NCBI GenBank assembly: GCA_026702845.1
Contig: JADCLS010000006.1
Coordinates: 124,001 to 188,000 of the forward strand
DNA from: Candidatus Heimdallarchaeota archaeon
GTDB taxonomy: Archaea > Asgardarchaeota > Heimdallarchaeia > Heimdallarchaeales > Kariarchaeaceae
Reading direction: 5' to 3'
Length of the DNA: 64,000 nt
The notes below the pieces were generated by a model. It was not told where the DNA came from and searched no databases. It saw nothing but the letters and a program-made list of their open reading frames with translations. Every line of letters starts with the position of its first letter. Position 1 is the first letter of the stretch. The translations under genes and the position numbers were made by a program. Positions 1 through 64,000 of this stretch are shown here, one piece after another.

Positions 1-2120
1 TTCTTGCTTAGTTTTGCTGTTAAATCAAGTGTGGAATTAGCAAATAACCGGATATTCTTTGCACTCACTCCTTTTGTAAGCCATTTTTTCGGGATACCTT
101 TGAGTAGGATTAGTGTATTATCATCCTTCTGCTCTGCAAATAGATCAAGAACCAGATTAACGAATTCAGCTGCTGCGTAACCATTTGGACTGTCTCCTAC
201 TGAACCTAGGCCAGATTGTGGTGAAATCCCCTCTGCCCATCCTTGTTTGTTTGTAGTATGGTTTATGAGGAATTTTATGACCTTATCCACATGTTTCATT
301 TCGCCTACAAACCGTGCCGCCTGTGCAAATAAAATCGAGAAATAGGATGCATAACTATTCCATGGTTGGTCAATAAGTAAGCCACCATTGATGAAATAAT
401 TATTTTTTAAATGTAGATAAGAATTATAAATAGGTTGATATGATGGAAGATAGAGATCTAATGGGTAAAAACCATGCAGGACAAAGAGCATTTCTGCAGA
501 ATCCTTTTTGAATGGACCTGCAGGGAGGTATACTGTTTCCTCACATACCTGTGATATGGAATTATCAATATTCTCTCTGTAATTATCCATGTCATTAGTA
601 AATTTATCACAATCTCCATGCTTACCAAGATCTTTAGATATACTCACGATGTTTTTTAACACAGATAGAGCCCAGAAATTATTAAAGTAATAATAGTCAT
701 GTTCCCAATATAATGGATTAAACCAAGAGGGCGCCCCCAAAGGAAGGAGCCCTGAGAGAATTGATTCCTCATCATCTTTTTTGCTCTGACGAGTTACCCA
801 GTCCGCAATTCTCTTGATCACATTGTATTTTTCACCCAACCAATTCTTATCATCTGAGTATTTGTAATGATTGAAGACAGCCAACACCAGTGCCCCCTGA
901 CTATCCCATTGCTTTCCCTTCGCAATAATCCCATTTGTATCTACTTGCATCATCATTTTATTCAGAATTGGTTTGACGATCTCTTCACCAAACCCTAATC
1001 GATCTAATGCTTTAGTTTGAAATACTAGACCAGGTAACCACATTTCTTCTTGTAAACTAGGTCCAATTGTAATAGACTTTCTCTCTGCATCTGATAATAA
1101 GCGTAAAACAAGAGCACTGACTTTGTAGAAATAATCTACTTTTTCGTCAGATGTTGAAATCACAGGTAATTCATCAAGTAAATCCTGCCAATCATATTCT
1201 ATATCATCCATATCTGGTGCTTCATCAAAGTCAATGTCACAGTTGTTTAGTGGTATAAGAAAATCAGGATTAGCACGAACTGGGAATGATGCGGCCCAAG
1301 TTGCAGCACTGGCCTTACATACACATGATGATTGATTATTTTTGCTATGTAAAATAAGTTTACCAGCATGACCTTCTTGGAGTGTACAAGTAATTGATTT
1401 AATCGGTGTCTCTGAGATTAATATATCTGGATGATTTGGTATGGTTAGTTTGTTAATCTTACTATCATACACCAATTCACTTACTTGAGTAAGACCTTCT
1501 TGATCAATAGGGCATAAGGTGACAAAGAGCTGATGATTACTGAAACCACGAACGACATTTATTACCATTGCCTCCTTTCCATCATTTCTATCTGCAAAAA
1601 CATTGAACAAGAGAACATCTCCCTCTAATTCCCATGTTACTGTGGCTATTGGAAAACCATCATCATGAAGATCAACCTTAACCTCACCTACTTCAGAAGA
1701 GTAATGTAATTTATTTTGATAAATAGTACCAAAAAGTAATGTGTATGATCCAGGACTAGGAATTATTCCCCCTCTATGATCGATAACAGGTTCTTCCTCA
1801 GAATCAGGACTTCCCAGGGCATAATAACTTCTCAGATCAGTATTCAACAGCAGGGGATTACCTGCTATTCCTCTTCGCCCAATTCCATTTGGACCCATAA
1901 TACCCAGAAGCCATGCTGGCAGTACTAAATTATGTATTCCTTGAGAGAAGTACAAACGGGTGGCATATCCTTTACGAATAGTCTCCTGTAGCCTTACATA
2001 ATACTCTTTTGGGAAGGGGTTCTCCTTGTTGAAAATCGCATTCAGTTGAGAATTTGTAGTTTCATCAAATAATTGGAAATCAAGGTCTTCAGGGATATTC
2101 TGTAACCTCCACGTACCTTT
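1..2120 (-). CDS. Six-hairpin glycosidase-like protein, C-terminus beyond window
   Basis: An uninterrupted frame of about 706 codons runs off the left edge. The N-terminal third looks like a beta-rich domain, with segments such as LLGIMGPNGIGRRG and HRGGIIPSPGSYTLLFG. The rest is helical and rich in Trp and aromatic residues (EEMWLPGLVF, GKQWDSQGALVLAVFNHY, GLLIDQPWNSYASYF, GWAEGISPQSG), the usual look of (alpha/alpha)6-barrel glycoside hydrolases and glucoamylase or debranching-like enzymes. No specific GH family or substrate is assigned. The start is unclear. A stop lies at 2121-2123 and no ATG occurs before 1898; TTG at 1955 is possible. A GTG at 2112 sits one frame away and would join this frame near 2092 if one base were removed. 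No signal peptide could be judged. Confidence is high that it is coding and moderate for the fold. Confidence 0.7.
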
Positions 2121-2244
2121 TTATCTAATATGTCATCCTTAATGAATGTTGATTCATTTAACAAAACATACTCTCTTTTTTTTTTATCAATTGGGTAAAA
2201 ATTCACGATGATTGCTTATGAAATTATTTTTGAATTCTGTATTA

Positions 2245-2706
2245 TTAAAGAATATCAAAATTCACCCAGTATGAAGTATTATTATCAAAAAACCTTATTT
2301 TCTGTGGTTGGATAATATAGAAATTATTACCTTCTGCATTGACGAGATGCTTGGAGATGGGGAATTTCTCAATAAACTTCTGTTTTATGAAACCCAGCTC
2401 CCCCTTGAATGCTTTTACCTTCCCAAAATAGTTTATTCCTTGTATACTTGAATTTTGGATATGATTAAGTACTGTGAAACAAACTTTCTCATTAATGGCG
2501 AAATTTCGTCGGTATTCTGCAAGATTACTAGCTAGAAGAATAATTTCCATATTTGCATTGGTCAGAAAGGGAATAACACTACCTAGCGGATAACCATGTA
2601 CAACATCAGCTGAAATGGTTGAAAGGACACCAAAACTTGCAGACTGGAGTATTTGGTTAATATTGTTCCTCCGAGTAGTTTCCTCACTCTCTGTCACGTA
2701 TGTCAA
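2245..2706 (-). CDS. Pyridoxamine 5'-phosphate oxidase-like FMN-binding protein
   Basis: A 153-residue protein whose first 100 residues match the split-barrel flavin-binding fold of the PNPOx/HugZ/CREG group. The segment ASFGVLSTISADVVHGYPLG is the typical first strand pair, followed by a strand with PFLTNANMEIILLASNLAEY and an RRNF helix. Family members bind FMN, heme or F420 and act as small oxidoreductases or cofactor-storing proteins; the substrate cannot be told from the sequence. The length fits the single-domain form. It is a single minus-strand gene, well separated from both neighbours. Confidence 0.75.
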   Translation of the reverse strand: MTYVTESEETTRRNNINQILQSASFGVLSTISADVVHGYPLGSVIPFLTNANMEIILLASNLAEYRRNFAINEKVCFTVLNHIQNSSIQGINYFGKVKAFKGELGFIKQKFIEKFPISKHLVNAEGNNFYIIQPQKIRFFDNNTSYWVNFDIL

Positions 2707-2798
2707 TCAATTATTTTTACATCTTATAAAGTATAATATTATTTAAGTTGTTTCACGATAGCAGACATCAATAATTTTGACATTATCATTATTCTCAT

Positions 2799-3272
2799 TT
2801 ATCCTAGACTAACATTTTTGTTGCTTGAACATGAATTGACGAAATTCTCCCAATCTTGGACTGAGATCATATTATTTTCCAATTGTTTGCGAAAATGGTC
2901 AGGTATGGAAATAGAGGTAAAAGTATGGGAATCTACTGTTACTCTGCCTAAGCTTCCAGTAATCAGTAATTCAATACTCGATGTTTCTCTAGTGATGGCA
3001 TGAACTGATTGGAAATATTTATTTCTGATCTCAATGATTGCTGAATAGATAGTGAGTATATCACCGGCCTTTGCGGGTTTGTGAAAGTCCACAGTTGATG
3101 TAACTACAGGAATCAGAAATTCTTCCTTTCTATCATCCCAAGAAACACCATATTTCCGTAATAAATCGATAAATGATTCATCAATGAAGCCTGCATATCT
3201 TGCGAAATATACTATCCCAGCTGCGTCAACATCGGAAAATCTTACTTTTAATGTACTCTGATTAATTTTCAA
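2799..3272 (-). CDS. Hotdog-fold acyl-CoA thioesterase (YbgC/4HBT-like)
   Basis: 157 residues with the YbgC/4-hydroxybenzoyl-CoA thioesterase signature near the N-terminus: RFSDVDAAGIVYFARYAGFI, where the Asp of DVDAAG is the usual catalytic carboxylate. The central strands (VVTSTVDFHKPAKAGDILTI, then YFQSVHAIT) complete a single hotdog domain of normal length. Such enzymes hydrolyse short or aromatic acyl-CoA thioesters in the cytosol. The tail (NFVNSCSSNKNVSLG) looks non-conserved. It stands alone on the minus strand between two unrelated genes. Confidence 0.85.
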   Translation of the reverse strand: MKINQSTLKVRFSDVDAAGIVYFARYAGFIDESFIDLLRKYGVSWDDRKEEFLIPVVTSTVDFHKPAKAGDILTIYSAIIEIRNKYFQSVHAITRETSSIELLITGSLGRVTVDSHTFTSISIPDHFRKQLENNMISVQDWENFVNSCSSNKNVSLG

Positions 3273-3319
3273 TAATTAAATCAAGAAATGATTATTAAAT
3301 AAGTTTCGTATTAATTCAC

Positions 3320-3652
3320 TTACAGAGAGTATATGATATACAGTATTCCACCGATAATGATCACCAATCCGGTGAGTAAACCGCCTGCACCAGCAATAAC
3401 GGCCAATAATACCCATACAATGCCACGTACCATTGCATCTTTGAGAAATGGAATCTCGAAGAAATCACCTTCTACAACAAAGATCAAGATAGCTGCAAGC
3501 ATACCGATTATCCCTAAAAAATTACCTCCTAATAGAGCAATTATCGCAAGAATAACAGCTACAAGTGAGCCTATGAGACTTAAAATATGGCCATACAAAG
3601 CCATTTTTGGATTTTTAGCTTTCATTGATACATTTGGTTTCATCAAATTCAT
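3320..3652 (-). CDS. Small integral membrane protein
   Basis: 110 residues with about four hydrophobic helices (roughly 21-44, 46-62, 76-92 and 94-110) after a short Lys-rich start. The end is almost entirely hydrophobic (LVIIIGGILYIIYSL). Similar small Gly/Ile-rich four-helix proteins of unknown role are common in archaea. The opposite strand is also open here, but its translation (MIYSIPPIMITNPVSKPP) is low complexity and is the shadow. No function is assigned. Confidence 0.6.
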   Translation of the reverse strand: MNLMKPNVSMKAKNPKMALYGHILSLIGSLVAVILAIIALLGGNFLGIIGMLAAILIFVVEGDFFEIPFLKDAMVRGIVWVLLAVIAGAGGLLTGLVIIIGGILYIIYSL

Positions 3653-3776
3653 AGTATGAATTTTAAGAAATAATCATTTTTAACTTTTCCTAAGTGATAA
3701 ATGTATATTAATTTGAAATTCACATATCCATTAGATTTTTGCATATTTATTGACATAAAAAGAAAGTGAAAACACT

Positions 3777-3787
3777 AATATTTTATC
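3777..3787 (+). promoter_or_regulatory. TATA box of cytidine deaminase gene
   Basis: AATATTTTATC, centred about 27 bases before the GTG start at 3809. No Shine-Dalgarno lies between, consistent with leaderless transcription. Confidence 0.5.
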
Positions 3788-3808
3788 ACGGATGGATTAT
3801 ACGATCAT

Positions 3809-4507
3809 GTGAATATATCTGAAGAGGAAACTACGCTTATCAAAGAGGCAATAAAAGCAAGAGAATTTGCATATGCCCCGTATTCTGGATTCAAGGTAGG
3901 AGCTGCTTTATTAACAGAATCAGGAATAATCAGGGGATGTAATGTAGAAAATATCTCCTTTTCGCCTACTATCTGTGCGGAAAGAAATGCAATTTTCTCT
4001 GCAATTAGCCAGGGTATTACTTCATTCAAATCTCTGGCGGTTGTAACTGGAGATACTAAACCTAGTGAACCTTGTGGAGTGTGTAGGCAAGTATTAAGTG
4101 AGTTTGTTACAGGGAATTTCAAGATCATCCTATCCAATACTCGTGGGGATCTTAAAATCTTTACACTAGATGATCTATTACCCTACCGATTTAAACCAGT
4201 AGCAGGTATTGGTGATTCCGATACCATGTGGGAACTCTTGGAAGATGTAATTTTTGCAGATGATGTAATGTCTGAGGATGAATTAAAAATTGTTAAGAAT
4301 GTTATGCAAAATATCGAAGAATTTGATAGTTTCCTGAAATATGCTGAGAGAGATGGCCATATCAGTGCTAATGAAAAGTTTATCATAGAAAAATTTAGAG
4401 AAAAAGTGTATGATGATGCATATAAGGTAGCGAAGGGTGATGAAATCATAACTGAAGAAGAAGAAAGATTATTGCAACGATTGGCTGAAATTCTTAAACT
4501 TGAATAA
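3809..4507 (+). CDS. cdd: Cytidine deaminase with TerB-like C-terminal extension
   Basis: Residues 1-130 are a homotetrameric-type cytidine deaminase: NVENISFSPTICAERNAIFS carries the C-A-E zinc and catalytic motif and PCGVCRQVLSEF the PCxxC zinc ligands. It converts cytidine or deoxycytidine to uridine or deoxyuridine in pyrimidine salvage. Residues about 145-232 are an added helical segment with acidic loops (ERDGHISANE, KGDEIITEEEERLL), resembling the separate 105-residue protein at 11426-11743 and TerB-like domains. Normal cytidine deaminases end near residue 130, so this is a fusion. The start is GTG, supported by a TATA box at 3777-3787 about 27 bases upstream, suggesting a leaderless mRNA. 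Confidence 0.9.
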   Translation: MNISEEETTLIKEAIKAREFAYAPYSGFKVGAALLTESGIIRGCNVENISFSPTICAERNAIFSAISQGITSFKSLAVVTGDTKPSEPCGVCRQVLSEFVTGNFKIILSNTRGDLKIFTLDDLLPYRFKPVAGIGDSDTMWELLEDVIFADDVMSEDELKIVKNVMQNIEEFDSFLKYAERDGHISANEKFIIEKFREKVYDDAYKVAKGDEIITEEEERLLQRLAEILKLE

Positions 4508-4587
4508 ACAGTTTCCTAAATATTACATTAGATTAATGGTATAAATAAGAAAAATAAATATATAGTCAGGTAATTTATATAGTACTA

Positions 4588-5670
4588 ATGAGTGTTAGTC
4601 TTCAGCTTATTTTTACTGCTCTTATCCCACTAACACTATCAATACTTATCAATACTATTGCTTTCTGGATCATACTTCTGCAATACAGAAAAAGAAGATA
4701 TCAGGAATATCTATTTTTAATAATAGGACTTTTCTTTTCAAATACTCTACCGTTGTCTCACCTGATATTTATTTTTGTAGATGGTAGCCTTTCTAATGCA
4801 GTATTGTACAGGGATATCACTGGAAAACTAGCAATCATATTTACAGGAGTATATATTATCTTTTTATATAGAGTAATGTTACGTTTTGCAGGAAAAGATA
4901 TATCAACAAGGTACAATATCCTATTCACTGTATCCTTTATCGGTTTGGGATTATTCGCTGCATCACCACCTAGATGGTATTGGGATGGGCAAAATTGGAT
5001 TTCCATAGGTGATGTTGTAGGTACATTAGGTGCAGCTATTCTAGGAATATCCTTCATTCCACCAATGATCAAAATTACTAAAGAGAACCTTGATATTGCT
5101 AAGAAAAAATTGGATATCATCAATTTACGAGGGTATAAATTTCTCTACTGGTCAAGTATTGTATCTGCAATCAATTTAATCGAATTAGTCAGATTAAGGA
5201 TATTCCATGAAACAGCTACAGTGTACTATGTACTGGCCTATGCATTAAGTAGTTTGCTCATCAGTCTTGCTCTTATAAAAGATCCTTTTTGTTTAATCCG
5301 CAGAGATATGGATGGAAAATTTATCATAATCCAGCAAATACAAGAAGGAACTCCTCGATTTATTTATGAGTTTGAGCTTCAAAAAACTAGACCAAATGAT
5401 ATAACCATTGGATTGACTGCAATAAAAAATATGTTATCTGAAGTAATTAATAATGTAATGAGCCAACAAAAGTCATTTCCTGAAGTAATTGAGTATATCA
5501 ATCTAAAAATTGCGATTGCTGAGAAAGATGAATTTGTGATATTCTATGTCGGTAAGAAGACCATTGAACCCATCAGACATATAATCAAGGACATATTGAA
5601 TCAATTCCATACTCTCAATGAAGCTGAATTGATTGAATATATTGAACATGAACTTAGATTTGTCTTTTAG
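4588..5670 (+). CDS. 7-TM protein with longin/roadblock-like C-terminal domain (copy 1)
   Basis: 360 residues. Seven hydrophobic helices are visible at about 10-32, 40-63, 78-100, 108-126, 143-162, 185-203 and 212-231, similar in layout to 7-TM sensor N-termini of histidine kinases. A PFCLIRRDMDGKF linker leads to a soluble domain at 243-360: two strands (KFIIIQQIQEGTPRFIYEF), an amphipathic helix (TIGLTAIKNMLSEVINNVM), strands (EVIEYINLKIAIAE, EFVIFYVG) and a last helix. That order resembles longin/roadblock-like domains. No kinase or GTPase motif is present. The next gene is a diverged paralogue with the same architecture. Inferred role: membrane-anchored sensor or GTPase-regulating platform; function unknown. 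Confidence 0.7.
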   Translation: MSVSLQLIFTALIPLTLSILINTIAFWIILLQYRKRRYQEYLFLIIGLFFSNTLPLSHLIFIFVDGSLSNAVLYRDITGKLAIIFTGVYIIFLYRVMLRFAGKDISTRYNILFTVSFIGLGLFAASPPRWYWDGQNWISIGDVVGTLGAAILGISFIPPMIKITKENLDIAKKKLDIINLRGYKFLYWSSIVSAINLIELVRLRIFHETATVYYVLAYALSSLLISLALIKDPFCLIRRDMDGKFIIIQQIQEGTPRFIYEFELQKTRPNDITIGLTAIKNMLSEVINNVMSQQKSFPEVIEYINLKIAIAEKDEFVIFYVGKKTIEPIRHIIKDILNQFHTLNEAELIEYIEHELRFVF

Positions 5671-5746
5671 TCATCGATTAGAAAATCAGTAGATTTTATA
5701 GTAAATGTGGATAACTCTAAAATACTAGAAAGCATTAACTTGCTCA

Positions 5747-6805
5747 ATGGTTGATCCATTTACATTTATGGCAATATTATTAGCTGTAGTTGCACAAATA
5801 ATTGCCACGTTGATGGTTTTGAGGGTGTATTACAAAGAGAAATTCCAAGATTATCTGGTTATTTCACTCGGTCTTTTCTTCTCTATGCTCCTCCCTCTAT
5901 CGTATTTTATCTTCTTCTTTCTAGAAGGTGAACAATATGTTACATTTAGAAATATCGCGGCCAAATTAGCGGTGATATTAGCTGGCATTGGGGGAATAAT
6001 CATTTATCATGCACAATTGAGAATATCATCAAGTAAACGTGGTTTATACCATGATATTTTCTTAGCCTTTGCAGGTATTAGTTTTGGCGTGTATTATTTT
6101 CGGGTTTGGTGGACATGGAATACATCTATTAACAGTTGGACTAGTCATAATGATACTATTGGAGTATTATTAATCGGAATAACAGCTTTATTGTACAATG
6201 GACTGAACTTGAATATGAGTAGGAAAAATTATCATTGCTATCTTAGAAGCCAGGGAAAAGGGGCAGTCTTAGCACATCAATTAATTATGTTAGGTTGGTT
6301 AGTTTCAATTCTCGGTTTAATTGAAATTATACTAGAAAGAATTATCTTACCAGAAGAAGAATGGACTATTATTTGGGTAACAATAACAGCTATCGGAATT
6401 TTGATGGTGGGTATTGGTCTTTCTCTTCATCCTTATGGTTTACTCAGAAGAAATATTAAATCAAAATACTTGATCATAAATGAAACATCTTCAGGATTAC
6501 CTATCTTTGAATATCATTTTCTTCAAAATGAAAGTACAAACACAACACTTGTTGCAGGGGCAATGGGTGCAATATTAATTATCCTAAAAGAAATAACAGA
6601 ACAATCTGATGTACCACCTGAAATTGCCTATGTTAATCTGAGGATATCTATTGTTCAGAAGAGAAGCTACACTGCTTTTCTTATAAGTGAACGTACAAAT
6701 AATGCAGTGAGAGTAAAACTGACTAAAATAGTTGATTTATTGGATCATTTGAAAGAGGATGAAATAGTTGAGCTAATCGAGACTAAAATGGAATTTTTAT
6801 TTTGA
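5747..6805 (+). CDS. 7-TM protein with longin/roadblock-like C-terminal domain (copy 2)
   Basis: 352 residues, colinear with the preceding protein along its whole length: seven N-terminal membrane helices, a PYGLLRRNIKSKYLI linker matching PFCLIRRDMDGKFII, then an alpha/beta domain (SSGLPIFEYHF, TLVAGAMGAILIILKEITEQ, AYVNLRISIVQKRSYTAFLI). The strand-helix-strand layout with G-L-P-I-F and a small-residue-rich helix recurs in longin/roadblock-like sensors of archaea. The two genes are 76 bases apart and probably arose by tandem duplication. Identity is low, so the duplication looks old. The ligand and partner are unknown. Confidence 0.7.
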   Translation: MVDPFTFMAILLAVVAQIIATLMVLRVYYKEKFQDYLVISLGLFFSMLLPLSYFIFFFLEGEQYVTFRNIAAKLAVILAGIGGIIIYHAQLRISSSKRGLYHDIFLAFAGISFGVYYFRVWWTWNTSINSWTSHNDTIGVLLIGITALLYNGLNLNMSRKNYHCYLRSQGKGAVLAHQLIMLGWLVSILGLIEIILERIILPEEEWTIIWVTITAIGILMVGIGLSLHPYGLLRRNIKSKYLIINETSSGLPIFEYHFLQNESTNTTLVAGAMGAILIILKEITEQSDVPPEIAYVNLRISIVQKRSYTAFLISERTNNAVRVKLTKIVDLLDHLKEDEIVELIETKMEFLF

Positions 6806-6851
6806 ATCTAATACAAATTTTCTGAGAGAGAACGATGGTTGGATAGTATAG

Positions 6852-6859
6852 ATTTAAAT
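6852..6859 (+). promoter_or_regulatory. TATA box for the 6880 gene
   Basis: ATTTAAAT centred about 25 bases upstream of the ATG at 6880, with no Shine-Dalgarno in between. Confidence 0.5.
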
Positions 6860-6879
6860 CCTCTTGAAGAGGTATTGAT

Positions 6880-7317
6880 ATGATGACTCGTGCGAAAACC
6901 TATGCTCAACTAAAAGCTGAAGGTAAAACAGATGATGAGATTTTTTCAGAAACTGTAGGAGGGATTGAGAAACAAGAGAAAAGAAGTTTTAGAAAGAATA
7001 TTTTGTATTGGCACATCGGTTATCTCATTTTATCAGCGCTCATGTTTCCATTCACCAACAGACTAGCTGAAGGAACTGCTATCACTGCTATCGCTCTCGC
7101 ATTGTTTATGTTATCTTCATTAGCATTGGCTAGCCAAGCTAAAGGAGGTACACAACTTGTAGTTCCCGCTGTTGCAGTCGCTGACACCTCAATAACTGAT
7201 GATATAACACGCGCAAGGGGTAGGATGTTTGAAAAGATGCTTGGTCCATTGATAGGGTATTTTTATGCAATTATTCTATTTCTAATTGATCTCGTAATTA
7301 AATTCACTCATCAATAA
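6880..7317 (+). CDS. Hypothetical membrane protein
   Basis: 145 residues: a charged N-terminus (TYAQLKAEGKTDDEIFSETV), then two hydrophobic helices at about 44-61 and 67-85, a polar loop, and a C-terminal helix (GYFYAIILFLIDLVIKF). No family is recognised. A TATA box at 6852-6859 is centred about 25 bases before the ATG, so the message is probably leaderless; a second ATG follows directly. The 3' end overlaps the end of the convergent cheB gene by 14 bases. Confidence 0.6.
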   Translation: MMTRAKTYAQLKAEGKTDDEIFSETVGGIEKQEKRSFRKNILYWHIGYLILSALMFPFTNRLAEGTAITAIALALFMLSSLALASQAKGGTQLVVPAVAVADTSITDDITRARGRMFEKMLGPLIGYFYAIILFLIDLVIKFTHQ

Positions 7318-8455
7318 TTGTGAAGCCCAACATTTTAGCCAATTGTACAACAATATCATCAATTAGTAACACATGGTCAGCAATACCTGCCTCTATGACA
7401 GCCTTATTCATTCCATATATGGTACTATCCTCTTCTGATTGAGCAATTACCCTACCTCGAAGTTTTTTTACCGTTCTGGACCCTTCTCTACCATCATGAC
7501 CCATACCTGTTAATATAACACTGATTACTCCTGATCCCCAAACCCGTGCTGCAGAAAATAATGTTACATCAACTGCTGGGATCACGTAATTGACTGTAGG
7601 CCCTTCACTGATTTTGATTCGGGGTGTTTTTGATTCATCCACATAAACCTCCATATGATAACCTCCCTGAGCAATATATACAGTACCTTGTTCTACGATT
7701 TCATTATTCTCTGCCATTTTTACCCTCATGTGTGATATTGCATCAATGCGATTAGCAAAAGAATTGATAAAACCCCGTGGCATATGCTGAACAACCAGGA
7801 CTGCTGGGAATTTACTGGGAAATTGAGAGATTAGTCTGATAAGAACATTAGGTCCTCCAGTAGATGCACCAATGACGATTACATCCTTTGCACTCACATT
7901 GCCACTCCTTGATATTTTTACCTTTTTTATCTTTTTATCCATCTTAGTAGCAAGAGATTTTCCTGACTCATTTCTTGAACGATTGATGAATCCATCATGT
8001 AAAGCGTCTTTCAGATAGAGATTGATCTGGTAATGAAATCTGCCCATATTCAATTTGGCTAGAATGACACATTTTATGGCAATAACATTTGGGATATCAA
8101 GCAAATGATATTGATCATCATTTAACTCTGTGATGATCTCAACAGAATCTATAAAACCCATGTTCAATGCTTTTGGATAATCAGCCAATTTTGAACGCAT
8201 GATGGGCACATATAGGATAGGGAGAGGTTTAATTTTTATCACTTCATCAATAGCCTCTATGGGAGTGCCATCAACAATATTAGTACCAATCAATACGACA
8301 TCAAATTCCTGTCGTCGTAAATAATCACGCATTAAACTCATAGAGGTGGTATCTTGATAGACTTGTAGTTTTCTGTGTTCATTTAGTGATAGGATCAATT
8401 TTTCACGTAGTGTATCATTTGATTCAACAACCAATGCACGAAAACTAGATGACAT
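7304..8455 (-). CDS. cheB: CheB-type chemotaxis methylesterase with degenerate receiver
   Basis: 383 residues. The C-terminal half is a complete CheB catalytic domain: VIVIGASTGGPNVL (nucleophile Ser), VVQHMPRGF (His) and LTGMGHDGREG (Asp), giving the Ser-His-Asp triad that demethylates or deamidates receptor glutamates and glutamines. The N-terminal 120 residues have receiver-like length and secondary structure, but FDVVLIGTNIVDG has no Asp at the phosphoacceptor position (Gly57, or Leu55 in another alignment). The acidic pair is reduced to ES, and the conserved Lys-Pro near residue 110 is missing. Phosphorylation by CheA therefore seems unlikely. A methyl-accepting protein is encoded at 48395-49432; no other che genes are in the window. 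Confidence 0.9.
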   Translation of the reverse strand: MSSSFRALVVESNDTLREKLILSLNEHRKLQVYQDTTSMSLMRDYLRRQEFDVVLIGTNIVDGTPIEAIDEVIKIKPLPILYVPIMRSKLADYPKALNMGFIDSVEIITELNDDQYHLLDIPNVIAIKCVILAKLNMGRFHYQINLYLKDALHDGFINRSRNESGKSLATKMDKKIKKVKISRSGNVSAKDVIVIGASTGGPNVLIRLISQFPSKFPAVLVVQHMPRGFINSFANRIDAISHMRVKMAENNEIVEQGTVYIAQGGYHMEVYVDESKTPRIKISEGPTVNYVIPAVDVTLFSAARVWGSGVISVILTGMGHDGREGSRTVKKLRGRVIAQSEEDSTIYGMNKAVIEAGIADHVLLIDDIVVQLAKMLGFTIIDE

Positions 8456-8517
8456 TGTTAAGCATAAATAATAATAATGCTATTTAATAAAGTAGGCAAA
8501 GGATAGTTACACATTTA

Positions 8518-9057
8518 CTAGTTTTGAGTGATTAATTTATCAAAATATTTCTTTCTGAATTTTTCTAATTTAGGTTGAATCACAAATGTGCAGTAAGGAT
8601 TGGAATTTTTATTCTCATTATAATAATTCTGATGATAATTTTCTGCAGGGTAAAAATCATTACTTTCCTTGACTTCAGTCACTATCCTATGATCCCAGAT
8701 AGGGTTCATTCGATCAATTACCCTTTCCACAATGTCTTTCTGTTTCTCATCCCCGTAAAGGATAATAGAACGATACTGAGGTCCCACATCATTGCCTTGA
8801 CGATCAATTGTGGTGGGATCATGAATTGTAAAAAAGATCTCCATGATCTCTTCTAAGGTTATAGTTGCAGTATTGAAACTTATCTTGATTACTTCTGCAT
8901 GTCCAGATCTGGCTATGGTTTCATAACGAGGATTCTTATCTTCACCACCAGCATATCCAGATACTACTTGGGTTACACCTTGTAATTGTTGAAAAATCGC
9001 CTCTATGCACCAGAAGCAACCTCCACCAAGAATTATACTATCAACAGATTCTTCCAT
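8518..9057 (-). CDS. msrA: Peptide methionine sulfoxide reductase MsrA
   Basis: A full-length MsrA that reduces methionine-S-sulfoxide in proteins and free Met-SO. GGGCFWCIEAIFQQL contains the nucleophilic Cys (Cys14 from this start) in the GCFWC motif. VSGYAGG, the GHAEVI strand, and DPTTIDRQGNDVGPQYRS are all diagnostic. The frame extends upstream to TTG at 9069, but a TATA box (CTTATATATG in minus sense, 9077-9086) lies about 25 bases before the ATG at 9057, which is preferred. It is a lone minus-strand gene. Confidence 0.95.
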   Translation of the reverse strand: MEESVDSIILGGGCFWCIEAIFQQLQGVTQVVSGYAGGEDKNPRYETIARSGHAEVIKISFNTATITLEEIMEIFFTIHDPTTIDRQGNDVGPQYRSIILYGDEKQKDIVERVIDRMNPIWDHRIVTEVKESNDFYPAENYHQNYYNENKNSNPYCTFVIQPKLEKFRKKYFDKLITQN

Positions 9058-9194
9058 ATCATATAGCAACAGAAGACATATATAAGTATTATAATTAATG
9101 AAATTAATCCTTTAATTTCGTAAGTCTATATCAGATGTACATATGTTTAAATATAAAAAATAAATAATATATTTAGTTTAATGGAGTGCTGAGC

Positions 9195-9536
9195 ATGGCA
9201 GAAAGCGAAATCAATATTGGATTAGAAGCAATGAAACTCATAAAGGATGGATTTTTGCATCAAGCTTTTACTCTATTAAATGCCTTCAAAGATAAAAAGA
9301 ACAATGCGGTCATAGAATTAGCACGAGCGATAACCTATTTATATCAAGAAGATCTGCCTGTGACTTCATTATTTGAAGCATTGAAAATCATGGAGAGTAT
9401 TGATATAGAAGAGTTAAAGACAATTAATCCTGAACTAGTATCGGATCTTTACATATACCTTAGCTTATCATATGAACGTCTAGGTTATACAGCAGATGCG
9501 AAGAAATATGAGATATTAGCAAATAATAAATTGTAA
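9195..9536 (+). CDS. Small helical protein, TPR-like
   Basis: About 113 residues, all helical by composition: INIGLEAMKLIKDGFLHQAF, VIELARAITYLYQEDL, then LVSDLYIYLSLSYERLGYTA. The last part, with ALxY and G-Y-T-x-D-A-K spacing, looks like a tetratricopeptide-type helix pair. No specific family. GTG at 9186 is an alternative start, giving three more residues. Function unknown; probably a protein-interaction module. Confidence 0.55.
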   Translation: MAESEINIGLEAMKLIKDGFLHQAFTLLNAFKDKKNNAVIELARAITYLYQEDLPVTSLFEALKIMESIDIEELKTINPELVSDLYIYLSLSYERLGYTADAKKYEILANNKL

Positions 9537-9597
9537 TAAGTTAATTTGTTCATTTTAACGGCAACATCTATTAATTCAAATTAAATGGACTACTATT

Positions 9598-11436
9598 ATG
9601 GATGAAGTGAAAAGTGAAGAGAATACAGAACCACTAACCGAAAAGGGGATTATCCAGAAAATCAGCAGAATTCCTTGGAAGGAATATATTCGTTCGAAAA
9701 TCAAAACACTCTTGGCTGCCAGCGTAATGCTAATTCTTATACTTAACATAATATCGTTATCTAGAAAAGTACGTTCAGATGATAGTATCAACCCTGATAA
9801 TGTACTCACTAGTTCTAATGATGCTATCATCTTGATGATAATCTCATCAACACTATACCTATTGGTAATGATAGCGTTCTCTAAATTAGTGTTTCTTGAT
9901 AAGCGAGAGGATTTTGCCATAAAGAAATTTTCAACCCCACGTGCAATCTGGTTTTTCTTGTTAACCATTTCATTCATTTCACAAGTATACATCTTACTTG
10001 ATGTTGCGTTAATTAATGTTTATCTTATTACTGGACCTGTTTATTTTCTTCAATCAGTCAATAGAATTATTCAATCCCCACTCATAGCCATGGGAACCGA
10101 TAGAATAGCGTATGCTAGTGTTAGATCTTTAGTATTTACATCACTTTTGGTATTCAATCTGATATTCCCTCTCTTCATGTTCATCACTATTTTCACCAGA
10201 TATGGAAGGAGAGTATTAAAAAAAGTAAGAGAAGATGAAACGAAGAAGTATACACCTCAAAAATTTGCCAAATTCATTCTAGCCATTCCTGGTATGATCC
10301 TCCTTTTTGCCCTCTTCTCAGCCACTGTTAGTAAGATAGGATATATTTCGGTTATTTTTCTTGTTTTATTGCTTATTTTAATGATATGGTGGCTAATTCA
10401 ACTGATAATAATCATATTGAAAATTATCAGAGCCACAATTATTCTTTCATATTCAAATATATCAATGATTATACCAATTATCTTCATGTTCTATATTCTA
10501 CCATCAATGGTTTGGGCTATTTGGGATATGCTATTTATGTATGTATACTCCAGCCTTGATAATACAATATACAGTTTCGACTTCTTGCAATCACAGAATA
10601 TTGATCCAAATTCAATAAAGACAATGTCAGTAGCAGATTTATTTGCATTTTTCATAAAAACAAGCATTTATAACTCACAATCATGGGTACGTATCATCCA
10701 GCTTGATTTCATATCCATTATAGGTATTGCAAGTCTGATTATTGGGTTTGCGGAAGGGTATACAATCTTTGCCATTATTAAATCCCTTACCAAGGGAATT
10801 TCTATAGCTAGAACTGGGAAGATTGTCACTAAATCTGCACCAAGAATGGTTGTATTAACAAGGAATGTTCTTTTTCTCTTCACGTGGATCTCTTTACTTT
10901 GGGATAAAGGTGTATCATTCATGTATGTACTCATAGTTGATTTGGGATTTGATTTACCAGAATTGAACTTGCCCAGAATTTTAGAACCAATCTACTCACT
11001 CACAGTGTATCTAGGGGGGATCAATGATGTTTTTGTTCCATTAACCATTTTACTGATACCCTTTTATTTCATTATTATTAGCTCTTTCAAATTTCTATCT
11101 GTATCAATTGCAGTTGAGAGAACTGAAGAAGATAATCAGGTTTTCTTCCTCCTCATTTCCTCTACTTTCGTACTCATAATCACCAAGATTTTTTCAGATA
11201 TAGCTACTCTACCAGAATTTGTCGGAAATCAAAAGGATTATCTTCCACTCTCAATCTTCTCAAACGAAAATATCCTGGATTTCATTATGAAGATCACTGA
11301 AATTCTAGAAACCATTGGTTTCTTTGCTGGATTTCTCTTTTCATTGAAATCAATTTATACAAAATTGATTAGAAAAGGTGAGAATGAAATCATCATCGAG
11401 GAGGGATTAGAAAATAATGAGGAGATCAGTCAATAA
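9598..11436 (+). CDS. Large polytopic membrane protein of unknown function
   Basis: 612 residues with an acidic cytosolic N-terminus (MDEVKSEENTEPL) and about 12 predicted membrane helices, the first near residues 36-53 and the last near 565-580. The C-terminus is acidic again (IIIEEGLENNEEISQ). Loops are short and basic on one side (RRVLKKVREDETKKYTPQKF). No transporter signature, Walker motif or catalytic triad is recognised. The 3' end overlaps the convergent TerB-like gene by 11 bases. It is unlike its neighbours and may be lineage-specific. Confidence 0.65.
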   Translation: MDEVKSEENTEPLTEKGIIQKISRIPWKEYIRSKIKTLLAASVMLILILNIISLSRKVRSDDSINPDNVLTSSNDAIILMIISSTLYLLVMIAFSKLVFLDKREDFAIKKFSTPRAIWFFLLTISFISQVYILLDVALINVYLITGPVYFLQSVNRIIQSPLIAMGTDRIAYASVRSLVFTSLLVFNLIFPLFMFITIFTRYGRRVLKKVREDETKKYTPQKFAKFILAIPGMILLFALFSATVSKIGYISVIFLVLLLILMIWWLIQLIIIILKIIRATIILSYSNISMIIPIIFMFYILPSMVWAIWDMLFMYVYSSLDNTIYSFDFLQSQNIDPNSIKTMSVADLFAFFIKTSIYNSQSWVRIIQLDFISIIGIASLIIGFAEGYTIFAIIKSLTKGISIARTGKIVTKSAPRMVVLTRNVLFLFTWISLLWDKGVSFMYVLIVDLGFDLPELNLPRILEPIYSLTVYLGGINDVFVPLTILLIPFYFIIISSFKFLSVSIAVERTEEDNQVFFLLISSTFVLIITKIFSDIATLPEFVGNQKDYLPLSIFSNENILDFIMKITEILETIGFFAGFLFSLKSIYTKLIRKGENEIIIEEGLENNEEISQ

Positions 11437-11743
11437 CATATTTTTTGTTAATAAATTCCTTCAAAGTATTAAGTAATGCACGCTCATCATCAGAAAGGGT
11501 TCCATCAATATTGGCTACGATCTCTGCTCGTTCAAGAATCTGGTCCCTAAGTCTGCTTAGTTTCTCACTTTCGGTATCGTCAATGGTTCCATCACTTTTT
11601 GCTTCTTCGAGATTTACGGCATAACTATCTGCATCTACTCGAATCTGTTCAAGAACTTCAAATTCCTCAGATGTAATAACACCGTCTTTTTCTGCAACTT
11701 CAAGCAATTTTTTGATGGTTTCCTTGAATAAATCTTCACTCAT
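11426..11743 (-). CDS. TerB-like helical protein
   Basis: 105 residues, very acidic, built of three repeated units of helix, acidic turn and helix: EKDGVITSEEFEVL, KSDGTIDDTESEKL, NIDGTLSDDERALL. Each turn has D-G-x-[IL]-[TSD]-x-x-E, a spacing seen in TerB/tellurite-resistance-like and EF-hand-like loops. The same repeat forms the C-terminal tail of the cytidine deaminase at 3809-4507. A metal-binding or interaction role is an inference only. Confidence 0.6.
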   Translation of the reverse strand: MSEDLFKETIKKLLEVAEKDGVITSEEFEVLEQIRVDADSYAVNLEEAKSDGTIDDTESEKLSRLRDQILERAEIVANIDGTLSDDERALLNTLKEFINKKYVID

Positions 11744-11811
11744 CTATCATCGATAGAAGAATGCTGATTAAAAGGATTAAGTTTTTCAAACGTGCGATCG
11801 CAACACAGGAC

Positions 11812-12423
11812 CTAGTTAATTGTAATGGTATCATTTAGATACGGGAGATCCAATTCAAGCCTACCAAGAAAATCTATGATAGAGGAATGTTCCTCATGAT
11901 ACTTATTAACAAATGAAGAGAATCCAAGAGAGTCAATTGTTTTCAGTTCTTTTTCTAGAATATACTGAGCAACATTAATTCCGCCATATGATCGTAGACG
12001 ATTATCAATTGTCAATGGAATTCCATCAAAATTCATTCGATTCAGTTTATTAAACCGTGGTTTGATGTGATAAATCAACCCTGCTTCAATAATTTTAACA
12101 AGTTCATTTGTTGATTGTATACTCATACTACTCGTATCAATATCTACTTGGCCCAAAGCAATGAAAATATCACCAAAATCCTGAACAGCAGTTTGAATAG
12201 CATCATGATTAGAGAGTAATCTATCCGATACCTTCATCATCCGTGTCGAACCAATGTAATACAATTCAGTAGAACCTAGAGGATCGAGATCTCTCCAATA
12301 CTCATTCTTCCTATCAAGATAAATCATGTATAGGTTATAATCATAGAAATAACCCCTTCTCAAGGATTGCTCTAATGAATCATAATCCCAGTCCACTCTA
12401 ATGTGTAAGGGAGGAATATCCAT
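11812..12423 (-). CDS. GIY-YIG nuclease-like protein
   Basis: About 203 residues. The central part has a GIY-YIG layout: a first strand (YNLYMIYLDRK), then ELYYIGSTRMMKVSDRLLSNH (the YIG strand, followed by an Arg that could be the catalytic one), then IIEAGLIYHIKPRFNKLNR, where the Glu and the K-P-x-x-N close the family pattern. The family contains single-strand-nicking endonucleases (UvrC, homing enzymes, restriction enzymes). The first motif is degenerate (MIY instead of GIY). ATG at 12423, with GAGGAAGT just upstream, is preferred to the ORF start at 12477. It lies 77 bases downstream of hflX on the same strand. Confidence 0.5.
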   Translation of the reverse strand: MDIPPLHIRVDWDYDSLEQSLRRGYFYDYNLYMIYLDRKNEYWRDLDPLGSTELYYIGSTRMMKVSDRLLSNHDAIQTAVQDFGDIFIALGQVDIDTSSMSIQSTNELVKIIEAGLIYHIKPRFNKLNRMNFDGIPLTIDNRLRSYGGINVAQYILEKELKTIDSLGFSSFVNKYHEEHSSIIDFLGRLELDLPYLNDTITIN

Positions 12424-12499
12424 ACTTCCTCTACTTTGTAATGAAATATAGACCTTTCTGAAAATAATCAAAAACACGCAATAATTCCTACTCAGATCA

Positions 12500-13804
12500 C
12501 TAATTTGGAAGTTCTTGATCTACATCTTTCATTTCTTGTTCAGCAATCTTGTCCCTAATTGTATGTAAATATTGCTGGAATGCAGTTATGGGTAACCTTA
12601 CCGAGACATCTACTACACCACCTTTCCAAACTTCATCACTCACTTTAGCGTGAGTATAAAGCATACTCAATTCAGAAGGTGTAAGTCCTTTGTATTTTAC
12701 AGAAATAAGTGAATCATCCAGGAGGGAGTCTAATATCCTAGCCACTGCATTTTGGGTTAATTCCAATTTATCTGCTCGTACTCCAATTATCTCATACTCA
12801 GATATATATGGTTTATCTTCTACCTCAGAATCAATTTTAGCTGATAATTTATAGTATTGAGACTGATCTATCAAGTCACATTTTGTCAGAATAAATAGAA
12901 CCTTATATTTTACTGTCTCTGATGCAAATTTTTCATAGTATTTGAGTAATGAAGCTAACTGTCCATCAAATTGATGCTCTTCTGTGGATGCATCCAAGCA
13001 GAGAGCCAGAACATGAGAAGCAAACACTTCTTCTAACATCAGTTGAAACGCATCTAATACTTGGGGGGGTAAATCAACCAATCCTATAGTATCCACGAAT
13101 TCCACGGGATATCCAGTAATTCTTGACCACGAACTCTTTAATAGTAAAGTAGTAAAAGCTTCTGATCCCGTTTCTCGTTTGTTTTCAGTAAGAATATTGA
13201 ACAGTGTTGTTTTTCCTACAGAGTAATGGCCAAGTATAGGAATCTTAGGAACAGTGGTTGAAAGAATAGTTGATCGTTTCAATTCCAGCAATTCATCCAA
13301 TCTGCTTTGCATGGTAGAAATTCTCCCGCGCATATCTGATTTCATAATCTCTGTTGCTGTTTCTCCAGCACCTCTATCCCTAGCTTGTTTTTCTGTACGT
13401 AGAGATACACCTAATTCTTGACGCATTCTAGGTTGAGTGTATTTTAATTTCGCCATATTAATCTGTAATTGGATATCCGCAGAACTCGCCTTTTTTTCAA
13501 ATATTTCAAGTATCAACATGGGTTTATCAATTACTACAATATCATCATTATCAAAATGTTCCTCGAATTTCCGAATATATTTAATAGATAGGGGTTCATT
13601 GATGATGATATGGTTGATTTTATGGGTCTCAATTAAATAATCCATCTCTTGCATACGCAATTCTGGTAAATAATTAACTTTATTAATTTTTCTGAAACTT
13701 AATTCTGCAAGCACCTTAAATCCAGCTGCTTCCGCAAGTTCCCTCATCTCGTCTCCAGGTTCCATCCAGCTATACTTAAGATAATACAGTATTATGGCAT
13801 TCAC
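12500..13804 (-). CDS. hflX: HflX-family GTPase
   Basis: 434 residues. The N-terminal domain has the HflX nucleotide-sensing fold (MNAIILYYLKYSW, and IIINEPLSIKYIRKFEEHF), then the coiled linker with KLKYTQPRMRQELG and the Gly-rich GAGETATE loop typical of HflX. The G domain follows: P-loop GHYSVGKTTL (192-200), DTIG (238-241), TKCD (307-310). HflX binds the large ribosomal subunit and rescues stalled ribosomes. The P-loop reads HYSV where most HflX have YTNA. The start is GTG. Length is normal. Confidence 0.88.
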   Translation of the reverse strand: MNAIILYYLKYSWMEPGDEMRELAEAAGFKVLAELSFRKINKVNYLPELRMQEMDYLIETHKINHIIINEPLSIKYIRKFEEHFDNDDIVVIDKPMLILEIFEKKASSADIQLQINMAKLKYTQPRMRQELGVSLRTEKQARDRGAGETATEIMKSDMRGRISTMQSRLDELLELKRSTILSTTVPKIPILGHYSVGKTTLFNILTENKRETGSEAFTTLLLKSSWSRITGYPVEFVDTIGLVDLPPQVLDAFQLMLEEVFASHVLALCLDASTEEHQFDGQLASLLKYYEKFASETVKYKVLFILTKCDLIDQSQYYKLSAKIDSEVEDKPYISEYEIIGVRADKLELTQNAVARILDSLLDDSLISVKYKGLTPSELSMLYTHAKVSDEVWKGGVVDVSVRLPITAFQQYLHTIRDKIAEQEMKDVDQELPN

Positions 13805-13960
13805 AAGTAATCAAATAGCTCTACCTATCCATGATTTATTAATCTTCACACTATAGACAATTCTACTATGAATATCGTAACAAATAAAGATGAAGAAGAT
13901 GAGAGCAACACAAGTCAATCAGATCAAACAATTAATTAATTCATTAGTATTACAGCAATC

Positions 13961-14959
13961 ATGGTAACAGACAAACCACATAGTTATAGCGAGGCCGGTG
14001 TGGATAGAGAACTAGAAGAGGAAGCAGTTAAAACCATATTATCTATGGTACGCAGTACCTACAAATTTGGTGGAGATGCCATGCCAGAGGGTCATTATGC
14101 TGGATCCATCCCATTTTTGGATTACTATCTATCTTTAGCTACTGATGGTGTTGGTACAAAGATTTTATTAGCTCTTGAGCTGAATAAACTGGATACCATA
14201 GGTATTGATTGTGTTGCAATGAATGTAAATGATCTGATTGCTGTGAATTCTGTCCCTGCTGCATTTGTTGACTATATTGCGATTAAAATACCAGATAAAA
14301 CGATTATCTCAGAGATCATGAAAGGATTGACTGAAGGCTGCATCGAATCTGAAATTCCCTTGATAGGAGGAGAAACTGCGATAGTCCCAGAATTACTAAG
14401 TGGTGAAGGAAATGAGCTTGATCTATCAGGAACCGCACTAGGCATTCAGAAAAAAGATAAGTTAATCACAGGAACTGATATCTCTGTTGGTGATATCATC
14501 ATAGGGATCGAATCCTCAGGTGTGCATTCAAATGGATTAACACTTGCTAGAAAGCTAGCAGCAAGTGATGAATTGAAGGAAAAGCTACTAGCTCCCACAA
14601 GAATTTATGTGAAGATGATCAAGGACCTACTTAAAAATGATGAAAATTTCAATGCCGTTCATGGCATGGCCCATATCACAGGCGGAGGATTTACCAATTT
14701 ATCAAGGCTTGGAGACTTCCATTATAAGTTATCATTACCCGATCTTCCAGAGATTTTTATTAAGTTACAGCAAGAAGGTGATCTTGAGGACAGAGAGATG
14801 TATAGAACCTTCAACTGTGGGATTGGGTTTGTCCTCATTGTTAATCCAAAATATACCAAGCAAATTCTTGAAAAAATCAATGATTACTTCCCAGCTCAAA
14901 TTATTGGGAGTGTTGAATCAGGTAATGCTGTAACAGTGAATGATCTGAATATCTCTTAA
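13961..14959 (+). CDS. purM: Phosphoribosylformylglycinamidine cyclo-ligase PurM
   Basis: 332 residues; the fifth step of de novo purine synthesis, FGAM + ATP to AIR. Diagnostic parts are SYSEAGVDRELEEEAV at the start, LATDGVGTKILLALEL (the Gly-rich nucleotide loop), DCVAMNVNDLIAVNSVPAAF, PLIGGETAIVPELL and HITGGGFTNLSRL. A TATA-like ATTAATTAATT at 13931-13941 lies about 25 bases before the ATG. It ends 4 bases into the convergent sensor kinase gene. Other purine genes follow from 18.8 kb on the same strand but are separately transcribed. Confidence 0.96.
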   Translation: MVTDKPHSYSEAGVDRELEEEAVKTILSMVRSTYKFGGDAMPEGHYAGSIPFLDYYLSLATDGVGTKILLALELNKLDTIGIDCVAMNVNDLIAVNSVPAAFVDYIAIKIPDKTIISEIMKGLTEGCIESEIPLIGGETAIVPELLSGEGNELDLSGTALGIQKKDKLITGTDISVGDIIIGIESSGVHSNGLTLARKLAASDELKEKLLAPTRIYVKMIKDLLKNDENFNAVHGMAHITGGGFTNLSRLGDFHYKLSLPDLPEIFIKLQQEGDLEDREMYRTFNCGIGFVLIVNPKYTKQILEKINDYFPAQIIGSVESGNAVTVNDLNIS

Positions 14960-17370
14960 GTAAAAATGGTAGCAATTGTAGTTAATAAGTCATCCTTGGT
15001 AAATGGCTTGGCTAGGAAAACAGTTTCGTCATTGAAAACTATACCTCGGTTCCGTAAATAATCACCAGGATAGCCTGAAATAAACAACACTGGGAATTCG
15101 TCTCGTTTGTGTTTGAAAATCTGGATGAGTTCTACACCATTGATTTCAGGCATGATAATATCGGAAATCACAAGATCTATTTCTTGATAGTGTGTATTCC
15201 ACATTTCTTTGGCTTCACCAATATCGGTTGTAGCTAATACTCTATGACCCTTTCCGGTTAGAATTTTCTCTAATGCTTTAATGATCAATCGTTCATCATC
15301 AATTAAGAGAATAAATTTATTGCTCAGTTTCTCGAGTTCTTTAGGAGCAGCTCCCTCTTGTTTATTAATCTCAAATTCTACTGCAGGAAAGTAAAGGATG
15401 AATTCTGTGCCTAATCCCTCTTCTGAGGAAATATCTATACCACCTTGTGATTGATCGATAACATCAAGCACAATAGACAAACCAAGTCCAGAACCATCAG
15501 ATTTAGTAGTGTAGAATGGTTCAAACATATTCTCAATAACTGAGGAAGAAATACCGATGCCATTATCTCTGACTATTACTTGATAGTATTTTCCTGCAGG
15601 TAATTCATTGAATCTGACAACAAGAGATTGATTGAACTCCACTGGTTTCACAATCACGGAGATAACACCTTGATTATTAATTGCCTCCTTGGCATTTATC
15701 ACCAGGTTCATGATACATTGCTCAAATCTTGTCTCATCAGCAAAAATTGCACATGGTGTGTCGGGTGTATCGATTACGAAAAGAATACTCTCCTCCAGCA
15801 TTCGTTCCAGCATACTCTTCATATTGCGAACCGTAGAACAGATGTCGAAATTCTTATTTTGATGTATTGACTTACGGGTGAAGGTAGAAAGTTGACCTGT
15901 TAGGAAAGTAGCACGTTTGACAGCAGATTGTATTTCTCGTACATCTTCTTTGATCTTATCAACATCATCAGATTCCAAAATAAGATCGATGTACCCATTA
16001 ACACTCATCAGAATATTGGCCATGTCATGATTGATCCCCCCTGCTAATCTTCCGATCGCATCCATCTTCTGAGATTGATAGAGCTGTTTCTCAGCAATTT
16101 TCTGTTGTGTAATGTCCATGCCAATTCCCATTAAGCCATTGATGGTTTCAAATTCATCATAGATGATGGTAGTATATATCTCAAATACGATATTCTCTGA
16201 TTCCAGAGTATACATACCTGATTTCCCTCTTATTGCATCATCCAAAAAATCCAGTGTGGAGTTGAGTTCACCCATCCATTGTCTTATGTTGCTCCCTACC
16301 TTAAGATGATTGAATTGACTGAATCTACTTTCTTCTTGAATACCCTCAACCAAGGTGAAAATTCCTTCTCGATTAACACTCCAGACAACTAATGGGGTCT
16401 TCTTGATGATAAATGCAAGCCTGTTCTGTGCTTCTTGAATTATCATCTGTTTTTCTTTATCTTCTGTAATATCTACTATGCTAAATATAATTCGGTTCCA
16501 TGAGGTTTTGGATTCGGGAGGAACAAAATACTGTATTATTACATCCAAGACCTCTCCTTGGAAATTCTTGATTTTTGAACGAAGACTAAACTCAGTTCTT
16601 CCGGATAATAAGTATTTTAACTGCAATTCAAAACTAACTTGTACCTCATCATTGAATAATTCATTATAACTCCTTATTATTTCATCCTTGGAACTAGCTC
16701 CGTGTAATTTGACTGAATATTTGTTAATATCAACAACACGAATAAGAGTGAATAATTGCCTAATAAGTCCTGGATCCTTATATATCTGTCGCTCAAAATC
16801 AGAAACTGAGAATATCTGCAACTCATTGAGTTTATCACGTAATATAGAAAAATCCTCTTCCCAGATAGAGACAGGAATATTATCAAAGAGGTAATAATAC
16901 TTATTCTCTACCTCGAGCAGATGAGATATATCATGGAATGAAACTAATACTTGTGAATAGGGTTTATGCTTAGATAATAATTTCCAATGAATTTCCATAT
17001 TTTTACTAGAACCATTCTTGAGAAAAATCTCGGTAATCCCTGAAAATTCCTTTTCCTCCCTGTTCAGTGCCAATAATTCATGAATGTATGAATTAATACT
17101 AAATTCTGTTAACAGGATATCTGTGTATATCGAATGTGTCACAGCATCTTGCAGTTGGAGCAGTTCCTTTGCGCTTTTATTAATATCAACTATTTTGATT
17201 AACTTTACAAGATTTCTGATGTTCCTTGTATCAGCTTCCAAATAAGATTTGAATTCTGCCTCTGATAAATCAAGTTTTTTAATAGCCTTATGAAGTTCAG
17301 TTAAATCTTCTATCACTAAAGCGATAGATGATTCCTGGAAGAATTGTTCATAAGAAACTTGATTATCCAT
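14956..17370 (-). CDS. Hybrid histidine kinase with PAS repeats and C-terminal receiver
   Basis: 804 residues with no membrane helix, so cytosolic. Two PAS-like repeats start the protein (LVKLIKIVDINKSAKELL and LFTLIRVVDINKYSVKLHG share a pattern), followed by a third PAS (FIIKKTPLVVWSVNREGIF) and its PAC. Then come HisKA with AIGRLAGGINHDMANIL (phospho-His), HATPase_c with NLVINAKEAINNQG (N box), VRDNGIGIS (G1) and SDGSGLGLSIV (G2), and a receiver with ILLIDDERL, VISDIIMPEING (phospho-Asp) and FLAKPF (Lys). All catalytic residues are present. The input signal is unknown. No cognate output regulator is adjacent. Confidence 0.93.
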   Translation of the reverse strand: MDNQVSYEQFFQESSIALVIEDLTELHKAIKKLDLSEAEFKSYLEADTRNIRNLVKLIKIVDINKSAKELLQLQDAVTHSIYTDILLTEFSINSYIHELLALNREEKEFSGITEIFLKNGSSKNMEIHWKLLSKHKPYSQVLVSFHDISHLLEVENKYYYLFDNIPVSIWEEDFSILRDKLNELQIFSVSDFERQIYKDPGLIRQLFTLIRVVDINKYSVKLHGASSKDEIIRSYNELFNDEVQVSFELQLKYLLSGRTEFSLRSKIKNFQGEVLDVIIQYFVPPESKTSWNRIIFSIVDITEDKEKQMIIQEAQNRLAFIIKKTPLVVWSVNREGIFTLVEGIQEESRFSQFNHLKVGSNIRQWMGELNSTLDFLDDAIRGKSGMYTLESENIVFEIYTTIIYDEFETINGLMGIGMDITQQKIAEKQLYQSQKMDAIGRLAGGINHDMANILMSVNGYIDLILESDDVDKIKEDVREIQSAVKRATFLTGQLSTFTRKSIHQNKNFDICSTVRNMKSMLERMLEESILFVIDTPDTPCAIFADETRFEQCIMNLVINAKEAINNQGVISVIVKPVEFNQSLVVRFNELPAGKYYQVIVRDNGIGISSSVIENMFEPFYTTKSDGSGLGLSIVLDVIDQSQGGIDISSEEGLGTEFILYFPAVEFEINKQEGAAPKELEKLSNKFILLIDDERLIIKALEKILTGKGHRVLATTDIGEAKEMWNTHYQEIDLVISDIIMPEINGVELIQIFKHKRDEFPVLFISGYPGDYLRNRGIVFNDETVFLAKPFTKDDLLTTIATIFT

Positions 17371-17452
17371 AGGAAAAACTAATGTATGTAGCTTTTAAAG
17401 CATTCTTAGTATATTCTTGAGTTATGAATAAAAAATATTGGAAATTGGGATA

Positions 17453-18649
17453 TTAATAGAAACTGGGTTCACCTTCATAGGCATGTTTGAGTTTTTCTGC
17501 CTTTGCCACATCATTAGCATTCAACACTTCAACAAGATTGTATTTTGTACTACCCATACCCAAGGTCTCAGCATATCTCATAGCGATATAAGGATCCTTC
17601 ATGGGGCCGTGTACTCTCTGGAAGGGATGCAGATCCTCATCCATATTCCAATTGACATGTTTGAAAATGGGAGAGATAGAATTAGGGATCATTCCAGTCT
17701 GCTTAATAAGATCCAGTGAGGCCACATCCACAGCAACTAAATCACGTGATCCAAGTACTCCTATATCCGTCACCATGACCGGTTGTGGCATGCCCATGCA
17801 ATCACACTGAGGCGTGATCTGAAGCAGGAAGTTAAGGCCGAATACCTTATCCTTCTCAAAGGTATCAACCACTTTCTTACTGGCTATGGCGAGTAATTCT
17901 TGGAATAATGAGAAATTCTCCTGTTTAATTTGCAAACATCCAACCTCCTTGTCTGCCTTTAAACATTCACCACACTGCACACAGGCACAAAAAGCTACTG
18001 ATAACTTATGATCTTCCTCTTTGTAATTAATAGCATCATATGGACAGGACTCTTTTAATTTCATTGCATGTTCAGGTGAGCACTTGTCAGCATCCCAGTA
18101 GGGAAGAGATTGTTCGACACCATGAATTTTTCGCCATCTGGATTGTGCTGCATAGGCTCCAAGAGCGATGTTTTTTATCGCCCCACCATATCCATTGCAC
18201 CCATGTCCCTTACTGTGGGTGAGATCGATGAGTACATCTGCATCATGCATAGCTCCTGCCATATCTAATGTATCGACATTGTGATAATTTATTTCCTGTT
18301 CTACCTTGTAACCATCCTTTACCCCTGCAATTGGAATAAGGGGACAGCCTACTGTCTCACTGGTGTAACCTCGGTTGGCTGCATTATACACAGCTGTAGG
18401 ATTATCGGTTACAAATGGGTAAGCACCTTGCTTTTTTATAGCCTCTACTACTTTCCTTACAAAAAACACCGGAACCGTTTGATATCCATCTCTGAATCCA
18501 AGGTGCATCTTCACAGCAACTTTATCTTTTTTCTCTATGGTTGAGAAATCTAGAGCTTCAATTATTTTGTCAAGTTTAGCACCTAAACCAGCAGCTGCTG
18601 AATTTTGGCCATGAAATAAAGAACCAAAATATACATTTGGAGTATCCAT
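17453..18649 (-). CDS. DUF362 protein with embedded Cys-rich ferredoxin-like segment
   Basis: 398 residues. The N-terminal VYFGSLFHGQNSAAAGLGAK, VAVKMHLGFRDGYQTVP, and HSKGHGCNGYGGAIKNIALG are hallmark DUF362 segments. Residues about 185-245 hold clustered cysteines (DKCSPEHAMKLKESCPY; FCACVQCGECLKADKEVGC) that look like iron-sulfur ligands. Family members are annotated as uncharacterised iron-sulfur proteins; the activity is not known. Single minus-strand gene, divergent from folD. Confidence 0.85.
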   Translation of the reverse strand: MDTPNVYFGSLFHGQNSAAAGLGAKLDKIIEALDFSTIEKKDKVAVKMHLGFRDGYQTVPVFFVRKVVEAIKKQGAYPFVTDNPTAVYNAANRGYTSETVGCPLIPIAGVKDGYKVEQEINYHNVDTLDMAGAMHDADVLIDLTHSKGHGCNGYGGAIKNIALGAYAAQSRWRKIHGVEQSLPYWDADKCSPEHAMKLKESCPYDAINYKEEDHKLSVAFCACVQCGECLKADKEVGCLQIKQENFSLFQELLAIASKKVVDTFEKDKVFGLNFLLQITPQCDCMGMPQPVMVTDIGVLGSRDLVAVDVASLDLIKQTGMIPNSISPIFKHVNWNMDEDLHPFQRVHGPMKDPYIAMRYAETLGMGSTKYNLVEVLNANDVAKAEKLKHAYEGEPSFY

Positions 18650-18842
18650 ATGAGTACTCCCAGTTATTACTTAATAAAAATTGTATGTACTAGGCAAATT
18701 AGTGATTAAAATATATTAAAAGGCCGTTATTTTCACTCAGTATGTCGCTAAACTGTAGTTCTGCAAAAAAAATAAAGCATACTGAGCAGTATTCTAGTTT
18801 CATACTTATTCTTTAAATTAATGTTTAAAATTATGGCTTATT

Positions 18843-19730
18843 ATGGAATTAGCCGAGATTACGGCACATATTGATGCCAAGCTAAAGGAAGGCATTATTG
18901 ATGGGAAAGCCATCGGTAATGAGATACGATACAAGATGAAGCAAGAAATAGAGGAGAAGAACCTCAAACCCTATCTAGTTACTATTCTAGTAGGAGATGA
19001 TCCTGCATCACATACTTATGTCAGTTTCAAAGAAAAGGCATGCAATGCAATTGGAATTAAAAATGATGTTTTCAGGATGCCCAAGGAAACCAGTGAAGAG
19101 GAATTATTCTCAAAAATTGATGAGTTAAATAATAATCAGGAGGTCGATGGTATACTTCTGCAATTACCTCTACCGGATCACCTTAAGGAACAAGATGCCA
19201 CCATGCGAATTTCTCCAGATAAGGACGTAGATGGGTTACATTATGTATCTGCGGGTAAATTATGGGTGGGTATGCCCACGTTCCGTTCCTGCACACCAAA
19301 TGGATGTATGGAACTGCTAAAGAGGGCTAATGTGCCACTGAAGGGAGCAAATGCTGTGGTGATTGGAAGATCCAATCTAGTGGGTAGACCTATGGTACGT
19401 ATGCTTGAGACAGAGCATGCAACTGTCACTCTTTGTCATTCACGTACTAGGGACCTTGGTGAGATTACTAGAAGAGCAGATATAATTGTGGCTGCAGCTG
19501 GTAGAATTAATCTGATCACTGAGGATATGGTATCTGAAGGCACAGTGGTCATTGATGTTGGTACTAATCGCAATGAGGAAGGTAAGTTGGTTGGAGATGT
19601 TGATTATGAGAATGTGAAGAACAAAACTAAATTAATCACTCCCGTTCCAGGTGGAGTTGGTCCCATGACCATAACTATGCTTCTTGCTAACACCCTGATT
19701 TCTTACAAGAGAAAAGTTGGATTGGATTAG
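18843..19730 (+). CDS. folD: Bifunctional methylene-THF dehydrogenase/cyclohydrolase FolD
   Basis: 295 residues. It interconverts 5,10-methylene-, methenyl- and 10-formyl-tetrahydrofolate. PYLVTILVGDDPASHTYVSF with the following K (catalytic Lys in FKEKAC), DGILLQLPLPDHL, SPDKDVDGLHYVSAGKL, CTPNGCMELL, VIGRSNLVGRPM and the C-terminal TPVPGGVGPMTITMLLANT are all canonical. It would supply 10-formyl-THF for PurN encoded 3 kb downstream. Its last 99 bases are overlapped by a reading frame on the other strand (19632-20144). Confidence 0.97.
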   Translation: MELAEITAHIDAKLKEGIIDGKAIGNEIRYKMKQEIEEKNLKPYLVTILVGDDPASHTYVSFKEKACNAIGIKNDVFRMPKETSEEELFSKIDELNNNQEVDGILLQLPLPDHLKEQDATMRISPDKDVDGLHYVSAGKLWVGMPTFRSCTPNGCMELLKRANVPLKGANAVVIGRSNLVGRPMVRMLETEHATVTLCHSRTRDLGEITRRADIIVAAAGRINLITEDMVSEGTVVIDVGTNRNEEGKLVGDVDYENVKNKTKLITPVPGGVGPMTITMLLANTLISYKRKVGLD

Positions 19731-20144
19731 TTTCGATAAAATAAAAAATATTTGATTAATTTGATACAAAACCTCACTTAGATCAATTTCTATTCCTTGG
19801 TGTATATACTCGTTCCTATGTTTTCTATAGCTATGAAGAATATTCAATTCAACTTTGTTCATCTTATGTTTTAATTCATCTAAATTCGTTGCAAGAGATT
19901 GATCCTCTCCTGCATTAAGGATGATTATTTGTTCCATCACCCTAAATAGCTTGATATAGTATACAACTACCTGAGTATTTTTGGATCGATACCTCCAGAG
20001 CTTTGTTTTTCTATGAACATAACGATAATCAGAGGAAAGTTGATTATTACCATTACTGGATAGAAAGGTAAGAATATCATCTTTTTGTTTGATTTTAACT
20101 ACAAGTAACAGTGATATAATCGGGATGAGAAGAAGTTCAATCAT
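19632..20144 (-). CDS. Hypothetical protein with N-terminal membrane anchor, antisense to folD end
   Basis: About 170 residues: one hydrophobic helix at the N-terminus (IELLLIPIISLLLVVKI), then basic, helical sequence (KHKMNKVELNILHSYRKHRNEY, IDLSEVLYQINQIFFILSKL). The last 33 codons lie inside the folD coding region on the opposite strand and translate to unstructured-looking sequence (SYGHGTNSTWNGSD). The natural end may have been near the end of folD and extended by loss of a stop. The ATG at 20144 has a TATA box (GAATAAATATG in minus sense, 20164-20174) about 25 bases upstream, supporting expression. No family recognised. Confidence 0.5.
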   Translation of the reverse strand: MIELLLIPIISLLLVVKIKQKDDILTFLSSNGNNQLSSDYRYVHRKTKLWRYRSKNTQVVVYYIKLFRVMEQIIILNAGEDQSLATNLDELKHKMNKVELNILHSYRKHRNEYIHQGIEIDLSEVLYQINQIFFILSKLIQSNFSLVRNQGVSKKHSYGHGTNSTWNGSD

Positions 20145-20210
20145 ACTCAATAGTAAAAGAAATCATATTTATTCTCCTTAGAATGGATTGTGAGGGAATG
20201 TATCGAATCT

Positions 20211-20462
20211 CTATCGCTTAGTCCAGGGATAATTGGAGAACTCAATGGCTTTGATTATTCTATACTTAAACAGATCATCACTACTGATGTTTTCACAGTA
20301 CATGACAAAGCCATCATAACTGAAATAATAGAAATTACGTACATTGTAGATTAATGTTGGTTGGGCGATCTCAAGAAGCTGAAGGAATTCCTCTCGATGA
20401 AATTTTAGCCTATAACCACCAGAATTTGATGAGTTTGTTTCATTGGAAGTGTTGTATGACAT
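20211..20462 (-). CDS. Hypothetical small protein
   Basis: About 83 residues from ATG at 20462, or 98 from TTG at 20507. After a Ser/Asn/Gly-rich start (NTSNETNSSNSGG) comes a compact stretch, HREEFLQLLEIAQPTLIYNV then FYYFSYDGFVMYCENI and LFKYRIIKAIEFSNYP, with alternating hydrophobicity and no close similarity I recognise. Codon use resembles the neighbours. It lies between the antisense-overlapping gene and the divergent SPFH gene. Confidence 0.4.
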   Translation of the reverse strand: MSYNTSNETNSSNSGGYRLKFHREEFLQLLEIAQPTLIYNVRNFYYFSYDGFVMYCENISSDDLFKYRIIKAIEFSNYPWTKR

Positions 20463-20537
20463 ACTGTAATTTGGTGAGACAGGATAATAAAGGTATTCAC
20501 TATACAAATATCAATTTTTCATCAGATATGCAATTAG

Positions 20538-20548
20538 TTAATATAAAT
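20538..20548 (+). promoter_or_regulatory. TATA box of SPFH gene
   Basis: TTAATATAAAT centred 25 bases before the ATG at 20568; leaderless arrangement. Confidence 0.5.
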
Positions 20549-20567
20549 CTCACAGCATCAAAGTTCT

Positions 20568-21809
20568 ATGGCTATTGAAGATTTTGTGCCCTATGTCATC
20601 ACCATTGTTGTACTCATTATCATAGGTTTGTTCATTTGGGAAGTGAAGAAAAGAATGATCCAAGGTAGACCAAATGAATGGGTTCTTGTGATCAAAGATG
20701 GTAAGATGAAAAAATCAGGAATAGGTCTGCGTACATTCAGAAAACTTGGAGAAACGGTGGTTAAATTCCCTTCTCTTCTTAATAAAGTGACCTTCAAAGC
20801 AGATAATGTTACCAAAGAGCTTTCAGGAGTACAAATAAGTGGCTTTCTTATCTGGTCCATCTTCAGAGAGGATGAGGGGCCATTTAAAGCGTATAAAAAT
20901 ATTAAGAGCATCGAGAACGAGCTTACAGAAGATTCTGAGATCAACTCAAATTTGCGATCGATGGCAGAGAGTATTGTTAGAGATCAGATTGCAAATCTTG
21001 AGATACGTGATGTATTGACCCAAAGAGAACTTGTTAGGGATAGAGTTCGTTCAGGTATCCAATCAGTAGTCAAAGGCTTTGGTATCTGGATCGAAACTGT
21101 TGAGATCACAGATGTATATATTCTCTCTAGTAGTCTATTTGAAGATATGCAGACACCATTCAGGCAAAAATCACTTGAAGAGGCAGAGGCTATTAGACGT
21201 GAGTCCAATAAGAACATGGAACAGGCAAGAATTAAAACTGAGCTGGAATTATCTAAGCAAAGATCAGATAGCCAAACTGAAGAGAATATTTATTCTAAAC
21301 AAAAGGAGCTAGAAGAAGAACGTGAGGAGGAGAAGCTTTTCATCGAGAGGCAGAAAATAGAAAAAGCTAAAATCGATCATGAGAAAGAGCTCGAATTGCT
21401 TAGAATTAAAATGGATAATGAGTTATCACTTGATCGACTTCAAAAGGGAGAAGAACTCACATTAAAGGAACTTGAATTGGAAATAAAACGTGAGGAGCAG
21501 GAACGAATCAAAATAGAACAAAGAAATCAATCTCATGATCTTGAATTCTACCATAAACTTGAACTATCAAAGGCTGAAAATGATCAAGAACTGGAAATAC
21601 TAACTCAAAAATACAAGATAGAGGCAAAATTATCTCCTCAAAATCTACAGAAACTAATAGTTGAAACGATACAGGAAATATATCGTGAACTCCCGATAGA
21701 ATCTGTGAAAATAGTAAATATGGGTCAAAATATGGGTGTAGAGGGAATAATTGGTCAAATTGCTGCAGCTATCCATGAAGCACAAAAACAGTTAGAAGAG
21801 GAAAATTAG
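20568..21809 (+). CDS. SPFH/band-7 domain membrane protein (flotillin-like)
   Basis: 413 residues. One N-terminal membrane helix (about 9-27, YVITIVVLIIIGLFIWEV), then an SPFH/prohibitin-like domain at 30-215 (NEWVLVIKDGKMKKSG, VQISGFLIWSIF, IRDVLTQRELVRDRVRSGIQ, GIWIETVEITDVYI), then a highly charged coiled coil at about 215-350 and a short helical C-terminus ending in a Gly-containing patch (GQNMGVEGIIGQIAAAI). This is the flotillin/reggie layout: membrane-anchored, oligomerising scaffolds that organise microdomains. Its position between folD and purN seems incidental, since it has its own promoter. Confidence 0.85.
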   Translation: MAIEDFVPYVITIVVLIIIGLFIWEVKKRMIQGRPNEWVLVIKDGKMKKSGIGLRTFRKLGETVVKFPSLLNKVTFKADNVTKELSGVQISGFLIWSIFREDEGPFKAYKNIKSIENELTEDSEINSNLRSMAESIVRDQIANLEIRDVLTQRELVRDRVRSGIQSVVKGFGIWIETVEITDVYILSSSLFEDMQTPFRQKSLEEAEAIRRESNKNMEQARIKTELELSKQRSDSQTEENIYSKQKELEEEREEEKLFIERQKIEKAKIDHEKELELLRIKMDNELSLDRLQKGEELTLKELELEIKREEQERIKIEQRNQSHDLEFYHKLELSKAENDQELEILTQKYKIEAKLSPQNLQKLIVETIQEIYRELPIESVKIVNMGQNMGVEGIIGQIAAAIHEAQKQLEEEN

Positions 21810-21833
21810 TTATTGAATTCTTATGGATGAGAC

Positions 21834-21844
21834 AATTATAAATA
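21834..21844 (+). promoter_or_regulatory. TATA box of purN
   Basis: AATTATAAATA centred 27 bases before the purN ATG, no Shine-Dalgarno; leaderless arrangement. Confidence 0.55.
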
Positions 21845-21865
21845 TGGATACTCGATTGTATAGAT

Positions 21866-22432
21866 ATGAGAATAGTTGCTTTTGGATCAGGCAGAGGATC
21901 GAATTTTAAGGCCATCCATGCCAATATTAAATCAGGTACCCTCCAAGCTAAGATAGTGTCTGTTATCTCTGACAAAGAATCAGCCATGATTGAATATGCC
22001 AAGAAAGAAGGTTTGGAGCATAAAGTATTCTCCATTTATTCTACAAGAAACGAGCATGAGGATCGAATTTTAAACTATCTCAAATCAGTAGGTTTTGATC
22101 TAGTTATTCTGGCCGGATATATGAGAATATTGAGTTCGAATTTTATCACAGCTATCGAGAAACCCATTCTAAACATACATCCCTCTCTCTTACCATCTTT
22201 TCCTGGATTGCATGCACAGAGACAGGCATTGGAGTATGGAGTGAAGATAACTGGTTGTACCGTACATCTAGTGAATGAAATTATGGATGGAGGAAGAATA
22301 TTGGCCCAAAGAGCTGTTGAAGTGAGAGATAATGATACAGAGGAAACTCTGAGTCAGAGAATTTTGCAGCAAGAACATCGACTGTATTCTGAAGTTATAC
22401 GTAAAATTGTGCAGAAAGAAATAATGATCTAG
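21866..22432 (+). CDS. purN: Phosphoribosylglycinamide formyltransferase PurN
   Basis: 188 residues, the folate-dependent GAR transformylase (GAR + 10-formyl-THF to FGAR). MRIVAFGSGRGSNFKAI binds the phosphate. LAGYMRILSSNF and NIHPSLLPSFPGLHAQRQAL hold the catalytic Asn and His. CTVHLVNEIMDGGRILAQ holds the catalytic Asp. Length is normal. Archaea often use the formate-dependent PurT instead, so PurN with FolD nearby suggests a folate-type one-carbon supply. Confidence 0.97.
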   Translation: MRIVAFGSGRGSNFKAIHANIKSGTLQAKIVSVISDKESAMIEYAKKEGLEHKVFSIYSTRNEHEDRILNYLKSVGFDLVILAGYMRILSSNFITAIEKPILNIHPSLLPSFPGLHAQRQALEYGVKITGCTVHLVNEIMDGGRILAQRAVEVRDNDTEETLSQRILQQEHRLYSEVIRKIVQKEIMI

Positions 22433-22511
22433 TAGTGAACACTATACAATAAATATTATTATCTAACAAATTATCCCAAGCTCATTATTTATTAATCTAT
22501 AAAGATGGATA

Positions 22512-23552
22512 ATGCTGATGAGTATCAAGGAAATAAAACAAGAACCATTTCTCTTTGCATCAAAAAGGGTAATCATACAAGAAAAAGCAGATTTCAAGGA
22601 TTATATTCAAGAAATCAAAGACTTATGTGAGGATCATATAACTGGACCGTTATACGTCATCAGACATTATGATTATCCAGGACCAGGATTAGACTATGAG
22701 ATTGGTTATCCAGTCAATAGAAATATCAAGGAACTCAATACCTATGATCGTAATTATAACGAATACTTATCAGGTAGAGTAAAAGGAACCATGGAGATGG
22801 CTGCCAAACTGGGAGGGGAGATCTACAAAGAAATGTATGCGCATGGAATCTCACCAGGAATGGAATATATTGAGATCTACCATATCTTGGATCCAGATGA
22901 TGAAATGTCTGAAATCGAGATCCGAGCAGCAATGCATATGTGGGTGACCCTTTACCACAAGAGCTTGCACAAACATATCACCAATCTGGGATCTGAAGAT
23001 ATAGTGGCAAGTATATTCGCTGGTGGAGAGAAAATGCATGCTTTCACCCCCATCGAGGAGCGAGTGGCATGGGTAACTGAAACTCTTGAACGATTAAAGT
23101 CCTATGTGGATGTTGATTCTCAATTTCATATTATTTCAGATATTGCTCTTACCAGGCCACAATCAGATATCGACCAGTACAAGAAAGTATATGTAGAAAC
23201 TGGCTCCATGGAAAAAGTAATGGAGAAATTAATGGGTACTCATTATTTTCCATGCAAACAACGTGTTGATGGAAATATCATATACAGTTGCAAGACACCA
23301 AGAAATAAGGAAGGATATCTGAATGCAAAAACCTTTGAAGAAAAGAGGCAAGCATATTGTTTTTGCATCTTGACTGCTATGAGCAAGAATCCCACCATGG
23401 ATCCGATTTTCTGTTTCAGAGCTGCTGGTTGGGCCAAACAACTCTTTGAAGGAGTACTTGAGAAGAAGGTTAAGACAGGAAGAATACTCAAATCTATTTT
23501 GAAGGGTGATGATTACTGTGAATTTACCCTTGAATTCGACACTATTCCATAG
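22512..23552 (+). CDS. GyrI-like plus ATC-hydrolase-like protein in the purine cluster
   Basis: 346 residues. Residues about 35-150 resemble the GyrI/AraC-effector small-molecule-binding fold (GPLYVIRHYDYPGPGLDYEI, then GMEYIEIYHILDPDDEMSEI). Residues about 225-346 contain FPCKQRVDG, FCILTAMSKNPTMDPIF, RAAGWAKQLFEGVLEK and a final GDDYCEFTLEF, a pattern like the L-2-amino-thiazoline-4-carboxylate hydrolase or V4R-type domains that end in a Cys strand. Both assignments are by pattern only. It sits between purN and purF on the same strand with its own upstream AT-rich box. No role in purine synthesis is known to me. Confidence 0.55.
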   Translation: MLMSIKEIKQEPFLFASKRVIIQEKADFKDYIQEIKDLCEDHITGPLYVIRHYDYPGPGLDYEIGYPVNRNIKELNTYDRNYNEYLSGRVKGTMEMAAKLGGEIYKEMYAHGISPGMEYIEIYHILDPDDEMSEIEIRAAMHMWVTLYHKSLHKHITNLGSEDIVASIFAGGEKMHAFTPIEERVAWVTETLERLKSYVDVDSQFHIISDIALTRPQSDIDQYKKVYVETGSMEKVMEKLMGTHYFPCKQRVDGNIIYSCKTPRNKEGYLNAKTFEEKRQAYCFCILTAMSKNPTMDPIFCFRAAGWAKQLFEGVLEKKVKTGRILKSILKGDDYCEFTLEFDTIP

Positions 23553-23601
23553 AATAAATCATTGAAGAATTGTCAGACGTAAATGTAGACTTGCTCACAT
23601 A

Positions 23602-23609
23602 ATTTTATA
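23602..23609 (+). promoter_or_regulatory. TATA box of purF
   Basis: ATTTTATA lies immediately before an in-frame ATG at 23610 but about 34 bases before the ATG at 23640. The expected transcription start (about 23632) is downstream of the first ATG, so that ATG cannot be used. Confidence 0.5.
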
Positions 23610-23639
23610 ATGGAATTTTCAATTGGCGACGTAAAGAGT

Positions 23640-25031
23640 ATGTGCGGCGTACTAGGGATATACAATAAATTACCCTTAACTATAGCGAAAACATTGCTAA
23701 ATGGACTGATTAATAGAGGACAAGATGCTTCAGGTTTGGTTTGGATTGATTCCTATGGTGTTCACCAATCAAGCAAGTATAAAGGAGTACCTATGGGGAT
23801 TAAAGTACCCTCTGAAAGCAGTACTAGAGTGATTGGATCAACCCGATACCCCACAGCTGGAGATAGGGAAGGAAATGCAGAAGTGCATAAATTCGCCCAA
23901 CCCTTCTCATACCAAACGAAAAAGGGTACTCTAAGCATTGCACACAATGGAAATATCACCAATATCAAGGAATTAACCTCAGAAAAGTTTCAATCAGATG
24001 CCGAATTTATTACCCTTCGATTGGGTGCTCTCATCAATGAAACTGAGAATTTGGAGTATGCTCTGATCAAATTAACTGAGGAACTGGATGGTGCGTACTC
24101 ATTAGTTGGGATACTAGGTGAGGATATGTTCTGTTTCAGAGATCCAAGAGGGATTCGTCCACTGATTTATGGTACAAATGGGATACAACATTATATCTCC
24201 TCAGAAAGTTCAGTACTTCAACAGGCTAGGTGCCAGACTATGTATGATTTGAATGCTGGTGAATTGCTCTATATTCAAAATAATGAAGTGATCAGGAAAC
24301 AACTGGTAAAGGCAGAGAAAATTGCTCATTGTTATTTTGAATATGTCTACTTTGCTGGATCTGCTTCTACAATAGATGAACGCAATGTATACAGTGTCAG
24401 ATTAATGCTAGGAAAGAATTTAGGATTACAAGTAACAGAAAAACAATTGGAACTGGATTTTGTTATCCCCATTCCTGATACATCTAAGGCAGCTGCATCA
24501 ACAGTAGCTGAAACTCTTGGATTACCTCTTCGAGAAGCAATAATGAAAAATCGGTCAGCAGTACGAACCTTCATTATGCCAGGAGTAGATTACAGAGAAA
24601 ACGCAGCAAAGACTAAATATCTTTTTGTTGATGAATTCATCAAGGATAAAAAAATTCTCATTGTAGATGATTCCATTGTCCGAGGTCTTACAATGAATTA
24701 TCTGATTAGAATATTACGAGAGAAAGGAGCAGTAGAAGTTCATGTAGCAATTACTTGCCCTCCGCAGCGATTTGCATGTTTGTATGGAGTTGATTTCGGA
24801 ACAGATGAAGAATTGATTGCATCTGGTGATAAATCAATTGATTGCATCCGTGAAGAACTGGGAGCTGATACACTGACCTACCTTTCATTTGAGGGTCTAG
24901 TGGAGTCAATTGGTCGATCAGATCTATGTACAGCATGTCTAACAGGAAAATATCCCACTCCCCATGGAGAACTAATCAGATTGAGATTAAAAGATGGTTT
25001 AATGGATACGACGAAATCATATTACGAGTAA
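23640..25031 (+). CDS. purF: Amidophosphoribosyltransferase PurF
   Basis: 463 residues from this start; it commits PRPP to purine synthesis (PRPP + Gln to phosphoribosylamine). Starting here gives MCGVLGIYNK, so that Cys becomes the N-terminal nucleophile of the Ntn glutaminase after Met removal. GLINRGQDASGLVW and STRYPTAGDREGNAEVHKFA follow. The transferase domain has the PRPP loop KILIVDDSIVRGLTMNYLI. Cysteines in CPPQRFACLYG and DLCTACLTGKYPTPHG match the Fe-S-type enzymes. An upstream in-frame ATG at 23610 would add an 11-residue leader but overlaps the TATA box. Confidence 0.96.
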   Translation: MCGVLGIYNKLPLTIAKTLLNGLINRGQDASGLVWIDSYGVHQSSKYKGVPMGIKVPSESSTRVIGSTRYPTAGDREGNAEVHKFAQPFSYQTKKGTLSIAHNGNITNIKELTSEKFQSDAEFITLRLGALINETENLEYALIKLTEELDGAYSLVGILGEDMFCFRDPRGIRPLIYGTNGIQHYISSESSVLQQARCQTMYDLNAGELLYIQNNEVIRKQLVKAEKIAHCYFEYVYFAGSASTIDERNVYSVRLMLGKNLGLQVTEKQLELDFVIPIPDTSKAAASTVAETLGLPLREAIMKNRSAVRTFIMPGVDYRENAAKTKYLFVDEFIKDKKILIVDDSIVRGLTMNYLIRILREKGAVEVHVAITCPPQRFACLYGVDFGTDEELIASGDKSIDCIREELGADTLTYLSFEGLVESIGRSDLCTACLTGKYPTPHGELIRLRLKDGLMDTTKSYYE

Positions 25032-25107
25032 ACTAAATCGATGTATCGAATTTCTTGCTTTCAGTCAATTTCTATTAATATTACATATTGCTGAATTGAT
25101 GGGTACA

Positions 25108-25117
25108 TATTTTATAA
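25108..25117 (+). promoter_or_regulatory. TATA box of purD
   Basis: TATTTTATAA abuts the longest-frame ATG at 25118. The expected transcription start is near 25139, where an in-frame TTG lies; the next ATG is 25151. Confidence 0.5.
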
Positions 25118-25150
25118 ATGACTGATAGTTCGGGCAAATTGAAGAGAATA

Positions 25151-26434
25151 ATGTCAAATAATGACACTAAACGTACCCGTGTGCTCTTACTAGGTTCTGG
25201 CGGTAGAGAGCATGCCTTGGCGTTAGCCCTCAAGAAATCGGATATCGATTTAATCAATTGGTCACCGCAAATTAACCCAGGTATTGCTAAAATAGCTTAT
25301 AAATGTTATGAGAAACCATTTGAGAAACGAGTACATATTCCTGGACTGGATGATGTAAAATATGCAATAATAGGCCCAGAGGCCCCATTAGTGGAGGGAA
25401 TTGGAGATTGCCTAGATGATAAGCATACTAAAATGAAAGTTTTTGGACCAAATGCAAAAAATGCACGTATTGAAGGAGATAAGATCTATATGAGACAGCT
25501 CCTCTCACGATATGATATTCCTGGAAATGTTCGATTTGAGGTAGCTTCTACTCATGAGGAGTTGAGAGAAGCCCTTGACAGAGATTTTCAAGTTGCGGTG
25601 AAACCTAAGGGATTGACAGGAGGAAAGGGAGTGAAAGTCTGGGGATCACATCTTAAAACCAAAGAAATGGTATATGAGTACGCACATGAACTTATTGATA
25701 AAGATGGGGTGGTTCTATTAGAACAGCTAATCACCGGGATCGAATTTTCGGTTCAGGCAATTGTTAAGGGAGAGAGAATGATTTTCCTTCCCCTAGTAAA
25801 GGATTATAAACGGGCATATGAAAACGATGTTGGTCCAAATACAGGATCAATGGGCTCCTGTAGCTTTGCTGATCATGGTTTACCCTACATTAATGATGAA
25901 GACCTCAGGCAGGTGAAGGAGATAATGCGAGAAACAATAAAGGCATTGAATGAAGAGAACGGAGAATATCATGGTTTTCTCTACGGACAATTTATGCTCT
26001 CTAAGACAGGAGTAAAGGTAATTGAATTCAATGCAAGATTGGGAGATCCTGAAGCCATAAATGTACTAGGTTTGCTTGATACACCTCTGTTAGACATCAT
26101 TGATGCTCTTTATGAGAAAAAAGAGATCGATGTAAAGGTGAAACCTGAAGCTTCTGTATGTGTCTACATTGTTCCAAAAGGATATCCTGAAAATCCAGAG
26201 GAAGGAGCAGAATTAAACCTCCAACCAAAATTACTCGAGAATGCAATTTTTGCCAATATTAAAGAAAAAGATGGAAAATTTTTTGCAGGAAAAAGCAGAA
26301 GCCTTGCAGTCATTGCATATGGTGAGAATTTAGAAATTGCAATGGAGAAGGCATACAAACTCATGCCCAAACAACAAGATAAATTTCGATATAGATGTGA
26401 TATAGCAAAGGAATTTTTGTTAGAATCCCAATAA
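25151..26434 (+). CDS. purD: Phosphoribosylamine-glycine ligase PurD
   Basis: About 427 residues; ATP-grasp enzyme making GAR from phosphoribosylamine and glycine. RVLLLGSGGREHALALAL opens the N domain. YAIIGPEAPLVEGIGD, GDKIYMRQLLSRYDIPG, VAVKPKGLTGGKGVKVWG (ATP-grasp Lys/Gly loop), LLEQLITGIEFSVQAIV, TGSMGSCSF and EFNARLGDPEAINVLGLL (metal-binding) are canonical. The start is taken downstream of the TATA box. TTG at 25139 would give a strictly leaderless message; ATG at 25118 overlaps the promoter. Confidence 0.96.
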   Translation: MSNNDTKRTRVLLLGSGGREHALALALKKSDIDLINWSPQINPGIAKIAYKCYEKPFEKRVHIPGLDDVKYAIIGPEAPLVEGIGDCLDDKHTKMKVFGPNAKNARIEGDKIYMRQLLSRYDIPGNVRFEVASTHEELREALDRDFQVAVKPKGLTGGKGVKVWGSHLKTKEMVYEYAHELIDKDGVVLLEQLITGIEFSVQAIVKGERMIFLPLVKDYKRAYENDVGPNTGSMGSCSFADHGLPYINDEDLRQVKEIMRETIKALNEENGEYHGFLYGQFMLSKTGVKVIEFNARLGDPEAINVLGLLDTPLLDIIDALYEKKEIDVKVKPEASVCVYIVPKGYPENPEEGAELNLQPKLLENAIFANIKEKDGKFFAGKSRSLAVIAYGENLEIAMEKAYKLMPKQQDKFRYRCDIAKEFLLESQ

Positions 26435-26458
26435 ATATCTGGAATTTACATTAAACAA

Positions 26459-27718
26459 TTAGTTAGCAGATATTTGAATATCATTCACCATCTCAAGCAT
26501 TCTTGGTTCTTTTTTCAGTGTTTTTACAATCTCTGCACGTTGTACAGCCAACTCGATGATTCTGGTACGACCGTACCTACCTTTTGAGATAACGTTGGCT
26601 CGGATCATCCCTAGTAGATCCAGCTCATTAATGAGATCTCCAACTCGTCGTTGCGTAACAGGTTTCATTCCCAAAGCATCACAGAGAGCTAAATACGCCT
26701 CATAGATTTTACCTGTGGAGATCATATACTCATCCTTATCTGGATTTTTCTGGGCCTTACGATAATAATCCAGCTTAATCACAGCCAGCAATACTGTTTT
26801 AGAGTGAATAGGCAATCCAATTAACACCTCTGCAACAGTATCTCTCTCAATCACACTCTGAGCATCATTAACATGTAAATTAGTTATCTTTGCATCTTGA
26901 TTACGTTCTGCAATTTCTCCAGCTACTCTCAGCAAGTCAAGTGCTCTCCGTGCATCACCATGCTCAGATGCTGCCAGTGCTGCTGAAAGATTGATGGCAG
27001 ATTGATCAACTACCCCATGTTCAAATCCTTCCTTGACACGCTCTTTCAAAATATCTTGCAACTGATTTGCAGTATAGGGAGAGAAAATCAGCTCCTGTTC
27101 TGTTAAAGTGGATCGAATTCTAGCATCAATGCTCTCCTTGAAAGAGATTGTATTTGTGATACCAATAAGTGAGATGGCTGAATTCTTAAGATCTCCATTG
27201 ATACGAGTGAGAGTATAGAGACTATCAGGAGCTTTTTTAACCAGTAAGTCAATCTCATCTAGAACAATAGTTAGATTTATCGCTTGCTTCTCAAGTGTAC
27301 TTACGAAGACATCAAAGACATCTTTTGTTGGCAACCCTGTAGTGGGTACATCCTCACCGATTTTAGAACACAGTGTGGCCCATAATCGGTACTCAGTGTC
27401 CACGTGTTGGCAGTTGAGAAAGGCGTAATCATAATTCACACCTACTTCAGTCGCCTTTCCTTTGAGATAGGTGATGACATATTTTACCACCACTGTTTTA
27501 CCTGCACCAGGTTTGCCATAGAGAAAGGCATTGCTTGGTGTTTGATCTCTCATTATTGGACCTAAGACATTTGCCAGACCAGCGATTTCCTCATCCCTGT
27601 GTGGAAGATGATCTGGAACGTGTGTTGACAGTAAACTATCCCGATCTTTGAAAATCGGGGTTTCTGGTGCATGGAATCGATTGAATATATCATCTAAATC
27701 TACTTTCTTTTCACTCAA
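26459..27718 (-). CDS. orc1/cdc6: Replication initiator Orc1/Cdc6
   Basis: 419 residues: AAA+ ATPase plus C-terminal winged helix that binds origin recognition boxes and recruits MCM. Walker A FLYGKPGAGKTVVVKYV (68-75), Walker B IVLDEIDLLV (DE at 154-155), sensor 1 ISLIGITNTISF, sensor 2 HGDARRALDLLRVAGEIAE. The C-terminal part (PVTQRRVGDLINELDLLGMI, SKGRYGRTRIIEL) is the winged helix. The start is TTG, supported by a TATA box at 27737-27748 (minus sense) about 25 bases upstream. The gene faces away from the 0.9 kb gene-free region that is the candidate origin. Confidence 0.95.
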   Translation of the reverse strand: MSEKKVDLDDIFNRFHAPETPIFKDRDSLLSTHVPDHLPHRDEEIAGLANVLGPIMRDQTPSNAFLYGKPGAGKTVVVKYVITYLKGKATEVGVNYDYAFLNCQHVDTEYRLWATLCSKIGEDVPTTGLPTKDVFDVFVSTLEKQAINLTIVLDEIDLLVKKAPDSLYTLTRINGDLKNSAISLIGITNTISFKESIDARIRSTLTEQELIFSPYTANQLQDILKERVKEGFEHGVVDQSAINLSAALAASEHGDARRALDLLRVAGEIAERNQDAKITNLHVNDAQSVIERDTVAEVLIGLPIHSKTVLLAVIKLDYYRKAQKNPDKDEYMISTGKIYEAYLALCDALGMKPVTQRRVGDLINELDLLGMIRANVISKGRYGRTRIIELAVQRAEIVKTLKKEPRMLEMVNDIQISAN

Positions 27719-27848
27719 ATTGCTCTCCCTCCATGGGATTTATTAATCCAAAAGCTGATGAAGTGCCCTTTATTCATCAGGCTTATACATGTATTTTTCA
27801 TTGTTAACCAACCAACAGTAATCTCATAAATTTTAGTTAACATATAAA

Positions 27849-27860
27849 TCCTGTGGAACA
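27849..27860 (+). repeat. ORB-like site 1
   Basis: TCCTGTGGAACA differs by few bases from the remembered archaeal ORB core (TCCAGTGGAAAC). It sits about 130 bases upstream of orc1/cdc6. Confidence 0.3.
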
Positions 27861-27954
27861 ACTGCAACTTTTAGGTCAATTGATTTATATACCTCTCAAA
27901 ACTACATGAATTACATATAAAGCACTTTTATATCTTATTATCTGAACCACATAC

Positions 27955-28030
27955 AAGTATTGAACACCTAGCGCTCAAGGCTGAAAAGCCCGAAGATTTG
28001 GAGAAAAATGGGAATCTAAAATATGCCCAC
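27955..28030 (+). ncRNA. Candidate small structured RNA in the origin region
   Basis: A GC-richer island in AT-rich sequence: a CACCTAGCGCTCAA segment, then GGCTGAAAAGCC, which can form a 4-bp stem with a GAAA tetraloop, then CGAAGATTTGGAGA. A TATA-like CACTTTTATATC lies about 26 bases before 27955. No open reading frame and no tRNA or C/D-box pattern fits. Weak candidate. Confidence 0.25.
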
Positions 28031-28329
28031 CATAAAAGAAAAAATGATACAATAATTCAATTTATATTAATAACAACTACAATCTGCAGCATAGTCATCA
28101 ATATTTTACAATAAATTTGATCGATATTGTCCTTTAGTTCTTGTACTTCTTATGTATCCCTTGGAATCAGATGTAAGAATCACAATACCCTATTTTAAGG
28201 TTATTTTTACGATTCGTACTAATTATACTTCATCGAAGAATATATAAATCATGAATTGAAAAAAAGGTAATCAAAATATAATTTATCGAAATAATTATCC
28301 TAGAGAGGATAGAAATTTACAATTATTTA

Positions 28330-28344
28330 TTTTCCAATGGAAAA
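28330..28344 (+). repeat. ORB-like palindrome
   Basis: TTTTCCAATGGAAAA is an exact inverted repeat (7-base arms, one-base centre), matching the ORB core except at the central G and the final C. Confidence 0.35.
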
Positions 28345-28639
28345 ATAGGTTTCTTTTCAAGAGATAAAATTTTCTTCTCCAACTTTAAATCGTATTCATA
28401 ATTAGCTTGTTACTAAAAATTTCATATCATTATGACAATTTGGATTACTTCACACTTTTTGATTTAACAGATAGTTTATCACTCGTATTATCAATTTAGG
28501 GATGTGTATTCTTGAAATTCAGGTACTTTACGCCGAAGAGTTGAGATCTATCAAAAATGCCCAAAATTAATCTCTATTAATGTGTAATTATTTCCTTCAG
28601 GCAATAATGATTAAAGAAAGGATGGGGTAAATTCTAATT

Positions 28640-28903
28640 ATGAGTAAGCAATCCAAAACTACTAAAGATTATCGCATGTCGTTCAGGATCTCAGAACAAT
28701 TATATCTAAAAATCAATTCTATGATTCAACAGGGACTTGTTAGGGATAAATCCGAGCTAGGGATTAGAGCTATTACTCATTATATTTCATTATTAGAAGA
28801 ATCAGATGAACAGACAACTCAAATGAAATCCGCTATCATTGCCATGGCCAGAGCAATGAATCTCACCGAATTACCTGAAATTCAAATATTACTAGATGAT
28901 TAG
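28640..28903 (+). CDS. Ribbon-helix-helix (CopG-like) DNA-binding protein
   Basis: 87 residues. DYRMSFRISEQLYLKINSMI gives the beta strand and first helix of an RHH domain, and GLVRDKSELGIRAITHYISL the turn and second helix (the usual Gly before the S-x-x-[IVL]R helix). The C-terminus is helical and may oligomerise. RHH dimers insert the strand into the major groove. Directly after the candidate origin and not paired with a toxin: the next gene is an unrelated LRR protein on the other strand. Confidence 0.8.
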   Translation: MSKQSKTTKDYRMSFRISEQLYLKINSMIQQGLVRDKSELGIRAITHYISLLEESDEQTTQMKSAIIAMARAMNLTELPEIQILLDD

Positions 28904-28912
28904 ACTTGTTAA

Positions 28913-29407
28913 CTAAAAAATTGGATTATTTTGTAATTTAAGTACAGATAGATTATCGAGATCATTTAATTCTTCAGGTAGTGATTGCAATCGGTTATCG
29001 GATAGATCTAAAACCTCTAACTCGCCTAAGTGAGCAAAAATCCCATCATCAAGATGCCTCAATACATTATTCTTTACTGAGATTACTCTTAGATGTGGCG
29101 ACTGATCGAATAATCCCAGAGGTAATTCTCGTATCCTGTTATTGGATAGATTGAGGTAACTCAGATTTTTTAAATAGGACAATAGATTTGGAGACATTCG
29201 GGTTAACTTGTTATTACTCAAATCAAGATATACCAGGTAAGGATGATTATCAAAAATCCCTGTAGGTATAGTATCCAAACCTGTATCTGATAAATCCAAA
29301 GACATCAGGTACTCTCCCTCGAATGAGGTGTGTTGACGATTTAGTATCTCATCCAGTTGATTATCTAAACCCAATCGGGTAAGTAATGGGAGAAGTAACT
29401 GCTTCAT
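28913..29407 (-). CDS. Leucine-rich repeat protein
   Basis: 164 residues with about five LRR units of 23-24 residues: LDLSDTGLDTIPTGIFDNHP, LDLSNNKLTRMSPNLLSYLK, LNLSNNRIRELPLGLFDQSP, ISVKNNVLRHLDDGIFAHLG, LDLSDNRLQSLPEELNDLDN. The LxxLxLxxN consensus is intact and the units end in SDS22/ribonuclease-inhibitor-like loops. There is no signal peptide, so it is a cytosolic interaction protein. A TATA-like box (fwd 29427-29438) lies about 25 bases before the ATG. Confidence 0.9.
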   Translation of the reverse strand: MKQLLLPLLTRLGLDNQLDEILNRQHTSFEGEYLMSLDLSDTGLDTIPTGIFDNHPYLVYLDLSNNKLTRMSPNLLSYLKNLSYLNLSNNRIRELPLGLFDQSPHLRVISVKNNVLRHLDDGIFAHLGELEVLDLSDNRLQSLPEELNDLDNLSVLKLQNNPIF

Positions 29408-29640
29408 AAGATAACTCGTGAAGACAATTTATTTAACTATTTGCCTTACCTACTCACGAAGCTCATGTCTATTCATTTTTATAGAGACTATAATCCATTT
29501 GTAGCCTTAATTATAATTAATTCAGCAATTATATATGTGCACATTGATGTGAAAAAAATGACTTTTAACTTTGTTTCATATCCCACCAATATAAAAATAT
29601 GTGATAAAGTCGCACTTTAAGGGATTTTCATCCTTTACAG

Positions 29641-30729
29641 GTGATATTTATTTCAGCTGAAGACAAAAAAACTCTTCTTGGACCTGCTATTGTTGCAGGA
29701 GCAAATGCCATGAGAGCATTTGATGCACCGATCCGATATTCATTAACCCTCAGTCGTCATGATTGGGGTGGTTCATTATCTAGTGCGATGAGACTTTCAA
29801 GTTTCTCATCGTTTATAGTTTTGATTGAACACCTTGTTGGTTTCATTCTTCTTGCACCTATCCTGTTATATAAAAGAGGTATGAACCACTTCAAGGCTGT
29901 ACTTACAAGCCTTGATAGAAAAGAAAAATTGGCATTACTAGGAGTTTCGATGGGATCTGGACTGGGCTTGTATTTCTATCTTATTTCCTTTGCTATGGGA
30001 AATCCAACAGTCGCAATCCTAGTTCAGAAAAGTCAACCACTAATTACCCTCATTGTTGCCATGTTACTGCTCAAAGAGAAACCATCAAATAAATTCTACT
30101 TGGCAGGGGGTATTTCACTTGTAGGTGTGATATTACTGGCCTTCAAAGATTTACAGAATCCACAGCTATTTGAGATCTATGCCGTATTGGCATCACTTAT
30201 TGCGGCCACATTCTGGGGATCTAATACAGTATTCGGAAAGATCCTAACTAAAAAGGCGGATTACTGGGATCTCACTTGGTTCAGATACATTGGAGGAGCA
30301 GTGATACTCATTATCTTCAATGCCATAACTCTATCCTATACAAGTGATAATGCATCAGGTTTAACCGAGAGATTTATGACCTTTGCACCTCTTTGGGAAG
30401 GTGCACAGGCTCCATTAGCATTAAATATCGAATTGACAGGCTTTCAAATTATTCTGATCGCAACTATATTCACTGGAGGTATTCTCCCCCTAGCTATATA
30501 TTATTACGGTTTGAAATATTCCAAGGCAGCTATCGGAGGTCTGGCAGAATTGGCTTTCCCAGTTTTGGCAATATTTGTGAATTACCTTTTTATGGGCTTT
30601 GAACTGAGCGGAAATCAAATTGGTGGAGCAATCTTGATCCTCATTGCAACGACCTGGTTAATGTTCATCAATCGCAATGAAGTTGAAGCAAAACCAGAGG
30701 ATGAAGCTATAAAAGAATTGAATGAATAG
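29641..30729 (+). CDS. EamA/DMT-superfamily transporter
   Basis: 362 residues with ten membrane helices in two five-helix EamA repeats, for example LALLGVSMGSGLGLYFYLIS, ILVQKSQPLITLIVAMLLLKE (repeat 1) and AAIGGLAELAFPVLAIFVNY (repeat 2). The LLLKEKPS motif before helix 5 is typical. An unusual 50-residue soluble segment precedes the first helix, so the GTG start may be too far upstream. The substrate is unknown (drug or metabolite export is typical). A second, shorter EamA protein is at 58965-59828. Confidence 0.85.
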   Translation: MIFISAEDKKTLLGPAIVAGANAMRAFDAPIRYSLTLSRHDWGGSLSSAMRLSSFSSFIVLIEHLVGFILLAPILLYKRGMNHFKAVLTSLDRKEKLALLGVSMGSGLGLYFYLISFAMGNPTVAILVQKSQPLITLIVAMLLLKEKPSNKFYLAGGISLVGVILLAFKDLQNPQLFEIYAVLASLIAATFWGSNTVFGKILTKKADYWDLTWFRYIGGAVILIIFNAITLSYTSDNASGLTERFMTFAPLWEGAQAPLALNIELTGFQIILIATIFTGGILPLAIYYYGLKYSKAAIGGLAELAFPVLAIFVNYLFMGFELSGNQIGGAILILIATTWLMFINRNEVEAKPEDEAIKELNE

Positions 30730-30733
30730 GACC

Positions 30734-31489
30734 TTAATTTTCAGTTTTAGTGATTAAATTTCTTTGAGCCAATTTCTTATTTAAGTAATCTAGTGCCTTA
30801 CTCCACTCTTCATCATTCAAAGCTGGATCTTGGACATCATTTTTTAAGAAAGCATGGGTACGCTCTAAACAGGTTCCACATTGTAAACATGGACGATTAT
30901 TTCCTTTATAACAACTCCAGGTCAATTCCAATGGCACATTCATTTCAAGAGCCAATTTTACAATCTCAGCTTTGCTCAAATGCTTAAAAGGGGCTTCAAG
31001 ACCAACTGGATCCCATAAATTTCCTAGTAATAATGCCTTATCCATAGCTGAGATGAATTCTGGTCTACAATCAGGATATACTGAATAATCACTGGCATGT
31101 GCAGCATAGCCGATTTTATTTGCTTTTATGCTTACAGCTCTACCAGCAGCGATACTTAAAAGGATCATATTTCTATTTGGCACAACAGTAATTTTCTGAG
31201 AATCCACATCATACAGGTCCAGTGGTAACTCATCATTTCCAGTAAGTGCACCTGCAGACAAAATTTCCCCAATATTATCTATATCTACAATCAGATGATT
31301 TGGCTTGATTCCAAATTGATCCTGATACTTCAACATTATCTCCTTTGCGTGTTCTGTCTCTATCATGTGTTTCTGAGCATAATTAAACGATATGACCTCT
31401 TTCACGACATAATCATTTTGGGTGAAGAACCACAGCATCGTTGTGGAATCTATACCTCCTGAGACAATGGGGATAATTGATTCTTTCAC
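30734..31489 (-). CDS. queC: 7-cyano-7-deazaguanine synthase QueC
   Basis: 251 residues; converts 7-carboxy-7-deazaguanine to preQ0, the precursor of archaeosine in archaeal tRNA. IPIVSGGIDSTTMLWFFTQN is the PP-loop. SFNYAQKHMIETEHAKEI, VVPNRNMILLSIAAGRAVSI, and IGYAAHASDYSVYPDCRPEFI are QueC segments. The zinc cluster is CYKGNNRPCLQCGTCLERTHAF (first Cys at TWSC). The start is GTG; a TATA-like TTGATTTATC in minus sense lies about 27 bases upstream. No other queuosine/archaeosine gene is nearby. Confidence 0.95.
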   Translation of the reverse strand: MKESIIPIVSGGIDSTTMLWFFTQNDYVVKEVISFNYAQKHMIETEHAKEIMLKYQDQFGIKPNHLIVDIDNIGEILSAGALTGNDELPLDLYDVDSQKITVVPNRNMILLSIAAGRAVSIKANKIGYAAHASDYSVYPDCRPEFISAMDKALLLGNLWDPVGLEAPFKHLSKAEIVKLALEMNVPLELTWSCYKGNNRPCLQCGTCLERTHAFLKNDVQDPALNDEEWSKALDYLNKKLAQRNLITKTEN

Positions 31490-31623
31490 TATTTACATCA
31501 ATTCAAGCCACTTGATAAATCAAGAGGTAGTTAACAAGTTCAACTCAAATATACTAACGAAATTATTCATAGATCTATAGTATTTATGTAAAACCAAATA
31601 TAGCATCTGTAAATCGTTATTTT

Positions 31624-32427
31624 ATGGTTTATTCTTTCCTAGGAGATATTGATGCACCTCAACATCTCAAATTCTCACACAATCTCATAGAATATATGAA
31701 GAAACTTGATTTTGAGATAAATGAAAGAGAAAAACCAGAGGTTAAGCAACAAATCGAGGATATTGTCAAGATCGAGAAAAGATTTGATGTGGCAAGATTT
31801 GAGTACGAACGAAAACAGCAAAGATTCATTGATAATACTCTCTGGACAGAGAATAAAATCGATATTTCCTTCTCATCCATGCAGCTTCAATTCAAAGAAG
31901 TTCCCCATCAACGAATGAAAGACGAACTTGACCAAGGGAATATCAGAGGATTCCTTGATCAGCTAGAAAAGGCTAAACGAGTGATAGAACAAGATATAAA
32001 AATCTGTACAAAGAGAACGAAGTTTCTACTTGATGAGTGGGAACAAATCAATGCGGAACTGGATAATCGTCTAAGATCCTTTGAATTCAAGAGTATGAAA
32101 AAAGTTAGTTCTTCACTCAGGGTTAGATTATTACCAATTATTGATGAGACTAAACAAAACCTGAAACTTGGCTTAGTAGAGGGAGTGATGAATCGTGTAG
32201 AGATCAAAGAGAAGATCGAGGAGTGGTTGAGAATGGTGAAAGAAGATATTTATGGAGATCTTAGTGATAAGCAGATCCATATGTTAGAACAACTCAATGA
32301 GACCTTGGAACCTATAGAATTGATTAATTTTCTCACTGAGGAAGAGACAAGAAAGGATTTAATCTATCTATTATCCACGGAGAAAATTAGGATCCAATTG
32401 ACCAAAATTATTGATGATCTCATCTAA
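31624..32427 (+). CDS. Coiled-coil protein of unknown function
   Basis: 267 residues, highly charged and helical throughout (EREKPEVKQQIEDIVKIEKR, DQLEKAKRVIEQDIKICTKR, ELDNRLRSFEFKSMKKVSSS), with no membrane helix or catalytic motif. The C-terminal part (EQLNETLEPIELINFLTEEE) is a shorter helical unit. It overlaps the end of the convergent 992-residue gene by 4 bases. No family recognised. Confidence 0.6.
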   Translation: MVYSFLGDIDAPQHLKFSHNLIEYMKKLDFEINEREKPEVKQQIEDIVKIEKRFDVARFEYERKQQRFIDNTLWTENKIDISFSSMQLQFKEVPHQRMKDELDQGNIRGFLDQLEKAKRVIEQDIKICTKRTKFLLDEWEQINAELDNRLRSFEFKSMKKVSSSLRVRLLPIIDETKQNLKLGLVEGVMNRVEIKEKIEEWLRMVKEDIYGDLSDKQIHMLEQLNETLEPIELINFLTEEETRKDLIYLLSTEKIRIQLTKIIDDLI

Positions 32428-35402
32428 TAGCTTACATCAGTATTGTAAATTGCATTTTTTAGCCGAGTAAATGCCTGTTGCACACGCTCACCAGCTTGAT
32501 CTTCTATCATAGCTGCTACTTTTGCTAGACCATCGAAAGTTATCTTAGTATTCTGCTCAAATATTTTTCTTGTCATAAATCTCACGCTATCAGAGAAAGT
32601 GACAATGGAAGGATCATCAAAGCTAAAATCATAATTTGGGGTGATGTCTAGAGAAACTAGCCAATCTGAGGTTTCACGAGTTAAATTAACACCATCGATT
32701 TTTATTAGATCCGTGATAAGATTAGTTTTACCAAAGCTATTAACCTTTAATCTACCGTAGTTCAACAACAATTTCCCTGCATCGGAAGTGACTATTGCAT
32801 TATTATCGATAAATTGGTTATCTAATAGGTTCATGAGATCAGTAAGTTCGGCGTAGAGTGCATTAGATACTGCTTCACCACTAGATTTAAGTGCTCGCTC
32901 TAACTGTCTTTTTGTCTTCACTTTATTGAGGATTTTCTTCAACCCTTTGGATCGCTTGCCTGAGATGATCTCATTATAAGCCGAATCAAATACTGATTCT
33001 GGAGGTGTATTATAGAGAGATAAGGTGATAGATAGTATCATCTGATTGATATCCTCAGGTTCAATGGCGTCAGACTGTTCTATGAATTTCATCAATTTCG
33101 GTTCAAGTGTTTTCATAGTTGGTAATAAAGGTCCGTTATTGAAATTGTACTTCAATATATCTCCTCCATCTGGGGTGACTATTTTCTTCATCCCTGCGGA
33201 GTATCCGGTGATAATTTTATCAATATCCTTGAATAATTTGTCAAATTGCTTTTCCATCTGAGCCTCTATCTTTAAAATTTCTTTTTCTAGAGTCTTTATT
33301 GCCTTATCCAGTCTTTTATCTGCTTTTTTAGGTAATTCTCCCTTAACTAGGCCCTCAGATTTTATCTCCTCCATCTCAGCAGATAATTCTCCCATTAACT
33401 TACTTATCGATTCTGCAGTATCAATTAGAATATCTGTTACATGTTCTCCAAATTCTAGTTTGCTCAGAGAAATATATGATGGTGGACTAACATCAAATGA
33501 TCCAAAGTGTTGAAGTGATAATCCTTGTTCAATTTTTTCTTTGATATTATCTAATTTGGCTGTCACTTCCTTATTCCATGCATTATACTCCTTTTTAATC
33601 TTGTTTTCATACTTTCTATAAATGGAATAGATAGTAGATTCTTTGTAAATCTTTGTATCAAGCAGAATTTTGAGTAAGTACTCATATGATATATTCTTGA
33701 GGTCAACCTCAATTTTCTCATCTTTTTCTTGAATGAAAATAGAAATTTCTAGTGACTCTAATTCATCCAGCTCAAATTTGGTTTTGTCATTCTGGAATAC
33801 AAAGTCCTTAGGATTGTATTCATATATTTTCTCATCAATTTCCAAATGATACTTATTCAAGATAACATAAGAGAAGAGAACATCTTTGATTGTTGGAACA
33901 ATAAGATTACTAGAAAATACTGATTGTTCAAGTATCTTAAGGAATAAAAATAACATGTGAGCAATTTTGATCTTCAATCCATAATCAGCATATAAATTCA
34001 CTAGATTCGATAATGCTGCACCGACATGATCCTTGTTCATGAAGAAGTTATCATAAAGAATATTGGTTAATGCGGATACTATTGCATTTCCAGCAGCATT
34101 TGAAAGCAGTACAGCCTCATCAATTGAATTTACCTGTAGATTGTTGATAGTTTTACTCCTAATAAATTTGCTAAGATCAATAGCCCAAGTATTTTCGATA
34201 CCTGGAACCTCCTTGATCTCCTTTGCTAAAGTTTTAGTTGGAGAAAATGACTGGGTAAAAGCGATCATAAGGTCCATTGCTGTTTGTGTCAGTCTAGTAT
34301 CTGCCATTCCCTCGACAAAACCAGTGTAAAATGATTTTATGTAGGGGTGACTCTCTTTAGCCACATGTTGCTTTATAGCATGATAAATAAAGATCCCTGC
34401 ATGATCAATGGTCAATTCGGGCACCAATTCCAAGAATCTAGCTGTAACTAATTCTGATTCTGGTTTGACTAACAAGGTCATGGGATCATCTCGTGCAACC
34501 TTAATGATACTCTTCCTCACAAAATATTTCTGTATCTGAGCCTCTGCTTTATGAAGATCAACCACTTGAATCCGTTTTATGTAATTTTTCACATTTCCTT
34601 TCATTTCAGCTTCTAATTTCTCTTTAATAATAGGTGTGGGATCTGAAACATTGGCAGTGATATACTCCTTGAGCATTTGATATACTCTATACTGTTCATT
34701 TCTTGGACTTTTTGAATGAAGAATAATATCGGGTTGCTGATTGGCTAGAGTGAATACGATATAATCAGATAAAGTTTCAAATAGTAGTTCTCGAGCACTA
34801 TTCTTTAATATACCACTCTCAAGCCATAAATCATCAGTTATCTCCCATTTCTCACCAAGAGTTTCCATAAAGATATTCTGAAGAGTTTCCTTATCTTCAA
34901 AGAGATCAGAAATGATCCGATCATAGGATTCATTGAGTTGCCGATCACGTACATCGAGGTTTCTCTGTGTTCGAAGCACGGTACAAGCATTCAGATAAGC
35001 TTGGATTAAAATGGAACGAGGCAGGACTGCACCAGAATTTACCAGATCTGCAATCTCACCGAATTGAGTCAATTGTTTACCCAAATTAAGGAGGAGGTCC
35101 GTAATCAGATTTACAAAATCATTGTCAACAACAGATCCTTTCTCGGTGGATACGATATATGACATAATCAGATTCAGCTTTGCTGAAATATTGATACTGA
35201 AGGTTCCATACGAACTATCTTCCACACTCCCAGTCATAAATTGACTAGTGCCAGAGCCACTGGCCTCAATGGATATAATATCCTTGAGAGCCATCAGTGT
35301 TGATGCGATAAGTTTCGGATCAGTATCACTAGAGAGAGAACCCAGTTCAGAGATGGTTAAACCAAAGCCACTCTGAACGCTTAGCCATACATAGTGCTTC
35401 AT
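32424..35402 (-). CDS. Large cytosolic protein with longin/roadblock-like N-terminus
   Basis: 992 residues, no membrane helix. The N-terminal about 125 residues read as a longin/roadblock-like domain: VWLSVQSGFGLTISELGSL (strands), LIASTLMALKDIISIEA (helix), FMTGSVEDSSYGTFSINISA and KLNLIMSYIVSTEKG (strands), then FVNLITDLLLNLGKQL (helix). The remaining about 870 residues are almost all helical, partly repeat-like, with a charged coiled coil at about 570-730 and no motif I can name. The family seems to be lineage-specific. Its N-terminal type recurs at 4588, 5747 and 60680. Inferred role: scaffold or regulator connected to small GTPases; unproven. Confidence 0.65.
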   Translation of the reverse strand: MKHYVWLSVQSGFGLTISELGSLSSDTDPKLIASTLMALKDIISIEASGSGTSQFMTGSVEDSSYGTFSINISAKLNLIMSYIVSTEKGSVVDNDFVNLITDLLLNLGKQLTQFGEIADLVNSGAVLPRSILIQAYLNACTVLRTQRNLDVRDRQLNESYDRIISDLFEDKETLQNIFMETLGEKWEITDDLWLESGILKNSARELLFETLSDYIVFTLANQQPDIILHSKSPRNEQYRVYQMLKEYITANVSDPTPIIKEKLEAEMKGNVKNYIKRIQVVDLHKAEAQIQKYFVRKSIIKVARDDPMTLLVKPESELVTARFLELVPELTIDHAGIFIYHAIKQHVAKESHPYIKSFYTGFVEGMADTRLTQTAMDLMIAFTQSFSPTKTLAKEIKEVPGIENTWAIDLSKFIRSKTINNLQVNSIDEAVLLSNAAGNAIVSALTNILYDNFFMNKDHVGAALSNLVNLYADYGLKIKIAHMLFLFLKILEQSVFSSNLIVPTIKDVLFSYVILNKYHLEIDEKIYEYNPKDFVFQNDKTKFELDELESLEISIFIQEKDEKIEVDLKNISYEYLLKILLDTKIYKESTIYSIYRKYENKIKKEYNAWNKEVTAKLDNIKEKIEQGLSLQHFGSFDVSPPSYISLSKLEFGEHVTDILIDTAESISKLMGELSAEMEEIKSEGLVKGELPKKADKRLDKAIKTLEKEILKIEAQMEKQFDKLFKDIDKIITGYSAGMKKIVTPDGGDILKYNFNNGPLLPTMKTLEPKLMKFIEQSDAIEPEDINQMILSITLSLYNTPPESVFDSAYNEIISGKRSKGLKKILNKVKTKRQLERALKSSGEAVSNALYAELTDLMNLLDNQFIDNNAIVTSDAGKLLLNYGRLKVNSFGKTNLITDLIKIDGVNLTRETSDWLVSLDITPNYDFSFDDPSIVTFSDSVRFMTRKIFEQNTKITFDGLAKVAAMIEDQAGERVQQAFTRLKNAIYNTDVSY

Positions 35403-35571
35403 GTGGTATTTTGAGTCAGTGTAATTTTATATAAATACATTAACCTATGCAAAGGATAAAATGGTAGATCATTAATCAAAATACAATTTTTCTCCAATTG
35501 ATTACAAATAGGTAGTAGCATTGTCAGAAACTCTATTTGATGTGTAATATGCCTTAACCATCATCTACAAC

Positions 35572-35580
35572 ATTATATAA
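35572..35580 (+). promoter_or_regulatory. TATA box of MFS gene
   Basis: ATTATATAA centred 27 bases before the ATG at 35603; no Shine-Dalgarno. Confidence 0.55.
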
Positions 35581-35602
35581 GTCCTATTTCTCTTGAATAT
35601 AG

Positions 35603-37000
35603 ATGGCAGATCAACATAGAACTGAATTGCTAATAGTATTCATTTCCACATTTCTACTGAGAACTGGATTTGGAGGGGTAATCATCATTTTTGACTGGGT
35701 ATTAGTGTGGGGTATTGAGCATGCGCTAGGCGTGGATAATACTGCTAGTGTAGAGGCGATATTACTTATCTCATTCTCAGCAATAACCTATTATATTGCA
35801 GAAATTGGGTTAACTGGATATTATGGTAACAAATCAGATAAAATTGGTGTGAAACCTGTGATTTTTTATGCAACTACAGGAGGAGCAATAACTATGCTAC
35901 TTTATGCACCAACTCCTTACATCTTTGCAGGTATAACTAATGTAGTTGCTGCACTTTACCTCATGACACTATATTTAGCTGTTATTCATTTTGTTCATGG
36001 TATCTTTGCTTCAGCACAAGTGGCACCGTCCTTGGGTTTCATCAATAAATACTCCAAACCAGAGAATAGAGCTCTTAACATGAGTTTTTATGATAATGCA
36101 ATTCTTTATGGCAGAGCCATCGGTATTCTAATAGGAGGGTTTCTGTGGATTATCTTCAAGGTCGATGAGGGTGAGACTGTCAAAGATCAGGCAAGGCTAA
36201 TTAGCTTCACATTTCCCTTTCTTGCACTGATAATATTCATAGCTGCTATTATGATTAAGATTGGTTTACCTGATCTTGATGATGGTGGAGTGGAAAGGGA
36301 ATTCTCAATAAAAGAGGATGTAAAAATTGCAGCTAGAGTAATGCTGGAACCAAAAAGAAGACCTCTTCTCCTGCCTTGGATATCAATTGCAGCACTAATA
36401 GGATCTGCCAGCCTCTGGGGGCCAACTGTATCCTTTATTGTCTCTCCATCAGACAGCTCGCATAGAGGTTTTGAAGCCCTTCTTCCGCTAATGATTGTAC
36501 TTACTGGGTTGGCACTACCAGCACCTTTGTGGGGCATATATGCGGATAGACATGGTAAGAAAAAGACCCTTCTCATTGGGCTCTTTGGATTACCCATTGC
36601 GGGTATACTTGGTCTTGCCATAGGGTATCCCTTCTTCAAGGATGATATTTCCATATCAAACATCTATTTCCTATTATCAGCATTACCTGCTGCCTTCATG
36701 TTCTCAGCCATGATACCTGTACTCATGGGAATATTGGGTGATACCGCAGAGGATAAGCATGATGGTAAGGTGATGTCTGGATATCACTTTATTATAGCCA
36801 CTGGTGAGATTTTTGGGATTTTAGTTGGAGGTCTAGTTATAGGTGTATTCAGTCTTGTTCAATCATTAACTGGTTTTTTTGGAGAAGGCACAGAAGGAAA
36901 TGGCATTGCCATACTTATCGGATTTGTTCTCTTTGAACTTACCCTTGTTGCAGGAATGATCATAGGTATCCTCAAATTACCAAATGAATTCACTGATTAG
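35603..37000 (+). CDS. Major facilitator superfamily transporter
   Basis: 465 residues, about 12 membrane helices. The first inter-helix loop carries the MFS motif A as GYYGNKSDKIGVKPVIFYAT, and the half-repeat GIYADRHGKKKTLLIGLFGL appears after helix 8, so both halves are recognisable. An acidic cytoplasmic loop (GLPDLDDGGVEREFSIKED) separates the halves. The substrate cannot be told. The 3' end overlaps the convergent RibB-like gene by 11 bases. Confidence 0.9.
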   Translation: MADQHRTELLIVFISTFLLRTGFGGVIIIFDWVLVWGIEHALGVDNTASVEAILLISFSAITYYIAEIGLTGYYGNKSDKIGVKPVIFYATTGGAITMLLYAPTPYIFAGITNVVAALYLMTLYLAVIHFVHGIFASAQVAPSLGFINKYSKPENRALNMSFYDNAILYGRAIGILIGGFLWIIFKVDEGETVKDQARLISFTFPFLALIIFIAAIMIKIGLPDLDDGGVEREFSIKEDVKIAARVMLEPKRRPLLLPWISIAALIGSASLWGPTVSFIVSPSDSSHRGFEALLPLMIVLTGLALPAPLWGIYADRHGKKKTLLIGLFGLPIAGILGLAIGYPFFKDDISISNIYFLLSALPAAFMFSAMIPVLMGILGDTAEDKHDGKVMSGYHFIIATGEIFGILVGGLVIGVFSLVQSLTGFFGEGTEGNGIAILIGFVLFELTLVAGMIIGILKLPNEFTD

Positions 37001-37730
37001 GTGCAGCTATAGATTTTTTATTCACTTTTCTTAAACTTCTCCAAAGATTAATAATTATTTTCGCATCCACAAAGGATATGCCTTCCTGAAGAGCGAGATT
37101 TTTGGTTTCATCCTCAGTGTAGAAGGTATCAGTCATAGGATTAATGAGTGGAACCATGACTGTAGATGGAGCTTGATTGGATATCTGGCACAGTGCCAAC
37201 GATAACTCAGTAATACTGACCCGAGTTTTGAGTAAGCCTCGTTTGCCACGAATAACGTTAAGATGACCAGGTATATAGAAGTTAGATCCAAATTCCTCTA
37301 TGAATTCATATCTATCAGGAGATGTACTCTCAAACTTGGCTGCAAACTCTCCCAATTCCCGGATGGTCAGTGCTATATCTTCATGAGTAACTCCTGATTG
37401 AGCATTGATATGACCTAATGGAGGTACCAGGGTATTGAATTTCTGATGTTTCTGGCCATTGTGCAATAAGGCAGAGATGATGGTGTATCGAGATTCCAAT
37501 CCTCGATACAATACTTCCAGTGTTGGAAGGTCAAGAAATTTTGCCAACTCATCACCAATGGTTGCAATAACTGTTGCACCAAAGTCGACTAACCGTGCGA
37601 ATTGAGCCGAATAGGTATGTTGAGAGGGGAGTACTAGATAACTTGCAGTTGTACTATTATAATTATCAAATATAATTATAGGATTTGAATCATTCCAACT
37701 GTCACGTAACTCTTTCAGTATCTCAAACAT
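36990..37730 (-). CDS. RibB-like protein lacking DHBP synthase active-site residues
   Basis: About 246 residues from ATG at 37730, chosen because a TATA box (AATGATAAAAAG in minus sense) lies 27 bases upstream; the longest frame starts at 37787. It aligns along its length to 3,4-dihydroxy-2-butanone-4-phosphate synthase. ILKELRDSWNDSNPIIIFD matches the N-terminal strand. FGATVIATIGDELAKFLDLP matches the G-L-I-C region. FYIPGHLNVIRGKRGLLKTR matches the PGHxxPL and G-G-V-L region. LALQEGISFVDAKIIINLWR matches the C-terminal helix. But the REnEGD loop is replaced by NYNSTTAS, the GHTEA His is gone (VSITEL), and the late Glu is Pro (VMVPLI). Probably not an active riboflavin enzyme. Confidence 0.7.
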   Translation of the reverse strand: MFEILKELRDSWNDSNPIIIFDNYNSTTASYLVLPSQHTYSAQFARLVDFGATVIATIGDELAKFLDLPTLEVLYRGLESRYTIISALLHNGQKHQKFNTLVPPLGHINAQSGVTHEDIALTIRELGEFAAKFESTSPDRYEFIEEFGSNFYIPGHLNVIRGKRGLLKTRVSITELSLALCQISNQAPSTVMVPLINPMTDTFYTEDETKNLALQEGISFVDAKIIINLWRSLRKVNKKSIAAPNQ

Positions 37731-37752
37731 ACACGTTAGAATTAGACAGGTG

Positions 37753-37764
37753 CTTTTTATCATT
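37753..37764 (-). promoter_or_regulatory. TATA box of RibB-like gene
   Basis: AATGATAAAAAG in minus sense, centred 27 bases before ATG at 37730, and lying inside the longer alternative frame. Confidence 0.45.
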
Positions 37765-37878
37765 TGTCTATGCTCTATGCTTCCCATTACTGATTCTTGA
37801 TCAATTTTTCAGCTTTTCTTGATCGTCTAAAGGTTTTCTCCTCAATACTATCAAATAGGATTACAGCTACAAGACCAT

Positions 37879-38430
37879 GTGTTCAAACGCAAGAAAAAGA
37901 GCAGTGCAGATATCATACAGGATGAGACGCTTAAATCATTGAGAAAAATAATCAAGGGTTATGAGCATTATAAGGAAAAAGATGTCAGAAAATCTACTGA
38001 TGAGGCACTACGAGCATATTTCTATGATCGAATGGTGGAATTATCAGATATTTACTCCAAAGTTCATGGTCAGCTACTATCAGCGCAGATACTCTCTGCT
38101 TGGCAGGCTAGCAATTACATTCAAAAAGAGCTACAGGATCTCAGGAAATATCTGAGTGATGATGTCTATCGGCATTCAACCTTCTTTGAAGCCAATGATG
38201 TTACTTCCATTATTGAGATATCAATCATCTATATTCTAGAGAGTGAGACCCTGCTTACCATAGAAAACTGTAAATCACTATCGGAGAAGATCTATGAGGA
38301 TCTTGTGAATGTAAATATGCTAGAAGTGGAAAAGGAAATACTGCAGTTACAAAGAGCAATAAGAGAGATTTCAAACAACATTAAGGATAGAGGAGAGCTA
38401 ATTGCTTCTTTTGAGCTTGTTGGCGTGTAA
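37879..38430 (+). CDS. Hypothetical helical protein
   Basis: 183 residues from a GTG start, beginning MFKRKKKSSADIIQDET and then wholly helical and amphipathic (LRKIIKGYEHYKEKDVRKST, YDRMVELSDIYSKVHGQLLS, MLEVEKEILQLQRAIREISN). No family recognised. Its last 33 bases overlap the end of the convergent yggU-type gene. Confidence 0.6.
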   Translation: MFKRKKKSSADIIQDETLKSLRKIIKGYEHYKEKDVRKSTDEALRAYFYDRMVELSDIYSKVHGQLLSAQILSAWQASNYIQKELQDLRKYLSDDVYRHSTFFEANDVTSIIEISIIYILESETLLTIENCKSLSEKIYEDLVNVNMLEVEKEILQLQRAIREISNNIKDRGELIASFELVGV

Positions 38431-38694
38431 TACCATATATTCTAGAGTAACACCTGAGAATTGAACCATTTTTGTTGATGATGTTGCACCTGATGTTATT
38501 TCTATTTGAGATGATGAGAGATCAAATAAATCAGATAGATAGCTGATAATCTCCTTATTTGCCTTACCCTTTGCAGGAGGTGCCTTGATTTTCAATACCA
38601 TTTCCTCATCCCAAATCTCGTACTCCTGTTTTGATGATCTTGGTTTGACAAGGATTTTTAATTGAATCACATCTCCAACAGGCAAAAATAACAT
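38398..38694 (-). CDS. DUF167/YggU (UPF0235) family protein
   Basis: 98 residues. IQLKILVKPRSSKQEYEIWD and LKIKAPPAKGKANKEIISYLSDLF are the two YggU signatures (the A-P-P-x-x-G-K-A-N segment is nearly invariant), followed by ITSGATSSTKMVQFSG. A conserved small alpha/beta protein whose biochemical role is not settled. Length is normal. Confidence 0.9.
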   Translation of the reverse strand: MLFLPVGDVIQLKILVKPRSSKQEYEIWDEEMVLKIKAPPAKGKANKEIISYLSDLFDLSSSQIEITSGATSSTKMVQFSGVTLEYMVLHANKLKRSN

Positions 38695-38783
38695 AATAGC
38701 TGATCTAACACTCTTATTTAAAATAATTAGGACGATTTTGTGGATAATTAATTGATAGAATCCGTGATAATACGATACGAAAT

Positions 38784-39152
38784 TTATCCAGCAACAAGAT
38801 CAGCAAGCTTCTTGACTACTGTATAGGCAATATCTGGCCTCAGGGTATTGGGACACCAGCAAATAAGGAAACCACCCTGCCAGTTATCACATTTAGCACC
38901 TATCAAATGACCATTACCACCTACATTCGTGGTGACAAGTTTCTCTGGAGCTTTACCGATAACAGTAAATCTCAAGTTTCCCACCACAATTGGGTTCATT
39001 CCTGATTTCTGCCACTCCTGAAGGACAAATAAAGGATCAAATCCTTCCCATGTCCCAACGGACCAATATTGTGTACCATTTCCGTCTATCAGAAATCCGA
39101 CTCCAATATCTCCATCACTCACCGCCTTAGCACTTTCGTCGTTAAAACTCAT
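38784..39152 (-). CDS. Profilin (Asgard type)
   Basis: 122 residues, close to the 115-140 of known profilins. IGVGFLIDGNGTQYWSVGTW corresponds to the N-terminal strand pair that ends in the conserved Trp. VVGNLRFTVI (residues 57-65) matches the GxKxxVI strand, VTTNVGGNGHLIGAKC the turn and strand, FLICWCPNTLRPDIAYTVV and KKLADLVAG the last strand and C-terminal helix (compare yeast TVIIAHYPPTVQAGEATKIV then EQLADYL). Profilin binds actin monomers and controls polymerisation. Asgard profilins bind eukaryotic actin in published work. An A/T-rich box (minus sense TATTTTAAGC) lies about 26 bases upstream. No actin gene is in the window. Confidence 0.85.
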   Translation of the reverse strand: MSFNDESAKAVSDGDIGVGFLIDGNGTQYWSVGTWEGFDPLFVLQEWQKSGMNPIVVGNLRFTVIGKAPEKLVTTNVGGNGHLIGAKCDNWQGGFLICWCPNTLRPDIAYTVVKKLADLVAG

Positions 39153-39315
39153 ACTCTTTTTTCATATCTTCATGCTTAAAATAGTTTCCCTTCAATCGGT
39201 ATTAGATTGCTTATTTTAGCAATTTTGAGCAATTTTAGTTTAATTAGTAATTTATTTGATTAATAAAGTTTTTTAATTAAAAATTTCTATGAATAGTAGT
39301 ATAACTTTATATGGT

Positions 39316-39945
39316 TTAATTGAAATAAAAATACATCACACATCGAATTTGAGTTGACCTTCTTCTAATTATTGATGCAAATCCAATGGAGAATGGAATT
39401 AACCAATATAGCCAGCTTGCTGATCCAACTGATGAAGTTGGAGATAGGAGTACAATTTCTGGAGTAAGGTTGGTTGTCATCAATTTGATTTCAACAACAG
39501 TAGAATAATTTCCATAATAAAAGAAAAAAATTTTGAATTTATTTGGATTGTAATCATCTTCATATAATGGATCAAACATTCTGACATAGACCTTACCATC
39601 AGGATATGTTTCTGACATGAAGTAATCAATTGTATACTTAACACCTAATTCAGTGCCATAAGTATCCGCTTCTTCATAGGATTGCAATTCTAATGATTCA
39701 TTATATGCAATTACTACTTTGAAAGCATCTGTTGAATATGTATTATTTCCGAATAACTCTTGAACAAAATCCTTGTTGTTATCTCTCGTTTCGTTGTCTA
39801 CTTCAATCAAATATGAAAACTGACTTGGATCAGAAGCTTGTATTACTTCAACAAATAATACTTCTGATGCATTTGCTGAAAATGCATTTGCAGGTATAAT
39901 CAGAATTAATAAGATAAAAAATTTTATGTACTTCATATTATCCAC
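39316..39945 (-). CDS. Secreted or membrane-anchored hypothetical protein
   Basis: 209 residues. The N-terminus is a signal peptide (KFFILLILIIPANAFSANA, probable cleavage after ANA), followed by a beta-rich, acidic extracellular domain (VLFVEVIQASDPSQFSYLIE, GKVYVRMFDPLYEDDYNPNK) and a C-terminal membrane anchor (WLYWLIPFSIGFASI) with a basic tail RRRSTQIR. Typical of archaeal surface proteins. Its start overlaps the stop of the truncated subtilase by 8 bases, so the two are probably cotranscribed. Confidence 0.65.
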   Translation of the reverse strand: MDNMKYIKFFILLILIIPANAFSANASEVLFVEVIQASDPSQFSYLIEVDNETRDNNKDFVQELFGNNTYSTDAFKVVIAYNESLELQSYEEADTYGTELGVKYTIDYFMSETYPDGKVYVRMFDPLYEDDYNPNKFKIFFFYYGNYSTVVEIKLMTTNLTPEIVLLSPTSSVGSASWLYWLIPFSIGFASIIRRRSTQIRCVMYFYFN

Positions 39946-40705
39946 CTAATAAGCAATGGATCCCATAACATGGTGGGGGTAGGATAGGTTCAGGTGGAAC
40001 GTATTGATCATATCCAACATCAAAACCATAACAATAAGCATCAAATATATTTACCCATCCATAACCAAAATATCTATCTATATAAGTTCCTCCACCTGAA
40101 GATGAATCAATTAAAGCTTGATAAATCAGTTCGCTTAGATTTAATTCTCCTATTTCAGTATTTGTTAAATCATTAACGTCACCACCATGATCAGCATAGC
40201 CCATTTTAAAACCATACATTGCAACGTAATCAACAGCAGCTAAATAAGGTGCAGAAAAACTTGTACCTGTAGAGTATTCATCTCCATTACTGGTCAATAA
40301 TGGAACACCATTTCCTGGCATAACAAAGTCTGTTTGATAGTAAGGATTTGTATCTGAATCTGAACCCCAAGATGAACAAAATGGTCCTGCAGTTGCACTT
40401 TGACATCCAGCAATATTATCTTCAGTATAGCTGTTAAACCTGGCTGTTCCAGTAAATTGATCTTTTGCTGAATAAAAATCGTCGTCTGTTTCAATAAATG
40501 GCCATTCATCAATGCTGAAGGTTTCATCTCTATCTTCATGATCAATTGATCCAACCGAGTACACATATTTGTGACTACTTGGAAATTTGTGACCTTCAGG
40601 CTGACCTGCATTCCCTATCGACGAAATAAGTATTACTCCCTTATCTAAGGCAATTTGATTGATTTTCTGTTTAACGGCTAAATCTGGTTGTTCAAATGTG
40701 ATCAT
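39938..40705 (-). pseudogene. Subtilase (S8) C-terminal half without Asp/His catalytic part
   Basis: 255 residues. Only the C-terminal half of a subtilisin-type catalytic domain is present: GVILISSIGNAGQPEG has the oxyanion Asn and GTSFSAPYLAAVDYV the catalytic Ser motif, with a Cys-containing insertion between (CQSATAGPFCSSWG). The Asp and His motifs, which should precede residue 1 by 50-120 residues, are missing. The upstream 80 bases carry no matching frame, and no signal peptide is present. It is either a 5'-truncated remnant or a rare Asp/His-less derivative; a pseudogene is favoured. Confidence 0.7.
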
Positions 40706-40786
40706 TTACAGTAATATCTCCATATTTTGATTGAAAATGTATAGTTGTTCACATGACTTTATGAATAAATCCTTTCAATGTAATGT

Positions 40787-41152
40787 ATGGCAGTTATCGA
40801 TCTTATGGGCATGATACTGATCACAGCAGCACTTATCTTCTATTCTATTGGAGTATGGGGCGAGAAAATACAAGGAACATTATTAAAATATCATGTGATA
40901 TTTTTCTGGGTAGGTTTATTGTGTGATACTCTCGGTACGACTTTAATGTTCTTCATGGCAGAAGGCATTGTATTTGACATTCATGCAATTACTGGAGCTA
41001 TAGCAATTCTGCTGATGTTTTTACATGCAGTCTGGGCTACAAAAACACTCAGATGTGGAACAGAGGAAGATAAACAGAAGTTTCATAAGTATTCTTTGGT
41101 TGTTTGGTTCTTCTGGCTTATACCTTATCTCTATCCAGCCACACAAATGTAA
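40787..41152 (+). CDS. HsmA-family membrane protein
   Basis: 121 residues, four membrane helices. The HsmA/TIGR03987 pattern is clear: IFYSIGVWGEKIQGTLLKYH, FWVGLLCDTLGTTLMF, FDIHAITGAIAILLMFLHAVWA and FHKYSLVVWFFWLIPYL. Function is poorly defined. The conserved His residues could bind heme, but this is only suggested by their spacing. Divergent from the subtilase remnant. Confidence 0.8.
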   Translation: MAVIDLMGMILITAALIFYSIGVWGEKIQGTLLKYHVIFFWVGLLCDTLGTTLMFFMAEGIVFDIHAITGAIAILLMFLHAVWATKTLRCGTEEDKQKFHKYSLVVWFFWLIPYLYPATQM

Positions 41153-41234
41153 GAAAATGCAAGAGAGCAAGTTGTTACCGATAATGAATGGATAGCATCA
41201 GAACTAAGATAAATAATGTATAAAACCATATATC

Positions 41235-42482
41235 ATGCAAGATGTAGTGCTGGCAGTAGAAGATCTAATGGTACAGTATACGGGTCAGGATTACCCAGCA
41301 CTTAATGATATCACCTTTTCTATCAACAGGAATGATTGTGTTATAATCAATGGTAAAAATGGCTCAGGTAAGACAACTCTTGTTAAATCCTTGCTCAAAT
41401 TATTTCCACGTGGTAGTTTAGCCAAAGCTAGTGGATCCATCACCATTCAGGAAAATGCAAGCATCGTGTTGCAAAATCCAAAAACCCAGCTGTTTACTTT
41501 CAGAGTGGATGAGGAGATCTCAACACCCCTTGCGTATAGAAAAGTGGCAAGAGAGCTCAGAAAACGATCTGTTGACAGTCTTCTCTCCACGTTTGATTTG
41601 GAGGATCTACGTGATAAAGATCCAAGAAATCTATCAGCAGGACAGCAGCAAATAATTGTAAGTTTAGCTGCAATTATTGCGGATCAATCCATTCTGATAC
41701 TTGATGAACCCTTTTCATTGCTCGATTCGGATAATGAGAACATATTGATGGATTTTCTCAAAGAATTGAAACAAAGGGGTCATACAATCATTATCATCGA
41801 TCATCAGATAAACCGGTATATTGGTCTTGCTGATCTTCTCCTGAAACTAGATAATGGAGTAGTTTCATTTTTCGGTCAATTTCCAAATCCTTCACTCCAA
41901 GCTGGTGAGATGGGAAGGATGACTGTTGATACATCATATAAACGAAGGGTAGATGACCCACTCCTAAGTATAGATGCGTCCTTGGGATATCGTTCCGAAA
42001 TAGTATCCTTGGATATGCAATTTTCTAAAGAGAAAATACTGATTACTGGGAAAAATGGCTCTGGAAAATCCACCATATTGAAATCCATTGCAGGTATAAT
42101 AGAACCTCTGCGAGGGAAATCAATAAGTGAATCTAAAGCATATTTTGTTCCTGCAGATCCTAGTACATTTTTTTGGAGACGCACCGTCAAAGAGGAGGTA
42201 CATCAACAAAAAATTGACGATTGGGTGGTGAAACATTGGGAGCGATCCCCATTTATGTTATCTGAAGGTGAGAAGAAACGATTAATGATGAGTATCGCCT
42301 TTCATTTTGCTGATCTCATCTTACTAGATGAACCTTCATCTTCTCTTGATGATGAGAATAAACAATGGTTGATCTCCCAGCTTCAACGAACAGATAAAAC
42401 AATTTTATTGACGAGTAATGATAGACTATTTGTTCAGTCGATCTCTCATATTGTAGATGAAATCTTGGAGCTGAGCACATGA
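41235..42482 (+). CDS. ECF-type transporter ATPase, two fused nucleotide-binding domains
   Basis: 415 residues with two ABC ATPase domains. First: Walker A GKNGSGKTTLV (about 40-47), Q-loop at VLQNPKTQLF, signature LSAGQQQI (about 133-138), Walker B SILILDEPF. Second (from about 245): Walker A GKNGSGKSTIL, signature LSEGEKKRL, Walker B LILLDEPSSS. It powers vitamin or metal uptake with the T component in the next gene, which it overlaps by 4 bases (ATGA). An alternative start is GTG at 41247, 25 bases after a TATA box at 41219-41225. The second domain is shorter and more diverged. Confidence 0.92.
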   Translation: MQDVVLAVEDLMVQYTGQDYPALNDITFSINRNDCVIINGKNGSGKTTLVKSLLKLFPRGSLAKASGSITIQENASIVLQNPKTQLFTFRVDEEISTPLAYRKVARELRKRSVDSLLSTFDLEDLRDKDPRNLSAGQQQIIVSLAAIIADQSILILDEPFSLLDSDNENILMDFLKELKQRGHTIIIIDHQINRYIGLADLLLKLDNGVVSFFGQFPNPSLQAGEMGRMTVDTSYKRRVDDPLLSIDASLGYRSEIVSLDMQFSKEKILITGKNGSGKSTILKSIAGIIEPLRGKSISESKAYFVPADPSTFFWRRTVKEEVHQQKIDDWVVKHWERSPFMLSEGEKKRLMMSIAFHFADLILLDEPSSSLDDENKQWLISQLQRTDKTILLTSNDRLFVQSISHIVDEILELST

Positions 42483-43222
42483 GTAATATGATATTACAAT
42501 TCAATTACACAGATACTTGGATTGCACGTCTGGATCCACGAACGAAATTCCTCTTTATTCTGAATATGGTAATTGTAAGTATTATCGTAACTGCCTTTGT
42601 ACCTTTACTAGGCTACTTGTTAGTGATCTATCTAATTCTCTCAGTCAATTATGGTTGGTTGCAACTTTTCAGATTTATCTGGTATATGAAGTACCTTTTC
42701 ATGCTCTTATTTGCTTTTAATTATCTACTCTCACAGACGATTGAAATTGATGTACTTGTGGTAAGTCTTCGCATCATAATCCTCATCTTCTCCTTCTATA
42801 TTTTGAATCAATCAACAAATCCAGATCAGATAGTTGATGCCCTCATGAAGCTCAGAATTCCAGTTTTTTTAGCTTGGGTTATCGGTACAACTATCCGACA
42901 GACTGTATTCCTGATTGATGATATGCAAGACTTGATGGCCATCCAGAAGATCCGAAATGAAATCGAAACAGAAAGGATTGACGAGAGTGGTAGACTAGCT
43001 CGATTTAGATCTAAAATTCAACTAATTTTCACCCTTCTCTCAGCTACCTTCTCCAAATCTATACTCAATGCTTCTGATCTAGGAGATGTTCTCTATATTC
43101 GTGGCTTTGAATCTGCTCACAGAGAAATGACCCTGCACACTACTACATTTACTAGATTAGATCTGTATTTTACCTTCATTTTTGTGATTATCCCAAATTT
43201 GTTAATTTTCACTGTCCTTTAA
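42479..43222 (+). CDS. ECF transporter T component (EcfT/CbiQ-like)
   Basis: 247 residues, about six membrane helices, beginning with the LDPRTKFLFILNMVIVSI segment typical of CbiQ/EcfT (D-P-R-T-K). The coupling helices are visible as QKIRNEIE and the final DVLYIRGFES (the A-x-x-x-R-G family motif). It couples to the upstream ATPase (4-base overlap, one operon). No substrate-specific S component lies next to the pair, so substrates are unknown; a shared module is likely. Confidence 0.88.
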   Translation: MSNMILQFNYTDTWIARLDPRTKFLFILNMVIVSIIVTAFVPLLGYLLVIYLILSVNYGWLQLFRFIWYMKYLFMLLFAFNYLLSQTIEIDVLVVSLRIIILIFSFYILNQSTNPDQIVDALMKLRIPVFLAWVIGTTIRQTVFLIDDMQDLMAIQKIRNEIETERIDESGRLARFRSKIQLIFTLLSATFSKSILNASDLGDVLYIRGFESAHREMTLHTTTFTRLDLYFTFIFVIIPNLLIFTVL

Positions 43223-43242
43223 CGAAATACAAGAGAAAAAGA

Positions 43243-43250
43243 ATTTAATA
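43243..43250 (+). promoter_or_regulatory. TATA box for the TPR-like gene
   Basis: ATTTAATA centred about 25 bases before the GTG at 43271; this supports the non-ATG start. Confidence 0.45.
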
Positions 43251-43270
43251 GATAATGTGTAGATAAAGTT

Positions 43271-44488
43271 GTGTCTGCAGACAGCGAATATGAGATCAAA
43301 TTCCATCTGTATGATGGCAATGAACAAGATATTGACGTACTGTTCAAACGCTATAAAAAATTACGAGATGTAAAAAAAGCAGAGGAAGGAGTGATGGCCA
43401 AGGTTATCACCCATTTTTACAATGGATTGATCTCATTAGTAGAAGGGGATACATATTTCTGGCAGAAAAAATATCGAGAAGCATTTCTAGCTTATCAAGA
43501 AGCCTCTAGATTATTTAATAACTTTACTATCTCCAGGACAGTTAAAGTGAAATTGGATCAATTTGTACATAGACTTGATAAGCGAGCAATTGGATTGAAA
43601 AAATTGTGTGAAGGCTTACTAGTATCAAAGCATGAATTACAGGATAATCTATTCGTGGAGAGTATGAATGAGTTTAATGAAGAGATTGCCATAGCTAACG
43701 AGATGGGAGATCAGATGAGCTCCTATGCCGCCTACGCCAGAGCCTCTTTTGTTTCCTCCCAACTTTTGTATTACCGGTCAAAACATTTACAAGATGAGAA
43801 TTCAGGACTAGCAAAGAAGAATGTACTTGAGAGTAGATTTGCACTGCGGCAAGCTGCATTTATCGACAAACGTTATCGCACCTATTTGGATGAGATAACT
43901 GAGCAATTAGATACTCTGACTAGAAAACGATTACTAGCTAAAGGAGAGGAATTTGCGGATCAGGCAACCATAGCCATGGAGAGTAGTAATTTTGAGGATG
44001 CTATTCTTGGGTTTAACAAAGCATCTCTTTTCTATAAACGAGCATCAGTTATTGCATCAGATGGATCATCACGAAGAATGTTATTATCCTTTGCCACTCT
44101 CTACGAAGCATCAATTAAAGAGGCCAAGGCTACCGAGGCACAAAAGGAAATAAATCTTGAGGAAGCATCTGAGAAATTCATGGAGGCTATGAAACTTGTC
44201 GACAAGGCAATAGCATTACTAGGTCATTTTGGTACAGATGCTTTGATCAATGCCTTTAAATGTCAAAGAGATTATTACAATGGCATGTTAACACTTAACA
44301 AAGCTACTAAGGAATTTGATCATGATAATTTTGATGAAGCTAAAACTATGTTTGAGGAAGCTAAAGATATTTTTGAATCAGCGATCAACCTTGCAGATAA
44401 AGTGGACAACCAATCTATAAGCAATATCAGTAAAGAAGCAGTATCAGAGATTGCTAGCTATATCACTATGTGTGAGAATCTAGCCTGA
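43271..44488 (+). CDS. TPR-like helical repeat protein
   Basis: 405 residues from GTG, supported by a TATA box at 43243-43250 about 25 bases upstream. All helical, with pairs such as YRKHF-like AFLAYQEASRLFNN, ANEMGDQMSSYAAYARASF, LGFNKASLFYKRASVI and EFDHDNFDEAKTMFEEAKDI that match tetratricopeptide spacing (A-x-x-x-x-x-x-F/Y). No signal peptide. Probably an interaction scaffold; partner unknown. It ends 9 bases inside the deoxyhypusine synthase gene on the other strand. Confidence 0.6.
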   Translation: MSADSEYEIKFHLYDGNEQDIDVLFKRYKKLRDVKKAEEGVMAKVITHFYNGLISLVEGDTYFWQKKYREAFLAYQEASRLFNNFTISRTVKVKLDQFVHRLDKRAIGLKKLCEGLLVSKHELQDNLFVESMNEFNEEIAIANEMGDQMSSYAAYARASFVSSQLLYYRSKHLQDENSGLAKKNVLESRFALRQAAFIDKRYRTYLDEITEQLDTLTRKRLLAKGEEFADQATIAMESSNFEDAILGFNKASLFYKRASVIASDGSSRRMLLSFATLYEASIKEAKATEAQKEINLEEASEKFMEAMKLVDKAIALLGHFGTDALINAFKCQRDYYNGMLTLNKATKEFDHDNFDEAKTMFEEAKDIFESAINLADKVDNQSISNISKEAVSEIASYITMCENLA

Positions 44489-45433
44489 TCTTGCTCGTAA
44501 AGTACTGTAAATGATTGGGAGAACAATAGTAACATCTGCGATGACAGTCATGAATTTCGCATTTTTTTCGAGTTTACCCCATGAAATTGCCTCTTCCAAG
44601 CTAGCTCCACTTAACCCTCCTGTTTCAACTCTATCCATTGTTATCTGAACTGCATATGCATAGTGTTTACTCGCCATAAGTGCAGATTGTAATGTGAAAT
44701 TCTTTGGAACACCTCCACCAAGAGTTAATGCACAACAGCTTGATGCGTCATGAAAAATGTCTTGTATTGTTCCTAGATCCTTGGTTGCATCGATTATTAA
44801 TCGTTTGAACTGAGCGAACAGCCAGATCTGTAAACCAAGAACTGAATCAGAGATGGCTGGAACAAAAATCGGAATATTCATATCATAAGCGGCTTTCACG
44901 ATGGAATTAGGATCGTCAATCTTACTTCCAAAATAATTGATTAATTGAGATGGAGTTAATATAAGTTGATCATTTTCTGCTTTCTCTTCCCATAAGATAT
45001 CTAGTAATTTTCGAATATGATCTTCAAATCCCTCAAATGAGCCCTCTGATACAAAAGCATCCCATACTCTATCAATACCCTTGTCAAGCAACTCCGCATC
45101 ACTGGAATATGAAATATCTCGGACATGAGCACCTCCAAATGCTTCTATTAGGTCATGGGTAATATTGGCACCTGTTGTGGTCAAAGCATGAATTCTTCCA
45201 TCTCGAATAGCCTGAGCAATTACTTCTCTCATTCCACCCGGTACCATTGCTCCTGCAAGTCCTACAAGAAAAGTAGCATGATTTTTTTCAGCTTCTTCAA
45301 GAATATCAATGGCTTTACCCAATCTTCCTGCTCCAAACACACCAGAATTACTAAATTGCCTTGATAAATCATTTACAGACTGTATTTCTTTTAGGTTTAT
45401 CTGATCTATTTTTTTATGCTTATGATGGTTCAT
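44480..45433 (-). CDS. dys: Deoxyhypusine synthase
   Basis: 317 residues. It transfers the aminobutyl group of spermidine to a Lys of aIF5A. ATFLVGLAGAMVPGGMREVI and ALTTTGANITHDLIEAFGG form the NAD/spermidine site. GGGVPKNFTLQ holds the catalytic Lys. FVPAISDSVLGLQIW and VETGGLSGASLEEAISWGKL are conserved segments. Archaeal length. A TATA-like AATTATATG region (fwd 45450-45458) lies upstream. No aIF5A gene is in the window. Confidence 0.95.
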   Translation of the reverse strand: MNHHKHKKIDQINLKEIQSVNDLSRQFSNSGVFGAGRLGKAIDILEEAEKNHATFLVGLAGAMVPGGMREVIAQAIRDGRIHALTTTGANITHDLIEAFGGAHVRDISYSSDAELLDKGIDRVWDAFVSEGSFEGFEDHIRKLLDILWEEKAENDQLILTPSQLINYFGSKIDDPNSIVKAAYDMNIPIFVPAISDSVLGLQIWLFAQFKRLIIDATKDLGTIQDIFHDASSCCALTLGGGVPKNFTLQSALMASKHYAYAVQITMDRVETGGLSGASLEEAISWGKLEKNAKFMTVIADVTIVLPIIYSTLRARSG

Positions 45434-45476
45434 ATGATGATAATAATAGAATTATATGTAAATTAATAGTTCTTAC

Positions 45477-46415
45477 CTATTCTTTTTTCTGCTGCATTTC
45501 CATTTCGAGCATCCTTTGTTTACTCTGTTCCTCCACCTGTTTTTGGAAGGCCTCAATTTGACCCATAAATCCTGGTTGGGGTGGTTCTTCTGCATCATAA
45601 GTATCTGCTAAATCTATGATAGGCTGCCATTTGGGGTTCTTCACCAAATCTTCACGAATATCATCGATTACTAGGAATACATCTTGCTGGAAGAGCAATT
45701 TCTCATTGGGATTTGCCATTTCTAATTCCTCACAACTCTCAGCCAATTTATCGTAGATTTTTTCTTTTATCCGTTGGTCATTAACATAAGGCATGACATC
45801 AGGTAATACACCAGCTCCACCAATAGCACCTAGAGCTTCCAGTATTTCAGTATTATCAAATAAATACTTTACAAACTCCTCTACTGTCATATCAAAAGTT
45901 TCTGACCACTCTTCGAAGAAATTGAGCGGGTTGAATTTATGAGTGAACAGCACTGAGATCACCAGTTCCTCTGCAATTCTTAACTTCAATTGAGGGGCAA
46001 TTTCTGATTTGTGAGTTCTCATCCCTTCGAGTGCGACATCATAGTACTTCATCTCTCCCCTTATATTATACATGCGGAGCTGATGAACCGTTCTTTGGTT
46101 CTTAGGAATCCCACGATAATGAATTTTTATCTGCATAGCATTGAGAATGAAGATAGGGGCGAATGCAACAATAATAACATAGAGATTCATCGATTTTAAG
46201 GTATTGAATCCAGGTAAGAAGGACAGAATAATAAAAAATATGGCAAAATAAAAAATTCTTTGTCCTACCTGAGCTAGGCTACGAATGATAGAATAATTCT
46301 GAGATGCAACACAATACTCTCCTCTCATTAAATTATCTGGAGTATTGAGTTTACATACCTTGCACTTCTGAGTAGTTGGAGTGATTCCATCAAAATCCGA
46401 AATATGATCTTCCAC
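45477..46415 (-). CDS. Membrane protein with N-terminal Cys motif
   Basis: 312 residues. The start contains CKVCKLNTPDNLMRGEYC, a CxxC plus distal Cys that may bind zinc. Two membrane helices follow (about 54-74 and 77-95). The rest is a cytosolic helical domain (VALEGMRTHKSEIAPQLKLR, FFEEWSETFDMTVEEFVKYL) with a charged, Met/Gln-rich coiled tail (QVEEQSKQRMLEMEMQQ). No family recognised. Its start lies 49 bases downstream of the end of the same-strand small membrane protein gene. Confidence 0.55.
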   Translation of the reverse strand: MEDHISDFDGITPTTQKCKVCKLNTPDNLMRGEYCVASQNYSIIRSLAQVGQRIFYFAIFFIILSFLPGFNTLKSMNLYVIIVAFAPIFILNAMQIKIHYRGIPKNQRTVHQLRMYNIRGEMKYYDVALEGMRTHKSEIAPQLKLRIAEELVISVLFTHKFNPLNFFEEWSETFDMTVEEFVKYLFDNTEILEALGAIGGAGVLPDVMPYVNDQRIKEKIYDKLAESCEELEMANPNEKLLFQQDVFLVIDDIREDLVKNPKWQPIIDLADTYDAEEPPQPGFMGQIEAFQKQVEEQSKQRMLEMEMQQKKE

Positions 46416-46464
46416 ATATTGAGTAAAAATTGTATTAACTTAATCCTTTAGTTAGCTAGATGAA

Positions 46465-46740
46465 CTAGTGTAGAGCTGTTTCCTCTGAACCAGTACCTCT
46501 GTAGTATTCAAATACCACAATCAGACCTTGAACGGCAATAAAAATTGAATAAGCTAATACTGGTATTCCAATAAAAATCAACACCAGGGTAATAAATTCT
46601 GGTACTGATTCAGGATGATCCAGATAATATTGTTCCTTAGTTTCGGACCAATACTTAATGATGGAGCTCATAATTCCAAAAATTGCAGCTCCGATAAGAA
46701 TAAAGTAACCCTCTACAGGAAAATTGATCTTGTTGCTCAT
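46465..46740 (-). CDS. Small membrane protein
   Basis: 91 residues with two hydrophobic helices (about 12-30, YFILIGAAIFGIMSSII, and 48-72, ITLVLIFIGIPVLAYSIFIA). Function unknown. It is divergent from the enolase gene, 14 bases before the longest enolase frame but 131 before the real start. Confidence 0.5.
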   Translation of the reverse strand: MSNKINFPVEGYFILIGAAIFGIMSSIIKYWSETKEQYYLDHPESVPEFITLVLIFIGIPVLAYSIFIAVQGLIVVFEYYRGTGSEETALH

Positions 46741-46871
46741 AACTGTCCAAAATTTTGAAAACAGATAAAGATTATTGCTACTACACTAGAAATATTCCTA
46801 CTGTTTATCTTAAGTATGGCAACAATATTAATATTTTGTCAATTAATGCTGGTTGCAGTAAGGTGTATGAA

Positions 46872-48128
46872 ATGAGTACAATTGAAAAGGTAAGAGCAAG
46901 AGAAATCCTTGATTCAAGAGGGAATCCTACAGTTGAAGTAGAAGTGAGTACTAGCAATCAAACTGGCAGATTTATTGTTCCTTCTGGTGCATCAACAGGA
47001 CAATTTGAAGCTGTTGAGCTAAGGGATAAGGGAAAACGTTTCCATGGAAAGGGAGTAATGAATGCAGTTAACAATATCCGTAATATTATTGCACCAAAGG
47101 TTATTGGATATGATATATTTGATCAAGAAGGCCTTGACAGGCTGATGATTGAATTGGATGGTACTTCAAACAAAGGCAACCTTGGTGCAAATGCAATACT
47201 TGGAGTTTCCATTGCAAATGTGCGAGCTGCTGCAAAAGAGCGGAAGCAATGGGATTTTGAATATATCGGTGAGGGAAAACAACTACCCTGTCCCATGTTG
47301 AATGTTATCAATGGAGGGAAACATGCAGGGGGAGATCTTGCAATACAGGAATTCATGCTCATGCCCATAGGATTTGACAAATTCTCTGAAGCATTACGTG
47401 CCAGTGCTGAGGTTTACCAGCAACTGAAAAAGTTTTTGAAGAAAAATTATGGAGGAATAGCAGTTAATGTTGGAGATGAGGGAGGTTTTGCACCGCCGAT
47501 TAATAGCTCCAGACAAGCTCTTGACGCACTTATTGCATCTATTGAAGAAGCAGGGTACAAACCACTCGAACAGTTTCATATAGGTATTGATGCAGCAGCA
47601 TCAGAATTCCTAATTGATGGTAAGTACAACATCGATGGCAAACAACTTACACCTGAAGAATTCTCTCAATATTATTACGAATTGATCGAGGAGTACCCCA
47701 TTCTTCTATCTCTTGAAGACCCCTTTGATGAGAAAGATTTTGATGCTTTTGCATCTCTAGTTTCCAAGTTTGGTTCTTCAAGGGCAGTTGTGGGAGATGA
47801 TCTCACTGTGACAAATGTAGAGAGAATCAAGACTGCGATAGATAAGCAATCCATGAATTACCTTCTTCTGAAAGTAAACCAAATAGGTTCATTCACTGAG
47901 GCAAAAGAGGCTTTTGCACTAACCAAATCACAGGACTGGGGAGTGGTGATTTCCCATCGTTCTGGAGAGACAGAGGATGTATTCATTGCAGATCTTGCAG
48001 TGGGTTGGGGTGCAGAGAGAATCAAGACTGGAGCTCCGGCAAGAAGTGAGAGAGTGGCTAAATACAATCAGTTGCTTAGAATAGAGGAATATCTAGGTGA
48101 TGATGCAACATACTATAATAAAATCTGA
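46872..48128 (+). CDS. eno: Enolase
   Basis: 418 residues from ATG at 46872, where MSTIEKVRAREILDSRGNPT begins as in other archaeal enolases; the upstream extension to 46755 (39 residues) has no homology pattern. 2-Phosphoglycerate to phosphoenolpyruvate. SGASTGQFEAVELRD, QEFMLMPIGFDKFSEALRA, VGDEGGFAPPINSS, LSLEDPFDEKD, VVGDDLTVTN, LLLKVNQIGSFTEA (catalytic Lys), VISHRSGETEDVFIADLAVG and GAPARSERVAKYNQLLRIEE are all present. It serves glycolysis or gluconeogenesis. Confidence 0.96.
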   Translation: MSTIEKVRAREILDSRGNPTVEVEVSTSNQTGRFIVPSGASTGQFEAVELRDKGKRFHGKGVMNAVNNIRNIIAPKVIGYDIFDQEGLDRLMIELDGTSNKGNLGANAILGVSIANVRAAAKERKQWDFEYIGEGKQLPCPMLNVINGGKHAGGDLAIQEFMLMPIGFDKFSEALRASAEVYQQLKKFLKKNYGGIAVNVGDEGGFAPPINSSRQALDALIASIEEAGYKPLEQFHIGIDAAASEFLIDGKYNIDGKQLTPEEFSQYYYELIEEYPILLSLEDPFDEKDFDAFASLVSKFGSSRAVVGDDLTVTNVERIKTAIDKQSMNYLLLKVNQIGSFTEAKEAFALTKSQDWGVVISHRSGETEDVFIADLAVGWGAERIKTGAPARSERVAKYNQLLRIEEYLGDDATYYNKI

Positions 48129-48194
48129 AAATAAATAATTTAACATGCTATTGACACGCTCCTTTTAAGGATAAAATGAATATGAACGTAGACA

Positions 48195-48392
48195 ATGTCA
48201 AAAAAGAAGAAAAAAGATATGTCGATGAGTCCCATCACGTTCAGAATACCCTATGGTATGTTAGATATTATGGAAGAAATTGTCAAAAAGGGAGAATATG
48301 CAAATCGAGCTGAATTGATTCGCGAGGCCATCAGTGACCTCATAAACTATGAAAACAAGTTACAAGAGCAACGAGATCTCGAAGGAAAATAA
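48195..48392 (+). CDS. Ribbon-helix-helix regulator
   Basis: 65 residues. A basic head (MSKKKKKDMSM) precedes the RHH fold: strand PITFRIPYGMLDIMEEIV and helix pair EYANRAELIREAISDLIN, with the R-A-E-L-I-R-E signature common in archaeal CopG/NikR-like proteins. No ligand-binding domain. It lies 66 bases after enolase and only 2 bases before the end of the MCP gene on the other strand. Probably a local repressor. Confidence 0.85.
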   Translation: MSKKKKKDMSMSPITFRIPYGMLDIMEEIVKKGEYANRAELIREAISDLINYENKLQEQRDLEGK

Positions 48393-48394
48393 TA

Positions 48395-49432
48395 TTAAAC
48401 CTTGAATTCTGAGATATCTCTCTCAGTTTTATTGGTTAGCACTGCCAGTCTTTGTGCCTGGTTATTCATTTCCTGAAGAGATGCAGATTGTTCCTGAGTG
48501 GCTGCTGCAGCTTCCTCAGATGATGCTGCTGTATTTTCTGCCACTGATGCTACTCTTTCAACTGCATCTACTATACTAGAAACTGATTCCCGTATTCTTC
48601 CAGTAATATTCTTAATGATTCCATTAACTGTACTTGCAGCATTTTTTGATTCAATAGAGAGCTGACGGACATGATCTGCCACCACTGTGAAACCCTCACC
48701 ATGTGTTCCTGCTTTAGCAGCCTCTATGGATGCGTTTAATGCTACAAGATTTGTTTGTTCAGCAATATCCAATGTAATTCGAGAGGTGATACCTATCTCT
48801 CTCATAGAGTCATCTATGACTGTAACCATATCAGATAAAATTCTTGATACTTCATCTAGTGCACGTACTTGCAATTGTGCATTCTCGGCAATAGAAGAGA
48901 TAGTTGTAGAAATCTCACTTGTTGTTGCTGCAACCTGTTCTGAACCTGATGCCATTGTCTCTGCAGCTCTTCCCAATTCGTTGGCTGAGTTCATGATATT
49001 AGCGATCATAACACGAAATTGCTTTGCCAGATCATTGGTTGTATATTGAAGAGTTTGTGTCTCACCTGTACCTTTGATGTTATGTCGTTCATAGCTTGTA
49101 AGATCTCCCCCTGCCATTTCCCGAGTTTTCCGATCAATTTTCTGAATGGGCGTAATAATATTCCTTTGAATATTATAGGCTAATATTGCGATAATTATTC
49201 CATTCACCAATATAAAATTGAAGAAATAGGCATTGGTTGTTTCTGGGGCAAGGAAATCTACAACGTATAGTGAAGCCACAGAAAAGATTGACGCAAGAGA
49301 AAGCATAAGAATGGAAGAATAAAGGAGTTTAGCTTTTGTTATAAACCTCAATGCGATCAAGAATAAAATTAGAAATCCTAGTAACTTAAGAAAATCTAGA
49401 AATGCGCCATTTAATATCAACACATCTGCCAT
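48395..49432 (-). CDS. Methyl-accepting chemotaxis protein without an extracellular sensor
   Basis: 345 residues. Three or four membrane helices occupy the first 95 residues and leave no sizeable external domain. A HAMP-like linker (ITPIQKIDRKTREMAGGDL) leads to a signalling coiled coil whose hairpin tip ITLDIAEQTNLVALNASIEA and KAGTHGEGFTVVADHVRQLS is conserved. TASSEEAAAATQEQSASLQE provides methylation-type Glu/Gln sites. It would couple through CheW to CheA, neither found here, and CheB is encoded at 7304-8455. A TATA-like CTTATTATAGC in minus sense (49453-49463) lies about 26 bases upstream. Confidence 0.9.
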   Translation of the reverse strand: MADVLILNGAFLDFLKLLGFLILFLIALRFITKAKLLYSSILMLSLASIFSVASLYVVDFLAPETTNAYFFNFILVNGIIIAILAYNIQRNIITPIQKIDRKTREMAGGDLTSYERHNIKGTGETQTLQYTTNDLAKQFRVMIANIMNSANELGRAAETMASGSEQVAATTSEISTTISSIAENAQLQVRALDEVSRILSDMVTVIDDSMREIGITSRITLDIAEQTNLVALNASIEAAKAGTHGEGFTVVADHVRQLSIESKNAASTVNGIIKNITGRIRESVSSIVDAVERVASVAENTAASSEEAAAATQEQSASLQEMNNQAQRLAVLTNKTERDISEFKV

Positions 49433-49521
49433 ATAGTTATTTCTCTCTCTACGCTATAATAAGTTTCTCTCAATTATATAAATCATTTACAAGATGTTAA
49501 GCTTATTTACGATCAATTGAC

Positions 49522-50517
49522 TTATCTAGAAAGAGATATTTTAAATGCTTTCACCTCTCGTAAAATAATTTCAAATAACTCATTGACGTTCTGATTATCT
49601 TTTGCTGAAGTTTCAAGATATCGTACTTTAAATTTTGGCATTGTTTTTCTGGAGTAATTATCTGCTACTTTTTCTCCCTCTTCTTTCTTAACCCTACGAT
49701 TTCGTAAATCAGCTTTGTTACCTACTAAAACAAATGGCATGAGGCTTTTTGTTGATCGAATCAATTCCTTCACCCACCAGTCTACTCTCATGAATGTCTT
49801 CCGGTCTGTAAGATCAAATACAACAACAGCACCATCAACATTTCTATAAAAATTTGAACGCATAGTTTTGTAGAAATCCTGACCTCCAAGATCAACAAGG
49901 GTAACATCTAATGTCTTTCCATCCAAAACTAATTGCTTCTCATCCATACTTGCCCCGATTGTGGTTAGATGTCTATCAATAAAATGCTTCCCCATCCATG
50001 CTCTTCGAATAGATGTTCTACCAGTAGTGCTATCTCCTATAAGCAGAATACTGACCTCCATATTTTTTGATTCAGCTACTGTTTTCGGTTGAATTAGTTT
50101 CGGTTTGATTATCTCTGGTTCATTTTCTATAATTTGAGTTTCCATAATTGAATCATTTTCTACTAGCTGTTGTTCAACTACTTTAGGAGTTGCTTTGATA
50201 CTTGTTATCTGAGAGTATACATTAGCCTGTGGATCAGGTTCATCATTATCCTCGAGATTTACGCCAAAGAATTTTTCAAAATTCGATTGTGTCAGAATTG
50301 ATGAAGATTTAGGAGTATCTTCAGGGAGGTTTAATTTGTCTAATTTATTTGAGATTCGCTTTTTTTCTTCCTCATAGTATTCTAAATCTTTCTGATACTC
50401 TTCTTCTGTATAATTTTCCTTTGGATCAACCAGAAGATTATACTTCTCCGTAATCCACTGGTATAAATCCTCTAAATATTCGTTATATTCACTGAAGGAA
50501 ACTTCATCATCACTCAA
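49522..50517 (-). CDS. Ras/Rab-like small GTPase with long N-terminal extension
   Basis: 331 residues. Residues 1-152 are a Glu-rich, coiled, low-complexity extension (YTEEEYQKDLEYYEEEKKRI). The G domain follows: P-loop GDSTTGRTS (161-169), switch I TTIGAS, G3 DLGGQDFYKTMR, G4 NKADL, G5 ETSAK. This is the Ras/Rab/Rag-type order. The P-loop residue that is normally Lys is Arg167 (codon AGA), which should weaken GTP phosphate binding. There is no C-terminal CAAX. The start is TTG; an internal start cannot be excluded. Asgard genomes encode many such GTPases. Confidence 0.88.
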   Translation of the reverse strand: MSDDEVSFSEYNEYLEDLYQWITEKYNLLVDPKENYTEEEYQKDLEYYEEEKKRISNKLDKLNLPEDTPKSSSILTQSNFEKFFGVNLEDNDEPDPQANVYSQITSIKATPKVVEQQLVENDSIMETQIIENEPEIIKPKLIQPKTVAESKNMEVSILLIGDSTTGRTSIRRAWMGKHFIDRHLTTIGASMDEKQLVLDGKTLDVTLVDLGGQDFYKTMRSNFYRNVDGAVVVFDLTDRKTFMRVDWWVKELIRSTKSLMPFVLVGNKADLRNRRVKKEEGEKVADNYSRKTMPKFKVRYLETSAKDNQNVNELFEIILREVKAFKISLSR

Positions 50518-50728
50518 TGTTTTCCGACCCTAAATCAGATGTAACCAGTTTAGTTAATTAAAATTTATTTAATGGTTTACAGAGAGATGAGAAAATCTCA
50601 AAAAAAAACCACTTTGACTTAAATAGAGGAAAATTTAGGTTACACCTTGCTAGAATCTTAAAATAAAATGCACCCAGTGGGATATTTCTTCATCAAAAAT
50701 TTTATCATGATCAGATGATTGTATAATT

Positions 50729-51310
50729 ATGGATTATTTAGTTCTTAATTGGGAAGATTCCTTCGAGCATGCACATATACTCTTTGAGAAAATGTATCAA
50801 GATGATTATAGACCAGATGTAATTGTGGCTATTGCTAGAGGAGGTTGGATTCCAGGAAGGTTGATCGCAGATTTTTTCAGAACAAAAAATACTGCAAATG
50901 TTAAAGTTGATGCATATCATGATATTGCTCAGGAAAATATAGCCCCTAAAATTACACAGCAGATAAGTATCGATATCGAGGATAAACATGTCTTAATTAT
51001 CGATGATATTGCTGATTCTGGTAAGAGCTTACAAGTAGTTTTAGATGATTTTAAGCAACGCAAACCAAAATCTGTAAAGGTGGCTACAATATTTTATAAA
51101 CAATCAAGCATCATTATCCCTGATTACTATGTCCAAGAAACGGATGCATGGGTGATCTTTCCTTTTGAGTACTATGAGAGCATTCAATTCTTCGTTGGGG
51201 AGTTAAAGAAAGAAAATTTGGAGGAGAAAGCTATACGCAATAGATTAATTGATATTGGACTCCCGGTTGCCATGATCGATAGCTATCTCATTCATTATCC
51301 GCTTGTATGA
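50729..51310 (+). CDS. Phosphoribosyltransferase-family protein
   Basis: 193 residues. It has the PRTase fold: IARGGWIPGRLIADFF (first loop) and the PRPP-binding VLIIDDIADSGKSLQVVLDD, followed by the KSVKVATIFYKQSSIIIPDY strand and hood. It resembles archaeal hypoxanthine/xanthine-type PRTases (Xpt/Gpt-like; compare DxYVxxTDxWVIFPFE). The base specificity is not clear. The C-terminal 40 residues (KENLEEKAIRNRLIDIGLPV) look like an added helical hairpin. Possible purine salvage complement to the de novo genes. Confidence 0.85.
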   Translation: MDYLVLNWEDSFEHAHILFEKMYQDDYRPDVIVAIARGGWIPGRLIADFFRTKNTANVKVDAYHDIAQENIAPKITQQISIDIEDKHVLIIDDIADSGKSLQVVLDDFKQRKPKSVKVATIFYKQSSIIIPDYYVQETDAWVIFPFEYYESIQFFVGELKKENLEEKAIRNRLIDIGLPVAMIDSYLIHYPLV

Positions 51311-51421
51311 AAATCATAATTTTATTAATTTAATGATTATTAGTTAAGCAAAATTATTGCTATATATTACCTCTAGTTGATAAACTATATAAATTATTAA
51401 AGACATTGTTCATTGGTTGGT

Positions 51422-51628
51422 ATGGAAGAAACTAGTTTACGTGAGATAATTGGGGCATTACGAGAGGTTGCCCGGAGATATTCTGAACAATTGCCCGTGA
51501 CACCAGGTGAGATTGAAAAGGCCAAATCCATTGCAGCAAAATGTTATTTGTCACACACAAATAGGAAATTTACATTGACTAATGATCAATTTCAATTGGT
51601 GATTAATATATTGAAAATTCAGGATTAA
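51422..51628 (+). CDS. Small hypothetical protein
   Basis: 68 residues from ATG at 51422 (TTG at 51413 is an alternative with AACTATATAAATT about 24 bases upstream). Helical and compact, REIIGALREVARRYSEQLPV, then KSIAAKCYLSHTNRKFTLTN. No family recognised. It ends 4 bases inside the convergent coiled-coil gene. Confidence 0.5.
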   Translation: MEETSLREIIGALREVARRYSEQLPVTPGEIEKAKSIAAKCYLSHTNRKFTLTNDQFQLVINILKIQD

Positions 51629-52575
51629 CGAACCAGTTTTGATCTCCAATTTTCAACTGTTTCAATAGCTTCCTTTCTAGATAATCGTTGTTTTTCCAGG
51701 CCCTCTTTGAGTTTTCTCATCTCAAAGAAAATGGTTGTAGCTGATGTACCCCGGTCAGTAAGAATATCTCTGAATATATCCACAGATTGCAGTACTTGTT
51801 CTAATTGACCTTTTTCAATTACAGAGATGAGTTGTTCAATTAATTCAGGTATAGTAAGTGATTTCCAATTACTGATATCACCAATATCCTCACCTTTAAC
51901 ATAAATATGAATTTCATCATCAATAATATTGATAATTTGCTCATCCATCAATATTTCCAGTGCAGTATTATACATTTTTTTATCTTTAACAATTTCTCGT
52001 ACTCTGTCAAGAGGGCCTGAACCACCATATTTGAATAAAATAGAGATAATTTGTGTCAGAATATCTCCCTCTTCTATAGCTACCTCAATGAGATTCTTGA
52101 ATGCATCAGCATATTCGGTATTACTTGGATCATATTCCTTCAAAATTAGCGGAATTAAAGCATTATATAGACGAGAAGCATCAGGACCTGAGGCTTGTGG
52201 CTCATCACCACTTCCAACACCACGAGATAATTCACCAACCAGATCATCAATTTTTTCTTGCAATTGCTTATTCTCAGCCCTCAGTTTGTCAATAGAATGG
52301 AGATCCATCTGGTTCTCAAGAGACAGGATTTTATCTGCTCTTTCTTTTGCAATTTCTCGAAATGCTAAAAGCTCCGTTCTAACCTCTTCTAATTCTCTCA
52401 GCTTGATGGTATGCTCAGCTTTTAATGAGCTCAATGAGGTTGATGTTTGTTCGAGACTTAGACGTACTTCTGCTAAAGTTTGAGAAAGAGCATTTTTTTG
52501 TATCTCCATTTGTCGGTATCTCTCTTTCCATGCGTGAACAGAATCTGATTCATTGCCGAATGGGTTCAAAGCCAT
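51625..52575 (-). CDS. Coiled-coil protein with helical C-terminal domain
   Basis: 316 residues. Residues about 15-125 form a long coiled coil (KNALSQTLAEVRLSLEQTST, LRELEEVRTELLAFREIAKE). After a Gly/Ser-Pro linker (GSGDEPQASGPDAS), a C-terminal domain from about 130 is helical (YNALIPLILKEYDPSNTEYA, EQLISVIEKGQLEQVLQSVD). No known family or membrane segment. Function unknown; a scaffold is plausible. Confidence 0.6.
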   Translation of the reverse strand: MALNPFGNESDSVHAWKERYRQMEIQKNALSQTLAEVRLSLEQTSTSLSSLKAEHTIKLRELEEVRTELLAFREIAKERADKILSLENQMDLHSIDKLRAENKQLQEKIDDLVGELSRGVGSGDEPQASGPDASRLYNALIPLILKEYDPSNTEYADAFKNLIEVAIEEGDILTQIISILFKYGGSGPLDRVREIVKDKKMYNTALEILMDEQIINIIDDEIHIYVKGEDIGDISNWKSLTIPELIEQLISVIEKGQLEQVLQSVDIFRDILTDRGTSATTIFFEMRKLKEGLEKQRLSRKEAIETVENWRSKLVR

Positions 52576-52677
52576 AAAGAGAATTACGAATCGCTCTATT
52601 TATTTATTATCTTTCACAATTCTTGTAGGGATAAAAAATTAGAATTTTCTGAAATTATTCATTATTATAGGAATTAT

Positions 52678-53511
52678 TTATTCTAGACCGATAATATTTG
52701 CTACTTTATCAGTAATTGCGTCAAAAGCATCTTTAAAAGGCCCAGGAACATTGACTGATGGAGTTCCTTTATCAGCTTGCAGAACAACCTGAGGATCAAG
52801 AGGTATTTCACCTAAGAAATTCACTCCCAGATCCATAGCTGCATCTTTTCCTCCACCTTTGGAAAATACATCAATGTGATTTGAGCAATGTGGACAGCTT
52901 AATCCACTCATATTCTCTATTAATCCAATTATTGGCATATTAACCTTACTAGCAAAACCTATACTCTTCCGTACATCGTGTACAGATACTTGTTGAGGAG
53001 TAGATACAATCACTGTTCCTGTTATATTTTCAAACATTTGTGATACTGTTAAAGGTTCATCTGATGTACCTGGTGGGAGATCAAGAAATAGGATATCCAT
53101 CTCCTCCCAGGCAACATCGGCCAGAAATTGCCGGATTGCTGCAATTTTGAGAGGTCCTCTCCAGATTACAGGAGTATTAGCTTGGAGCAGAAGATCCATG
53201 GAAACAATCTGAACACCATGGGCTTTGAACGGGATAATTTTCGCACCTTTTATCTCTGCATCCTGACCTATCAATCCAGCCATGATTGGGATAGAAGGAC
53301 CTGTTACATCGGCATCAATCACACCTACTCTATATCCCTTATTCGCAAATGCAATTGCCATGTTAAGTGTAACAGTTGATTTACCAACTCCTCCCTTTCC
53401 AGATTGCACAGCAATCACTTTTTTCATCTTCTTTATGCTATTCTCTAAATTAATATCTTGTCTAACTCTCTGTGCCGCATGGGGATCAATTTTTAAATCC
53501 ATAAAATCCAT
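52678..53511 (-). CDS. Mrp/NBP35-family iron-sulfur cluster carrier ATPase
   Basis: 277 residues. Deviant Walker A at VIAVQSGKGGVGKSTVTLNM (GKGGVGKS, MinD/ParA-type), then VIDADVTGPSIPIM, ILFLDLPPGTSDEPLTVSQM (switch), STPQQVSVHDVRKSIGFA, and the C-terminal CxxC GLSCPHCSNH that bridges an Fe-S cluster at the dimer interface. The family loads Fe-S clusters on target proteins. ATG at 53511 is preceded by AAGGAGGATG, a clear Shine-Dalgarno, unlike most genes here. The N-terminal DUF59 domain is absent. Confidence 0.92.
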   Translation of the reverse strand: MDFMDLKIDPHAAQRVRQDINLENSIKKMKKVIAVQSGKGGVGKSTVTLNMAIAFANKGYRVGVIDADVTGPSIPIMAGLIGQDAEIKGAKIIPFKAHGVQIVSMDLLLQANTPVIWRGPLKIAAIRQFLADVAWEEMDILFLDLPPGTSDEPLTVSQMFENITGTVIVSTPQQVSVHDVRKSIGFASKVNMPIIGLIENMSGLSCPHCSNHIDVFSKGGGKDAAMDLGVNFLGEIPLDPQVVLQADKGTPSVNVPGPFKDAFDAITDKVANIIGLE

Positions 53512-53650
53512 TTCTCATCCTCCTTTTAAGAAATTATGATAGAGGAGAAAAAAAAAGATATCTCCTTGTTAAAGATCAATAATTCGTCCATAATAATAGC
53601 CAACTGGAATACAATCTCAGGATCTGCGAATACAAGCAGTTACATCAATA

Positions 53651-54439
53651 TTATCGTATCCTTGGTCTTAATATAAGATCTACTGGATAATTGGTAGTAG
53701 TAGGTAATAGATTCTCAGAAATCAGGTGTTGTAATAATTTCTCAGTATCTTTGATCGATAAGCCAAAACGATCACTAATATCAGAGTAACTCAATTCTGA
53801 TTTCTTTTCATCCCATGATTCTTCAATAAAATTCACCACTAGATCATCAAGATCATCTTTGAGCCTTAAAATGGAATCAGAACCCATTACAATGGTTGAA
53901 GATTCTTCTTTCAGTTGCTCCAAGATGATGGTTTTTAATTTATCACGAAAATCAGATTCTATGCGGATAGTATTCACGACATCATTAAAATTATTCTCCT
54001 CATCAAAATCAAGAGAAGCAATTGCATCTACCCACAGAGTATGAATATAACTAGCTAGGTAAAGGTTGTTATCATTTCTGTAGAAATATGGGTCATCTAG
54101 TTTTCTGCGTTCGGCTTCTTCTTTAAGTACAATATAACATCGTTTAGCATTCAATCCCCAGGATTCTCCTGTTTTTTGTAAGTCAATAGGTCCTTTGGTA
54201 AACTTTGGCCATATATGCTCTAATTTATCATCAATTTCAGGGATATACCATCCCTTATTTCCAATAAATTTACCATTGGATATGGGATGTTCATTAAAAT
54301 ATTCCAGAATCAAATTGTGATCATGTTTATGTAGACTCTCAAAGAGATTAATTGCTCTATCTGTTATTTCTATGAGTTGTAGATCAGACTCCAACGCTTT
54401 CTTGGGATCCTTTTGAAATAATTTCTTGAAAAAGCTCAT
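53651..54439 (-). CDS. Hypothetical protein with C-terminal winged-helix-like segment
   Basis: 262 residues. The N-terminal part is helical and acidic (ITDRAINLFESLHKHDHNLI). In the middle, CYIVLKEEAERRKLDDPYFY is variable. The C-terminal SYSDISDRFGLSIKDTEKLLQHLISENLL has the helix-turn-helix spacing of a winged helix. An MSFFKKLFQKDPKK start is typical of amphipathic membrane-surface helices. No family recognised. Confidence 0.55.
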   Translation of the reverse strand: MSFFKKLFQKDPKKALESDLQLIEITDRAINLFESLHKHDHNLILEYFNEHPISNGKFIGNKGWYIPEIDDKLEHIWPKFTKGPIDLQKTGESWGLNAKRCYIVLKEEAERRKLDDPYFYRNDNNLYLASYIHTLWVDAIASLDFDEENNFNDVVNTIRIESDFRDKLKTIILEQLKEESSTIVMGSDSILRLKDDLDDLVVNFIEESWDEKKSELSYSDISDRFGLSIKDTEKLLQHLISENLLPTTTNYPVDLILRPRIR

Positions 54440-54698
54440 ACCCTGACTTTCAATCTGCTTTACTTAAATTTAGATTTTCACCCACTAGTATAATGCCATT
54501 TGGTACAATTGAATTATTGATTAAATAATCAGCAATATGTAAGATTTTAATTTAATATAGTTGAATGTGCCTATTTATCATCCCATGTATCAATAATTCA
54601 TCCATAACTAGAAAAAATTGTGAAATGTTACTATAGTTTTCTTTAATTTCGGAGATACTCATTTGAAGTATTAAAATTCGAAAATATTTGATTTTGGT

Positions 54699-54712
54699 AA
54701 TCTTTATATAGA
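54699..54712 (+). promoter_or_regulatory. TATA box of putative RNA gene
   Basis: TAATCTTTATATAG, about 26-30 bases before the point where base composition changes (about 54735). It is distant (280 bases) from the next coding region. Confidence 0.4.
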
Positions 54713-54734
54713 GTATTCATTCTAAGCAATATTA

Positions 54735-54880
54735 GTTCTTAATGGGATGGGAATAATCAGCATAAGATAGGTGGTTCGTAATAATGGGATACGAACCATT
54801 TCAATTGCTGTAGTTTACTTATAGGGGAGGGTATCTTCTCAAATATGTGGGGAGTGGAGATATTATTTATATCAAAGCAA
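54735..54880 (+). ncRNA. Putative structured RNA
   Basis: The interval is locally G-rich (GGGATGGGAATAATC; TTATAGGGGAGGG; GTGGGGAGTGGAGATAT) within AT-rich sequence. It holds GGTTCGTA at 54774-54781 and its exact complement TACGAACC at 54790-54797, with a 8-base loop: a stable 8-bp hairpin. No reading frame longer than a few dozen codons, and no tRNA cloverleaf fits. The identity is not recognised; exact ends are guesses. Confidence 0.35.
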
Positions 54881-54966
54881 ATTTCCTATTAGTTGTCGGG
54901 AATATTAGAAAATACGTTAAAATACGAAATGATAGATAAACCAATTTATATTATAGTATAACATTA

Positions 54967-56364
54967 TTGAATTATACGGGATACAATATGCCATTGGAAG
55001 ATGTACTTAATGATTACACTGAGGTTTATGGAAGGCCATCTCCAATTCGTTATCCGCTATTACAGTTAAGTGATCAACACCGTTCATTCGATGCACTCTT
55101 ACGGAGGTATTGGAATGATCTACATCCTCTAGTAAAAGATATTTTCACCTCATTTGCCAATGAATTTCAATATTTATTAGACATCATTGGTAATATTGAG
55201 GATAAGAAGGATGAGGAGATTAATGAGCTTAGACATGAGATGCAAAAGGCATTACAGACGATGCATACTCAACTGGATTCTATAAAGCTTGAACATTCAA
55301 CTGAACTTGATTTGAAGGATGATCAGATCTCTAACCTTGAACAAGAAAAAAATAACCTTTTAGATAAAATCATTAAAATGGAAGAAAGTCTAGAATCCTC
55401 TAAAACCATTATTAAACAGAAGGATAATTTAATAATTTCACAAAAAAATGAGATCACCAGGATAAATAAAGAGAAAAATGAAAATAAAATTAGTGTTGAG
55501 GCAGAAGTTATTAGTGAAACAATCGCAAATGTAGAGATATTTAGTAATAAATTAGATATCGTTGAGCAAGAAATGAAAATTATTGAAGAGGAGAAGTTGC
55601 AGGCCATTGAAAAAATCAATTCTCTTGAAAATCAGCTTGAGAAACAGAAAGAGGACTTTGAGTTGGTTCTGAAAGATAAAAATGATCGCTTACGAACTCT
55701 TAAAGAATCACTTCAAAAAATCTATATCACAACTGAACGTACAAAAGCAGAGAAGAAGGCAACTGAGAAGCTGAATCAAGCACAGAACAATCGAATTGCG
55801 ATTCTAGAAGAACAACTTGAAAATATGTCAAAAGAGCACCTATTGGTAAAGAAATATCTAGAAAAACAAATCGCCATAAATAAATCCTACCATGCACTCA
55901 CCCTAAAGGTTATAGAAAAAACCAAACCAAAATCAAGAGTCACGACTGATAAGAAATCTATTGAGAAGAAACCAGTCGATGTACCAGATCTTTTGGATCA
56001 AATTAATGAAAATACTGCCCAAAAAAGTGAAGAAAACATCATTTCTGATAGTACAAGCAAACTACAAGAGAAAACGATCATTAAACAATCACCTAGTAGA
56101 CGGGTTCCTGATGAGCCAGTACTCAAGGGTCGAATGATAGATCTAGTGAAAAGTAATGCGAGTAAACCAGTTAAAGGTGATATCAAATCTGTGCTGAGAC
56201 AAAATCTGAATAAACTGCAACAAGATCATGATAGTATATCCAATTCTTCCAAATTACTTGATAAGATGAAAAAATTAGATGAAGAAGAACCTGATCTCAA
56301 GAAAATCTTGAGAGACTTTCCTCCAGTTCCAGATGAAAAGAAAAAACAAAGAGAGACTGCATAA
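54967..56364 (+). CDS. Long coiled-coil protein
   Basis: 465 residues from TTG, or 458 from ATG at 54988 (MPLEDVLNDYTEVYGRPSPI). The N-terminal 75 residues form a small domain ending in DIFTSFANEFQYLLDI, then a continuous charged coiled coil runs over about 75-300 (KDEEINELRHEMQKALQTMH and DQISNLEQEKNNLLDKIIKM), followed by a disordered basic segment (KPKSRVTTDKKSIEKKPVDV) and a C-terminal acidic/Pro tail. No motif. The upstream AATTTATATTATAG box is nearer the ATG form. Possible structural or tethering protein. Confidence 0.6.
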   Translation: MNYTGYNMPLEDVLNDYTEVYGRPSPIRYPLLQLSDQHRSFDALLRRYWNDLHPLVKDIFTSFANEFQYLLDIIGNIEDKKDEEINELRHEMQKALQTMHTQLDSIKLEHSTELDLKDDQISNLEQEKNNLLDKIIKMEESLESSKTIIKQKDNLIISQKNEITRINKEKNENKISVEAEVISETIANVEIFSNKLDIVEQEMKIIEEEKLQAIEKINSLENQLEKQKEDFELVLKDKNDRLRTLKESLQKIYITTERTKAEKKATEKLNQAQNNRIAILEEQLENMSKEHLLVKKYLEKQIAINKSYHALTLKVIEKTKPKSRVTTDKKSIEKKPVDVPDLLDQINENTAQKSEENIISDSTSKLQEKTIIKQSPSRRVPDEPVLKGRMIDLVKSNASKPVKGDIKSVLRQNLNKLQQDHDSISNSSKLLDKMKKLDEEEPDLKKILRDFPPVPDEKKKQRETA

Positions 56365-56432
56365 ATTCTTCATAAATTATTCATTGTTAATCAAACAGAT
56401 ATTTAAGCTAGCATGTGAAAAAATCATTTACT

Positions 56433-57371
56433 ATGGCCAGTCACATTCCTTGTATATGCATCAGTGCATCCTCTGATAAAGAAATAGAGTACATCATAAA
56501 ACGCATTGAAAATCATATACCTGAAGTAGAGATCATCCGATTTAAAGATGTTCTCAAAGACATCACCCTACTAGAAAGATGTAAATTTATCTTCCCTATA
56601 GGTGGAGATGGTTCGGTGGCTTGGCTGATTGGGAAATTTTTTGATAAGTATGGCATTGAGAATCTCAGTAAACTAAAACCCATAGTTCCTGTTGTACGAC
56701 CCGAATCTGTGGGATACCTCAAGCAACTAGATTTTGAGCCAAAGAAATTCAATCGAGGTTTTAAAAAATTACTAAACAAAAAATATACCATACATAACAA
56801 GGCAGTGTTGAGAATTACTCTAGATGAAAAGGAATATTTAGCAGTAAATGAAATCAATATGAGCTGTGACCCTCATCTTGGAAAATATGATGTCTATATT
56901 CAAGCACATAACCAATACCACAAAATAACAACTACAAGAGCAGATGGACTTTTTATCTCTACTCCAATCGGTTCAACAGGTTGGGGATTATCCTATGGTG
57001 GAACTATCAATCTTACTGAAGATGCTCTTGAATTAGTCTTCGTTGGTGGGATTCATTCATCAGCCAATTTCACTCTCCCACGTGAGAAAATTCTCATTCG
57101 ATTAGAATTAAAAAACCCATCTATTACCCCTGAGACTTTGATGGCTTTCAAAAACGCTTGCAGGAAGAAAAATCTAAACTGTCAAGAAAGTATAAAAGAT
57201 CACTTGAACATTGCATTTGGTCCCAGAATAATCGTTGATGGTAAATTAGTTGCATTTGATGAAACTACCCTAGAAATTGATCCTTCATACTCTATACCAT
57301 TTGTCTTTTTAGAAAAGGAAACATTGATGGATAAGGCTCGTAAATTAACTAAACAACAATCTGTAAAATAA
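56433..57371 (+). CDS. nadK: NAD kinase
   Basis: About 312 residues from ATG at 56433; GTG at 56415 is alternative. Phosphorylates NAD to NADP. IFPIGGDGSVAWLIGKFF is the GGDG nucleotide motif (Ser where Thr is usual). EINMSCDPHLGKYDVYIQAH and TTRADGLFISTPIGSTGWGL are the substrate loops (the TPxGSTG motif is intact), then IHSSANFTLP. Fold and length fit the PpnK family. It precedes a nuclease-fold-like gene on the same strand. Confidence 0.92.
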   Translation: MASHIPCICISASSDKEIEYIIKRIENHIPEVEIIRFKDVLKDITLLERCKFIFPIGGDGSVAWLIGKFFDKYGIENLSKLKPIVPVVRPESVGYLKQLDFEPKKFNRGFKKLLNKKYTIHNKAVLRITLDEKEYLAVNEINMSCDPHLGKYDVYIQAHNQYHKITTTRADGLFISTPIGSTGWGLSYGGTINLTEDALELVFVGGIHSSANFTLPREKILIRLELKNPSITPETLMAFKNACRKKNLNCQESIKDHLNIAFGPRIIVDGKLVAFDETTLEIDPSYSIPFVFLEKETLMDKARKLTKQQSVK

Positions 57372-57406
57372 ATCTAGAACCTCATATTATCTCGATATAT
57401 ATCCGA

Positions 57407-57416
57407 TTTTATATAG
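57407..57416 (+). promoter_or_regulatory. TATA box for the 57438 gene
   Basis: TTTTATATAG, centred 26 bases before the GTG start. Confidence 0.5.
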
Positions 57417-57437
57417 AGTGATAACCATAAAGCAAAT

Positions 57438-57824
57438 GTGTCTAATGAAATACAAGAACACGCATTGACATCAACATTTATTGAGGAATGGATGAGATCC
57501 TACCACATTGGATGTGAGCGTGATGTAAGTATTCCTAGAAGTGGTAAAACGGTTGATTATCTCATATCTGAATCCAAGGTAGGAATCATGATTGTGCTCT
57601 GGAATAAACCAATTTCTGTAAAAATTGTCAATCATGCAATTTATGCCATAGAAAATCTGAATCTTGATACAATCTATCTTATATGCAAAAAAGTCTCAGA
57701 TTATGCTCAGAGCACAATAGATAAACTTGGATATGACATAAAAATCGTTCATCCGCTTGGATTATCCGATATCGCGGTAATGTTAGCAAATCATGGCAAA
57801 CAGTATTCAAAATTGATGACTTAG
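57438..57824 (+). CDS. Restriction-endonuclease-fold-like small protein
   Basis: 128 residues from GTG, with TATA spacing of about 26 bases. The order GCERDVSIPRSGKTVDYLI, GIMIVLWNK, DTIYLICKKVSDYAQSTIDK, and IVHPLGLSDIAVML resembles Mrr/PD-(D/E)xK folds (Asp in the second strand, K after the third strand). The usual E/Q-x-K triad is only partly met (V-L-W-N-K), so it may be an inactive member. Low confidence. Confidence 0.45.
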   Translation: MSNEIQEHALTSTFIEEWMRSYHIGCERDVSIPRSGKTVDYLISESKVGIMIVLWNKPISVKIVNHAIYAIENLNLDTIYLICKKVSDYAQSTIDKLGYDIKIVHPLGLSDIAVMLANHGKQYSKLMT

Positions 57825-57875
57825 GTTTGAATATACATTTAATGATAAAAAATTCGCTTTTATCAAACAACATTC

Positions 57876-57886
57876 AAATATATTTA
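57876..57886 (+). promoter_or_regulatory. TATA box for the Cys-rich mini-protein
   Basis: AAATATATTTA about 22-25 bases before the GTG at 57902. Confidence 0.4.
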
Positions 57887-57901
57887 CTTTCAATCTGACA
57901 T

Positions 57902-58081
57902 GTGAGTATACCTAAACCATCCGCGGGTGGCGGAAACACAAAATATGAATCTAAATGTGAACTTTACGACGGAGATGATACCACAGCGGGTTACTGTAAA
58001 GGCTGGGTAACGGCCACTCAGAAATGTATGAGACGTGATGACGAAGCGGGTAAATCCTGTAATGGTATTACACCCCCTTAG
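57902..58081 (+). CDS. 59-residue Cys-rich protein with internal repeat
   Basis: GTG start, TAG stop, 59 residues. Four Cys at 19, 32, 42 and 53 form two similar units: CELYDGDDTTAGYCKGW and CMRRDDEAGKSCNGI (C, Asp-rich turn, A-G, C, x-G). The first 18 residues are Gly/Ser/Pro-rich. The unit repeats suggest a small metal-binding (zinc-ribbon-like) or disulfide-stabilised fold. Base composition is clearly more GC-rich than the surroundings. It is supported by an upstream TATA box and by ending one base before the end of the convergent FAH gene. The reverse frame in this stretch is a shadow. Confidence 0.6.
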   Translation: MSIPKPSAGGGNTKYESKCELYDGDDTTAGYCKGWVTATQKCMRRDDEAGKSCNGITPP

Positions 58082-58082
58082 A

Positions 58083-58910
58083 TTATTTTCTAACAACAGT
58101 ATTTATCAAAGGAACAAAACCTTCAATTCTACATTCTATAACATCATTCTCCTTTAGAGGAGTAGCTCTTGGAGTACCTGTAGAAATGATATCACCAGGA
58201 TGTAATTCGATGAGTTCTGATAGAAAGGATACTAGGTAAGATAGGGAGAATCTCATATTTCGAGGATAGTTTTCTGCGTATACGTTGTTATTGATCGTTG
58301 TTGCAACTTTTAGGTCATCTAGATCAAGATCATCTGGAGTGATCATTTCAGGACCAAACGAGAAGAATGTCTCGAATGATTTTGATAAACTCAACCAGCG
58401 TGTATTTTGCCTCAATAGATCCTCTGCAGTCATATCAAGAATAGTAGTAAATCCAGCGACGACATCTAACCAGTCCTCCTCTTTTACATTTCTGCATTTC
58501 TTACCTATAATAATTCCCAATTCTGCCTCTCCAGTTGTTTTCTGAGATTGTCTCGGTAGAATTATTGAGTTACCATATCCTATGGGTCTGCTAGGCTTCA
58601 TAAACAGAACTGGATAGGTATCAGGAGCTGTGGCATCCAAATCCTTTGCATGTTCCACATAATTTAATCCAATTCCCCAAACTTGAGAAGGATTGTAATA
58701 GGGCACAGTGTAGCACATTGTTGATGTAGAGAGTGGTTCACCTTTAACTTTGGCAGCTTGTAATTTAGGTATTAAGTTAGCATCGAGCAGATCCTTTAAG
58801 GTTCCACAAAAGTCCTCAAATTCGATAAATTGATTGATGAGGTAAAATTCTGTATCTCTCGATACTGCAAGGGTTGATATCTCATTATGAATAATACTTC
58901 TAATTCTCAT
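58083..58910 (-). CDS. Fumarylacetoacetate hydrolase-family protein
   Basis: About 275 residues from ATG at 58910, with TCTTAATATTGG (minus sense, 58929-58939) about 24 bases upstream; TTG at 58931 is the longest frame. VWGIGLNYVEHAKDL, FMKPSRPIGYGNSIILPR, GEAELGIIIGKKCRNVKEED, GFTTILDMTAEDL, PGDIISTGTPRATPLKENDV are the FAH beta-helix hallmark segments with metal-binding E-x-E. Members act on 2-keto-4-enol acids or oxaloacetate; the substrate is not clear. Confidence 0.92.
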   Translation of the reverse strand: MRIRSIIHNEISTLAVSRDTEFYLINQFIEFEDFCGTLKDLLDANLIPKLQAAKVKGEPLSTSTMCYTVPYYNPSQVWGIGLNYVEHAKDLDATAPDTYPVLFMKPSRPIGYGNSIILPRQSQKTTGEAELGIIIGKKCRNVKEEDWLDVVAGFTTILDMTAEDLLRQNTRWLSLSKSFETFFSFGPEMITPDDLDLDDLKVATTINNNVYAENYPRNMRFSLSYLVSFLSELIELHPGDIISTGTPRATPLKENDVIECRIEGFVPLINTVVRK

Positions 58911-58964
58911 TATACTAAGAATATCTGCCAATATTAAGAAGATTTTGAAGAGAATCCATCCTTG

Positions 58965-59828
58965 TCAGATGAAAAGAAGTACAGCTCCTAAAAACATTAT
59001 CACCATTCCCAATAATTTCTCTTTGGTTTCTTCCTTTAGATACTTCTTGGCCAGATATGCAGTGACGAATACTGATAGTAAAGATGCGGGTTCTGCCACA
59101 GTTACTTCAAGATCTATAATTGCTAGAAGTAAGAAAAAGTATCCCCAACCATTTACCAATCCAGCCATAATAATTGGTTTTTTCTTTTCAGTCCAAATAA
59201 GTTTTAAATCTGGAAGTCTATGCTGGATAATTACAACTAACAGGATAATTGATCCTATAAATAAATTGGATAGAATGGCATAAAAACGACTATCAACAGA
59301 TTGTATAATATATGTATCCATAGCCCGGCCCAAGGCAATAAATATCGAACCACCGATCATTAAGAGAGATGATGATGAGGATTTGATAGCAACGATCTTT
59401 TCTTTCAATGGTCCTGGATAGAGATAAAAAAGACCTAAAAACATGGTCATCCCTCCTAGAACACGTAATGGAGTAACATTTTCATTTAGAAAGATACCAC
59501 CGATTATTAATAACCAAAGCAGTGAAGAGTTGTAAAGTGGTGCAATAAGTGAAGTCTCACCTATCTTTATTGCCTGAACATAGGCATAAAACCCAATTGA
59601 ATAGGAGATACTGGATACTAAAGTCATAATCCACAATGTTGGGCTAAGTTGTAAACTACTGCTGGGAAGAAACAGTAAAATTGGGCTGAGGAAGAGAGCA
59701 GCCAATAAAAAAAATTGAGAAGCAACTACACTGCTTTCAAAATCATCCAGAAATTTAAGGAAGATCCGTTCTGATCCAACAAATACAATCCGGATGATCA
59801 TAGCCAAATATCCAATATACACAATCAT
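58965..59828 (-). CDS. EamA-family transporter
   Basis: 287 residues, ten membrane helices in two EamA halves (first ends LYNSSLLWLLIIGGIFLNEN, second ends with LSVFVTAYLAKKYLKEETKE). Shorter than the 362-residue copy at 29641, with no N-terminal extension. Substrate unknown. It is 54 bases from the FAH gene end-to-start and could be cotranscribed, since both run leftward. Confidence 0.87.
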   Translation of the reverse strand: MIVYIGYLAMIIRIVFVGSERIFLKFLDDFESSVVASQFFLLAALFLSPILLFLPSSSLQLSPTLWIMTLVSSISYSIGFYAYVQAIKIGETSLIAPLYNSSLLWLLIIGGIFLNENVTPLRVLGGMTMFLGLFYLYPGPLKEKIVAIKSSSSSLLMIGGSIFIALGRAMDTYIIQSVDSRFYAILSNLFIGSIILLVVIIQHRLPDLKLIWTEKKKPIIMAGLVNGWGYFFLLLAIIDLEVTVAEPASLLSVFVTAYLAKKYLKEETKEKLLGMVIMFLGAVLLFI

Positions 59829-59943
59829 ACTGTAAATACTGTGTTTATTATATGTACCATCCTATCAATGTCCATTAGAGGATAAATTGCTTTTCTATTG
59901 GATGGATAATCAGACTTAATAATTTACTTTTAATATGTGAATT

Positions 59944-60630
59944 ATGTATTCCACATTGTTTATCGATTTTGATAATACTATAGTTGATTATTTTGCTGCT
60001 GAGAATGGTGCCTTATTCAAATTGGCCAGAGATTATAGAATTGAGGATGACAGAGTTCCAGAATTGGTGGACGTATACAAAGCCAAAAATAAAGAGTTAT
60101 GGGAACAATTTGAGAGAAAAAAAATATCAATCCCCGAAATCACAAGACAAAGATTCGAGTACTTGCAATCCAAATATCCAGAATTAAAGAGTACTCCTGA
60201 CGAACTCAATGAGCAATATCTTAATGCTTTTGTAAATGCAACAAAATTAGATCAAGAGGTGCAAAAGATCCTAGAGAAGTTAGCAGACAAATATTCAGTC
60301 ATAATTGTGAGTAATGGAATTCATGATATTCAAACAAGACGATTGGAGAAAGTGGGGCTATTTCAGCTCATCGATGGATACGTTACATCTCAAGAGGCTG
60401 GAGCTGCAAAACCTGAAACTGCCATGTTTGAACTAGCCATGCAAAAGTTGAAATCGCTTGGGAAAAATCCTTCAAAAGAACAGATATTGATGATAGGGGA
60501 TAGTAAAACTGCCGATTACCAAGGAGCAATAAATTTTGGAATAGATTTTTGTTGGATTTCAGAAGATAAAGAACATATAGGTAAGTACACAATTTCCTCT
60601 TTTGTTGAATTGGAAAAAATACTACTATGA
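59944..60630 (+). CDS. HAD-superfamily hydrolase (YjjG-like)
   Basis: 228 residues. Motif I LFIDFDNTIVDYFAAE (nucleophile Asp), a helical C1 cap (LARDYRIEDDRVPELVDVYK), motif II IIVSNGIHDIQTRR, motif III Lys at GAAKPETAMFELAMQ, motif IV MIGDSKTADYQGAINFG. This is the phosphatase/nucleotidase type. YjjG homologues remove phosphate from pyrimidine nucleotides; the specificity here is not proved. Confidence 0.9.
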   Translation: MYSTLFIDFDNTIVDYFAAENGALFKLARDYRIEDDRVPELVDVYKAKNKELWEQFERKKISIPEITRQRFEYLQSKYPELKSTPDELNEQYLNAFVNATKLDQEVQKILEKLADKYSVIIVSNGIHDIQTRRLEKVGLFQLIDGYVTSQEAGAAKPETAMFELAMQKLKSLGKNPSKEQILMIGDSKTADYQGAINFGIDFCWISEDKEHIGKYTISSFVELEKILL

Positions 60631-60649
60631 ATAAAAAAAATTAGTAAGG

Positions 60650-60662
60650 CTTTTATTAATAA
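60650..60662 (+). promoter_or_regulatory. TATA box of the longin-DENN-like gene
   Basis: CTTTTATTAATAA centred 24 bases before the TTG at 60680; it supports that start and a leaderless message. Confidence 0.45.
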
Positions 60663-60679
60663 ACGTCATATACTTAGTA

Positions 60680-62023
60680 TTGATATCTTCATGGCTTCAT
60701 AAGATCACACTAGTCAATAAGGTCGGAATTGGCTTAGCTTCTTATCCTGAAACTAAAGATGTATCCATGGCACAATTAGAATCCGGAATTACATCTGCCT
60801 TATTATCATTCACGAAGGAGATCCATCATCAGGAATTGGAATCTATTAATCTAGAGGACAGAAAGGTATACTTTGTTGGTATATCTGATTTTGTTATTGT
60901 TTTGGAAGTTGAAAAAGAAGTGGAGTATGAGACAATAGCAGGGATACTTCAAACAATTAAAAGCAGTGCAACTTGGTTACTTGAAGATAAGTCCTCAGAT
61001 AACATCAGTATTAAAGACGCAAATTTCATTCTGTCTGAAGTAGGAGCTATTTTTACCAGGATGGAATTTGTAGAACAGATGGAAATGGATGATTTAAAAC
61101 AAGATTTTATTTTGAATGATTATAAGATTTTTAGTTTTGAATTATCAAAGGGAATCCTAAATACATCAATCGATCTGGTAGAAATTTTCGACCTAGAAAC
61201 ATTTGTCAGCAAAATTCGTCAGCATCAAGATTTTACTTCGTACCTTATATCAATTTCCGATAATAGAGGGATGTATCTGATAGTTAATTATACAGATTTG
61301 GATTATTGTGGAGCTGGGATTATTGTAGAAAGTACTCAAATTCAACAATTGATATCATTTAAAGCATCGTATGATGAACAGATGAGACTGATAACACAGA
61401 TGGGTTATGAGATGGATTACAAAGCAATGCTGACTACAATTGTAGAAAATTCCTCTGGTAGATTTATCTGCTTCAAAAATAATGAACAGGAGTGGATTTC
61501 ATTGTATCTTCTGAAGCATATATTTGGCAATAATGTGAGTAACATGCTCAATACGTTGTTTTTAGCATCAAAGATCATTTTGGTTGGTGATCCAATTTTG
61601 ACGAAACAGGTAATACTATCTTTGAAACCATTTTTGCACAGTGAAACCTTAAAAATTGAATCGTTTCTTGATGAAACATCTGATTTTGAATTCTTCATGG
61701 CTGGTTGTAGCCCTTCCTTGTTTGAAGAGATCAAAGTAGAATTTGATTCTGCATTTTGCTATGATATCAACAATAATCGGATCATCTCAGATCCTGATAA
61801 TATTTTTTCAAGTAATGAATTTCTTAGATCGACTTTTGAAGATCTGATATTGATGCCTGCAGATCAAATACTAGTCGCAATTCATTCAATTATTAGAGAC
61901 TTATACTTCGAGGCGTTCACTGCTACTTGTAACATTGAAAACATTACTAGTGTAGATAGTAATAAGCGAAATTTAATCAAAAAGATAGCAATAAAAATGA
62001 ATCCACTGCAAAAATTAACTTGA
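60680..62023 (+). CDS. Longin-like N-domain plus DENN-like C-domain protein
   Basis: 447 residues. Residues about 5-105 have a longin/roadblock pattern: HKITLVNKVGIGLASY, SGITSALLSFTKEIHH (helix), KVYFVGISDFVIVLEVEKE (strands), GILQTIKSSATWLL (helix). The middle 130-280 is alpha/beta. Residues about 285-400 show the order of cDENN-type domains: ASKIILVGDPILTKQVILSL, FMAGCSPSLFEE (compare G-x-x-N-P-x-F of DENN proteins), SAFCYDINNNRI (compare D-V-L-x-D-I-x-x-G-x-I), then helices. This resembles longin-DENN proteins such as folliculin, which regulate small GTPases. The start is TTG with a TATA box about 24 bases upstream. The DENN assignment is pattern-based. Confidence 0.5.
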   Translation: MISSWLHKITLVNKVGIGLASYPETKDVSMAQLESGITSALLSFTKEIHHQELESINLEDRKVYFVGISDFVIVLEVEKEVEYETIAGILQTIKSSATWLLEDKSSDNISIKDANFILSEVGAIFTRMEFVEQMEMDDLKQDFILNDYKIFSFELSKGILNTSIDLVEIFDLETFVSKIRQHQDFTSYLISISDNRGMYLIVNYTDLDYCGAGIIVESTQIQQLISFKASYDEQMRLITQMGYEMDYKAMLTTIVENSSGRFICFKNNEQEWISLYLLKHIFGNNVSNMLNTLFLASKIILVGDPILTKQVILSLKPFLHSETLKIESFLDETSDFEFFMAGCSPSLFEEIKVEFDSAFCYDINNNRIISDPDNIFSSNEFLRSTFEDLILMPADQILVAIHSIIRDLYFEAFTATCNIENITSVDSNKRNLIKKIAIKMNPLQKLT

Positions 62024-62217
62024 CAGCATTTACATTTTTTTGTCAACCACTGAATTATCCATTAATCTTTTAAGTGCATATGCGTATACTTTTTTAGCAG
62101 AATCTGAAAAGAGGATGCGAAAAAAATATTGGATTCAGATGTTCCCACATTAGTATTGAGTTTACGCAGTGTTTCTCAATATGATTTCGGCCTTGGTGAG
62201 AACATCGAATCATTTTT

Positions 62218-63396
62218 TTATTCTTGTTTAACTACTTTCTTAGCATATGCTATTCTGTCACGAATAGGAGGGTGAGAGTATAGAAACAGCACTTCCCATG
62301 TGGAAGGGTCAGGATAGCTCATAGATGTTTTTGCTAATCGTGTGAATGCAGATTCATAGATCTCAATATTATTAATATGTTGCAAAGCAGCAAGATCTGC
62401 AGCCTTTTCTCTAGAACGTGAGAAACTCATGGAAAGAACAGAGATACATTGTTGGATCAAGAGGAACAACATCACAAAAACTGGGATTGTGGCTGGATTG
62501 GAGAAAGTTCCATATGCAAATACCTCAACAAAATATTCAGATGCTTGAAAGATGATGATAAATGAGATCATACTTATTATGCCATTAAAAATAAATTGAC
62601 GATAAATATCCCTGTGCTTCTGATGAGCAATTTCATGGCACATCACGATCTCTATCTCATCATCTCGAAATTCTTTAACTAGTGTATCACCCAAAACAAT
62701 TCTAATAGAGCTCCCAAATCCCATAACTGCTGCATTGACTTTTTTTGTTGCATCTGATAAACTCCACAGATAAATATCTTTGAATTTTATCCCCATAGAA
62801 TTTGCTAAATTTTCCATTTTCTCTCGTAATTCTCCTTTGGGAAAAGGGTTCAATTTGAAAAACATTGGAACAATCAGAATTGGAAAGAGAAATTGTATGA
62901 TGGCAAAGAAGATAAAATATGCTAAAAATGTGTAAATCCACCAGGATTCAGGAAACATATCAATAAACTTGTAAATACCAATTATTGCACCTCCAGCAAT
63001 AAGAATAATTAGGAAAAGTGCCTTAAATTGTCTTTTAATCCACTTTTTCATGGTCAATGTAGAGAAATCATAATCCTGTTCTATCTTTTCTGCAAGATAA
63101 CCAATTAGAAAGCTCTTTGAGAAAAGTATGAATATAAGTAAGATGATCTGAATTGCAGTACCAATAATGGAATATGAAGTATCTAAATTGAAAACAGCAG
63201 ATACAGATCCACCAAAATCAACTAAAACCAAAAATATTAACAATACAATATCAGTTAAAATTCCAGCAAGCTCTAAACGCAATTTTTTATCATGGTACTG
63301 TTTGTGAGTATCATTAATTTCTGCAATATAATCCTTGTATTTCAGATATGTCAAATTATTGACCCTTTCTGGGAGTGAAATGATTTCTTCAGACAT
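62218..63396 (-). CDS. M48 zinc metalloprotease, Ste24/CAAX-like
   Basis: About 392 residues from ATG at 63396, chosen because a TATA box (CAAAATATAA in minus sense, 63421-63430) lies 28 bases upstream; the longer frame from 63417 overlaps the spacer region. Seven or so membrane helices; the zinc site is VMCHEIAHQKHRDI (HExxH), with the third ligand Glu in SREKAADLAAL (ExxxAD). Active-site domain SIRIVLGDTLVKEF is typical of Ste24 and HtpX. Probable membrane-embedded protease cleaving CAAX or misfolded membrane proteins. No prenylated CAAX GTPase is in the window. Confidence 0.92.
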   Translation of the reverse strand: MSEEIISLPERVNNLTYLKYKDYIAEINDTHKQYHDKKLRLELAGILTDIVLLIFLVLVDFGGSVSAVFNLDTSYSIIGTAIQIILLIFILFSKSFLIGYLAEKIEQDYDFSTLTMKKWIKRQFKALFLIILIAGGAIIGIYKFIDMFPESWWIYTFLAYFIFFAIIQFLFPILIVPMFFKLNPFPKGELREKMENLANSMGIKFKDIYLWSLSDATKKVNAAVMGFGSSIRIVLGDTLVKEFRDDEIEIVMCHEIAHQKHRDIYRQFIFNGIISMISFIIIFQASEYFVEVFAYGTFSNPATIPVFVMLFLLIQQCISVLSMSFSRSREKAADLAALQHINNIEIYESAFTRLAKTSMSYPDPSTWEVLFLYSHPPIRDRIAYAKKVVKQE

Positions 63397-63524
63397 ATGC
63401 AATAGGATACTGACCATCTTTTATATTTTGTTGCTTCATCATCATCAATAATTGAATGGACACTTTATGTATTCTGAAGTATAAGTATTAAATTATGCTC
63501 ATGATTAAAACCAAAAACTATTGT

Positions 63525-63932
63525 CTATTTGGAAACAATATAATTGAACTCTTTCCTGTTTGACCACCAAATACCTACCTTTGTAAATAAAGATATATGA
63601 TCCTTTGTTACAATCTCCACTGTATCTTTATTGGCAACGACATATTGTAGTCTATCGAGTTCGATCTCTTGCTTTCCATCAGCATCTAATAAAATTAACT
63701 TATCATCAAAAACCTCTTCTAGGGTTCCTGCTAGAGAAACATCAAAATTATCCTTTGTATAGATAGTTATCTTACTATTTTGGAGTGATTTCAACAAATC
63801 AAGTTGTTCGCTTATTCTCTCCTTTCTTGTTTCAAAACCTAGAGGAGAAAATGAAACTATGATATCAGAACCACGTACTGTCTCGTCATTTAGCTCAATG
63901 ATTGAATCTGACCACGTAGATCCAAACTCCAT
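63525..63932 (-). CDS. Hypothetical beta-rich protein
   Basis: 135 residues. After an acidic head, KITIYTKDNFDVSLAGTLEE, DKLILLDADGKQEIELDRLQ and VVANKDTVEIVTKDHIS form alternating strands, similar in spacing to small Sm- or PRC-barrel-like sheets, but no signature is definite. No signal peptide. The 200 bases upstream (to 64000) hold no recognisable gene. Confidence 0.4.
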   Translation of the reverse strand: MEFGSTWSDSIIELNDETVRGSDIIVSFSPLGFETRKERISEQLDLLKSLQNSKITIYTKDNFDVSLAGTLEEVFDDKLILLDADGKQEIELDRLQYVVANKDTVEIVTKDHISLFTKVGIWWSNRKEFNYIVSK

Positions 63933-64000
63933 AGATTTTACGGTTTTTAGCCTGGATACACCTTTATTGAAATATATAACTTCCTTTCCTATTAGATGCT

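Follow-up and report, generated by a model that had tools for sequence, protein, structure and literature searches.

A candidate longin-DENN protein in a Heimdallarchaeota genome, a distant relative of folliculin-type GTPase regulators

DENN modules have so far been treated as a eukaryotic invention. We follow the definition in PMC3521125, in which a longin domain, a DENN domain and a d-DENN domain make up the module; the same paper outlines a stepwise emergence early in eukaryotic evolution and notes that folliculin's own DENN module had escaped sequence analysis. In longin-DENN dimers such as FLCN/FNIP and SMCR8/C9orf72 the longins hold the GTPase, and one subunit supplies an arginine while its partner does not (PMC8213707 and PMC7464330). 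Arg164 is described as the catalytic finger of FLCN (PMC7464330) and SMCR8 Arg147 as observed at the ARF1 nucleotide (PMC8213707), and a preprint takes an arginine finger between longin strands beta4 and beta5 as the mark of proposed DENN GAPs (PMC12803157). FNIP1/2, C9orf72 and NPRL3 are the non-catalytic subunits of longin-DENN or longin GAPs. DENND1A/B are monomeric DENN Rab GEFs, and MON1/CCZ1, INTU/FUZ and HPS1/HPS4 are tri-longin GEFs. Asgard single longin, roadblock and TRAPPC3 proteins are likewise eukaryote-like GTPase regulators and include longin-GTPase fusions (PMC10933270); in the available text of that paper the term DENN is absent and no DENN module is described.

In this study we analysed a gene in a 64-kb stretch (64,000 nucleotides, here called the window) of a Candidatus Heimdallarchaeota contig, which the sequence-only reading had proposed as a candidate longin-DENN protein, folliculin-like. 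Our results support this reading of the gene overall. The features are as follows.

60680..62023, plus strand: whole gene, an open frame of 447 amino acids with a TTG start and the stop at 62021-62023
60698..61042, plus strand: N-terminal longin of the CCZ1/MON1/INTU kind (borderline), residues 7-121
61058..61465, plus strand: middle region (residues 127-262), unassigned in this protein, a possible second longin-like domain
61487..61795, plus strand: DENN domain by model and fold matches, residues ~270-372
61574..61591, plus strand: IILVGD, residues 299-304, first strand of the predicted DENN sheet
61703..61723, plus strand: GCSPSLF, residues 342-348, predicted DENN strand-helix junction
61760..61783, plus strand: YDINNNRI, residues 361-368, predicted strand end, turn and start of the next strand in DENN
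61802..62020, plus strand: predicted d-DENN helices, residues ~375-447 (model helices 131-141, 145-168 and 178-191)

Compared with FLCN, of the RagC GAP FLCN-FNIP, the window protein has a different longin type and a middle region of ~135 residues, and it lacks both the arginine finger and a direct Pfam match. The predicted DENN and d-DENN fold is common to the window protein and DENND1A/B, but the window protein has an extra middle region and no PF02141 match. The N-terminal longin of its family appears to resemble the first longin of MON1/CCZ1, INTU/FUZ and HPS1/HPS4, whereas its C-terminal domain is DENN and not a third longin; a tri-longin protein with three longins was rejected on this ground.

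The TTG start at 60680 is backed by L049, from the genome whose enolase is closest to that of the window among the Asgard phylum genomes (84% identity): the start picked mechanically for L049 stands in the same alignment column. The enolase of the window also shares 52-56% identity with 25 contigs labelled Lokiarchaeota or Lokiarchaeia (L001-L025), which together with a Ras-family GTPase gene places the window in the Asgard archaea. Taken alone, the window protein gave little to go on: nothing in Pfam matched it at E values up to 10 (PF11704, the folliculin longin, and PF16692, Folliculin_C, included, both of which its sister families do match), a single-sequence search of 5.8 billion proteins returned only the protein itself and no relative, a PDB sequence search gave no match of note, and a peptide scan gave no match. 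Its relatives, which we call family F1, came to light in the phylum to which the window belongs: with this one protein as query, 126 of 227 Asgard genomes gave matches at E <= 0.1 (best 2.3e-22), many of the matching frames being ~470 amino acids long. A profile of 22 F1 rows including the window protein (A1) gave matches at E <= 0.001 in 103 of the 227 genomes, some by the longin part alone, and strong relatives (>= 192 bits) in 26 of them, some cut by contig ends; homologues in other Asgard genomes, which the sequence-only reading had suggested looking for, thus exist. In the protein collection A1 matched two proteins. Among the 26 genomes with strong relatives, 11 carry paired F1 genes on the same strand and contig, less than 3 kb apart (in one of the 11, G017, the second gene is cut by a contig end); no second F1 gene lies within the window. 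PDB matches of the A1 and A8 profiles to MDM2 (best E 0.23 and 0.03, over ~40 residues) were taken as chance.

Membership of the window protein in F1 does not depend on its own presence in the profile. A leave-one-out profile, built from up to 43 non-identical F1 frames (in part fragments) with the window protein set aside, found it at E 1.2e-40 over residues 7-414. When the protein was cut, the N-terminal piece was found by the leave-one-out N profile at E 6.4e-31 and the C-terminal piece by the C profile at E 1.1e-8, with 0.0062 (N) and 0.01 (C) as the best values among 6000 shuffled pieces; the middle piece (127-262) was missed by the family's own middle profile. The motifs I-I-L-V-G-D, G-x-S-P-x-L-F and Y-D-x-x-x-x-R-I, from which the DENN part had been recognised as a pattern only, are present in the C-terminal half, and with the family profile set against shuffled pieces the assignment goes beyond chance. 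Four columns of the 22-sequence A1 alignment are invariant, G303 of the first motif among them.

The last 200 residues of F1 match a second set of Asgard proteins of ~380-450 amino acids (F2) with E values down to 1e-22, and in profile-profile comparison the C-terminal half of F1 aligns with these folliculin-like proteins at E 2.7e-20. Run directly against the window protein with HMMER, the F2 C-profile did not find it, only shuffles standing among the rows listed; hence the link of the window protein to folliculin is transitive, by way of F1. The C-terminal profile of a third family described below (F3C) scored the window protein at 0.0097 against 0.0049 for the best shuffle, which is shuffle level. 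The Pfam DENN family (PF02141) has no match in the window protein and was over cut-off in none of the 227 Asgard genomes.

The fold of the C-terminal half was modelled with AlphaFold2 (model m3405078abefc) from an input alignment in which 31 of the 34 rows were F2, a composition that may have influenced the prediction. The model shows a central three-layer alpha/beta DENN domain followed by an all-helical d-DENN with helices at ~380-440. IILVGD corresponds to model strand 50-53 (residues 299-302), GCSPSLF runs from the last part of strand 91-94 into the beginning of helix 96-106, and the placement of YDINNNRI is based on strands 110-113 and 118-121. Entries of DENND1B and DENND1A are the top two Foldseek matches of this model, and the VIA rows from FLCN (13.4) to DENND1B (12.3) come close to a tie. 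The alignment with FLCN reaches FLCN residue 558 and model residue 192, that with DENND1B reaches its residue 370, and the leave-one-out sequence match stops at residue 414, inside the d-DENN part. Could the C-terminal half be some other small alpha/beta fold with the same strand order, for example a degenerate P-loop NTPase domain? We regard this as very improbable, since Foldseek and VIA leave a clear Z gap between DENN chains and others, the d-DENN helices align as well, and the sister families match Folliculin and Folliculin_C by sequence. A different fold for residues 285-400, which would have spoken against the sequence-only reading, is thus not what model, Foldseek and VIA give: they give DENN.

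For the N-terminal longin, which the sequence-only reading had also proposed, the picture is more mixed. At the level of the family it stands: residues 7-121, in the u-DENN position of a DENN module, form a domain for which 12 of the 22 F1 members match PF19031 (Intu_longin_1) at E <= 1, the best at 2.4e-4, the window protein not being among them. Intu_longin_1 represents the first longin of INTU, CCZ1 and HPS4. However, the scores are borderline and there is no confident model. The best F1 member (L046) reaches 24.1 bits in the whole-genome search, above the cut-off of 23.7, but 21.7 as a whole protein, below it, so that the assignment to PF19031 is borderline. The sole PDB chain for the F1 N-profile at E <= 10 is MON1A, a weak match (E 0.26) that nevertheless fits. 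A single-sequence AlphaFold2 model of low confidence (pLDDT 36.7) has the strand and helix order b-b-a-b-b-a-a, which is the longin order; a fold search with it was uninformative, with no longin at the top.

The middle region may hold a second longin. Set against the folliculin-type longin of F2, the F1 middle gives a weak alignment (E 0.016) that is colinear with the DENN match; of 60 column shuffles, 59 fall below its hhalign score of 19.5 and the best reaches 26.9. By alignment, the middle region of the window protein has no arginine at the position of FLCN Arg164 in the beta4-beta5 loop, and by eye none was seen in the beta4-beta5 loop of its N-terminal longin. The catalytic arginine that longin-domain GAPs (FLCN, SMCR8, NPRL2) carry in this loop thus appears to be absent from the window protein.

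F2 proteins differ in this respect. Their N-terminal longin matches Pfam Folliculin (three of the first four examined were above cut-off), and PF11704 matches were found in 59 of the 227 Asgard genomes, 40 of them over cut-off, and none of 14 control genomes gave one. PF16692, PF19031 and PF02141 likewise matched 0 of 14, so these controls give no proof that the search picks up a true folliculin. Against the PDB at E <= 10 the F2 profile found only two folliculin sequences (E 0.012 and 0.013). A conserved F2 arginine aligns with FLCN Arg164, counted from the start of the printed alignment at residue 149, and it is present in this column in all 73 F2 sequences aligned; these comprise 11 locus frames and 62 of 68 collection proteins, some rows being identical or nearly so, the six proteins of <= 360 amino acids having been left out and more remote PF11704 proteins, L105, L115 and L125 among them, standing outside the alignment. 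The A3 profile matched 68 proteins in the protein collection and had no match in 149 genomes from the phylum to which the Methanobrevibacter locus belongs, nor in a set of three (0/3); as the set holds no positive control, the empty result carries no weight by itself. Members of F2 are L097-L102, L104, L106, L107, L109, L112, L120 and P0004-P0071, many of the named ones from Heimdallarchaeota. In three loci of another Asgard group that we looked at, a folliculin-longin gene adjoins a galactose-1-phosphate uridylyltransferase-like gene (L105:1895-2902, L111:1930-2949, L108:244-1221).

Folliculin-type longins with PF11704 over cut-off also occur fused to a Gtr1/RagA GTPase (L125:1267-2676, L126:520-1974 and L129:1267-2676, all Asgard). 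As judged from these family matches, the fusions link FLCN-like longins to Rag GTPases.

A further Asgard family, F3, is compact (326-345 amino acids) and places an F1-type N-terminal longin before an F1-type C-terminal DENN; profile-profile comparison with F1 gave E 4.3e-9 for the N-terminal domain and 2.2e-16 for the C-terminal domain. Two of the three F3 members scanned matched Folliculin_C, at 0.0016 and 0.0035, both below cut-off. Across the phylum PF16692 reached E <= 0.01 in 12 of 227 genomes, and the one match over cut-off (2.2e-6) is an F3 frame. No match was obtained between the longins of F1 and F2, nor, in profile comparison, between those of F2 and F3, and so F1 and F3 on the one side and F2 on the other seem to carry different longin types. 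F3 members are L153-L161 (326-345 amino acids) and L168/L189. Other architectures were seen as well. Proteins of ~760 amino acids (L183:2082-4394, L184:2257-4530, L188:1779-4076) have two DENN-like domains in tandem, with profile matches at two places, behind an N-terminal region that looks by eye like longin plus winged helix. In L066:1357-2088, L068:152-877, L185:1479-3206 and L186:608-2119 a DENN-like domain is preceded not by a longin but by a short CxxC cysteine motif that to the eye resembles a zinc ribbon.

What could such a protein do? Our main reading, to which we give a probability of roughly 0.6, is a protein built from a longin of the CCZ1/MON1 kind, a possible second longin, a DENN domain of the folliculin/C9orf72/DENND kind and a d-DENN, acting as one half of a GTPase-regulating dimer. 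By analogy, its longin and DENN surfaces would most likely hold a small GTPase of the Rab, Rag or Arf kind, whose nucleotide state the protein, paired with another longin-DENN protein, would most likely control. Because the window protein lacks the arginine that F2 keeps, it would probably be the non-catalytic partner, as FNIP is for FLCN or C9orf72 for SMCR8, or else a GEF. The non-catalytic subunit is suggested by F2 having the arginine and F1 lacking it, by the frequent pairing of F1 genes and by the fusion of folliculin-type longins to Gtr1/RagA; as to a heterodimer, the same-strand pairs are only a hint. It might instead be a lone DENN-type GEF, like DENND1A/B with Rab35, its longin and DENN gripping a Rab-like GTPase so that GDP is released. 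The DENND1B and DENND1A entries at the top of the Foldseek list, the missing arginine finger and a Ras-family GTPase gene in the same window (49522-50517) would fit this; however, the near tie in VIA blunts the first of these points, and the additional middle region, together with the tandem paralogues seen in relatives, is more reminiscent of dimeric longin-DENN complexes, so that we hold it to be rather unlikely. Somewhat less likely still is a scaffold that keeps the longin-DENN fold with no catalytic effect on a GTPase, like DENND10 in the Commander complex, given that 26 of 227 genomes retain F1, its longin and DENN core conserved, and that its folliculin-type relatives are fused to GTPases.

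The sequence-only reading had raised the prospect of a prokaryotic relative of a eukaryotic GTPase-regulator family, and our results support this: the window protein is a distant longin-DENN relative of folliculin and C9orf72 whose family is found across many Asgard genomes. Such genes might have come from eukaryotes by lateral transfer, in which case they would say nothing about pre-eukaryotic times. We consider this improbable. Several families and architectures occur in Asgard archaea, they are widespread (the F1 profile in 103 genomes at E <= 0.001, partly by longin only, and Folliculin in 59), and they have diverged far below easy detection, which argues for long residence in Asgard archaea. 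The many-genome set suggests that this GTPase control machinery is older than eukaryotes. A wider scenario, in which Asgard archaea were where the whole longin-DENN class (FLCN/FNIP, C9orf72/SMCR8, DENND) first appeared and branched out, ahead of eukaryotes, we regard as evenly balanced between right and wrong. If it is true, F2 with its arginine finger would be catalytic on Rag-like GTPases, F1 and F3 would be non-catalytic partners beside tandem DENN proteins and longin-Rag fusions, and the window family, with its CCZ1/MON1-type longin, possible second longin and DENN, would link the tri-longin to the DENN regulators. Several Asgard DENN architectures, the folliculin arginine and the Rag fusions would then move the origin of Rag/Rab control, the system of mTORC1 nutrient signalling and of lysosome and endosome identity, before eukaryotes, and small archaeal longin-DENN proteins would allow the ancestral activity, GAP or GEF, to be measured.

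In the open PMC literature, outside which subscription papers and most preprints fall, we found no discussion of an Asgard longin-DENN protein (F1) or of the F2 folliculin match, and none of the matches listed there set Asgard alongside FLCN, C9orf72 or NPRL2. PMC9481161, which also names Asgard and folliculin, deals with bacterial polarity. The F2-Folliculin match itself is already visible in databases, where a precomputed Pfam Folliculin is attached to many F2 collection proteins.

The gene neighbourhood gave little on function. Among the neighbouring proteins scanned (53651-63998) there was no GTPase family, and the Ras-family GTPase gene mentioned above, on the minus strand, lies ~10 kb from the F1 gene with no sign of a link; its product has a 150-aa N-terminal extension with no clear family. 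At 53651-54439 (minus strand) the window encodes a protein of 262 amino acids whose PCI-domain match (E 0.0032) stays below threshold. Ten neighbours of F1 relatives were scanned, and those with a family were peptidases or a beta-lactamase-like protein, acetyltransferases, an integrase-core protein and a PLP enzyme. One neighbour alone was seen to be shared: L137 has a peptidase close to its F1 gene, putatively M48-type from its sequence, with 44% identity to the product of 62221-63417 in the window.
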